From: a virus
Length of the DNA: 34,897 bases
Direction: 5' to 3' (one strand)
Virus record (IMG/VR): IMGVR_UViG_3300010885_006637
Location: 1-34,897 of that record
Part shown: positions 1 to 34,897 of the stretch, in pieces
Layout of the letters: each line of letters opens with the position of its first letter
Position numbering within the stretch: the first letter of the stretch is position 1
Notes under the pieces: model-generated
What the model saw: the letters and a program-made list of their open reading frames with translations, nothing else
Database searches by the model: none
Told to the model about the DNA's origin: nothing
Position numbers and translations under genes: made by a program

Positions 1-261
1 GGGCGTTTATTGAAAGGGCCGGGCGATGGCGTATCTGATTCTATTCCTGCTGTTATTGGCAATAAGCAGCCCGCTCGTCTTGCTGATGGCGAGTTCGTGG
101 TGCCTGCACGCATCGTATCAGAACTGGGAAATGGATCAACAGAGGCAGGAGCAAGAAAACTCTACGCCATGATGGAACGCATTCAAAAAAATCGTAGTAA
201 GTCTGTGGGCAAAAATAAAGTAGCTGTTAATTCCAAATCAGATAAACATCTACCCGCATAA
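1..261 (+). CDS. Phage virion protein, C-terminal fragment (5' end outside window)
   Basis: The reading frame is open at the first base and encodes 86 residues, starting GRLLKGPGDG, so this is the tail of a longer gene and the TTG at position 10 need not be its start. It contains a G-D-G-x-S-D-S-I-P-A element followed by L-A-D-G-E-F-V-V-P-A. I recognise this combination from the C-termini of many phage structural proteins, but its role is not clear to me. The last 25 residues are basic. The gene stops 2 nt before the next start, so both probably share the rightward structural operon. A virion role is inferred from motif and neighbours. Confidence 0.6.
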   Translation, partial: GRLLKGPGDGVSDSIPAVIGNKQPARLADGEFVVPARIVSELGNGSTEAGARKLYAMMERIQKNRSKSVGKNKVAVNSKSDKHLPA

Positions 262-263
262 CT

Positions 264-671
264 ATGGCGCTATACCAAGTACACCCAAATGAATTACCTA
301 GAGTATGGCCTATAGCTGCACCAATGCTTCAAAGGGCGATTGACCTTGACCCTGACTTAATAACCATAGAACAGGTTGAATACTCGGTACGCACAGGGCG
401 CACATTTTTATTAGTATGGGATGAACCGGAAGAAGGTATAACAGGTGCGGTAACTGTAGATATTATTGACTACCCGCGTGAGCGTGTAGCGCATGTGAAT
501 TTAATGGGTGGCAAAGGCATAGTCCGTGCCCATGTATTTGAAGAAGCTAAAAACTGGATGCGCTCAATGGGCGCTACTACCACACAATGTTGGGCAAAGG
601 GAAGCCTAGTCCAGATGTATGAAAAAATGGGCATGACCAACACCCATCAGGTGATGAGGGAAAAATTATGA
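264..671 (+). CDS. GNAT-like phage protein (T7 gp13-type internal virion/acetyltransferase-fold family)
   Basis: 135 residues. The spacing of hydrophobic strands, a central GAVTVDIIDYPRERVAHVNL-type strand pair, a GGKGIVRAHVFEEAKNW helix start and a late MYEKMGM segment all fit the fold of GNAT-like proteins encoded beside podovirus internal virion genes. Whether it acetylates anything cannot be seen. The classical acetyl-CoA loop is not clearly present: V-N-L-M-G-G-K-G is the closest match. There is no evident Shine-Dalgarno sequence before ATG 264, so translation may be coupled to the gene upstream. Its stop overlaps the next start as ATGA at 668-671. Assignment to the T7 gp13-like group is by resemblance only. 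Confidence 0.5.
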   Translation: MALYQVHPNELPRVWPIAAPMLQRAIDLDPDLITIEQVEYSVRTGRTFLLVWDEPEEGITGAVTVDIIDYPRERVAHVNLMGGKGIVRAHVFEEAKNWMRSMGATTTQCWAKGSLVQMYEKMGMTNTHQVMREKL

Positions 672-3133
672 TTATCCGCAATAAATTCAATGGCTACATA
701 AACGGTAACAATCGACTCTACCCCGGCGGTGGAGGTGGCCCTACGCAATCTACATCATATAACACCAACATCCCTGAGTACGCTCGGCCTTATGTTGAGC
801 AAATGCTTGGTTCAACACAGAAACAAATATTTACCGGTACTTCAAGCGGTAACGGGCAATTTACGCCTACAGGATTTAATCCGTATACACCTTATGGCGC
901 TACATATCAAAAAGACCAAACAGGCGCGCCGCTTAAAGATGCAAGCGGTAACATTATGTATACCAATACAGCGCGGCAACAAGCCGAAGCCGCTGTAGCT
1001 CCTCAATCGTACGGTCAACAAGCCGCTACATTTGATATTAACAATTACGCAAACCCCAACCAAACAACGTCTGCAAGTCGAATGATGGGGGACTTAGCAG
1101 GCCGTTCGGCTGCTAGTGGATACTATTCTCCAATGCAAGCTGAGCGGTTCCAGCTTGGCGCTCCACAACAAGTGCGTACAGATTCGTTTACCCAACCGGG
1201 CGTGTCGCAAGGGTATATGTCGCCTTACATGCAGAATGTAGTCAACGCTCAACAACGTGAAGCTCGTCGTGCGGGTGAGATTCAAAGGAATCAAAACCAA
1301 GCTCAAGCTGTAAATGCGGGTGCTTTTGGTGGTTCACGTCAAGCTATTGTAGAAGCAGAGCGTCAGCGTAATCTTGGCACACAACTTGGCGACATCCAAG
1401 CACAAGGTTTACAACAAGCGTACCAGCAAGGCCAAGGCCAGTTTAATACAGAGCAGAACGCATACTTGCAAGCGCAGCAAGCTAATCAACAAGCCAACAT
1501 GCAAACGGGTATTCAAAACCTGCAAGCACAACAAGATGCGCAGCGACAGCAAGAACAGTCACGTCAGTTCGGTGCCAATCTAGGGTTACAAGGCTACAGT
1601 CAGGCTATGCAAGGTGCAGGGCAATTAGGGCAATTAGGGCAACAACAGTACGGTCAGGAGATGGGCAGGATTCAAGCCATGTCTGATTTGGGCGCTAAAG
1701 ACCAAGCTCAAGAACAAGCTATTATTAATCAGCAGATACAGAATTACGCGACGCAACAGCAGTACCCATACATGCAGCTTGGCATCATGTCCAATATGCT
1801 GCGCGGTCTGCCTATGCAAGCGGGTACTACTAACATGTATCAAGCGCAACCTATGGGTATTCAGCAAGCCGTGGGTATGGCTGGCGCGCTAAGTAATCTT
1901 GGCAAGAAAAAAGGCGGCGTAATTAAGATGGCTGGCGGTGGTGTTGCTGGGATTGAACCGCACAGATTGTCTGGTATGGCTGGAAAACTTTCTGACCAAC
2001 AGTTACAGCAAGAAGTTGCTAGTAATCAAAATAATCCGCTAGTTGCTGGAATTATGCAAGATGAGACACAACGCCGTGCAGCTATTCGTGCTGGTATGCC
2101 TAAAGCCGCTAATGGTGGCGTGGTTGCGTTTGCTAAAGGCGGCGGTGATTTTTACGAGCAGTATAAAAAAGATGTAGCCCCAGCAATTGCGGAAGCGTCC
2201 AAAGAAGATGAAAGCGAAACAGCGCTTAGAGCTTCGTTAAAGCGTGAAATGGAAACGGCTAATAAATCGCCAAAAGAATTAGTTGACCAGCAAAAAGAAT
2301 TTAACACAGCCGCTGGCGTACCTACTGAGTTAACTAAAAAATTACGGGAAACATACACCAAACAATTAGATAACATGGCCTCTGAAACTGAAGAGCAACG
2401 CAACTTGCGTAAAGCCCAAGCATGGGCAATCTTTGGTTCTACACCGGGGCCATTGTTAAAAGTTGGTTTGCAAGCTATGCAGGGCTATATAGAAAGCGAT
2501 ATAGAAGATACTAAGCAACGTAAAAAAATGCTTAACGATTTGAATAAATCTATTTTTGAATTAGACCAAGTTGATTACTTAGAAAAATCTGGGCAAGCTA
2601 AAGAAGCTATGGCGTTTAGAAAAGACTCATGGAAACGCGCTGATGATATACATGAGAAGTTAGCTGTAGTTAATCAACGTAGAAAATCAGATATTCTTGG
2701 TGCTACTACTGAAGGTGCTAAAGGTGCTATGCAAGCTAGGTCGCATATAGAAGGCGAGAAAATCCAAGCAGCTTCACGCGCAGCCTCTGACCAAAAATAT
2801 GCGGATAGACAAGCAGAAGCTGATAAAAAACGTGCAGACCTGCACACTAGATTAGCGCGCGCTGAGTTACAGAAGTTTGATAGTGACAAAGAACGTAGAC
2901 AGCAAGTGTCTACTGCCGAACAAATACTTGCGTCTAACGCCGACGAAGAAACAAAAGCTGGACAAAGAAAAATATTGGCGGGTATTAAAGCCGAGCGTGA
3001 TGCATTAAGACGTAGCCTTCCAAATAGTTATCAAGATGCTAGACTAGATCAATTAGAGGACGATAATAAAGCTTCCAATACTGATACGGTTGATATTAGT
3101 AAATGGGGCGATCCGAAAGTAAAATCTAAGTAA
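668..3133 (+). CDS. Large Gln/Gly-rich virion structural protein (internal virion or tail-associated)
   Basis: 821 residues. Residues 1-25 are Gly/Pro-rich. Residues about 180-390 are extremely Gln/Ala-rich with heptad-like spacing (A-Q-Q-A-N-Q-Q-A), including a short 9-nt tandem repeat near 1620-1646 that encodes QLG-QLG-QQ. Two glycine-lysine motifs follow: KKGGVIKMAGGG near residue 417, and NGGVVAFAKGGG near residue 482. The C-terminal third is charged and strongly helical, suggesting coiled coil. Such architecture is common in uncultured podovirus virion proteins encoded just before a giant polyvalent protein. There is no catalytic motif. The start overlaps the previous stop (ATGA) and has GAGGG 7 nt upstream. 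Exact position in the particle is unknown. Confidence 0.55.
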   Translation: MIIRNKFNGYINGNNRLYPGGGGGPTQSTSYNTNIPEYARPYVEQMLGSTQKQIFTGTSSGNGQFTPTGFNPYTPYGATYQKDQTGAPLKDASGNIMYTNTARQQAEAAVAPQSYGQQAATFDINNYANPNQTTSASRMMGDLAGRSAASGYYSPMQAERFQLGAPQQVRTDSFTQPGVSQGYMSPYMQNVVNAQQREARRAGEIQRNQNQAQAVNAGAFGGSRQAIVEAERQRNLGTQLGDIQAQGLQQAYQQGQGQFNTEQNAYLQAQQANQQANMQTGIQNLQAQQDAQRQQEQSRQFGANLGLQGYSQAMQGAGQLGQLGQQQYGQEMGRIQAMSDLGAKDQAQEQAIINQQIQNYATQQQYPYMQLGIMSNMLRGLPMQAGTTNMYQAQPMGIQQAVGMAGALSNLGKKKGGVIKMAGGGVAGIEPHRLSGMAGKLSDQQLQQEVASNQNNPLVAGIMQDETQRRAAIRAGMPKAANGGVVAFAKGGGDFYEQYKKDVAPAIAEASKEDESETALRASLKREMETANKSPKELVDQQKEFNTAAGVPTELTKKLRETYTKQLDNMASETEEQRNLRKAQAWAIFGSTPGPLLKVGLQAMQGYIESDIEDTKQRKKMLNDLNKSIFELDQVDYLEKSGQAKEAMAFRKDSWKRADDIHEKLAVVNQRRKSDILGATTEGAKGAMQARSHIEGEKIQAASRAASDQKYADRQAEADKKRADLHTRLARAELQKFDSDKERRQQVSTAEQILASNADEETKAGQRKILAGIKAERDALRRSLPNSYQDARLDQLEDDNKASNTDTVDISKWGDPKVKSK

Positions 3134-3141
3134 GGCGCAAC

Positions 3142-6100
3142 ATGATTACTTATGAAATTCAAGGGCCGGATGGTAAGACGTATGAAATCGACGGCCCTGA
3201 AGGCGCTAGTAAACGCGAAATTGTGGCGGCTATTCAAGCTAAACTCAGTTCAAGAGAGTCTGAAGAACCCAAACGCGCGCCGGAATCAGGCGGTATAGCG
3301 GGGTTTAAATCTAGTCTTGAAAGTATACAAGCTGCTTACTACGCTACTAAAGCGGCGGCTGGCGTTGAAGGTGCAGAAGAAGAAGCCAAGAAACACCGCG
3401 AAAAAGCGGCGGCTATCTATAAACAACCCGAGTTCCTTGAGCACCCTGTCGATTACTTGACAGGTCTGGCTGGTCAGGCTGTTCCTTATATAGCGGCTCC
3501 TCTTGTAGCGGGCACTGCTGCTGCCGCTGCTGCTCCTGTTTTGGGTGCTGGCGCGCTTGGTACAGCTATCGCTGGTACGGGTGCCGCTTTCCTTGCTAAT
3601 GCTGCGCAGTTTACAGGTACTAACCTGTCCCGTCAGTTGGAAGAAGGCAGGGGAGCCAAAGACCTTAGTTCGCTTAATGCTGTTGCTGCTGCTATTCCAC
3701 AAGCCGCTTTAGATACTTTAAGTCTAAAAATGATGCCGGGGCTTAGCAACATCCTTGGCAAAGCTGGGTTTAGATTAGGTGAGAAAGAGATTGAACAAGT
3801 AGCTAAGCAATCAATCATTAAACAAGTAGCTAAAACATCTGGCACAGAAGGTCTTACAGAATCTGCGCAAGCAGTATTGGAACGCGCTCAGGCTGGACTC
3901 AACCTGACTGATGAAGATGCTAGAAAAGAATACTTTGAGAACTTTATAGGCGGCGCGTTGTTGGGTGGCGCTGTTGGTGTACCGGGCCATGCCTATGAGA
4001 AGATGAAGGCACAAGATCAAGTGCTGGCTAAACAGTACGAGGCTGAACAAGCTGTTCAAAAAGCTACGGAAGAAGCTGCCAAGATAACCCAGACTGCGGT
4101 ACCAAACGCCCAAGGGGTGGCAGAACTGCCGACTTATACCCCCCTAGATACTGGCGCTGTAGGTAAAAAACCTGAACAACAACCTGTTCAAGCTGTTCAA
4201 CCGCCTGTAGCGGAACCCCCTGCCGCCCCTGTAGCGGAACCCCCTACCGCCCTGACAAAAGAAAATGTTGCCGCAGCCTACGCTGCCAATGACGTCAACA
4301 CAGAGAAGGTGCGTAAAGAATTAGAACCTCAGCTCATAGAGATGGGGTTTAATACTAAAGAAGAACAAAAGGCGTACCTTAAAACTGTACAAACTGAACT
4401 AGGCATTCCTGCTGTAGACCCTAAAGCTTCGGGCATAGAAAAGGTTAAGCAGCGCCGCGCAAAAGAACAATGGGCAGCAAACTATTTTACGCAACAAGAA
4501 ATGCGGAAGGGGGTAGAAAATGTCCAGCCATCTACAGCAATTAACGCAGCAGCAGATCAGCCTAGCATTACTAGCGCTCCACCAGCAGTGGGAGGAACCC
4601 CCACCGGAATTAAAACACCTGACGTACCTAGAGTGGTCGATACTGGAGGGGATGCTACAACAGATAATGTGGCAGAAACAGCACAGCCTGCTGCACTAAC
4701 TGAAGAGGAAGTAAGTGTATCTGCGCCTATTGAGACTCCTATACAAGCTACCCCTACCGAAAAGGGTGAAGCACAACCTACTACTAAAGTTACTGAGCCA
4801 GTAAGACGTACCATTACGCTTGAAGAAGAGAAGGCCGCTCCGGTAGAACAGCACACGCCTGAACAAGCTGCGTTCTTGCAAATGAAGACTAAGACTCGCG
4901 CTAAGCCCGCTGAGTCTATTAAAGAAGGTATTGGTTATGCCGCCGCTGAACAAGCGTTTGATGCGTATGACTCAGCCTATAAAACCGTAAAAGAAAAAGT
5001 TAAGCCGTTAGTAGCCCAAGAAAACGAAATTAGGCAAAACGCTTATAAAGAAGCGGTAGCCCGCGACGAAGAAGTAACTAAACCCGAACCTGCTACAACG
5101 CTCGACGTTCTTCAAAAGATGCCGGAGGCTGAGTTAATCAAACTGTTTGAAGACAGTGCTGACGCAACTAAATTAACTCAAGAGCGTAAGAAAGCGGCGA
5201 TAGTACGTAACAAATTTGTTAAGAGCCTGACGGAGAAGCAACAACAATCTATTGACAAGAAGTCTGTAGAACTTCTTCACCGTGAGGTGCGCAGCGCCAA
5301 GAACATCGGTAGAACTACTACTGAGGCTGACTTACGTAAGAGCCGTGAGCAAATAGCGGAAGAGTCGGTTCAAAAACTACTTGAAGACGTTGAAAAGCCA
5401 ACGCGCAAAGTGTCGCCTACTAAAGAGAAGAAAGGCCCATCTCAGGTAGAGACGTTAGATCAAAAGCGCGATGCTACTATCCGTAAAGCGTTAGAGAGTG
5501 GTGAAGTTGGTAACGTGTTTGCTGCTATCGCCAACGAAAAAATCAATGACTCTATAACGGCATTCTTTGCTAGAAAAATATATGACGTTCTAAAGAAGTT
5601 TGATGCAGAGCCTAATATTGTTTTAGATACGGTAGAAGATGGACACGCAGGTAAGTATGACCCGTCTAACGAAACCATTACGATTGATTTAAATAATCTA
5701 GGCAAAGACCGCTTAGATGTTGTAGTGCTGCATGAACTTACGCACTATATGGCAGACCATGTCATTGACAACCGTGGCAGTCTAACTAAAGAGCAACAAG
5801 TTGCAGTAAACCAACTAGACCGCTTACAGAAATATGTTAACTCTCAGTTAGGTAAGAAGTTTGAGATTGGCACCCTCAAAGAGTTCGTAGCCCAAGCGTT
5901 TTCTAACCCAGAGTTCCAAACAGCTATGGGTCGTTTGCCTGTTATGGATGAGGGCAAGAAACTCAGCGCGTTCTCTATATTTGCCAAACGTGTCATGGAG
6001 ATGCTTGGCTTCCGTAACCGGATGCTAACTAAAGAAGAGCTAGAAGAGATCGGCATATCGGGCGGCGTCCTTGGGGATGTGCTGACGCAAATTGAACAGA

Positions 6101-9100
6101 TCATTCAGGTAGATCGTACCGCCCCGGCTATTGGTGTGTCTTACATGGCTAAGGCATCTAACAAGCCACATATACCTGCGCCCGCTGGCGGCTCTACAAG
6201 CTTTGCGCAGTTGCGTGACTCTATACCTAGCCCTAACTTCAGCGTCAAGGACATAGCCAAAGCGTTTAACAAGAGTAAGGCTGCGGAAAGCGCTGTGCGT
6301 ATATTCCAGAATGACCGCGCAGCTATTAAGAATTGGCAACGCAAGTTGTGGATGACGGGACGTTTAGTTTCTTACGCAACTGGCTTCAATAACATCTACG
6401 ACCAGATTACTCTGTCGTCAGGCAACTCGCATTGGATGTACTCGCAGTACGTTCAGGTACATAACGAAGCAGTGCGCAAAGGTGTATCGCAGTACGCTAA
6501 AGAACGCGACTTGGATATTGACACCGCGCTTAAAGAGCTTGGCCTGTTTGCTATTGCCCGTCATGAGGATGAGCGCCGTGAAGTTCTGTACTTACGTGAA
6601 GTGCCGCTGTCTGATAAACCTATATTAACGGACGCTAAAGGTAACAGTATTACCCCGGATGAAGCGCGCGCTGCAATCTTCACCTATATGGACAACCATA
6701 AGCTAGACCTGTCGGGGGCTACATACCTACGGGAGCAACTTAACGCTATTGTCAACGACAAAAATAATCTTAGTAAAGAAGAGAAAGACCAGCCGCACTT
6801 AGACAGAGACAGCCAGAAATATTCTGTCGCTGGTTATTCTCCTAACCAAATCAAAGCAGCAACCGCCGAATACAACAAGCATAAAGCTGCTGCGGATAAA
6901 GTCCTTGATAAGTTAAAAGCCGTCAACGATGCGGTCATTGAGCTTAATACTATGGCAAACTACATGTCGCCGTATGCCAACAACTACTTTATGTTTTACG
7001 GGTTTGAGAACTACGTGCCGTTCAAAGGCAAACACTTTAACGAAGACAAGGTAGATATATTTAATACCGACAGCCGTAAGCTAGGCGGTGAGTTGCAGGA
7101 AGACATTAATACGTTTGAAGGCCGCTCAACTGTGCCTGATAACCCTATCCTTCAAATCATGGCTGACGGAGCTAAAGCTTCTATGCGGGTTGGGCGTAAA
7201 GACGTAACGCAAGCGATATACAACGCGGTAAAAGATGGCACGTTGCAGGGCAAAGTAGTACAAGTAGTGGACTTTAAAGACCGCGCTAATGAGAACCTGC
7301 TTAAAGAACTAAAAGGTAACACTAAGGTTTTCCATTACATGCCTGACGGCAAAGTAGCTGTTATTCAAATCAATGACGCGGCACAACGCGAAGCAATACG
7401 TCGTACATACAGAGATACTCATCCAGTGGCTGATTGGGCAGTTAATAAAGTAAACTGGGCTACTGGCATTGTTGGACAAATGCACACGCGATATAACTTA
7501 AAGTTTGCCCCTGTTAACTTTATCCGTGACGTATTAACTAATGCTTGGACGCTTGGCGCAGAACTTGGCCCTACTCAATCTTTCCGCTATTTAAGTGCTA
7601 TTGCAATGGATGTTGTGTCTGGCAAGATGGCTAAGTCGTGGCGGTTTAGTGCGTTATATAGCCAAGGCAAGACTAATATTATTGCGCAACTTGCTAAGAC
7701 TGATGATTACTACAAAGACTTAATGGATTACGTTAAAGCTGGTGGTAAGGTGTCGTACATCGCTGGCATTGCGCCTAAAGGTCAGCTGCAAGAGTTGATG
7801 AACTCGTCTACTGATAAAGTATTTACTAAAGCTAACATAGATAAAATGTTTGATACTTGGATTGATACGTTCGAGATGACCTCTCGCGTGTCTGCATACC
7901 GCATTGCCAAGTCAAATGAGATAGCTACCCTGACTAAGAAGGGCGGTAAGACTAAGAAAGAAATTGAAGAAGCCGCTACCGTTACCGCTTCTGCTTACGC
8001 TAAGAACTTAGCTAACTTTGAACAGGTAGGTGAGTGGGGTAAAGCGCTTGGCGGTATGTTCATGTACTTCCGTCCATCGGCGACGGGCGCTGTACGCGCT
8101 ATGGATGCTGTGGCTCCTGCCTTTAGAAGTAAAGAAAAAGTAAAACAAACTTTGCCAGAGTTTGCACGCGCCGCTAACATTAGAGAAGAGCTTAGTAGGG
8201 GTGTTACTGAAACGGAAGAGAAGAAGCTTAAGGCGGAGCTTGTTGAGATGAATAAGGCTCTAGCTACGTTTGATGAGAACTACTCAAAGATTCAAATGAG
8301 TTCCCGTATTGTTATGGGTGCGTTGCTTGGCGCTGGCTACATGACATATTTAATGGCGTCTGGCGGCTCTGACGAAGATGAATTAGGGCGCAATAGAGTA
8401 TCAACAGATGATATGGCGCGTTGGACAAAGTTTGCCCGCTTCCATATTCCCGGCCTTAACAACCCAATTCAAATTCCTTGGGGCTTTGGTCTTGGCGGTT
8501 TTGCTGCGGTTGGCGCTCAAATAGGGGCTATGTTGGATTCTAAAAATCCAACAAGTACGGCAGAGTACTTAGACAATATGAGATCGGTTGTAATGGACTC
8601 GTTCTTACCGTTGCCTATGTCGCGTATTCCTGTAACAGAAAAACCATTACAGTTTGCGCTTGATTCTATATTGCCGTCGCTTGGTCGCCCAATGTTTGAA
8701 TACGCTATGAATATTGATGCGTTAGGGCATCAGATATATAACAATCGCCAGACACGTTATGGGGACGCTTACACCGGTGGTGACAATATTCCTGAAAGCT
8801 ATAAGTTTGCAGCGCGTTGGTTAGCTGAGACAACTAACGGGGGTATTAATTGGAGTCCTAACACAATGTACTTCTTCGCTAATAACTACGCTGACGGAGT
8901 ATCTAATCTAATTAATAGCCCAATAAGTGTAGGCATGTGGCTGTCCGGTAAGAAAGACTTTAACTCCCACACAGATACTATGTTCTTAGATAGTTTCTTT
9001 GGAACGCGCTCTAACTTTGATGCTCGTCAATGGTCTAAAGTAGAAGCTGATTTAAAAGACCGTGGTGAAAAAGTTAAAATGTTTAAAGAAAGTAATCCTG

Positions 9101-9336
9101 TACAGTACGCTAAGTATCTTGCCAGCCATCCGTTAGATCAAATGCTATCTAAGATGTATGATGATGACGTTAATGGACGTTTAAAAGACTTACGCGCCGA
9201 AGCTAACAAGTGGCGCACGATGCAGGGGTTAGATACTAAAACGCGCACAATGCTGGTAAAGAACGCTGTGCTTCAACAAAACTTAGAAAAAGCGCGGTTA
9301 ATAAATCTATACAAAGCGTTCGGAGTCAAACCCTAG
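3142..9336 (+). CDS. Giant polyvalent/ejection-type virion protein with HExxH metallopeptidase motif
   Basis: 2064 residues, the largest gene in the window. The N-terminus (about 1-35) is a compact motif ending in EGASKREIVAAIQAKL. Residues about 110-155 are Ala/Gly-rich and hydrophobic and could insert in a membrane. Residues about 350-560 are Pro/Glu/Thr-rich, low-complexity linker. A HELTH motif at residues 864-868, followed by Y-M-A-D-H, fits the zinc site of HExxH peptidases. A long alpha-helical C-terminal half has another hydrophobic stretch near residue 1720. Size, position after virion genes and modular build match phage large polyvalent proteins injected with DNA. Proteolysis is inferred. 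ATG 3142 has AAGG about 6 nt upstream. The gene ends in a CTAG shared with the opposing gene. Confidence 0.65.
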   Translation: MITYEIQGPDGKTYEIDGPEGASKREIVAAIQAKLSSRESEEPKRAPESGGIAGFKSSLESIQAAYYATKAAAGVEGAEEEAKKHREKAAAIYKQPEFLEHPVDYLTGLAGQAVPYIAAPLVAGTAAAAAAPVLGAGALGTAIAGTGAAFLANAAQFTGTNLSRQLEEGRGAKDLSSLNAVAAAIPQAALDTLSLKMMPGLSNILGKAGFRLGEKEIEQVAKQSIIKQVAKTSGTEGLTESAQAVLERAQAGLNLTDEDARKEYFENFIGGALLGGAVGVPGHAYEKMKAQDQVLAKQYEAEQAVQKATEEAAKITQTAVPNAQGVAELPTYTPLDTGAVGKKPEQQPVQAVQPPVAEPPAAPVAEPPTALTKENVAAAYAANDVNTEKVRKELEPQLIEMGFNTKEEQKAYLKTVQTELGIPAVDPKASGIEKVKQRRAKEQWAANYFTQQEMRKGVENVQPSTAINAAADQPSITSAPPAVGGTPTGIKTPDVPRVVDTGGDATTDNVAETAQPAALTEEEVSVSAPIETPIQATPTEKGEAQPTTKVTEPVRRTITLEEEKAAPVEQHTPEQAAFLQMKTKTRAKPAESIKEGIGYAAAEQAFDAYDSAYKTVKEKVKPLVAQENEIRQNAYKEAVARDEEVTKPEPATTLDVLQKMPEAELIKLFEDSADATKLTQERKKAAIVRNKFVKSLTEKQQQSIDKKSVELLHREVRSAKNIGRTTTEADLRKSREQIAEESVQKLLEDVEKPTRKVSPTKEKKGPSQVETLDQKRDATIRKALESGEVGNVFAAIANEKINDSITAFFARKIYDVLKKFDAEPNIVLDTVEDGHAGKYDPSNETITIDLNNLGKDRLDVVVLHELTHYMADHVIDNRGSLTKEQQVAVNQLDRLQKYVNSQLGKKFEIGTLKEFVAQAFSNPEFQTAMGRLPVMDEGKKLSAFSIFAKRVMEMLGFRNRMLTKEELEEIGISGGVLGDVLTQIEQIIQVDRTAPAIGVSYMAKASNKPHIPAPAGGSTSFAQLRDSIPSPNFSVKDIAKAFNKSKAAESAVRIFQNDRAAIKNWQRKLWMTGRLVSYATGFNNIYDQITLSSGNSHWMYSQYVQVHNEAVRKGVSQYAKERDLDIDTALKELGLFAIARHEDERREVLYLREVPLSDKPILTDAKGNSITPDEARAAIFTYMDNHKLDLSGATYLREQLNAIVNDKNNLSKEEKDQPHLDRDSQKYSVAGYSPNQIKAATAEYNKHKAAADKVLDKLKAVNDAVIELNTMANYMSPYANNYFMFYGFENYVPFKGKHFNEDKVDIFNTDSRKLGGELQEDINTFEGRSTVPDNPILQIMADGAKASMRVGRKDVTQAIYNAVKDGTLQGKVVQVVDFKDRANENLLKELKGNTKVFHYMPDGKVAVIQINDAAQREAIRRTYRDTHPVADWAVNKVNWATGIVGQMHTRYNLKFAPVNFIRDVLTNAWTLGAELGPTQSFRYLSAIAMDVVSGKMAKSWRFSALYSQGKTNIIAQLAKTDDYYKDLMDYVKAGGKVSYIAGIAPKGQLQELMNSSTDKVFTKANIDKMFDTWIDTFEMTSRVSAYRIAKSNEIATLTKKGGKTKKEIEEAATVTASAYAKNLANFEQVGEWGKALGGMFMYFRPSATGAVRAMDAVAPAFRSKEKVKQTLPEFARAANIREELSRGVTETEEKKLKAELVEMNKALATFDENYSKIQMSSRIVMGALLGAGYMTYLMASGGSDEDELGRNRVSTDDMARWTKFARFHIPGLNNPIQIPWGFGLGGFAAVGAQIGAMLDSKNPTSTAEYLDNMRSVVMDSFLPLPMSRIPVTEKPLQFALDSILPSLGRPMFEYAMNIDALGHQIYNNRQTRYGDAYTGGDNIPESYKFAARWLAETTNGGINWSPNTMYFFANNYADGVSNLINSPISVGMWLSGKKDFNSHTDTMFLDSFFGTRSNFDARQWSKVEADLKDRGEKVKMFKESNPVQYAKYLASHPLDQMLSKMYDDDVNGRLKDLRAEANKWRTMQGLDTKTRTMLVKNAVLQQNLEKARLINLYKAFGVKP
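4204..4251 (+). repeat. Two 24-bp tandem direct repeats in the polyvalent gene
   Basis: Positions 4204-4227 and 4228-4251 are identical at 23 of 24 bases and encode PVAEPPAA then PVAEPPTA in the Pro-rich linker of the 2064-aa protein. In-frame duplication by slippage is the simple explanation. It supports this segment being a tolerant linker rather than a folded domain. Confidence 0.85.
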
Positions 9337-9578
9337 GCAGTTCGCCACACGCGAATGCCTAGGTGTCCTTCTTTCTCACAGGTAAATATCTTCACCCTGA
9401 CGCGTGCTTTCTTAGAGGCAATGTCTGCTGCATACATCATCTGGGCAGGGCGCAGTGTGGGGATAAAGAAACTTTCCCCAACCGCCATATAGTCATACGG
9501 GAAAATCCACTCTGGCTCTTCAGTCAGTTTCTCCATCTCCGCTGAAGAAGGTATCTGGGATTTCGGTGGCAAAGACAT
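9333..9578 (-). CDS. Small conserved-looking phage protein, function unknown
   Basis: 81 residues with no recognised domain. It has an aromatic-rich middle (EWIFPYDYMAVGESFFIPT) and a Lys/Arg-rich end (KKARVRVKIFT...GIRVWRTA), suggesting a small beta-rich fold. It is the last gene of the leftward cluster. Its first 59 nt overlap the 3' end of the primase-helicase gene in another frame, and its stop TAG shares the palindrome CTAG with the stop of the opposing 2064-aa gene. There is no clear Shine-Dalgarno before the first ATG, and ATG 9536 is an alternative start. Translation coupled to the primase-helicase is likely. Function unknown. Confidence 0.6.
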   Translation of the reverse strand: MSLPPKSQIPSSAEMEKLTEEPEWIFPYDYMAVGESFFIPTLRPAQMMYAADIASKKARVRVKIFTCEKEGHLGIRVWRTA

Positions 9579-12378
9579 AAGTGTTCACATTCATATTTTT
9601 ATCAAGGATACTCAACGCTTGCTTCCATCCAGCGTCAAGGCGCGACTTCTTAACTTCAATAAGAATATTTCTTTCTTTCATGTTTTGTTCAAACTCTCGT
9701 GAACTAACATTCTTATCCGTCAGGTATTTTTTAAACTCCGTCGTAGATATAGTTACTAACCCTGTCGCTAAGTCTATTCGCCCTACAAGGCTAGTGCGTG
9801 GCTCCATCGTAACTTTGCCGTCGTTAATGCCCAAGAAGCCCGTGTAGTATTTATTGATGAAGTCACCAACCAACGCTGAGTGATCTGTCTCTCCAAGGGT
9901 AACTACCTTGTCGCGTATGTTAATCATCTCACTGCATACCTTCTCGTAGATACGGTTCAAGTCATAATCAATGATGCCAAACTCATTACCTATCACACCG
10001 CCTGTCATAGCTGCGCCAATAATGTTCTCGTAGAAACGGTAGATCGCGTCGTTGCCAAAGTCTTTCTTAAACCGTTCAATCCACTCTTTCACTATGTCCG
10101 TCAGCGCCGCTTCACCTGTTGAGAAGTAAGCTGGTATAAGTTTGCGTCCTGCATGACCATAGTTGTACTTGAACGCATCAAACACCTTCGGGCCAAAGTC
10201 TGGCTCGTCAATCAACAGCCGTGGTTTCATTACAAGAAACTCAATCATACGTGCCATCTCACCTGTAGCCATAGAGTTGTTGGACATAATCATATCCAGT
10301 AGCGGCATGTTACAAGTCATCATGGCAATGGACGATGCTAAGAGTTCATGCTCTCGCTCAGCGTTAATCGACCCCTGCATCCTGATCTTAGCTTTACCCT
10401 GAGAGATAGCGTGAACCATCTTGCTTAGCTCTTCTATCTTGCGGGTATGCGCTTCATCAACGCCGAACGCTGCGTTCTTCAATGTGACGTACCGCTGATT
10501 CAAACCATTGTTTGTCGCATCGAACACTGAGATACCCACGGGGTTACACCAAATACTTAAGTTGGCGTACAGCGCTCCCGTCTTACCGTTGCCTGATTTA
10601 CCTGTATAACTAACGATAGCGCCCGGCGTAGACGTCAACGGCATCAACGGTGAACCCAAGCCAATCAACGTACCAAACGCGTGCATTTCCATCGACGGGC
10701 GGTTCAACTGTTGAGCAGACTCCTGCCAGCGCTCAAAGGTTCCCTTCGGCTCAAAGTGTTTCGATACACTCTTAACCATAGGTGAGGCGGGCGTTTGAAC
10801 AATCGTTCCGTTTGATCTAATTAAATGATTGCCGATGACATACTCTCGGCCCAACCGCTCGTCGCCTATTACTTCTGTCCAGCCCATCTGCATCTGCATT
10901 AACTCAGCTTCTGCCTGTGTTTGTAGGTAGTGACCCCATTTCATGATATATCCCATGATATGCACCAATTTATCTGCGTTACCTGTAACGCCCATAAACC
11001 CAATAGCTTTCTTAAACTCGTCAGACGCATTCAAACTCCTAGTAGTCACCATGAAATCGCGCGGCGCATCTTTAGGCAACAGAAGACGCATCATTAATAT
11101 CTCGCCGTCAGCTTTGCTAAACATCCTACGTATAGGAAACAACTCATGCGGATAGATAAGCTGCGGGTCTTGCTCTTTCTTATTACCCTTCTTGTCTAAC
11201 TTAGGCGGCGGCTGATAGTAGATACCGCCTGACTCACCTCTAAAGTATGGGTATAGCGCTTGCGGGTGATCTGGTATTACGTTTGACGGAATACCTTCGG
11301 TATTCGTTTGCTCCCGAACTGCGTCCTCTTTAGGAGCTTGCGCGATTTTGATAATTCGTCCAAGTGCGAGTGGGTTGGTAATCTTTCCTCTGTGTTCGCA
11401 GGTATCGCAGATTCCGGGGTTTTCATTGTCAAATGTGATGCAAGAATATGGCTTTCCTTGGCGCAATGTTGCCTTGCGTTCCGTATCTGAAAATGAATAT
11501 TTGGGGTAGTCTTCGGATAGTTTGTGGATTGATTCATCGCGATCCACGCAATGTTGGGCAATAGAGAGTACGGCAGTCCACATTGGTTCTGGTAGCACCG
11601 CAGAGTTTTCAATAGCCCATCTAATTTGTCCGCATCCATCTCCTTCGAGGCTTCTAATTGCGATTTTTTCAAAGCGTGTCTCCTGATTGTCCAGCTTCAT
11701 CAATGCTTTAGTATCGTCATCCAACCCTTTGGGCAGGTTCTTTAAGATTTCTGCTGGCGTCTCTTCTACTATGCCTAAGAACTCTTTGAACTCATCAAAC
11801 GAATATACCGGCAGATCATCCGATATAACCTCACATTTACTCGGTGGAGTTGTCTTATAGTTGAACGTATCAGGGCAACGCATGATGCGCGCCATGTCTG
11901 CCGTAACAACTGGGTCAATGAACAGATCATTATCGATACACAGTGCTTTGAACTTTTCGGCGTAGGGCTTCCACTCCGCAGCAGGGATGTCCCGATCAAA
12001 TAACCAGTAGGCATGTATGCCTGTACCGGAATCGATGATAACAGGGGGAGGTAAATCAACTCGTGGGATGAAAGCGTGTAATGAAACGAGAGCATCCCCT
12101 TTACTATCGTATCCTCTTCCGAGAGCTGCTTTCCCTGCCCCAACATCGAGGTCAACGAAGAATGAACGTAGGAATTGCGCGTCCTCTGCCTTGCGGCTAT
12201 AACCGTCGAAGGAAGCAAGGGCCACATATACGTTTGCTTCTTCCAATTCAAACTGTCTTGCAATAGCTTCAACATCATCTATAGACTCCGCAAATTTCTG
12301 TGTAATTCTTTTATCTAACTTAGCTACACAGTAAACGCCCTGCGAAGGCAATGCTTTCTCGTAAAATTGTTTTATCAT
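9520..12378 (-). CDS. Bifunctional primase-helicase (AEP-like primase plus DUF927/SF3-like ATPase)
   Basis: 952 residues. The N-terminal third fits an archaeo-eukaryotic-type primase/polymerase: D-L-D at 76-78 within FFVDLDVG, a G-T-G-I-H-A-Y-W motif near 118-125, and a D-P...D...RIMRCPDTFNYK block at 155-175. Cysteines 313, 324 and 327 with H329 form a zinc-ribbon-like cluster. The C-terminal half holds a P-loop GKSGNGKT at 593-600 and a Walker B-like FGVDEAH at about 638-643, followed by a 'T-C-N-M' sensor-like segment. This order fits phage primase-helicases that start and drive fork movement. ATG 12378 has only a weak ribosome site, and a stable hairpin lies just upstream, so translation may be regulated. 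Partners are the polymerase, ssDNA-binding protein and helicase in the same operon. Confidence 0.85.
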   Translation of the reverse strand: MIKQFYEKALPSQGVYCVAKLDKRITQKFAESIDDVEAIARQFELEEANVYVALASFDGYSRKAEDAQFLRSFFVDLDVGAGKAALGRGYDSKGDALVSLHAFIPRVDLPPPVIIDSGTGIHAYWLFDRDIPAAEWKPYAEKFKALCIDNDLFIDPVVTADMARIMRCPDTFNYKTTPPSKCEVISDDLPVYSFDEFKEFLGIVEETPAEILKNLPKGLDDDTKALMKLDNQETRFEKIAIRSLEGDGCGQIRWAIENSAVLPEPMWTAVLSIAQHCVDRDESIHKLSEDYPKYSFSDTERKATLRQGKPYSCITFDNENPGICDTCEHRGKITNPLALGRIIKIAQAPKEDAVREQTNTEGIPSNVIPDHPQALYPYFRGESGGIYYQPPPKLDKKGNKKEQDPQLIYPHELFPIRRMFSKADGEILMMRLLLPKDAPRDFMVTTRSLNASDEFKKAIGFMGVTGNADKLVHIMGYIMKWGHYLQTQAEAELMQMQMGWTEVIGDERLGREYVIGNHLIRSNGTIVQTPASPMVKSVSKHFEPKGTFERWQESAQQLNRPSMEMHAFGTLIGLGSPLMPLTSTPGAIVSYTGKSGNGKTGALYANLSIWCNPVGISVFDATNNGLNQRYVTLKNAAFGVDEAHTRKIEELSKMVHAISQGKAKIRMQGSINAEREHELLASSIAMMTCNMPLLDMIMSNNSMATGEMARMIEFLVMKPRLLIDEPDFGPKVFDAFKYNYGHAGRKLIPAYFSTGEAALTDIVKEWIERFKKDFGNDAIYRFYENIIGAAMTGGVIGNEFGIIDYDLNRIYEKVCSEMINIRDKVVTLGETDHSALVGDFINKYYTGFLGINDGKVTMEPRTSLVGRIDLATGLVTISTTEFKKYLTDKNVSSREFEQNMKERNILIEVKKSRLDAGWKQALSILDKNMNVNTYVFATEIPDTFFSGDGETD

Positions 12379-12394
12379 AATCGCAGAGACAAGA

Positions 12395-12416
12395 AAGGCA
12401 GGATTTCTCCTGCCTT
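12395..12416 (-). terminator. Hairpin between HTH gene and primase-helicase (attenuator or weak terminator)
   Basis: AAGGCAGGA at 12395-12403 and TCCTGCCTT at 12408-12416 form a perfect 9-bp stem. On the minus strand the loop is GAAA, a stable tetraloop, and the stem is followed by TTTCTTGTC, a poor U-tract. It sits inside the leftward operon, 17 nt before the primase-helicase start. A weak terminator, attenuator or RNA-processing/stability hairpin all fit. Its AGGAG sequence is sequestered in the stem. Confidence 0.55.
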
Positions 12417-12511
12417 GTGTTAATGGGTGGGGTACTCGCTACGTCTGTTTGCAACCAGCTTTTGCCCGATCACGCCACGCGATATGCGAAGCCAGCATCC
12501 GCTTTTCCCCG

Positions 12512-12826
12512 TTAAATCGGCTTACCAATCATGTCTTCAATATATGCTTTGGCTTCCTTCACAGTCTTAGCAGGTAGTACTCCCTCTGCTAAATCTTTCT
12601 CTACTAGCCTGATGAAAGCCAAAGCTATATCTTCATTCTTACCACGCAGAACTGCGCCGCGAAACCAATTATGAACTGTTGCCCGAGATACTTCTAACGC
12701 TACAGCTACGTACTTAGCAGGAAGGTTTGCTTGTACACAAAACTTTGCCAACTTATAGCCAACGCGATAAGTATCATCTGCTTCATCAAGTCCACTTAAA
12801 AACTTAGTACTGTAAGGCCGCGACAT
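12512..12826 (-). CDS. Small helix-turn-helix DNA-binding protein
   Basis: 104 residues. The segment LPAKYVAVALEVSRATVHNW (about 35-54) has the form of a helix-turn-helix, with two short helices and a recognition helix starting S-R-A-T-V-H-N-W. The preceding residues (Y-R-V-G-Y-K-L-A-K-F-C) would be the first helix. The rest is helical with no catalytic motif. ATG 12826 has a strong AAGGGGGA ribosome site. It lies between the ssDNA-binding-like gene and the primase-helicase, so it could be a replication initiator accessory or a transcriptional regulator. The sequence does not decide which. It is a candidate binder of the palindromic elements at 28881, 29491 and 30357, by inference only. Confidence 0.6.
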   Translation of the reverse strand: MSRPYSTKFLSGLDEADDTYRVGYKLAKFCVQANLPAKYVAVALEVSRATVHNWFRGAVLRGKNEDIALAFIRLVEKDLAEGVLPAKTVKEAKAYIEDMIGKPI

Positions 12827-12834
12827 AATCCCCC

Positions 12835-13671
12835 TTATTTCTTAGTCCACTTCTTAACTACTTCAGAAGCATCAGTTGCTTGAGCAGGTGCGCGCTTGGT
12901 AGTCTCTCTAACGGTAGGCTCTGCCACCGCTATATCTTCCTCCGTTGCTGTCTCTTTCTTCTTGTAGACAGAAAGCTTAATAGCAGATTCAGCGGCAGGA
13001 GTTTTACCCTGTGCGGTAACAGAGTCATAGTCTGCGGGATCAACTGCACCTGCTGGACTAAACAATACTTTAGGGAACTGCACCTTAGTATCGAACTGCA
13101 CCTTAGTTACCACACGCCCTTTACTGACGTTGTTATTGGCAAGCATTCCTATGTAGGACTTGAAAGGCCATCTACCATTTTCTTCCTTGCCGAAAGTCGA
13201 AGCTGCGGGGATAACGAATTCCAATACATCACCAGACGGGTCTTTTGGGAGGACAACAGCGGTACGCCATGACAGTTTGCATTTCGCACCAACACCGGAA
13301 TCGTTCGAGCCTTTCGCGGAATTGGGACACACATCGCACGTAGGTGCACAAGGATGCTCAACATCTTCGTCAGGCTTAACGGAGTCGTTTGACCAACAGA
13401 CGGGGGATGCGACTTTTCCTTCTTCATACGTACCCTCATAGCATTGACGTGACGCGCTATGCGCCATACGAACGAAAATCACATTCATGTGACGGTCTTC
13501 AATACTGCCTACTTCTTTACCGCCTACCATCTTACGGAATACACCGCCTTTGATAGAGAGACGCTTAGTTTGATTTGCACTGCCGCCAGCAACCGCTGCC
13601 GTGTCTTCATCGACACCGGTCTGAATCATCAAGGGATTGTTGGCGAGGATGGTTGCGAGTTCTGTACTCAT
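12835..13671 (-). CDS. Probable phage ssDNA-binding protein with cysteine cluster
   Basis: 278 residues. After an N-terminal leader, residues 38-230 look beta-rich. A cysteine cluster at C92, C108, C112, C115 and C131 (P-C-A-P-T-C-D-V-C-P) suggests a zinc site. The C-terminus is low-complexity, with acidic runs then KKWTKK. Zinc-bearing OB-fold ssDNA-binding proteins of phages, gp32-like in role, have comparable composition and lie beside primase-helicase and helicase genes. The call rests mainly on this context and the cluster, not on a diagnostic motif. ATG 13671 has AAGGAA 6 nt upstream. The next gene starts 8 nt beyond its stop. Confidence 0.45.
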   Translation of the reverse strand: MSTELATILANNPLMIQTGVDEDTAAVAGGSANQTKRLSIKGGVFRKMVGGKEVGSIEDRHMNVIFVRMAHSASRQCYEGTYEEGKVASPVCWSNDSVKPDEDVEHPCAPTCDVCPNSAKGSNDSGVGAKCKLSWRTAVVLPKDPSGDVLEFVIPAASTFGKEENGRWPFKSYIGMLANNNVSKGRVVTKVQFDTKVQFPKVLFSPAGAVDPADYDSVTAQGKTPAAESAIKLSVYKKKETATEEDIAVAEPTVRETTKRAPAQATDASEVVKKWTKK

Positions 13672-13688
13672 GATTATTTCCTTTAACT

Positions 13689-14087
13689 TTATTTGACTGT
13701 GGGTTTCTTAACTGTGATGGTAAATTCACGCATCACGTTCACACCGGGGGGCAAACCTTCATGATGCCGCTCGGACATGAATTCTTTAAAATTACTTTGG
13801 TGCAACATAGCGGAAAACAATTCAACAGCGCCCGTTTCTACTACGAACTTGTTAAAGTTATCGCGGTCTGAACAGGTAAACCTTTCTTTCAAACTCTTTA
13901 TTACTGTGCCACTATTAGTGCGGAGACTTTCTACTTTCATCTCATTGCACCCCGCTAACATCTCTTGTTCGAGTACAGTCATCTCAGCTTTTAAAGCTTC
14001 GTCTTGCAACTTGAACTCGGACTCAATCCTGTCACGCTCGTTTCTAATAGTCAAGTAGGTTTTAACTAATTCTTCCATGTCATTCAT
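13689..14087 (-). CDS. Small coiled-coil phage protein, function unknown
   Basis: 132 residues from ATG 14087. I chose this start because AGAGGA lies 6 nt upstream and it overlaps the helicase stop (ATGAATGA), whereas an ATG 24 nt further upstream lies deep in the helicase gene with no ribosome site. Residues 1-45 (ELVKTYLTIRNERDRIESEF and onward) form a likely coiled coil with acidic and basic heptads. The remainder is mixed and ends in a beta-strand-like T-I-T-V-K-K. It resembles small phage proteins encoded between replication genes, but I do not recognise a named family. Coupled translation with the SNF2-like helicase suggests a partner or cofactor role. Confidence 0.65.
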   Translation of the reverse strand: MNDMEELVKTYLTIRNERDRIESEFKLQDEALKAEMTVLEQEMLAGCNEMKVESLRTNSGTVIKSLKERFTCSDRDNFNKFVVETGAVELFSAMLHQSNFKEFMSERHHEGLPPGVNVMREFTITVKKPTVK

Positions 14088-15657
14088 AGATTTCCTCTTT
14101 ATATAAATCAACTAACTTTTCGTGTGAATCAACTTTATTTTGCAACATTTTGTACATCTTCCGTTCTACTTCTGAACCCTGCAAATGAACTACTGTCATA
14201 CTATTCTTCTGCCCCATACGATCTATTCGGGCTATACACTGTAGATACGTTTCTACACTCATAACAGGTGACCAAAATACTATAGTGTCAGCAGCGGTTA
14301 GCGTGACACCGTGTGATGCAGCTTGGGGCTGTATGACTAACACTCGTGGCTCCTGTGTAGTCTGAAACCTATTGACGATGCGTTGCCTTTCACCAGCAGA
14401 CACAGCGCCGTTAATAATCTCGCTACTAACTCCGAGTCCTGTAAGAAACTTACTAACCACTTCAATCGTATGCGTGTAAGGTACGAACACTAAAATCTTG
14501 TGGTCAGTCTCATCTATTACTTCCTCCAACGCTTTCAACCGTGGCGATATATCGAACTCAATTACTTCTCTAGTGTCGGTGTATACCGCGCCGCCTGATA
14601 CTTGAAGGAGCTTGCTTAGCATCGCCGCTGCGTTCACCGCTGATACTTGTTCGCCAGCAGCTTCAATCAGCATGTCGTCTTTTAGTTTCTTATAATATTT
14701 AGCAGCTTGTACGGTGAGCGGTACTTCTCGCGTCTGATAGAGAACATCTGGCAGATCAAGACACTCTGCCTTCGTGAACCTAACAGCGGGTTGTAACGCG
14801 TCGTATACCATTTGTTTAGAAGACGGTTTCGGTACCCACTTGAACCGTGTAAGTTGCTGCATTACTTTGTCCCGCCATGCTGTTGCGTACTTAGGAACCT
14901 TGCTTGGTGAAACCAAACGCGCTAAGCCAAACGCATCGATGGGGGACTGAGATGCTGGAGTACCGGTTAACATCCATAACCGTGTCTCAGGTTTAATTAA
15001 CTTAGCAAGTATTTTCCAACGTATGGTGCTTGTAGACTTGTAAGCGTTCGCTTCATCAACCACTATCAAATCAAAGTTACCGCGATTTATGTCGTCAGCT
15101 AATATGCCCACGCCATCGTAGTTAGTGATGATAAAGTCATACTCTCCGTTAAGAATCTTTTTACGCTTGGGTGCAGGGCCATACGCTACACCCGCTGACC
15201 TGTGCATAGCTGTCTTAAACACATCTGCTTGCCACGCTGAATACATAATAGTCAGAGGGCATATAACAAGCACGCGCTTGACCACTCCCAAGTTCATTAG
15301 ATAGTCAGCCGCCCATATCACGGAAGATGTCTTGCCTGTACCCGCCTCGTTGAAACAGAACGCGCGCCGTCTGCTTGCTAAGAATGAGGCAGTAGTTTTC
15401 TGATGGGCAAACGGCGTATAGAGGCCGGGCCACTTGTAATCACGCAGTATGGGTGATGGGAGATTGTTATAGCCAAAAGACTCGGCTATAAATGTAGCTT
15501 CGTCCTGTCCCCAATAAACAAGAAGCTCTGTCTCGTCATCGGTTCGGTCAAGAATCTCACACTTCTCTACGTAGGTGAGGATGTGGTCGGCATCTGTGTT
15601 GGACGCTCGAAACCGTAAAGCAGCGTTATCTACGACTGTAAACTTAATATCTTGCAT
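14080..15657 (-). CDS. SNF2-type superfamily 2 DNA helicase/translocase
   Basis: 525 residues with the full SF2/SNF2 order: Q-motif-like TPFAHQ at 81-86, Walker A NEAGTGKTS at 103-111, motif II DEAN at 201-204, motif III LTGTPAS at 230-236, then in the second RecA lobe KILVFVPYTHT, the VI-like QCIARIDRMGQK and a preceding QPQAASHGVTLT. DEAN replaces the usual DEAH or DEAQ. These proteins translocate on duplex DNA and in phages are linked to replication restart or recombination. Flanking genes (Cas4/RecB-like nuclease, polymerase, primase-helicase) support that. ATG 15657 has only a weak ribosome site, with a promoter and a hairpin-rich leader upstream. Confidence 0.88.
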   Translation of the reverse strand: MQDIKFTVVDNAALRFRASNTDADHILTYVEKCEILDRTDDETELLVYWGQDEATFIAESFGYNNLPSPILRDYKWPGLYTPFAHQKTTASFLASRRRAFCFNEAGTGKTSSVIWAADYLMNLGVVKRVLVICPLTIMYSAWQADVFKTAMHRSAGVAYGPAPKRKKILNGEYDFIITNYDGVGILADDINRGNFDLIVVDEANAYKSTSTIRWKILAKLIKPETRLWMLTGTPASQSPIDAFGLARLVSPSKVPKYATAWRDKVMQQLTRFKWVPKPSSKQMVYDALQPAVRFTKAECLDLPDVLYQTREVPLTVQAAKYYKKLKDDMLIEAAGEQVSAVNAAAMLSKLLQVSGGAVYTDTREVIEFDISPRLKALEEVIDETDHKILVFVPYTHTIEVVSKFLTGLGVSSEIINGAVSAGERQRIVNRFQTTQEPRVLVIQPQAASHGVTLTAADTIVFWSPVMSVETYLQCIARIDRMGQKNSMTVVHLQGSEVERKMYKMLQNKVDSHEKLVDLYKEEIYE

Positions 15658-15688
15658 TTTGATCTCACTGTAAACTTAAAATTAACTG

Positions 15689-15707
15689 TAGCCCCTTACG
15701 GGGGCTA
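15689..15707 (-). terminator. Stem-loop in helicase leader
   Basis: TAGCCCC (15689-15695) pairs with GGGGCTA (15701-15707) around a 5-nt loop. On the minus strand it is followed by CAGTTAATTTT, an interrupted U-rich stretch, so it is at best a weak terminator. Alternatively it is a structural element of the leader. Confidence 0.45.
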
Positions 15708-15812
15708 ATCGGCTACATCCGTGCCGCGAGTATTTCGAAAGGGTGGCACTAAGTAACTGATGCGGTTTATGGGGGGAAAACCTTGCGAGAAGAAAAACCC
15801 CCGCCCACTCAC

Positions 15813-15841
15813 ACCTTACGGTATGAAACTATTAATGTCAA
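15813..15841 (-). promoter_or_regulatory. Sigma70-like promoter for the helicase block
   Basis: On the minus strand a perfect -35 TTGACA (15836-15841) is separated by 17 nt from a weak -10 TAAGGT (15813-15818). It starts right after the HNH-like gene stop and points to the helicase, with a predicted leader of about 150 nt. Confidence 0.5.
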
Positions 15842-15849
15842 CTAAAACT

Positions 15850-16104
15850 TTACTTCATCGATCCATCGGGCTTGCGTTTAAAGCTGCGGTTCTTGTGCGG
15901 GGATTCTAAGCGCACTCCGTCTGCATTGCTACCGCCTTTGGATAACGCTTTGACGTGTGCTACGTCCTTGCCCTTTCGGGCAATACCTTTCTTGTCCATC
16001 TCTCGCCTAGCCTTCTGGCGCTCCATACGGTTATCGTGTTCGCCCCGAGCCAACTCTTGTTGGTACTCTTTCTTATAGGGTCTTGGTGTCTTCGTGTATG
16101 CCAT
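15850..16104 (-). CDS. Small HNH-like protein
   Basis: 84 residues, very basic (pI clearly high). The core D-V-A-H-V-K-A-L-S-K-G-G-S-N at 47-60, followed by N72 in H-K-N-R-S-F, matches the short HNH-type proteins found in many phages: a histidine strand, a G-G-x-N turn and a late Asn. The first residue of the usual D-H pair is Ala here (A49-H50), so nuclease activity is uncertain. The N-terminal 40 residues are a Lys/Arg/Glu helix. The start ATG 16104 has GAGGTAAA upstream, and the preceding 53-aa gene overlaps it by 32 nt. A DNA-processing role is inferred. Confidence 0.6.
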   Translation of the reverse strand: MAYTKTPRPYKKEYQQELARGEHDNRMERQKARREMDKKGIARKGKDVAHVKALSKGGSNADGVRLESPHKNRSFKRKPDGSMK

Positions 16105-16234
16105 GTTTTACCTCGTGAATTTTGTCGTTCTGTTCTTTACTACGGTATGTATACAAGCTTCTAGCCAAAGCTTCAGTTAATGCTTTCTTTGTTTCTTGCA
16201 TCGATGCTGCTAGTGCTTTGGTGTACTCGTTCAT
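16073..16234 (-). CDS. 53-aa helical protein, function unknown
   Basis: A small frame with ATG at 16234, preceded by AAGGGAA about 7 nt upstream, and TAA at 16075-16073. The product begins MNEYTKALAASMQETKKAL and is predicted helical and charged. It starts 20 nt after the stop of the 58-aa gene upstream and overlaps the HNH-like start, so it fits the tight minus-strand packing. It is preferred over the 68-aa frame at 16173-16379, which overlaps two better-supported genes. Function unknown. Confidence 0.5.
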   Translation of the reverse strand: MNEYTKALAASMQETKKALTEALARSLYTYRSKEQNDKIHEVKHGIHEDTKTL

Positions 16235-16254
16235 TAGTTATTCCCTTATCTTTC

Positions 16255-16431
16255 CTACCCAACCTCTGTAAGTTGCCCCAAACTTTCTGCAACAACTTCT
16301 TCGTTTCTTCCTTTGTTGGCGCAGTGTACTTCTGCGTTAAGTTCTTTTGAGCGTCGGTATTCATGTTTAAAAATATCATCTAATGTCTTAAGCGCTTCGG
16401 CTTTGAACGCGTTCGCTGTTAGTAATGCCAT
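16255..16431 (-). CDS. 58-aa helical protein, function unknown
   Basis: ATG at 16431 has GGAG 6 nt upstream, and TAG lies at 16257-16255. The product starts MALLTANAFKAEALKTLDD and continues as a charged amphipathic helix with one Cys. It is short but has a strong ribosome site and is followed at short distance by another small gene with its own site. No family is recognised. A small DNA-replication accessory would suit its place in the operon, but nothing shows it. Confidence 0.55.
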   Translation of the reverse strand: MALLTANAFKAEALKTLDDIFKHEYRRSKELNAEVHCANKGRNEEVVAESLGQLTEVG

Positions 16432-16621
16432 TTATTACTCCGTGTATGTCGTCGTTGTGTATGGTTACCCTGTTATGTTTAATAATAGAAGTATGTGGGT
16501 CATTAATTAACTCAATCACTATCGATCTCGTATGGGTGTATGAAGTAATTTTAATCGTCTGTGTATACGACCGTGGGTCACTCCATCCATAGTTATATAG
16601 TGTGTTCCTAGATACTTTCAT
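16388..16621 (-). CDS. Possible 77-aa protein of unknown function
   Basis: The frame starts at ATG 16621, overlapping the nuclease stop as ATGA, the usual coupling in this cluster. The product is rich in Thr, Ser, Ile and His, with alternating beta-like segments (SYTQTIKITSYTHTRSIVIE) and no recognised motif. It runs 44 nt into the next gene, more than its neighbours overlap. It may be real, or the segment may be a translated remnant between the nuclease and the 58-aa gene. Confidence 0.42.
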   Translation of the reverse strand: MKVSRNTLYNYGWSDPRSYTQTIKITSYTHTRSIVIELINDPHTSIIKHNRVTIHNDDIHGVINGITNSERVQSRSA

Positions 16622-17274
16622 CGGCTTCTGTGATGCTCACATGTTGTAACAGGACACCATCCACACAGCGGCGTAGGATTCATCTGCCATGTGTCATTCT
16701 CATACGACAAACGCATACGCTCTAAGTCTGGTGTGAAGTTAGTCCACAGCGTCTCCATGTTATCTCTCACGTACTCCTCTGGAATAAAGTTGTTATGCAA
16801 GATAAACATCAGTCCTGCCTTTACTCTATTAACTTCAGGGAAGTGCGCGAACGTCATCAGTGCCATCAGTCGTAATTGTTTTAGATCAGGGTACTTGTCA
16901 CTGCCCGTCTTGTAGTCAACAATGAACGCTGTGTCACCTTCTATAACCATGAAGTCAACGATGCCACGCACCCAATAACCTTTACCCCATGAACAAGGCT
17001 GCTTGTTCTCGTCTAGCGCCATTCGATGCTCGATATACCTTGTACCGTCGATCTCCAACAGTGGGTCAACCATACTCGCAAACCGTTTATAGTTGTGGGG
17101 TAACGCTGTACCGTCCTTCGCGTAGTTCTCCAACGCGCTATGTACATCCGTGCCGTAACGCATCTGCTGTGTAGGTATCGTTTCATATTTCTTAAGTACT
17201 TTGACTTCTTGATATTGTTTAGGGCAATTAATGTACTGTTTGAGACTTGAGAAAGACCACTTGACTGTATCCAT
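16618..17274 (-). CDS. PD-(D/E)XK nuclease, Cas4/RecB-like with Fe-S type cysteines
   Basis: 218 residues. The nuclease core is visible: H45 in GTDVHSALE, E82, G-I-V-D107-F-M, then I-V-D120-Y-K122-T-G and Q133 in LKQLRLMA, matching RecB motifs. C17 near the N-terminus and C204, C207 and C212 near the C-terminus have the spacing of the 4Fe-4S cluster in Cas4/AddB-type nucleases. The likely role is 5'-3' or end-resecting DNA exonuclease in recombination, with the SNF2-type helicase and polymerase next to it. ATG 17274 follows AAAGG. There is no CRISPR array or cas gene nearby, so a phage recombination function is preferred over spacer acquisition. Confidence 0.82.
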   Translation of the reverse strand: MDTVKWSFSSLKQYINCPKQYQEVKVLKKYETIPTQQMRYGTDVHSALENYAKDGTALPHNYKRFASMVDPLLEIDGTRYIEHRMALDENKQPCSWGKGYWVRGIVDFMVIEGDTAFIVDYKTGSDKYPDLKQLRLMALMTFAHFPEVNRVKAGLMFILHNNFIPEEYVRDNMETLWTNFTPDLERMRLSYENDTWQMNPTPLCGWCPVTTCEHHRSR

Positions 17275-17288
17275 TGGGAACCTTTAAG

Positions 17289-19166
17289 TTAACATTCTCC
17301 ATAACTATGCCCATATTTCGCCTCACATGCAACAGGCAGAGTCTTGCCCCAATCGGGTGGTGTGGACATCTTCTCAATGATGAACTCCATAGCGCGCTCG
17401 CGCTCAATCTCTGGAACGACGATCACTGCTGCGTCATGCACAGTCAACACGACTCGATAGCGTTCATTGATAGCCAACATCTGTTCGCCTACAACTATTC
17501 TAGCCAACGCTTGGACTACGTTCTCAACGACCGCCCCACCCCAGATACTTATCTCGCCACGCCTAGACTTGTACTTGTACTGGGACTTCTCTTCTTCTGT
17601 ATCCAACCGTAGGTTGGGGTAACGAATCATTAGGCCATTGGGCAGCTCGATGCCTTCCTTCTTAACCCGCAACGCTTTGTGTTCGCCTAAGTAATACTCT
17701 TTACTCTTAGCGTTCCAGCTACATAGAGCGTCCAATACGTTATCGGAGTCTTTCCATAGCTGAATAATATCGCTGTTAACATCTCGATAAAGTTTAACTA
17801 TGTTCTGACATTCCTCATCGTCGATAACTGCCCCGGGCGGCTGTGTCTTTAGCGTGTGCTGTAACTTTCTCCAGCCAGTGCCATACCCTAGCCCCAGCAC
17901 GCACGTCTTGCCAACAAATCTCTCAACAGGGTCAGCCTTAGTTATAGTACGGTTGTATACCTTTGAAGCAAAGATTGAATATACATCTTCACCTGAAGCG
18001 AATTGTCGTACGACATCGTCTTGTCCAGAGAGCCATGCCAACACCCTTGCTTCAATTTGGGAGGAATCACAGTTAATAACCACGTTTCCTGATGGGGCAA
18101 GGAGGGCATTTTTAAGCGTTTTCTTCTTCTTATCTCGGCTAGGAAGGTTTTGGAAGTTAACTTTATCGCTACCACTCCACCTGCCTGTATGTGCGCCGTA
18201 ATATTTAAGGGGGATGGGCAGTAACCCTCTATTTCTCTTTCCGATGTCAATGAATCGTGTGATGCGAGACTCTTCCAAAGTTGATTTAGTGCCAAGTCTG
18301 ACTGCGCAGAGCTGCTGAACGAGTGGATTTTCGTGTTCCGACAGTGCAATAAACCCTTCATCGTTTTTTGCCAAAGCAAATGTCTCTCTTCCTGTAACTG
18401 GACTAATCTTAAGTGGGGCAAATACTGGCGGGTCAAGTTTACTAAGTAGTTCAGCAAATTGTTTATTACTCGCAAGCTTTTTTCTAACAGCTTCTTCATC
18501 ATCACATTTCAACTCTTCTTTTAAGGTGGCTAGGAGGTCGTTCTTCTCTTTCTTCAAGTCTTCTAAGCGTTGTACTAGCAACGCATCATCTACCTCAAAT
18601 CCCGGGATTATGAACATCCTTAGCGTCATATCAATAAGTTTTGCCTCATCCTCTGGGAACTCTGGCCCCATGATGCTGAACAGTTTATGTGTTAGCTCAC
18701 AATCGTTCCTGCAATACTCGCCGTACTGTTTCAATGCTGCTGCTGTAAAGTCTTCGAGTCGTTTGCCCTTGGCATCATCAACCTCTGTTCCTTTCTTACC
18801 TATCTCATAGCGCTCAGCCAACGCTTTGAGACTTCCACCCGCATCAACGCCGTGGAGCGCGCGAGCCATGCTCAGTGTGTCCAAGTAGAAGGCGGGGTAC
18901 ACCCCGAACCGCCAACCGAGTATTGCACCATCAAAGATAGTGTTATGGCAAAGCAGAGCCGAGTCCGTCCAATCAGTAAGTTCCTCTAGGTGTTTCTTTA
19001 ACACTTCATGCGTACCTGAAAGCCAATACGCCGGTGCATCATCGATCTTGATGCCTACACCTATCTCTTGAAATTCTTTTCCACGAATGTATTCTTCAGT
19101 CGTCAGCGTTCTAAACCCAAAGTCGTTTGAGTAGTATGTCTCGAAATCTAATGTGATTAAACTCAC
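17289..19166 (-). CDS. Family A DNA polymerase with 3'-5' exonuclease domain
   Basis: 625 residues. The N-terminal DnaQ-like exonuclease shows D7-F-E9-T, HNTIFDG and YCRNDCELT. The polymerase domain has motif A with NCDSSQIEAR near residue 366, motif B with K420-T-C-V-L424-G-L-G-Y428-G, and motif C with VHDAA at about 576-580. Aligning motif B to E. coli Pol I places Leu424 at position 762. There is no 5' nuclease domain, as usual for phage enzymes. Translation starts at GTG 19166, overlapping the stop of the preceding 54-aa gene as GTGA, with AGGA about 10 nt upstream. It is the main replicative polymerase of this phage. Confidence 0.95.
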   Translation of the reverse strand: MSLITLDFETYYSNDFGFRTLTTEEYIRGKEFQEIGVGIKIDDAPAYWLSGTHEVLKKHLEELTDWTDSALLCHNTIFDGAILGWRFGVYPAFYLDTLSMARALHGVDAGGSLKALAERYEIGKKGTEVDDAKGKRLEDFTAAALKQYGEYCRNDCELTHKLFSIMGPEFPEDEAKLIDMTLRMFIIPGFEVDDALLVQRLEDLKKEKNDLLATLKEELKCDDEEAVRKKLASNKQFAELLSKLDPPVFAPLKISPVTGRETFALAKNDEGFIALSEHENPLVQQLCAVRLGTKSTLEESRITRFIDIGKRNRGLLPIPLKYYGAHTGRWSGSDKVNFQNLPSRDKKKKTLKNALLAPSGNVVINCDSSQIEARVLAWLSGQDDVVRQFASGEDVYSIFASKVYNRTITKADPVERFVGKTCVLGLGYGTGWRKLQHTLKTQPPGAVIDDEECQNIVKLYRDVNSDIIQLWKDSDNVLDALCSWNAKSKEYYLGEHKALRVKKEGIELPNGLMIRYPNLRLDTEEEKSQYKYKSRRGEISIWGGAVVENVVQALARIVVGEQMLAINERYRVVLTVHDAAVIVVPEIERERAMEFIIEKMSTPPDWGKTLPVACEAKYGHSYGEC

Positions 19167-19327
19167 TTATCTTTTCCTTGTGCTTGATGAACTTCTTCGG
19201 CGCGCAGCCTACTGTATTTTAATATGTGTTCTCTGTGTTCTTTCATGTGCATGTTAAATTTGACGTTACTCGACGATACGGTCTTCATTATCCGCAAGTG
19301 TGCTTGCTTTCTAGCTGCTTGTCTCAT
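19163..19327 (-). CDS. 54-aa basic protein, function unknown
   Basis: ATG at 19327 overlaps the upstream stop (ATGA at 19327-19324), and its own TGA overlaps the polymerase GTG (GTGA). The double overlap makes it a convincing gene despite its size. The product begins MRQAARKQAHLRIMKTVSSS, is rich in Lys, Arg and His, and is probably helical. It may chiefly couple translation of the polymerase. A nucleic-acid-binding role is possible from charge only. Confidence 0.6.
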   Translation of the reverse strand: MRQAARKQAHLRIMKTVSSSNVKFNMHMKEHREHILKYSRLRAEEVHQAQGKDK

Positions 19328-19533
19328 ATCTTTCCTAAATCCTGAACTTTGATAGCGGGTAAGCTGCCAGTATGTATATCTTGTTTTGTATTACGTAATC
19401 TTTGAATCTCCTCCGCCGCTTCCTGACATAGCCCTGAGTAAAAAGCATTTGCCCTCATAGCCGTTTCAAAGTTAGCTGGATAGAACTTCCACGGCTCATT
19501 CAGTACATCAACGATGTCATACTTGGGGTTCAT
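19324..19533 (-). CDS. 69-aa protein, function unknown
   Basis: I chose ATG 19533 (MNPKYDIVDVLNEPWKFYPA...) because GGAGG lies 8 nt upstream; the in-frame ATG at 19548 sits inside that ribosome site. The product has a Trp/Phe/Tyr-rich start and a helical Q-E-A-A-E-E-I-Q-R-L-R segment. It overlaps the gene upstream by 17 nt and the next start by 4. It resembles short phage proteins of unknown role found near polymerase genes. Confidence 0.65.
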   Translation of the reverse strand: MNPKYDIVDVLNEPWKFYPANFETAMRANAFYSGLCQEAAEEIQRLRNTKQDIHTGSLPAIKVQDLGKI

Positions 19534-19873
19534 TGTTTTTTCCTCCATCGTATATATTGCTTCGCCAAAGAGTAACGCTAGGCATGTGGTTGTGAGATTG
19601 TTCTGGCGACACTTTTTGCATTGGGTGTATCCATCCCATAATACCTAAAGCTCTTACACCAGAAACCCATACGTTCGGGTGCAACTCTGCGGGTCGCGCT
19701 AAACCATGCTGATGGCAAAATGATCTGAACTCATCGCCACGCACGTAAGGCTTGGACATTAATAATTTTTCTGCGTATTCCAGATACTCTTCTACAAATT
19801 CTGGGGAACTGCTGTTCGCTTTCTTCCAACACTTGTCTGCTAACTCAAGCGCGTTTTTCATTCGATCACTCAT
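19517..19873 (-). CDS. 118-aa protein with winged-helix-like core
   Basis: Residues 1-40 are helical. Residues about 42-100 carry a pattern I have seen in small phage replication-region proteins: R-G-D-E-F-R, C-H-Q-H-G-L, P-x-E-L-H-P-N-V-W, then A-L-G-I-M-G-W-I and a late H-N-H. The shape (helix, H-P-N-x-W loop, helix, G-W-I strand) suggests a small winged helix. DNA binding is inferred; no catalytic residues are evident. ATG 19873 has GAGGAG 8 nt upstream and overlaps the upstream stop (ATGA). Confidence 0.6.
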   Translation of the reverse strand: MSDRMKNALELADKCWKKANSSSPEFVEEYLEYAEKLLMSKPYVRGDEFRSFCHQHGLARPAELHPNVWVSGVRALGIMGWIHPMQKVSPEQSHNHMPSVTLWRSNIYDGGKNNEPQV

Positions 19874-20016
19874 GTGTTTTTCTCCTCAGCTTCAAGCACG
19901 CGCAAGTCATTTGCGACATCAGATACCCCATGCCAATCACGCCTTTCTACCATGACTTTCATATACTCAATTAAAATCAAACGCTGTACATCGTAGTCTT
20001 CATAGTCTCTATCCAT
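19870..20016 (-). CDS. 48-aa conserved-type small phage protein
   Basis: ATG 20016 has GGAG 7 nt upstream; TGA overlaps the next gene as ATGA (19873-19870). The product starts MDRDYEDYDVQRLILIEYMK and contains D-W-H-G-V-S-D-V-A-N-D-L-R. I recognise this D-W-H-G-V-x-D-A-x-x-D-L-R pattern from other phages, where it has no known function. Helical and acidic. Confidence 0.68.
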   Translation of the reverse strand: MDRDYEDYDVQRLILIEYMKVMVERRDWHGVSDVANDLRVLEAEEKNT

Positions 20017-20179
20017 TATTCTTCTCCTTTCGTGCTTCCATCATTGCGTCTGCTATTTTGTAACAATTCTTTGCGTCTTCTTCATAGTTGTCTGACCACA
20101 TCTGCCCCACCATAGCCTTCGCCGCAAAGTAATCTCGCAAGTCCATGCCTTCGCTTCTGTTATTTGGAAATGCTTTCAT
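20009..20179 (-). CDS. 56-aa small phage protein (G-M-x-L-R-D-Y-F-A motif)
   Basis: The start ATG 20179 is chosen for the GGGAG site just upstream; the longer form from 20212 overlaps the preceding gene. The product begins MKAFPNNRSEGMDLRDYFAA and ends in A-D-A-M-M-E-A-R-K. The G-M-x-L-R-D-Y-F-A ... Y-x-x-A-D-A-M combination is a widespread small phage/prophage motif of unknown function. It overlaps the following 48-aa gene by 8 nt. Confidence 0.68.
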   Translation of the reverse strand: MKAFPNNRSEGMDLRDYFAAKAMVGQMWSDNYEEDAKNCYKIADAMMEARKEKNNG

Positions 20180-20192
20180 TCTTTCTCTCCCT

Positions 20193-20516
20193 TTATTCTG
20201 AAAAAATTCCATGCCAGCGTTCTATCTTTAACCCGTACTCACGTCCATTTTTACAGCCTTCAAATAAATCTTCCATCGTGTAATAAGGCATTGGTATACG
20301 CCCTTTATTGTTTTGCGACATAACGTGCATTCTTCTTTGACTATGCCCCCGCGCTAATCCCGTGGCGTAAGCTGTAGGCCATATAGAAGACCATAGCTCG
20401 TAGATAATTTCGGCACTAACAGGAAAGTCTTCACCTTCAGGTAGCTTAGAGTATTCATTGGAAAACCAACTCCAAAACTTTTCGTCGCATTTGTTTAAAG
20501 GTTTTAGTTTTTTCAT
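20193..20516 (-). CDS. 107-aa protein, function unknown
   Basis: ATG 20516 is chosen because it overlaps the upstream stop as ATGA and follows GAGGAG. The product is Trp/Tyr-rich (FWSWFSNEYSKL, YELWSSIWPTAYATG) with a central A-R-G-H-S-Q-R-R segment and an acidic-aromatic C-terminus. It is probably a small globular protein with no motif I can name. The leftward operon context gives no more specific clue. Confidence 0.6.
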   Translation of the reverse strand: MKKLKPLNKCDEKFWSWFSNEYSKLPEGEDFPVSAEIIYELWSSIWPTAYATGLARGHSQRRMHVMSQNNKGRIPMPYYTMEDLFEGCKNGREYGLKIERWHGIFSE

Positions 20517-20716
20517 ATTCTCCTCTGACACATGAACGCTTGTTGTTCTACGCGAAAGGCTCCTGCGTATTTGCAGTCACCTATCACTCGGCTCTCTGTT
20601 TGAATTTGTCCTATTGATAGTCCTACACAAAACATAATGACAGCCGCTAATGACTTAGCCCATACGTTCTGTATCCAAACAAAGATTTTCTTGTAATCAA
20701 TTGTCTCGACTATCAT
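20513..20716 (-). CDS. 67-aa single-span membrane protein
   Basis: Residues about 16-41 (WAKSLAAVIMFCVGLSIGQI) form one convincing membrane segment, preceded by a Lys/Asp-bearing cytoplasmic-type N-terminus. Residues 42-67 contain two cysteines (GDCKYAG, FMCQRR) that could pair if outside. It starts at ATG 20716, overlapping the upstream stop, and ends with ATGA into the next gene. Small inner-membrane phage proteins can act in lysis timing, superinfection exclusion or host takeover. Position among early-type genes favours the latter, without proof. Confidence 0.62.
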   Translation of the reverse strand: MIVETIDYKKIFVWIQNVWAKSLAAVIMFCVGLSIGQIQTESRVIGDCKYAGAFRVEQQAFMCQRRI

Positions 20717-20916
20717 TTACCTACTTTGCCTTCAAACGTAGGTACACCAAGCAACATGAAGTATTCGGCGGCGGTTTTTGCTTCGTCATCTGTCATGTTA
20801 GATAAATCAATGTGTGTGCCTTCATTAGTCATGATGGCTTCTATCTTGCCTATCAATGGTTCTTGTTGTGCTAAGAACTTAGTAATGTATTCGCGGTGCG
20901 GTAGTATCTCTGACAT
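20713..20916 (-). CDS. 67-aa acidic protein, function unknown
   Basis: Starts at ATG 20916 after AGGGAGAG and ends overlapping the next start (ATGA). The product begins MSEILPHREYITKFLAQQEP and contains D-L-S-N-M-T-D-D-E-A-K-T-A-A-E-Y-F, an acidic helical stretch. No domain recognised. The dense coupled arrangement supports it being expressed. Confidence 0.62.
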   Translation of the reverse strand: MSEILPHREYITKFLAQQEPLIGKIEAIMTNEGTHIDLSNMTDDEAKTAAEYFMLLGVPTFEGKVGK

Positions 20917-20917
20917 G

Positions 20918-21142
20918 TTATCTCTCCCTTTTAGTTGATGTTCTACGCCATAAATATTCTAATGTGGGGGTAGCCCCTAAACAAAGCAACTCCATCTCAG
21001 AATATTCAGTCCAGTTTGATTGCCCATAAGCGGGTGATACGAACTTATTGTTTGTGCTTCCTTGGTAATGTGGCAGATACGTAATCCCTTTTAAAACATA
21101 CACGCGCTGCATTTCTTTCTCTGCTATTGAATCACTACCCAT
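20918..21142 (-). CDS. 74-aa protein, function unknown
   Basis: ATG 21142 is chosen for a GAGGAGG site 6 nt upstream; it overlaps the zinc-ribbon gene stop by 8 nt, while the longer 88-aa form starts deep inside that gene. The product has a beta-rich middle (RVYVLKGITYLPHY) and an aromatic/Ser segment, ending very basic (WRRTSTKRER). No family recognised. Confidence 0.58.
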   Translation of the reverse strand: MGSDSIAEKEMQRVYVLKGITYLPHYQGSTNNKFVSPAYGQSNWTEYSEMELLCLGATPTLEYLWRRTSTKRER

Positions 21143-21413
21143 CGTAATCCTCCTCAATATAATAACTAGACACGCGATCTTCATTAGCCCTTCGCGTGTT
21201 AACCTTCTTCATCTTTGCTGTGCTTACTTCTTTTGGCGTAAACAACTCCTTCTTTTCAACAACTGGTTTCAAAATAGGGACGTTGGTCATGATTGATTCC
21301 ATCGTCTGAAACTGTCTCTTACAGTCAACGCACTTACGATAGCGTTTAACTCCGTCATATAACTTTATACTTGTAGTGACGGTAGATTTCCCATTGCAAT
21401 GCGGACATAGCAT
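21135..21413 (-). CDS. NrdR-like zinc-ribbon protein
   Basis: 92 residues. The N-terminus has C3-P-H-C6, a short strand pair, then R-K-C28-V-D-C31-K-R-Q-F-Q-T-M-E-S. Spacing and the R-x-F-x-T-x-E ending match the zinc ribbon of NrdR, the repressor of ribonucleotide reductase genes, but the ATP-cone that follows in NrdR is absent; the rest is a basic low-complexity tail. A small DNA- or RNA-binding regulator is likely. ATG 21413 has AAGGTGAG 7 nt upstream. It lies just after a strong terminator with only 23 nt between, so its transcription must read through or start at the hairpin. Confidence 0.62.
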   Translation of the reverse strand: MLCPHCNGKSTVTTSIKLYDGVKRYRKCVDCKRQFQTMESIMTNVPILKPVVEKKELFTPKEVSTAKMKKVNTRRANEDRVSSYYIEEDYDG

Positions 21414-21436
21414 TTAAATACTCACCTTGGATAGAG

Positions 21437-21472
21437 AAAAAAATAGCGATTCAGGCGAACCTGAACCGCTAT
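21437..21472 (-). terminator. Rho-independent terminator after the HTH-DUF3310 gene
   Basis: On the minus strand a stem of 6+6 bp (ATAGCG/CGCTAT and TTCAGG/CCTGAA, one A/C mismatch) closes on a TTCG loop and is followed at once by seven T (21443-21437). It stands 6 nt after the DUF3310 gene stop. The inner arms TTCAGG...CCTGAA equal those of the palindrome at 28883 and 29493. Confidence 0.85.
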
Positions 21473-21477
21473 ATAAA

Positions 21478-21888
21478 TTACTTGACGTGTGCGAAGAGAA
21501 TCTCTCGCTCGATATACCAACGCGCTTTTTCCAAGTCTTGCACTCGGTTGCCTTTATGATCGGCTCGGGTAATATACTTCACAGCATTGCCCAAGTTGTA
21601 ATTGAGATTCTTCGCTTCAATGAAGTCGATAGTCTCTACGCCGCCCGCCGTATAGTGTGGCGGGTGATTAACAAGATCAACATTGGACGCACCGAACTCA
21701 GGCTTAGCAACTTCCATCCGTGCTTTAACACGCTTGGGTGTTACGTTTATTTTCTTACGCATAGCACTACGCGCGCTGTATATGGCGGTGATTGATACAC
21801 CTAGCTCTGCCGCTGCTGCCTTCGGTTTGGCAAACGGATACTTCTTGAAGTATCTTCTAATGCGTTCTGTCTGTACTGATAGTTTCAT
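21478..21888 (-). CDS. DUF3310 protein with N-terminal HTH
   Basis: 136 residues. Residues about 72-130 are the DUF3310 pattern: V-N-H-P-P-H-Y-T-A-G-G-V-E-T-I-D-F-I-E, then L-G-N-A-V-K-Y-I-T-R-A-D-H-K-G and D-L-E-K-A-R-W-Y-I. This phage family is often labelled nucleotide-kinase-like, without a settled function. Residues about 18-45 (K-P-K-A-A-A-A-E-L-G-V-S-I-T-A-I-Y-S-A-R-S-A-M) add a helix-turn-helix not always present in the family. A DNA-linked or regulatory role is suggested by the HTH. It is the last gene before the terminator at 21437. Confidence 0.82.
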   Translation of the reverse strand: MKLSVQTERIRRYFKKYPFAKPKAAAAELGVSITAIYSARSAMRKKINVTPKRVKARMEVAKPEFGASNVDLVNHPPHYTAGGVETIDFIEAKNLNYNLGNAVKYITRADHKGNRVQDLEKARWYIEREILFAHVK

Positions 21889-21890
21889 GA

Positions 21891-22088
21891 TTACTTACCC
21901 TCTCTGTTACGTTGAAAAAGATAATCCTCGCGTGTTTCAGTTGGAGGAACCCACCCATACTTACGCCACTTCGCCTGCACATTAGCGCCAGACGTCCATT
22001 TAAAGTTGTCTAGCGGATTGATATGACGTTCGTGTTGATATACATCTGGAACGACCAAACGCTCCCTACCTACCACTTTGAATTTCAT
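21891..22088 (-). CDS. 65-aa protein, function unknown
   Basis: ATG 22088 (MKFKVVGRERLVVPDVYQHE...) has GAGGAG about 10 nt upstream. A TTG-started longer form exists but contains that ribosome site. The product is basic and Trp/Arg-rich (KWRKYGWVPPTETREDY), likely a small DNA- or protein-binding domain. It overlaps the VRR-NUC gene end by 23 nt and stops 2 nt before the DUF3310 start. Unrecognised. Confidence 0.58.
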   Translation of the reverse strand: MKFKVVGRERLVVPDVYQHERHINPLDNFKWTSGANVQAKWRKYGWVPPTETREDYLFQRNREGK

Positions 22089-22365
22089 GATTGATAATCT
22101 CCTCAAGTTGATCTACATTCTCCTCGTTAATAACAAGCGGTATCCCGCCACACTTACCTATCTCATTTAAGTTCTTTACCTGAAGCGCAGTAGTACGTCC
22201 TCCACCTGCCTTGCACTCAATACCTAAGAACCTGCCCTTATAACAAGCAACGATGTCTGGTACTCCTGCTGTACCGTACCCGCCCATGAACGGCATGAAG
22301 TAATAGGCTTTTAACTTATCAAGTGTTTCCTTAACCTTCTTCTTTACCTTCGCTTCAGGTTTCAT
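22066..22365 (-). CDS. VRR-NUC domain nuclease
   Basis: 99 residues, a stand-alone VRR-NUC of the length usual in phages. The PD-(D/E)XK core is clear: G-V-P-D37-I-V-A, then G-I-E50-C-K52-A, then Q62 in T-T-A-L-Q. The N-terminal K-V-K-K-K-V-K-E-T-L helix is basic. Family members cut branched DNA or act as structure-specific endonucleases (FAN1-type core); in phages a Holliday-junction or replication-repair role is likely. It overlaps the gene upstream by 11 nt. Confidence 0.88.
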   Translation of the reverse strand: MKPEAKVKKKVKETLDKLKAYYFMPFMGGYGTAGVPDIVACYKGRFLGIECKAGGGRTTALQVKNLNEIGKCGGIPLVINEENVDQLEEIINHEIQSGR

Positions 22366-22771
22366 TGTTCCCTTTCAAAGATTCAAGCTCGTCATTAGAT
22401 AAGATAACTATGAACATAGAAGGCGATGCTTGCCAGCCGGTATTCGGCATGTCGCCTCTCGTTTGATATAGTTTCAAGCGAGTCAGTAAGTCATCTCTTT
22501 CTAACGGTTCAGCATTACCTGAAACGATAATCATCGCAAGCTTGTGTTTAAGAAAAGCGGGGAGGGTGTCAGCATCAAATATCCGTAGATGGTTGTCGCC
22601 AACATATACCGTATGCTTTTCGCTTTCGATGCGTACTGGCACACGATATGTCCCCTCCCCAAACTCGCTAGCAATTGGTGTAATGTTTAATTGTTTGAGA
22701 GAAGCCAATGGTGCGCTGTTAAACTCAAACAAAAATTCATCCCACTCAACTTCTAAATTTGGCTTTCTCAT
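22355..22771 (-). CDS. 138-aa protein, function unknown
   Basis: It begins MRKPNLEVEWDEFLFEFNSA and has a beta-rich middle (GTYRVPVRIESEKHTVYVGD, LRIFDADTLPAFL) with a strongly hydrophobic strand (LAMIIVSGN) and another near the end (SMFIVILSNDE). No motif recognised. It overlaps the 336-aa gene's stop by 4 nt (ATGA) and follows the MoxR/VWA cassette without gap, so it may belong to that functional unit. Confidence 0.62.
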   Translation of the reverse strand: MRKPNLEVEWDEFLFEFNSAPLASLKQLNITPIASEFGEGTYRVPVRIESEKHTVYVGDNHLRIFDADTLPAFLKHKLAMIIVSGNAEPLERDDLLTRLKLYQTRGDMPNTGWQASPSMFIVILSNDELESLKGNNET

Positions 22772-23778
22772 GAAGGCATAAATATAAATGATGGTTTAAG
22801 TAACGCTGTGTTACCCCAAGAATCTCTCTTGTTAAATGCCATTACATTTAGTTCTTTGATGATTCCCTTAAATGATTCAGGATAGAACCCGCTATCACCT
22901 GAGAACTCCATGTTGGGATACAACTGTTGCAAGTGTGTCTTCAGCATAGCCATAGTAGTGATAACGTCCTCCACTTCCACCACATCATTGACGCGCTTGA
23001 ACGGCTCCGTTATGTTTATCTTATAACTCACCAAATCATTCATATCATCGCCGTACCCCCATTGAGGCTGCAAATGTATCTTGCCCACTATGAAGGAACC
23101 TAATTTGTCACTACCTACAACGCGCATGGGCTGAGCAAAAACCTCTCGTATTTCTTCCGCACGTTTAGCTCTCATACTATCAACCACCTCGTATTTGTCA
23201 AGAGTAAGTTTAACTTTATCCATTGATTCTTTTGATAGGGTATCCACACTTTGATTGTTTAAAACTATCATTAACAACCTGTGAACTTCTTCGCCCGATA
23301 ACATGTTGTGCTTACGCACCTCACCCAATGTATTTGAAAATTGATTTAACATTGAATAAATGTCTGAACTAAAAACCTGTCTGAACATATCGTCAGTAGT
23401 TTCGGGTATCAATTTCTTTTCTTCAATAACCTTCATTAAAAAACTTACCCGCTTACCAAAGAAAGTTAGCTTGTCTACGTAATCGCGCCCACGATCTTTA
23501 GTTACCATCACGTTTTGAATCGCGTATGCTTCTTTATCCTTCATCCAATACACTCTGCATAGAGCGATACCATCTGCGCGGGACATATAGATATTTGCTC
23601 CCTCAATAGTCTCACCGCTGATACCTAGCACTTGAAGGTCGTACTTGTGTGCCAACTCCCGCACAAGCGGGAACACTTTGTTGTCTGTTACTCGGTGCGC
23701 TTCATCGGCTGTGAGCGGAAACTTTTCGTCTCTATGCTCAGTCATTCTGTAAGCGGCGTGTGTATGTAAGATTTTCAT
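22768..23778 (-). CDS. 336-aa protein downstream of MoxR/VWA cassette, function unknown
   Basis: It starts MKILHTHAAYRMTEHRDEKF after a good AAAGG site. Composition is that of a soluble protein: N-terminal alpha/beta part (residues 30-110, with ANIYMSRADGIALCRVYW), a helical middle (about 125-215, with KRVSFLMKVIEEKKL and EEVHRLLMIVL), and a C-terminal mixed part. I see no nucleotide-binding or nuclease motif. The gene follows the VWA gene by 28 nt and overlaps the next gene by 4, so co-expression with the AAA+/VWA pair is expected. It could be a client or adaptor of that ATPase. Confidence 0.65.
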   Translation of the reverse strand: MKILHTHAAYRMTEHRDEKFPLTADEAHRVTDNKVFPLVRELAHKYDLQVLGISGETIEGANIYMSRADGIALCRVYWMKDKEAYAIQNVMVTKDRGRDYVDKLTFFGKRVSFLMKVIEEKKLIPETTDDMFRQVFSSDIYSMLNQFSNTLGEVRKHNMLSGEEVHRLLMIVLNNQSVDTLSKESMDKVKLTLDKYEVVDSMRAKRAEEIREVFAQPMRVVGSDKLGSFIVGKIHLQPQWGYGDDMNDLVSYKINITEPFKRVNDVVEVEDVITTMAMLKTHLQQLYPNMEFSGDSGFYPESFKGIIKELNVMAFNKRDSWGNTALLKPSFIFMPS

Positions 23779-23806
23779 GTTTAACCTTTCAGGATAGGGT
23801 GAATCG

Positions 23807-25075
23807 TTATTTATTAAATTTAACCAACTTGCCTTTCGGCGGTTTGAAGTTCCGATTCTCCGTCACCAGCCACAGAGTATCGATGCCAGTTTCCCACCTT
23901 GGTTTATCTTCAACGTAGCCATCAGTAAAGATCACCAGACAATCCGGTGTGTACTTCTTATCTTTCAGGTAGTCCGACACGCACGACACCATAGTGCCGC
24001 CACCGCCCATTGGCTTAAGAATATCTTTGATGTTAGGTGAGTCACCTGCAAACACCTGCTCACCATGTACCTCTGTATCCCACCACAGTATTCTCACCGT
24101 GTCTGGCTTACACACATCACAGATCACCTGCAACTGATAAGCGAACGCGCCCAACTCCTCTGTGCCAATAGACCCAGACGTGTCGATGCTTACGCATACC
24201 TCAGTCAATGTCTCTGTGTCCTCGCTTGGTGCGTAAATGTCATTAGCCAAGAGATTGCGATTAAACCTACGCCATGTCAGCTCGTCCTTACCTCGCACGT
24301 TGTTAGATACAAAGTCGCGGAACTCGTCCTTCCAGTTGATCGGTATCTCCAATGACTGACTTATCTCACGCGGGATGTTAGCTCCGAGACGACCTGCCAA
24401 CATACCGCCCTCACGCAACGCCCGACCTACCTTCTCCTCGAACTCCTTCAACTCCTTGACATCTTTGCCATTGGCTCCGGTCATGTCATGCTCATCGCTG
24501 TCCTGAACGGTGACTTGTTTGCCATTGATGTTTATGACTTCACCCTGACCTGAACCGTTAGTCTCATCACCATCGTCAGACTCACAGCTCCCACCTCCGC
24601 CACCACTACCTTTCTGCTTACGTTGTGGATTCTGTTTCTGTAGTTCGTTGTATATCTCACGCACCGCCCACCCATCGAACTTGTGATCTATGATTGCGCT
24701 CTCAGGTAACTTGCACAATGGTTGCGATTGATGCTGACCTTTGATGTTATCGATGATGTTGTTAACGACTATATCCATCGACACGTTAGCTAGAACGTGA
24801 TCCTCCTTCATCAAGTCTTTATGTCTGTGGATATGTAGTAACGCTACATGCAGATTCTCATGCAGCACCACCGCCCTCGCCTCCTCGTCAGACAAGGTAG
24901 CCATAAACTCCTTGCCATAACGCTTGTTCTCACCATCGGTGTATGCGGTAGGTATACCTTCAACCACTTCGCTGTTACCCATCAGCATCACGCTACCATA
25001 CAACGCTGTCTCTGGATGACGCATCATGATGATGTGATTCTTCTTCAGTCTTTCTTCGTCTGATAGATATGACAT
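23807..25075 (-). CDS. HExxH metallopeptidase-like plus VWA protein (DUF2201/CobT-like)
   Basis: 422 residues in two parts. The N-terminal part has VVLHENLHVALLHIHRH, an HExxH zinc motif at 72-76, in the arrangement of DUF2201 N-terminal domains. A Gly/Ser/Asp-rich linker spans about 155-180. The C-terminal part is VWA-like with a full MIDAS start, V-S-I-D298-T-S-G-S302, a later Thr in GGGGTMV, and F-T-D-G-Y at 383-387. VWA proteins of this kind work with MoxR-family AAA+ ATPases; that ATPase is encoded 14 nt upstream. Whether the zinc site is proteolytic cannot be told from sequence. Confidence 0.85.
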   Translation of the reverse strand: MSYLSDEERLKKNHIIMMRHPETALYGSVMLMGNSEVVEGIPTAYTDGENKRYGKEFMATLSDEEARAVVLHENLHVALLHIHRHKDLMKEDHVLANVSMDIVVNNIIDNIKGQHQSQPLCKLPESAIIDHKFDGWAVREIYNELQKQNPQRKQKGSGGGGGSCESDDGDETNGSGQGEVININGKQVTVQDSDEHDMTGANGKDVKELKEFEEKVGRALREGGMLAGRLGANIPREISQSLEIPINWKDEFRDFVSNNVRGKDELTWRRFNRNLLANDIYAPSEDTETLTEVCVSIDTSGSIGTEELGAFAYQLQVICDVCKPDTVRILWWDTEVHGEQVFAGDSPNIKDILKPMGGGGTMVSCVSDYLKDKKYTPDCLVIFTDGYVEDKPRWETGIDTLWLVTENRNFKPPKGKLVKFNK

Positions 25076-25089
25076 AATATTTTCCTAGG

Positions 25090-26226
25090 TTATAGATACT
25101 TGTAGTTGTCTTTAGTCCATGCCTTAACATCATCATTGTTAGCGGCAAGTTTAGTAGTGCGTTTATTACCCATCAACATAGTGAAGAATACTGACTGCAA
25201 CTCGCTGTGATTCATACGCTTGACGAACTTCATGTACTGAGACAACTCGTCCTGTGTTTGTAAGTCATCCACCGCGTTGAACATCATCATGCAAAGTGCA
25301 GCCATATCGTTTGGCATGGGTACACCCTCTGGGTTAGCAACCACGTCCTTAGTTTTAATAACCTGCGACTCCATCTCCATAAAGACAGACAACGCTTTCG
25401 CCGCCGCTAAACCGATTGTTCCTGCAAGTAACACTTCAGCCACCTGTGAACCCAAAACTTCGCGGTTAGTTACGATACGATTGGCTTTGTACAACGAACG
25501 TGGTGACACGAACGACACCGCCTGTCCTGCCTTGGTTGGATTAAATATAAACTCATTGTTCTCTTGCCCACCATCCATGTATGACGCTAAGCAACGTGGA
25601 TTCATAGCAACGAACGAACGCAAAGTAACTGACACGCCATTCTCACCCGCCCAGATATTCCAACGCCGCGCATCGGGTTTCTCCATACGGAATAAACAAA
25701 TACGATTACCCTGATGTGCCTGTACGAAATCACCTACGCCATCGCTTCCGTTGTTACTTGTTCCAAACACCATAGAACCCATAGGTAACGATACGTCACC
25801 CACCATACGTTCTAGCATTAGTCGAGTAAACAACACACCCATAGACTTAGGAACTTTGAACGCCTCGTCAAGCATTATGATCTTGGGCTTGTCGCTGCCC
25901 ATGTTGAACAATGAACCAACGTACTGCTCAAGTGCCTTTGTTGCATGGTTAGGAATAGTAGCTGCTATGTCCATGTGATCTTTTGCCGGACAGTCAACGT
26001 AAATATATTCGTACTTGTCCGATGCGAACACGTCTTTGGGTTTGCGCCACTTGTCGCCGTTTTTCTCAGCGATCAGCTTTAAGACAGAAGTCTTGCCAAC
26101 TCCGGGTTCACTCACTATGATTGGTGTGATGTGAGAATCTTCTCCCTCAACTGTCTGGGATAGGATTGGAACAACTGTCGCCGCTTGGTCGATAGTGATT
26201 GTTTGTGTGAAGTTTATTTTTGACAT
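25090..26226 (-). CDS. MoxR-family AAA+ ATPase
   Basis: 378 residues. Walker A EPGVGKTS at 40-47, Walker B KIIMLDEA at 115-122, sensor-1 GTSNNG at 155-160 and an R-I-C-L-F-R-M strand soon after are all in MoxR-like spacing; a helical C-terminal lid follows. MoxR ATPases remodel or activate partner complexes and are usually encoded beside a VWA protein, as here. ATG 26226 has AAAGG 8 nt upstream. The gene lies between a DUF3150-like gene and the HExxH-VWA gene, forming a compact cassette. The substrate in this phage is unknown. Confidence 0.85.
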   Translation of the reverse strand: MSKINFTQTITIDQAATVVPILSQTVEGEDSHITPIIVSEPGVGKTSVLKLIAEKNGDKWRKPKDVFASDKYEYIYVDCPAKDHMDIAATIPNHATKALEQYVGSLFNMGSDKPKIIMLDEAFKVPKSMGVLFTRLMLERMVGDVSLPMGSMVFGTSNNGSDGVGDFVQAHQGNRICLFRMEKPDARRWNIWAGENGVSVTLRSFVAMNPRCLASYMDGGQENNEFIFNPTKAGQAVSFVSPRSLYKANRIVTNREVLGSQVAEVLLAGTIGLAAAKALSVFMEMESQVIKTKDVVANPEGVPMPNDMAALCMMMFNAVDDLQTQDELSQYMKFVKRMNHSELQSVFFTMLMGNKRTTKLAANNDDVKAWTKDNYKYL

Positions 26227-26252
26227 GATGCTACCTTTCGTGTGTGGTTAAA

Positions 26253-27164
26253 TTAAATACTACGTGGCATAAACTTGGACAGAATGTCGTCCACCTCATC
26301 TTTGACCTGCGAACGCGCTGCGTCTGACTCACGTAACATGTCAGCATCAACACCTCGCAATGCCATCTCCAACTGAGTGATGACGCCGGATAACTTAGCA
26401 TCACCTGTCAGATTAAAGTCTTTGTACACATGGCAATACTCTTTAGCCTTCGCCACCGTGCCTTCATATATCTTGCGGCGTTTCTGTTTCATCTCACCGT
26501 CCTTGCCCATGTACTCGTCAACGTCACAGCAATGGGACAAACTCTCCATCACCTCAACCAACCGATCTATCTGGTCGTTCAGGATGCCCTGAACTATTGT
26601 TTCCGCTTGTTGGTTGTAATGGTTGTTTAAGTCATCAGCCAAGTCTTGTGCTATCGCACAGCGATAGTCGCCCACCGGAATCTCGCTTGTATATAGAGTG
26701 ACTCCGAACTTGCTCCGCACTTCAGCCACATCTGGGTAGTCGTTGCGGTTGAACATCTGACCTTGTGCGAACGCCATGTTGGAGACGGTCGCCGCATAGT
26801 TGTTACAGAACTCATCTAGCAGACGCTCGAACTCTGCCTTGTGGTCGTGGAACTCCTGCATGAACTTGGGTAGAGATACGTGCGGCAGATAGTCCTGCGC
26901 TTTATTCCACGGGTAAGTTGTTCTCTGCATCCAGTTATAGATAGTCTGGCGATAGTTCAGTAGATTCTTGTGATCTATGTTGTTGGCAAGTAGATTCTTA
27001 ACGAACCTGCCCGCGTTCTGATCGGCTTTCTTTGCGGTAGTAACCTCATTACTGATGACTCTGTCCTGCTTGGTCGCTGACCATACGTTGACCTCAACCG
27101 ATACCAATAGACCTGCGGTTGCAAGTGACGTTACGTGCTGCGGTTTGTTTAAGGAGATATTCAT
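26253..27164 (-). CDS. DUF3150-like protein, first gene of MoxR/VWA cassette
   Basis: 303 residues from ATG 27164 (MNISLNKPQHVTSLA...), chosen because AAAGG lies 8 nt upstream; the longer frame would start within a promoter's transcript start. The protein is mostly helical, with patterns such as KQDRVIS, GRFVKNLLANN, an LPKFMQEFHDHK segment and FNRNDYPDVAEVRSKFG near the middle. These resemble DUF3150 proteins, which are often encoded next to MoxR and VWA genes in phages; I am moderately sure. No catalytic motif. Cys-Cys at 'SHCCDVDEY' is notable. It probably completes a three-part complex with the two genes downstream. Confidence 0.65.
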   Translation of the reverse strand: MNISLNKPQHVTSLATAGLLVSVEVNVWSATKQDRVISNEVTTAKKADQNAGRFVKNLLANNIDHKNLLNYRQTIYNWMQRTTYPWNKAQDYLPHVSLPKFMQEFHDHKAEFERLLDEFCNNYAATVSNMAFAQGQMFNRNDYPDVAEVRSKFGVTLYTSEIPVGDYRCAIAQDLADDLNNHYNQQAETIVQGILNDQIDRLVEVMESLSHCCDVDEYMGKDGEMKQKRRKIYEGTVAKAKEYCHVYKDFNLTGDAKLSGVITQLEMALRGVDADMLRESDAARSQVKDEVDDILSKFMPRSI

Positions 27165-27219
27165 CTCTATACCTTTCTGTGTGATTAAATAGAACTTCAT
27201 GTGACGCTGAACTGCTAAG

Positions 27220-27396
27220 TTAATGTTGCTGGTAATTACCTCGTCCACCATTTATAAGTATATCATAACTTGACATATTATACAAGCGAATTACTCCACT
27301 TTTATATATGTACCTGTGAGCTAAGAATGCCCCCAACGACATCAAGCTGATCGCAACCAGCGCTGCCGCGCAAAACAAACGAAGCCAGTTGCTCAT
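27220..27396 (-). CDS. 58-aa single-span membrane protein
   Basis: ATG 27396 overlaps the previous stop (ATGA at 27396-27393) and follows GGAGGGTGAAGG. The product begins MSNWLRLFCAAALVAISLMS and has one hydrophobic span (about 7-26), then H-R-Y-I-Y-K-S-G and a hydrophilic tail. Its last third overlaps the DNA of a sigma70-like promoter for the MoxR cassette (27257-27285). Cytoplasmic-membrane location is likely. Function unknown. Confidence 0.6.
   Translation of the reverse strand: MSNWLRLFCAAALVAISLMSLGAFLAHRYIYKSGVIRLYNMSSYDILINGGRGNYQQH
27257..27285 (-). promoter_or_regulatory. Sigma70-like promoter for the DUF3150/MoxR/VWA cassette
   Basis: On the minus strand TTGTAT (27280-27285) is separated by exactly 17 nt from TATACT (27257-27262); the start point would be near 27250, giving a leader of about 85 nt before ATG 27164. 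It lies within the 58-aa membrane-protein gene. The spacer carries part of a CTTG...CAAG inverted pair (27269-27286). Confidence 0.6.
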
Positions 27397-27614
27397 GCCT
27401 TCACCCTCCTCACCGAGATCATCTTCTCGTTATCCGACTTATCGAATACCTCGAAGCCATCCTCAATTGATTTAACTTCCCACGTACCATCAGCGATACA
27501 GTCAAGTGACTGACTTAACTTGTTCACCAAGGCAGTTTTACGGTTCAGGCGTACATGAAGTGTTAAAACCCAAACGCCCAATACAACGGTCGCTATCTCA
27601 TATAGTGTGTTCAT
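27393..27614 (-). CDS. 73-aa membrane-anchored protein
   Basis: N-terminal hydrophobic helix (YEIATVVLGVWVLTLHVRL, residues 5-23) followed by a basic stop-transfer N-R-K-T and a soluble domain with alternating strands (WEVKSIEDGFEVFD). It starts at ATG 27614, overlapping the preceding stop as ATGA, and ends ATGA into the 58-aa membrane gene. Two neighbouring small membrane proteins in one operon suggest a membrane-directed function such as exclusion or host modulation, by inference. Confidence 0.62.
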   Translation of the reverse strand: MNTLYEIATVVLGVWVLTLHVRLNRKTALVNKLSQSLDCIADGTWEVKSIEDGFEVFDKSDNEKMISVRRVKA

Positions 27615-27958
27615 ACATGCTGCCTCTCGTTTCCTTGTTGACGCAACTCATCATCCCCACGCATGGGCAGATGTTTAATCTTGTCAAGTATCTCTTCCAC
27701 TTCACCATCATTGAGATTGCCCTCAACGTCCTGTGTGATAGGAGTGTCATAGCACAACTCATAAGTGTGATTGTCTGCCTTGATCGCAAAGGTAATGACA
27801 GCCAACTCCCATAGTCCCTCGTCCCCTCCGTAGGTATGCTCTCCCTTGACGACTGACGCTCCGTACCCATTGGCAAAGCGGTATATCTTTTGTATTGCAC
27901 CGCTCTCTAGTGGTCGTGCATCTACTGGCACATATAAACCTTCATCCGTCATATCCAT
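27611..27958 (-). CDS. 115-aa protein, function unknown
   Basis: ATG 27958 is favoured over ATG 27952 because AGGGAGG stands 5 nt upstream of it; the second overlaps the upstream stop as ATGA. The product begins MDMTDEGLYVPVDARPLESG, has aromatic/Gly-rich strands (KIYRFANGYGASVVKG, ELAVITFAI) and an acidic helix (DGEVEEILDKIKHL) near the end. No family recognised. Probably a small alpha/beta protein. Confidence 0.6.
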   Translation of the reverse strand: MDMTDEGLYVPVDARPLESGAIQKIYRFANGYGASVVKGEHTYGGDEGLWELAVITFAIKADNHTYELCYDTPITQDVEGNLNDGEVEEILDKIKHLPMRGDDELRQQGNERQHV

Positions 27959-28095
27959 CCCAACCTCCCTTTAACTTTGTTGATGTGCGCAAACAAATAC
28001 TCGCGCTCCCAGATAGTGCCTTTCTGCCGTCTGAGTATCCGCTTGGTGTCGCGTATTGTTTGTTTAATTGACTGCTTATTGTTACGTACATTCAT
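27949..28095 (-). CDS. 48-aa basic protein, function unknown
   Basis: ATG 28095 overlaps the stop of the 27-aa gene (ATGA at 28095-28092). The product, starting MNVRNNKQSIKQTIRDTKRI, is very rich in Lys and Arg with an amphipathic helix and a W-E-R-E-Y-L-F-A-H segment. It would bind nucleic acid or an acidic partner, going by charge. The longer frame from 28152 lies within the 27-aa gene and lacks a ribosome site. Confidence 0.55.
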   Translation of the reverse strand: MNVRNNKQSIKQTIRDTKRILRRQKGTIWEREYLFAHINKVKGRLGWI

Positions 28096-28175
28096 ACCCC
28101 ACCCCATACAACCATCCATGCCAATAACACCGACATGCCCACCATTACCCATAACAACACCTCATCCATATTCAT
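28092..28175 (-). CDS. 27-aa hydrophobic membrane peptide
   Basis: A very short frame: ATG 28175 preceded by AAGGGAGG about 8 nt upstream, TGA at 28094-28092. It overlaps the upstream stop (ATGA at 28175-28172) and the next start (ATGA at 28095-28092). The peptide begins MNMDEVLLWVMVGMSVLLAW and is almost entirely one membrane span. Overlap on both sides and a strong ribosome site argue that it is translated despite its size. Role unknown. Confidence 0.5.
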   Translation of the reverse strand: MNMDEVLLWVMVGMSVLLAWMVVWGGV

Positions 28176-28390
28176 TTCACTAACCCTCCCTTGTTGTTGA
28201 TGCCTTGTAAGTCTGTGATGTCTGTCACCATCACGTAGTTACTCTTGTGCATTGGCACAACACAACGCCTAATCCCCAACGCTGCGCTGTCTCCGCATGG
28301 CATACAAGTCTTGTATCCCAACGCCCAACGACCGTGAGCCACGGGTGAGCCACATATAATGCAAGGTCGTGTGTGATTCTCTTCAGCCAT
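28172..28390 (-). CDS. 72-aa zinc-binding protein
   Basis: Two CxxC knuckles: R-P-C-I-I-C-G at residues 9-14 and K-T-C-M-P-C-G at about 28-33, with Gly after each pair, typical of a treble-clef or zinc-ribbon. A third Cys follows in I-R-R-C. The middle contains A-H-G-R-W-A-L-G-Y. It starts at ATG 28390, overlapping the previous gene by 8 nt. Small zinc proteins in early phage operons commonly bind host proteins or DNA; which applies here is unknown. Confidence 0.66.
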   Translation of the reverse strand: MAEENHTRPCIICGSPVAHGRWALGYKTCMPCGDSAALGIRRCVVPMHKSNYVMVTDITDLQGINNKGGLVK

Positions 28391-28679
28391 AGTGTTTCCC
28401 CTCGAACAAGTCTAGTTGCTTATGCTGCTTTATTAACTCCAAGTCATCTAAGTATTCCTTGAGCCATACAACGTGTAGTTCTGGGTGTGTTACGTACAAA
28501 TGCTCAGGTGGTGGATATACCCGCAGTAGAGTCATAACGCGCTGCGCTGCGTCTATGTCTACGCCGTAACGGAAGAACACATCCTCTTTAATTAGTTCAT
28601 CCATTGATAGGTTTGGTGGCTCATTGAAACTAAAGAATTGTTCCTGTGCCTCGATCATTGCCTGTTTTAGTTTGCCCAT
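28383..28679 (-). CDS. 98-aa helical protein, function unknown
   Basis: ATG 28679 (MGKLKQAMIEAQEQFFSFNE...) is chosen: it follows GAGGTG and begins 1 nt after the preceding stop. The protein is helical, with L-S-M-D-E-L-I-K-E-D, A-A-Q-R-V-M-T-L-L and a C-terminal W-L-K-E-Y-L-D-D-L-E-L-I segment. It ends K-Q-L-D-L-F-E-G, reminiscent of a clamp-binding-type Q-L-x-L-F peptide, though that is a weak resemblance. Function unknown. Confidence 0.6.
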   Translation of the reverse strand: MGKLKQAMIEAQEQFFSFNEPPNLSMDELIKEDVFFRYGVDIDAAQRVMTLLRVYPPPEHLYVTHPELHVVWLKEYLDDLELIKQHKQLDLFEGKHYG

Positions 28680-28680
28680 G

Positions 28681-28863
28681 TCACACCTCATCTAATGAAT
28701 TTGTTGGATCACAGAACGAACAACCGAACTCGCCGCACTTGTGATAATGGATGTTTCTCTCTTCTTTCTCTTTACGCAATATGACTGCTAAGTCTGAACT
28801 ACGTGGGCCTTTCCATTGCGTGGGTTGTTTGCTTTCTATGTCATACAAGTATGGGTTTTCCAT
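28681..28863 (-). CDS. 60-aa cysteine-containing protein, first gene of the leftward operon
   Basis: ATG 28863 (MENPYLYDIESKQPTQWKG...) has AAAGG 6 nt upstream. A longer frame from 28989 would run through the promoter and the palindromic element, so it is rejected. The C-terminal part H-Y-H-K-C-G-E-F-G-C-S-F-C-D could bind zinc with C43, C48 and C51 plus His. As the first gene after a strong promoter it is probably expressed early. Function unknown. Confidence 0.6.
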   Translation of the reverse strand: MENPYLYDIESKQPTQWKGPRSSDLAVILRKEKEERNIHYHKCGEFGCSFCDPTNSLDEV

Positions 28864-28880
28864 AACTAACCTTTCTATGT

Positions 28881-28910
28881 AATTCAGGTATGCCTGAAGT
28901 GTTAAATAAC
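28881..28910 (-). promoter_or_regulatory. Palindromic element copy 1 (operator candidate)
   Basis: A 30-bp element with near-palindrome TTCAGGTATGCCTGAA (28883-28898) and a GTGTTAAATAAC flank; 26 of 30 bases match copy 2 at 29491. It lies in the leader between the strong leftward promoter and ATG 28863, where a bound protein would act as roadblock or the RNA could fold. Confidence 0.6.
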
Positions 28911-28960
28911 TTTGCTGCCGCTTGTGCCTTAGGGCTGATACATTGCCCCTTGACACTATA

Positions 28961-28989
28961 ATTATACCATTATTTGACATATAAGTCAA
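28961..28989 (-). promoter_or_regulatory. Strong sigma70-like promoter of the leftward operon
   Basis: On the minus strand TTGACT (28984-28989), a 17-nt spacer and a consensus TATAAT (28961-28966). The start point is predicted near 28954, about 90 nt before ATG 28863. A TTGAC-N6-GTCAA inverted repeat (28974-28989) overlaps the -35 and spacer, so a repressor could block it. Confidence 0.75.
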
Positions 28990-29007
28990 CCTAGTTGTGT
29001 GAGACTT

Positions 29008-29382
29008 TTGTTCTGGGTGTGTAGGGAAAACCGGAACAAGAATTTACTACATGTATTAAGAATGAGGGGTTTTGTTCTGGTTTTTTTGTGTTGCCGGAAC
29101 AGTAAGAAATGGCTGAAATGCCGCGTAAACACTAGGTTTTCTTCTTTTATTTATTTAAGTATCTACTATATATAGTGTTCTGTTCTGGGAGAGAAAAAGG
29201 GTATGGCTGGCTGGGAGTGTTTTTTGATGCACTTGCCGCGAAGGACGTTCAACCTGAAAAAAACACTGTTTTTGCCCATACCCCCTAAAATGACCAGAAC
29301 ACCGGAACAAGTGCGTAAGTCGTTGATTTAAAAGGCGAAATCCTGTTCCGTAGCCAGAACAACAACACAGTTGTCAGAACAG
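29008..29382. repeat. Array of about ten CCRGAACAA-type 9-bp repeats
   Basis: Plus-orientation copies: 29031-29039, 29094-29102, 29294-29301, 29302-29310, 29354-29362, 29374-29382. Inverse copies (TTGTTCTGG type): 29008-29016, 29072-29080, 29180-29188, and 29343-29350 (8 bp). Two inverted pairs (29008/29031 and 29072/29094) have 13-14 nt between arms and the same T/G asymmetry, TTCTGG left and CCGGAA right. Iteron-like binding sites or RNA hairpins are possible. Confidence 0.8.
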
Positions 29383-29490
29383 TTTTTAACCCCAATTACG
29401 TCATTTACACAAACGGTAGATGATAGGGCTAAAAAGTGTCGCCTAATTATATAACTAGCGCGTCTCTACGTTGGGCGTCATCTATGAGTT

Positions 29491-29520
29491 AATTCAGGTA
29501 TACCTGAAGTGTTATTTAGC
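29491..29520 (-). promoter_or_regulatory. Palindromic element copy 2 (operator candidate)
   Basis: A perfect 16-bp palindrome TTCAGGTATACCTGAA (29493-29508) with AA on the left and GTGTTATTTAGC on the right. It sits between the repeat array and the GC-rich palindromes. A TATAAT is present about 40 bp downstream on the minus strand (29448-29453), without a good -35 box, so activation by a bound protein is conceivable. Confidence 0.65.
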
Positions 29521-29531
29521 GGGCTTGGGTC

Positions 29532-29559
29532 AGCGCGTTCGCGCTTGCTCGCGCGCGAG
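29532..29559. repeat. Two adjacent GC-rich palindromes
   Basis: AGCGCGTTCGCGCT (29532-29545) is a perfect 14-nt palindrome, and CTCGCGCGCGAG (29548-29559) is a perfect 12-nt palindrome 2 nt away. They stand out against the AT-rich surroundings. They may be protein sites, cruciforms or an RNA structure. Confidence 0.7.
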
Positions 29560-29589
29560 GACAAACAACTGGTTTCAAATCGCAGGGCG

Positions 29590-29620
29590 AAAAAAAACCC
29601 TAGCCTTTCGGCTAGGGTTT
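29590..29620 (-). terminator. Rho-independent terminator of the 217-aa gene
   Basis: AAACCCTAGCC (29595-29605) and GGCTAGGGTTT (29610-29620) form a perfect 11-bp stem. On the minus strand the loop is GAAA and the stem runs into eight T (29597-29590). It begins 6 nt past the stop of the minus-strand gene at 29627. Confidence 0.92.
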
Positions 29621-29626
29621 CAGGTA

Positions 29627-30277
29627 TTACTTAGTCACTTCAAGTTTTACCTTGAAAGCTATGATCGCAGCGTCAAGTGCTTTGCTGTTAGCTGTTGGAT
29701 CATTACCGCGTGATTCAGCAGACTTGCATCGCGTTTTCAATGTATCAAGAGTCTTTTCAACGAATTCACCGAAAGACAATGTTGCTGCTCTTGTCTGCGA
29801 CTCTGGATTTCTTTCGCGTAATACTTTCTTAGCTGCTAACTTCAGATCAGCTAACCTGCCAGAGCAGTATTTATTGACGCGATCACGTAGATCATAAGTG
29901 ACGCGATACTTAGCAGGATCGTCGTTTTTCATCGCACCGATCTGCTGCTGACTATAAGAGAATGCAACAGCTACATTCAGCTTGTACTGCTCTTTCGGTG
30001 CGTCGCCCGATAATTGATCTAGTGGAATATAGTTACCATCAACTACACCGAATATAGTTTCAGCATACTTAGGCAACTCACTCGCACGTTGACGAAAGCC
30101 TTCATTCAGTTCGACCCTTGCTTCTGGTGGGCAATCTTCGGGAAAGCCTGCAATGTTATCCAGCGCCCATGCACCGTCTGCACGTATCGCGTCTGCACGC
30201 TTAGCGACGTTATAACCAAAGTCTGACAATGATTTGTAAGACTGCTCAAAAGATACTGCGGATTTTGCTTTTGACAT
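29627..30277 (-). CDS. 216-aa phage protein with its own promoter and terminator, function unknown
   Basis: ATG 30277 (MSKAKSAVSFEQSYKSLSD...) has AAGGTGA 6 nt upstream; the frame extends 3 codons to a GTG but that overlaps the ribosome site. The protein is helical and polar, with repeated basic-acidic segments (GFRQRASELPKYAE, RDRVNKYCSGRLADLKLAAKKVL) and a C-terminal helix rich in Ala and Lys. No membrane span or catalytic motif. It is monocistronic between a promoter with palindromic element copy 3 and a strong terminator, next to the repeat array. That isolation suits a regulator or an origin- or repeat-binding protein, an inference only. Confidence 0.7.
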   Translation of the reverse strand: MSKAKSAVSFEQSYKSLSDFGYNVAKRADAIRADGAWALDNIAGFPEDCPPEARVELNEGFRQRASELPKYAETIFGVVDGNYIPLDQLSGDAPKEQYKLNVAVAFSYSQQQIGAMKNDDPAKYRVTYDLRDRVNKYCSGRLADLKLAAKKVLRERNPESQTRAATLSFGEFVEKTLDTLKTRCKSAESRGNDPTANSKALDAAIIAFKVKLEVTK

Positions 30278-30325
30278 GATAGTCACCTTTCAAAATATCG
30301 GTGCTGAATTGCATCCGATAATTAA

Positions 30326-30355
30326 GTTATACACCATAGCTGGGTCATTAATCAA
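30326..30355 (-). promoter_or_regulatory. Promoter of the 216-aa gene
   Basis: On the minus strand TTGATT (30350-30355), an 18-nt spacer and TATAAC (30326-30331), with the start point near 30319. Palindromic element copy 3 begins 1 nt upstream of the -35 box, the position of an activator or repressor site. Confidence 0.6.
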
Positions 30356-30356
30356 G

Positions 30357-30386
30357 GATTCTGGTGTAGCTGAAGCGTTATTTAGG
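30357..30386 (-). promoter_or_regulatory. Palindromic element copy 3 (degenerate)
   Basis: 24 of 30 bases match copy 2 (29491-29520), including the GTTATTTAG flank. The palindrome itself has 3 changes from the 16-bp core, giving weaker symmetry. Same orientation as the other copies. It abuts the -35 box of the 216-aa gene. Confidence 0.6.
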
Positions 30387-30629
30387 GGTCTAGCCCCCGA
30401 CCCCCATCCCCCCCTTTTACCAGCTTGGTTCCATCGCGCCGCTCTACACCAAGAGTTGCGCAAACGACTCCCCTACTTTCCAAAAGTCGGCAATAAGTAA
30501 TCCTAGACCCATCACCCTAGTATTACTATCATTAAATATATTCATACCCCACCCCCCTATGATTTAAACCCCCATTTCAATCACCCCCATCTGCAAAACA
30601 CCCCCCGGTAGGAGTCCCAACCTCCCCTA

Positions 30630-30657
30630 TTGCGAAAACAATATTTCGTGATATAGT
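30630..30657 (+). promoter_or_regulatory. Sigma70-like promoter of the terminase/structural operon
   Basis: TTGCGA (30630-30635), a 16-nt spacer and TATAGT (30652-30657); the start point is near 30664, leaving a leader of about 24 nt to ATG 30688, with AGGA 6-7 nt before the start codon. Confidence 0.65.
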
Positions 30658-30687
30658 CCGGAAATCACATAGGCCACAGGAAGCCCA

Positions 30688-31242
30688 ATGAATGTGATTG
30701 TCCCAAACATCGATGAAGATATTCCCTTACCAGCTTCAGCTTATGAAGCTATGCCTTCTCTTTCTCCGCACGAAGAGTTAGAGATGCGGGCGCGCACTAT
30801 TAAGTTAGTGGCTGATCTCAATGACACCCCGATAGAACCTACTCCAGAACACATGGAGACTGCCCGAGAAGTGGCAAAACAGATGATGACGAACCCGGCG
30901 CACCGCCCGGAGTTTGCTAAATATCCCAATGAAGTGATGGCTTACCTTGCAGGTATGGTCGCCCAATCGAACTGCATGATCGTTGAGGAACTCTCCGATC
31001 TAAAACTATATGTAGTAAACAAACTCGTATCTGAGATAGAGAATGCCAAAGACTCTAAGGCAAGGATTTCAGCTATTGCTAAATTAGGCGAGGTAGACGG
31101 CGTCGATGCGTTTAAGAAGCGCACAGAGATGACTGTAAAGATACAGCCTATTGAGGAAGTTGAGAAAGAACTGCTCCAGACTCTAGAAGTTTTGCAAGAA
31201 CAAGTGCTAGAAGTTGAGTTTAGAGAGTCAAAAAGTGAGTAA
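30688..31242 (+). CDS. terS: Terminase small subunit (probable)
   Basis: 184 residues, acidic, mainly helical. Residues about 50-105 (P-E-H-M-E-T-A-R-E-V-A-K-Q-M-M ... N-E-V-M-A-Y-L-A-G-M-V-A) and a later helix with K-D-S-K-A-R-I-S-A-I-A-K-L-G-E-V look like small-terminase helical regions; the end is a Glu-rich coiled coil (EEVEKELLQTLEVLQEQVL) of the oligomerising type. No clear HTH. The assignment leans on length, helical content and direct overlap with the large-subunit gene (GTGA at 31235-31238). It recognises phage DNA for packaging in known systems. Confidence 0.7.
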   Translation: MNVIVPNIDEDIPLPASAYEAMPSLSPHEELEMRARTIKLVADLNDTPIEPTPEHMETAREVAKQMMTNPAHRPEFAKYPNEVMAYLAGMVAQSNCMIVEELSDLKLYVVNKLVSEIENAKDSKARISAIAKLGEVDGVDAFKKRTEMTVKIQPIEEVEKELLQTLEVLQEQVLEVEFRESKSE

Positions 31243-32749
31243 TTTATCTTCAGAAGACATTTTTAAGCTAAAAGAAGCGCTTCCCAATATGCCTGAGAAG
31301 CAGAAACGGCGTGTAGCAGAGCTTTTAAAGCGGTATCAGTCCGAAGTAGCGCAGAAAATGGGGCGGGAATCGTTCCTAGACTTTGTAAAACACGTCTATC
31401 CGGGCTATAAAGTGGGGCCACACCACTATAAATTGGCAAGAATCTTTGAAGAAATAGCTGCTGGTAAGAAAAAACGGGTGATTGTAAACATCGCCCCTCG
31501 TCATGGGAAGTCTGAACTCATATCCTACCTCGCTCCAGCGTGGTTTCTGGGTAAATATCCCCAGAAAAAGGTAATTATGGCCTCCCATACGGCTGATTTG
31601 GCTGTTCAATTCGGTCGTAGAGTGCGTAATTTGGTTGGATCGGAGGCTTATCGTGACATTTTTCCGCAGATTGAGTTACAGGCGGACTCGAAATCCGCTT
31701 CGCGGTGGGGTACTAACTTTAATGGCGAGTATTTCGCCATCGGTGTGGGCGGTGCTTTGGCTGGTCGCGGTGCTGACCTTTTCATCATTGATGATCCCCA
31801 TTCTGAGCAAGAAGCCAAGCTCGGCAGACCTGAAGTGTTTCTACCAGCATGGGAATGGTTTCAGAGCGGGCCTCTCCAGCGTCTCATGCCGGGCGGCGCA
31901 ATTATTGTAGTAATGACACGGTGGAGCAAACTTGACCTTACTGGACAAATTGTTACGCAGATGGAACGTGTTGAGGGAGTCGACGAGTGGGAAGTCGTCC
32001 AGTTCCCTGCCATCACAGACGAAGACCAACCTCTCTGGCCCGAATTTTGGCCGCTTGAAGAGCTGTTGGCGAAAAAGGCATCACTGGATATTCGATACTG
32101 GAATGCACAGTACATGCAGGAGCCAACGTCAGAAGAGGGAGCCTTAATTAAGAAGGAGTGGTGGAAAGTCTGGGAAGAGGAAGACCCGCCTAAATGCGAA
32201 TTTATTATCATGGCGCTAGACGCCGCCCAAGAAGCTAACACCCGTGCCGACTATAACGCTCTAACTACGTGGGGTGTGTTCTTCAATGAGGAGACTAATA
32301 ATCACGCGATCATACTATTAAACAGCATTAAGAAGCGCATGGAGTACCCGGATTTAAAAGCGCTTGTACTAGAAGAATATAAAGAGTGGCAACCCGATGC
32401 GTTTATCGTGGAGAAAAAGTCTTCTGGCTCAGTGCTGTTCCAAGAGTTTAGGCGCATGGGTATACCGGTGGGTGAGTTTACCCCGGGCAAAGGACAAGAC
32501 AAGGTGAGCCGAGTTAATGCGGTGTCTGACTTGTTCCGCTCAGGCATTGTGTGGGCACCATACAAGCGGTGGGCGATGGAGGTAGTTGAGGAGTGCAATG
32601 ACTTCCCGTCGGGTATGAACGACGACTTGGTTGACTCGACCACCCTAGCATTGTTGCGCTTTAGGCAAGGCGGCTTTATTAAGCTGCCAAACGATGAGCC
32701 AGAAGAGATTCAGTTTTTTAGACGCCGCCGAACTGCGGCTTACTACTAA
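31235..32749 (+). CDS. terL: Terminase large subunit
   Basis: 504 residues from GTG 31235, which overlaps the small-subunit stop; a TTG 21 nt upstream in frame is possible but lies within the small-subunit gene. N-terminal ATPase: Walker A-like APRHGKSE (about 87-94), Walker B LFIIDDPHSE, coupling motif MTRW. C-terminal RNase H-like nuclease: M-A-L-D-A-A-Q-E, a central V-E-K-K-S-S-G and a final D-D-L-V-D-S-T acid pair. These are the parts of the phage packaging motor that cuts and pumps DNA. The atypical P-loop (H for the usual small residue before G-K-S) is usual for this terminase group. Confidence 0.95.
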   Translation: MSNLSSEDIFKLKEALPNMPEKQKRRVAELLKRYQSEVAQKMGRESFLDFVKHVYPGYKVGPHHYKLARIFEEIAAGKKKRVIVNIAPRHGKSELISYLAPAWFLGKYPQKKVIMASHTADLAVQFGRRVRNLVGSEAYRDIFPQIELQADSKSASRWGTNFNGEYFAIGVGGALAGRGADLFIIDDPHSEQEAKLGRPEVFLPAWEWFQSGPLQRLMPGGAIIVVMTRWSKLDLTGQIVTQMERVEGVDEWEVVQFPAITDEDQPLWPEFWPLEELLAKKASLDIRYWNAQYMQEPTSEEGALIKKEWWKVWEEEDPPKCEFIIMALDAAQEANTRADYNALTTWGVFFNEETNNHAIILLNSIKKRMEYPDLKALVLEEYKEWQPDAFIVEKKSSGSVLFQEFRRMGIPVGEFTPGKGQDKVSRVNAVSDLFRSGIVWAPYKRWAMEVVEECNDFPSGMNDDLVDSTTLALLRFRQGGFIKLPNDEPEEIQFFRRRRTAAYY

Positions 32750-33294
32750 TGTCGAACTTAACCTGCATGTACTACGAGAAGGCGATGCCGCGTGAGTTCT
32801 GTAACTACGTTAAAGGCTCTATTGATTGGGCGCAGGCAGCAGACGCCACTATATATAAGGACACTGGGGCAGAAGTATCCAAGGTACTCCGCAGGGCTAG
32901 TATTGTTTCGCAAGACTTGATGTCCCCGCTTGGCTCGGTGTGTAAGAACTACTTAATAGATGGTGAGCGCAACGGTCAGTGGGCTAAGACTATATGCGAC
33001 TTTGACGTGGTTCAAGTAATAAGATATGGCGAAAATGGGCATTACATGTGGCATAACGACGTGCTTCCGCCCAAAAACGGCAAAATTAGAGCAGTATCGT
33101 TAGTGATGCTACTAAATGACCCATCGGAGTTTCAAGGTGGGCTGCTACAGATTAAAGACAAGAGCGACAACCTCCTGAAGAACAAGGGAGACATAGTTGT
33201 GTTTGATGCGAAAGCTGAACACCGTGTAACACCGGTAACAAGCGGAGTTAGATACACCGCCGTGTGCTGGGCATATAAATTCTACGAGGAATAA
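32749..33294 (+). CDS. 2-oxoglutarate/Fe(II)-dependent oxygenase
   Basis: 181 residues. The double-stranded beta-helix core is visible: V-I-R-Y-G-E-N-G-H-Y-M-W-H102-N-D104, then a strand block with R-A-V-S-L-V-M-L-L-N, G-G-L-L, G-D-I-V-V-F, then A-E-H158-R-V-T-P-V and R168 in G-V-R168-Y-T. H102, D104 and H158 are iron ligands and R168 binds 2-oxoglutarate, as in P4H/PKHD-type hydroxylases. It begins on the last base of the terminase stop (TAATG) and is followed by the portal gene after 2 nt, so it is made with packaging proteins. The target (virion protein, host protein or nucleic acid) is unknown. Confidence 0.88.
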   Translation: MSNLTCMYYEKAMPREFCNYVKGSIDWAQAADATIYKDTGAEVSKVLRRASIVSQDLMSPLGSVCKNYLIDGERNGQWAKTICDFDVVQVIRYGENGHYMWHNDVLPPKNGKIRAVSLVMLLNDPSEFQGGLLQIKDKSDNLLKNKGDIVVFDAKAEHRVTPVTSGVRYTAVCWAYKFYEE

Positions 33295-33296
33295 AG

Positions 33297-34897
33297 ATGA
33301 GCATCGAAAAAGGTTTGTACGCGGCCCCGCAAGGGATTGCGCAAGGATTAGAGCCTGATCTGGAGATTGAGATTGAAGACCCAGAGTCAGTAAAACTTAG
33401 AACAGATGGGCTAGAAATAGAAATAGCGCCGAGCGACGACGAAGAAGGCTTTGAAGATAACTTAGCCGAGTACATGCCGGACAATGAGTTAAGTCTATTA
33501 GCTGGTGAATTGGTTGACGCGTATGAGGATGATTTATCTAGTCGTAAAGATTGGATACAGACGTACGTTGACGGCCTTGACTTGTTGGGGATGAAGCTTG
33601 AAGAAAGAACTGAACCTTGGGCGGGAGCATGCGGCGTTACACATCCTCTTCTCGCTGAAGCGCTTGTTAAGTTCCAAAGCGAAACGATCATGGAGACGTT
33701 CCCCGCTGCTGGCCCGGTTAAAGCTAAGATCATTGGCAAAGAAACTCCGGAAAAGAAAGCTGCGGCGGAGCGTGTACAGACGGATATGAATTTCCGCTTG
33801 ACGGAAGAAATGCCTGAGTATCGTCCAGAACATGAGCGCATGTTATGGGGCTTGGGCTTAGCTGGTAATGCGTTCAAGAAGGTGTACTTCGACCCATCAT
33901 GGGGTCGTCAGGTATCGTTGTTTGTACCTGCTGAAGATGTAGTTGTACCTTATGGCGCTACTTCTTTGAAGACAGCAGAACGTGTAACGCACGTTATGAG
34001 GAAGAGCGAGAATGAGCTACGAAAACTTCAGGTTGCGGGTTTTTACCTCGACGTCGATCTTGGCGACCCGGTTAATACTATCGAGGAAGTTGAGAAAAAG
34101 ATTGCTGAGAAGCTTGGCTTTAGGGCCACGTCAGACGACCGCTATCGCATCCTTGAGATGCAGGTTGACCTCGACTTACCCGGTTATGAAGACACTGATG
34201 AAGATGGAGAAGAGACGGGCATTGCTCTTCCGTACATCGTTACGATTGAGAAAAACACGCAAACAGTTCTTTCAATCAGGCGCAATTGGAAACCGGACGA
34301 TAAGTTAAAACAAAAACGCTCACACTTCGTACACTATGGATACATCCCCGGATTTGGTTTCTATAATTTCGGCCTTATCCACCTCATTGGGGCCTTTGCC
34401 AAGTCCGGCACATCCATTCTGCGTCAATTGGTTGATGCAGGAACCCTCTCGAACCTTCCGGGCGGGCTTAAATCTAGAGGACTGCGAGTCAAGGGAGATG
34501 ACACCCCCATCACCCCGGGAGAATTTAGAGATGTCGATGTCCCGAGTGGAAGTATTAGGGACAACATCCTGCCCCTACCCTATAAGGAACCGTCACAAGT
34601 TCTAGCGTCGTTGATGAATCAGATCATTGAAGAAGGTCGTAACTTCGCCAATGCAGGGAATATAGCGGTATCTGATATGTCATCTGAGTCCCCAGTTGGG
34701 ACTACGCTGGCTATTCTGGAAAAAACATTGAAGACGATGTCTGCAATTCAGGCACGTATTCACTACTCGATGCACGAAGAGTTCCGTCTATTAAAAGACA
34801 TCATTCGTGATTTCACACCAGAAGAATACGCGTACGACCCAGAAGATGGTGATCGTAAAATTAAACAGTCTGATTACGATCAAGTAGATGTGATACC
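33297..34897 (+). CDS. Portal protein, N-terminal part (runs off the right edge)
   Basis: Reading from ATG 33297, with GAGGA about 7 nt upstream, the frame stays open for 533 codons to the window end. It starts MSIEKGLYAAPQGIAQGLEP with an acidic N-terminal tail, then W-I-Q-T-Y-V-D-G-L-D, an E-P-W-A-G-A-C-G-V-T-H-P-L segment, T-F-P-A-A-G-P-V, a helical L-W-G-L-G-L-A-G-N-A-F-K-K-V, and the region around L-V-D-A-G-T-L-S-N-L-P-G-G-L. These match phage portal proteins of the podovirus-like group. The order terminase-oxygenase-portal supports this. The dodecameric portal is the packaging and tail-joining ring. The C-terminal part lies outside the window. Confidence 0.85.
   Translation, partial: MSIEKGLYAAPQGIAQGLEPDLEIEIEDPESVKLRTDGLEIEIAPSDDEEGFEDNLAEYMPDNELSLLAGELVDAYEDDLSSRKDWIQTYVDGLDLLGMKLEERTEPWAGACGVTHPLLAEALVKFQSETIMETFPAAGPVKAKIIGKETPEKKAAAERVQTDMNFRLTEEMPEYRPEHERMLWGLGLAGNAFKKVYFDPSWGRQVSLFVPAEDVVVPYGATSLKTAERVTHVMRKSENELRKLQVAGFYLDVDLGDPVNTIEEVEKKIAEKLGFRATSDDRYRILEMQVDLDLPGYEDTDEDGEETGIALPYIVTIEKNTQTVLSIRRNWKPDDKLKQKRSHFVHYGYIPGFGFYNFGLIHLIGAFAKSGTSILRQLVDAGTLSNLPGGLKSRGLRVKGDDTPITPGEFRDVDVPSGSIRDNILPLPYKEPSQVLASLMNQIIEEGRNFANAGNIAVSDMSSESPVGTTLAILEKTLKTMSAIQARIHYSMHEEFRLLKDIIRDFTPEEYAYDPEDGDRKIKQSDYDQVDVI

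Follow-up and report, generated by a model that had tools for sequence, protein, structure and literature searches.

A conserved non-coding repeat array as a probable iteron-type replication origin in uncultured tailed phages

The window, that is, the whole stretch of 34,897 nucleotides analyzed here (IMG/VR record IMGVR_UViG_3300010885_006637), is a viral contig that carries the markers of a tailed phage: a terminase, a family A DNA polymerase, an SNF2-type helicase, a DUF927 primase-helicase, a MoxR-like ATPase, and a VWA-like DUF2201 protein. The terminase showed 48-52% identity to pelagiphages HTVC023P/HTVC027P and phage DSL-LC04. Isolates searched with the primase-helicase and with the helix-turn-helix (HTH) protein of the window included close relatives of neither, and searches of isolated phages with the array-region DNA, with the HTH protein, and with an early-operon protein of a relative carrying the TTGGAACA type of repeat returned no match. 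A search confined to tyrosine integrases (PF00589) found none in 15 long contigs, which speaks against a lysogeny operator. The array-bearing group is a large one of uncultured, probably lytic tailed phages of approximately 57-65 kb. Within the replication operon, a gene for a MoxR-like AAA ATPase lies beside that for a metallopeptidase/VWA-like DUF2201 protein (window 23807-26226), and this gene order behind the array is conserved.

The original prediction described about ten copies of a short motif in both orientations, with only chance matches elsewhere. The scan of the window detected 11 CRGAACA sites (Table 1), whereas the next densest 400 b held one copy. In the rest of the 34.9-kb window the word occurred at most once per 400 b, so that no other part approached the density of the array, and in 50 first-order random genomes it occurred at most three times per 400 b. 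When one mismatch was allowed, the 9-mer of the original prediction gave 29 matches compared with 14.3 expected (0/100 shuffles), and these were concentrated at the array. Positions 28990-29470 were covered by no ORF of 60 aa or longer, indicating that the array stretch is non-coding; it lies between the terminator of a 219-aa gene and a promoter facing the replication operon. The AT-rich stretch, the 12-bp palindrome, and the adjacent promoter were each found as described. Read in the direction of the operon, the terminator is followed by the GAAACCAGTT...CGCGCGC box, the palindrome, and the CATTTACC..GTAAATG dyad. Next come the outer sites and then the core, with the inner pair before it and the opposed inner pair behind it; the AT-rich tract, further sites, and the promoter complete the locus.

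Table 1. Features of the array locus and of the associated genes (window coordinates)
Feature	Position	Strand	Basis or remark
Putative iteron array, 11 CRGAACA sites	29009..29381	both	motif scan and layout of relatives
Array sites, minus strand (5)	starts 29009, 29073, 29176, 29181, 29344	-	
Array sites, plus strand (6)	starts 29032, 29095, 29295, 29303, 29355, 29375	+	
Inner same-strand pair, 8 bp apart	29295..29309	+	"minus minus" in operon direction, TTGTTCCGGTGTTCTGG
Opposed inner pair, 5 bp apart	29176..29187	-	operon direction CCAGAACAGAACA
AT-rich tract, 80% AT (20% GC), presumed DNA-unwinding element	29134..29178		base composition
12-bp palindrome ACTATATATAGT	29165-29176		in AT-rich tract
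Core between inner pairs	29199..29283		arms GGGTATGG (29199-29206) and CCATACCC (29276-29283)
Core 9-mer GGCAAGTGC	29229-29237	-	invariant in 10 aligned relatives
Sigma-70 promoter of replication operon, TTGACT-N17-TATAAT	28961..28989	-	consensus match
Dyad TTGACTTATATGTCAA, -35 side of promoter	28974-28989	-	
Palindrome TTCAGGCATACCTGAA in operon leader, just 5' of ribosome-binding site	28883..28898	-	spelling varies between phages
Second copy of palindrome, terminator side of array	29493..29508	-	
Conserved dyad box CATCTACCGTTTGTGTAAATG, outer edge of array	29402..29422	-	alignment of relatives
Conserved box TTGAAACCAGTTGTTTGTCCTCGCGCGC, after terminator of 219-aa gene	29551..29578	-	relatives
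219-aa protein, upstream of array	29627..30286	-	not required by array
104-aa XRE-like HTH protein, leading candidate array-binding initiator	12512..12826	-	
SSB-like protein (phrog_27714), replication core	12835..13671	-	SSB inferred from synteny and sequence
DUF927 primase-helicase, replication core	9520..12378	-	alternative candidate binder

The sigma-70 promoter element was present in 17 of 19 genomes, in most of them at a nearly fixed distance, and the dyad in its -35 region (TTGACNNATANGTCAA) was conserved. The core, with its arms (GGGTAT/ATACCC), had a folding z between about -1 and -2.4 in most members of the window's clade, and a moderately stable hairpin is predicted there; covariation was weak, with two-sided change in just 3 of 15 predicted pairs, and some relatives lacked pairing at several outer positions. 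A 14-18-bp palindrome preceded by TTAWWTAAC flanks the array on both sides in the window and in the relatives G001 (6061, 6684), L032, and G022. From phage to phage its copies change spelling together, and they do so more rapidly than the array word. One copy immediately precedes a ribosome-binding site, and the element resembles a 5'-leader hairpin signal. One further early-operon copy, the leader-hairpin variant TTATATAGCGGTTCAGG..CCTGAA, sits 39 nt before a start-like site (window 21476, minus strand; G001 14616; G004 48782). Where the 219-aa gene is tandemly duplicated, the box GAAACCAGTTNTTTGTCCTCGCGCGC behind its terminator is repeated as well (window 29551-29578; L029, L025, L020).

Relatives found through the 219-aa gene carried the array at the same place and with nearly the same spacing, and relatives with the same flanking genes kept it. 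Layout and position were common to the 19 tabulated genomes (the window and 18 others). Viral contigs were also scanned without reference to genes for a pair of same-strand sites spaced 8 bp, a gap of 93-124 bp, and a pair of opposed sites. Three patterns of this array core gave 18, at least 120, and 14 contigs, respectively; by a rough estimate, chance matches to the second pattern would number well below one, and each of the listed matches that were scanned lay in a cluster of 7-20 sites. Because the loci were found by them, the inner four sites are conserved by construction; the conservation of outer sites, flanking bases, and gene order is independent of the search pattern. The shared synteny was terS/terL, array, and replication operon. 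Near 150 array loci, terS (109/150) and terL (107/150) lay on one side, and the genes for a 71-aa, a 304-aa, and a MoxR protein lay on the other at 77-101 loci. The constant layout consisted of a same-strand pair 8 bp apart, a core of about 100 bp, an opposed pair, a peak of 80-85% AT, and more sites. The commonest same-strand spacing was 8 bp (97 arrays), and sites were generally 8-12 bp apart on the same strand and 23-24 bp apart in inverted pairs, that is, near one or two helical turns. In 89 arrays, AT content peaked at 0.82-0.85 next to the inner pair, and mean AT content was highest, at 0.85, next to the opposed inner pair; the side of this peak is set by construction because the arrays were oriented by AT content, and its height is unaffected.

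The word repeated in the array differed between classes of phages: the window's clade has CRGAACA, the commonest class has TTGGAACA, and others have [GT]TAGAACA, RGAACTTT, or TTGGAATTTT. Among 97 non-redundant arrays, within-genome agreement at bases -2, -1, and R was 0.31, compared with 0.13 after shuffling (shuffle maximum 0.145), and at the R position alone it was 0.84 compared with 0.53. In two genomes the layout was kept with a wholly different word, and in one of them, the 65.5-kb genome G020, all 11 copies of TTGGAATTT lay inside the array. On the TerL tree the word class changed about ten times, and well-supported branches carried at least four changes for the A class and eight for the G class. 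Whole arrays thus switched word several times. Since the copies within a genome change together, the pattern points to a sequence-specific DNA-binding protein drifting with its sites, and co-evolution with such a protein would be the simplest cause of the concerted change.

The likeliest candidate for an array-binding initiator is the 104-aa HTH protein, with the primase-helicase as the alternative. The AF2 model of the former (mean pLDDT 93.6) showed a small XRE-like domain extended by additional helices at the C terminus, and its fold neighbours were small HTH regulators, none of them significant. In 18 of 18 array genomes its gene was located between the SSB-like and primase-helicase genes, in the invariant order SNF2 helicase, 140-aa protein, SSB-like protein, HTH protein, and primase-helicase. 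None of the recognition-helix columns predicted the array word; Ser53 occurred in 8/9 AGAAC-class phages and 3/17 others (p = 0.0008), a post-hoc comparison with too few independent changes. Two binders had been suggested beforehand. The protein encoded at 12512-12826 is a sensible candidate by gene position, whereas that at 29627-30277, the 219-aa protein, was rejected as an obligatory binder, a clear homologue being clustered near just 72 of 150 arrays. No match to its predicted fold was found in the PDB, no relative in Pfam or PHROG, and none in a profile search of cellular genomes. It often occurs as two tandem diverged copies (G004, G007, G010, G012-G015, G022). If the HTH protein does read the array, this would assign a function to a role-less gene family in a conserved SSB-HTH-primase module.

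We interpret the array as an iteron-type replication origin, a reading to which we give a probability of roughly two in three. An iteron-type origin or a large protein-binding array had been proposed originally; the single cluster, the kept context, the AT tract, and the concerted word agree with this, but the accompanying suggestion about RNA and arm asymmetry does not stand. Repeated short sites were confined to one locus, with an AT-rich neighbour and helix-phased spacing, and the array heads the replication operon. A common theme of theta origins is that iteron binding opens an adjacent A+T-rich region (PMC5043065; PMC7466680). Bound sites, an AT tract, and a promoter for replication genes together form the standard theta-type design, which supports an origin here (PMC5043065; PMC7466680). 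Consensus DnaA boxes (TTATCCACA) were 11-fold enriched in array regions but occurred in just 8 of 97, and the window had none. Counting against an origin, terS and terL are equally constant neighbours of the array. The GC skew of the window reached a minimum at 28.5-31 kb, as a check suggested with the original prediction had looked for, but the coding strand switches at the same place, and in G001 the skew maximum fell at the end of the early operon. Because skew tracks gene direction in both the window and G001, it is not diagnostic of an origin and was discarded as proof.

In the mechanism that we propose, a phage-encoded initiator would bind the 9-bp sites as iterons, and the three site groups, in both orientations and 8-12 bp (same strand) or 23-24 bp (inverted) apart, would serve as the binding platform. 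The bound complex would stress and then melt the adjoining AT-rich tract, at which the phage primase-helicase would load. The sigma-70 promoter at the array edge would drive expression of the replication proteins, and its transcription may help opening, as in lambda. We infer that the binder is an initiator, that this initiator is the HTH protein encoded at 12512-12826, that the AT tract melts, and that the helicase loads there. More tentatively, the locus may represent a new system. In it, a 104-aa HTH protein outside the known initiator families would read a fast-changing word and recruit the DUF927 primase-helicase, and the invariant GGCAAGTGC of the core hairpin would act as a signal for loading on single strands or for priming. 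The initiator and its array would have changed specificity together on several occasions within a large group of uncultured phages; this fuller proposal is possible but doubtful. For such a group, which lacks a close isolate, the array indicates where replication probably starts, and more than 90 distinct site sets, in which the word changed as a block, make initiator-origin co-evolution directly testable.

Alternatively, a phage regulator could bind the array and enhance or repress the early promoter from upstream, with replication not starting there. About 20 bp separate the end of the array from the downstream -35 box of the operon promoter, and the fold of the candidate HTH protein is also used by repressors. 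However, none of the array sites reaches into the promoter, where a separate dyad is conserved, and 11-14 sites over nearly 400 bp with a fixed AT tract and a core exceed what a repressor needs. The result for tyrosine integrase (0/15) also weighs against this explanation, which we consider rather unlikely. The array might instead be a packaging (pac) site whose repeats are bound by the small terminase subunit. The P1 protein PacA binds hexamer clusters on either side of the P1 cut region, and the core is here flanked by two site clusters; moreover, terS lies about 1.3 kb from the array, and terS and terL are its commonest neighbours. Three of the 15 long contigs (at least 56 kb; L159, L167, and L240) began within 0.5 kb of the array, which exceeds the expectation for random ends and is a weak hint, but the other 12 ran through the array, at scattered positions. 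The array is also situated on the replication-operon side, abutting the operon promoter, and we know of no need for an 85% AT tract in pac sites, so that packaging is a distinctly unlikely role.

A structured RNA, or paired RNA stems formed by the inverted repeats, is a highly improbable reading and has been largely refuted. Both closest inverted pairs of the window do carry TTCTGG and CCGGAA, as had been noted, and these arms are G-U-compatible; in most members of the window's clade, the core was also moderately more stable in folding than its shuffled versions. The asymmetry, which had been taken as a hint of RNA function, was not kept: paired arms in relatives were G/G, A/A, or reversed (L016 419/442, L018 427/450 and 500/524, L026 445/468, L020 453/475, and L032 435/458), and most phages outside the window's clade had only G or only A at the R position. 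Because it varies among relatives, the A-left/G-right arrangement is a local variant, the clade accepting either base. In addition, the region had no Rfam match, covariation in the core was weak, and the sites share one word in both orientations without compensation. A plasmid-like centromere (parS/parC) of a phage-plasmid is hardly credible: parC-type layouts have, in general terms, multi-copy sites upstream of a promoter, as the array does, but no partition protein was seen among the window proteins examined, and the 15 long contigs gave no tyrosine integrase.

The closest isolate by primase was Pseudomonas phage Rollin (OR577172), at 25%. This very distant isolate has the same order of SSB-like protein, 104-aa HTH-like ORF, and primase-helicase at 32945-37768, and its intergenic stretches, read by eye, held no array of comparable kind. 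The satellite phage P4, with its origin and crr and its alpha protein, resembles the array phages in having short repeats with a similar GTTC core and in encoding a primase-helicase on the same element. In contrast to P4, the array phages have a single array with no second crr-like cluster (six genomes), and they encode a DUF927-type primase-helicase and a separate HTH protein. The lambdoid origin ori-lambda, with its O protein iterons (PMC7466680; PMC5043065), shares with the array repeated initiator sites, inverted symmetry, an adjoining AT-rich tract, nearby transcription, and an initiator gene beside a helicase-related gene. However, its iterons are four to six sites of 19 bp within the O gene, whereas the array comprises 11-14 short sites in three groups in non-coding DNA about 16 kb from the HTH gene. 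No relation between the 104-aa candidate and the initiator O was detected, and unlike lambda, the array phage encodes its own primase-helicase. The iteron plasmids P1, RK2, pSC101, and R6K (PMC5043065) likewise combine helically phased short repeats with an AT-rich tract; their DnaA box is shared with the arrays of some relatives and is absent in the window. The array differs from them in that its sites occur in both orientations around a structured core, and their Rep families were not found among the array-phage proteins examined. The PLE origin likewise belongs to a phage-type element, and its iterons are bound by an initiator that the element itself encodes, RepA (PMC7145576), which has no predicted primase or helicase activity; this initiator is of the RepA_N family, the iteron design is different, and no sequence relation was found. 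The iteron-type origin is already known as a kind; none of the described families compared here matches the array, the phage group, the three-part inverted layout, or the candidate initiator.
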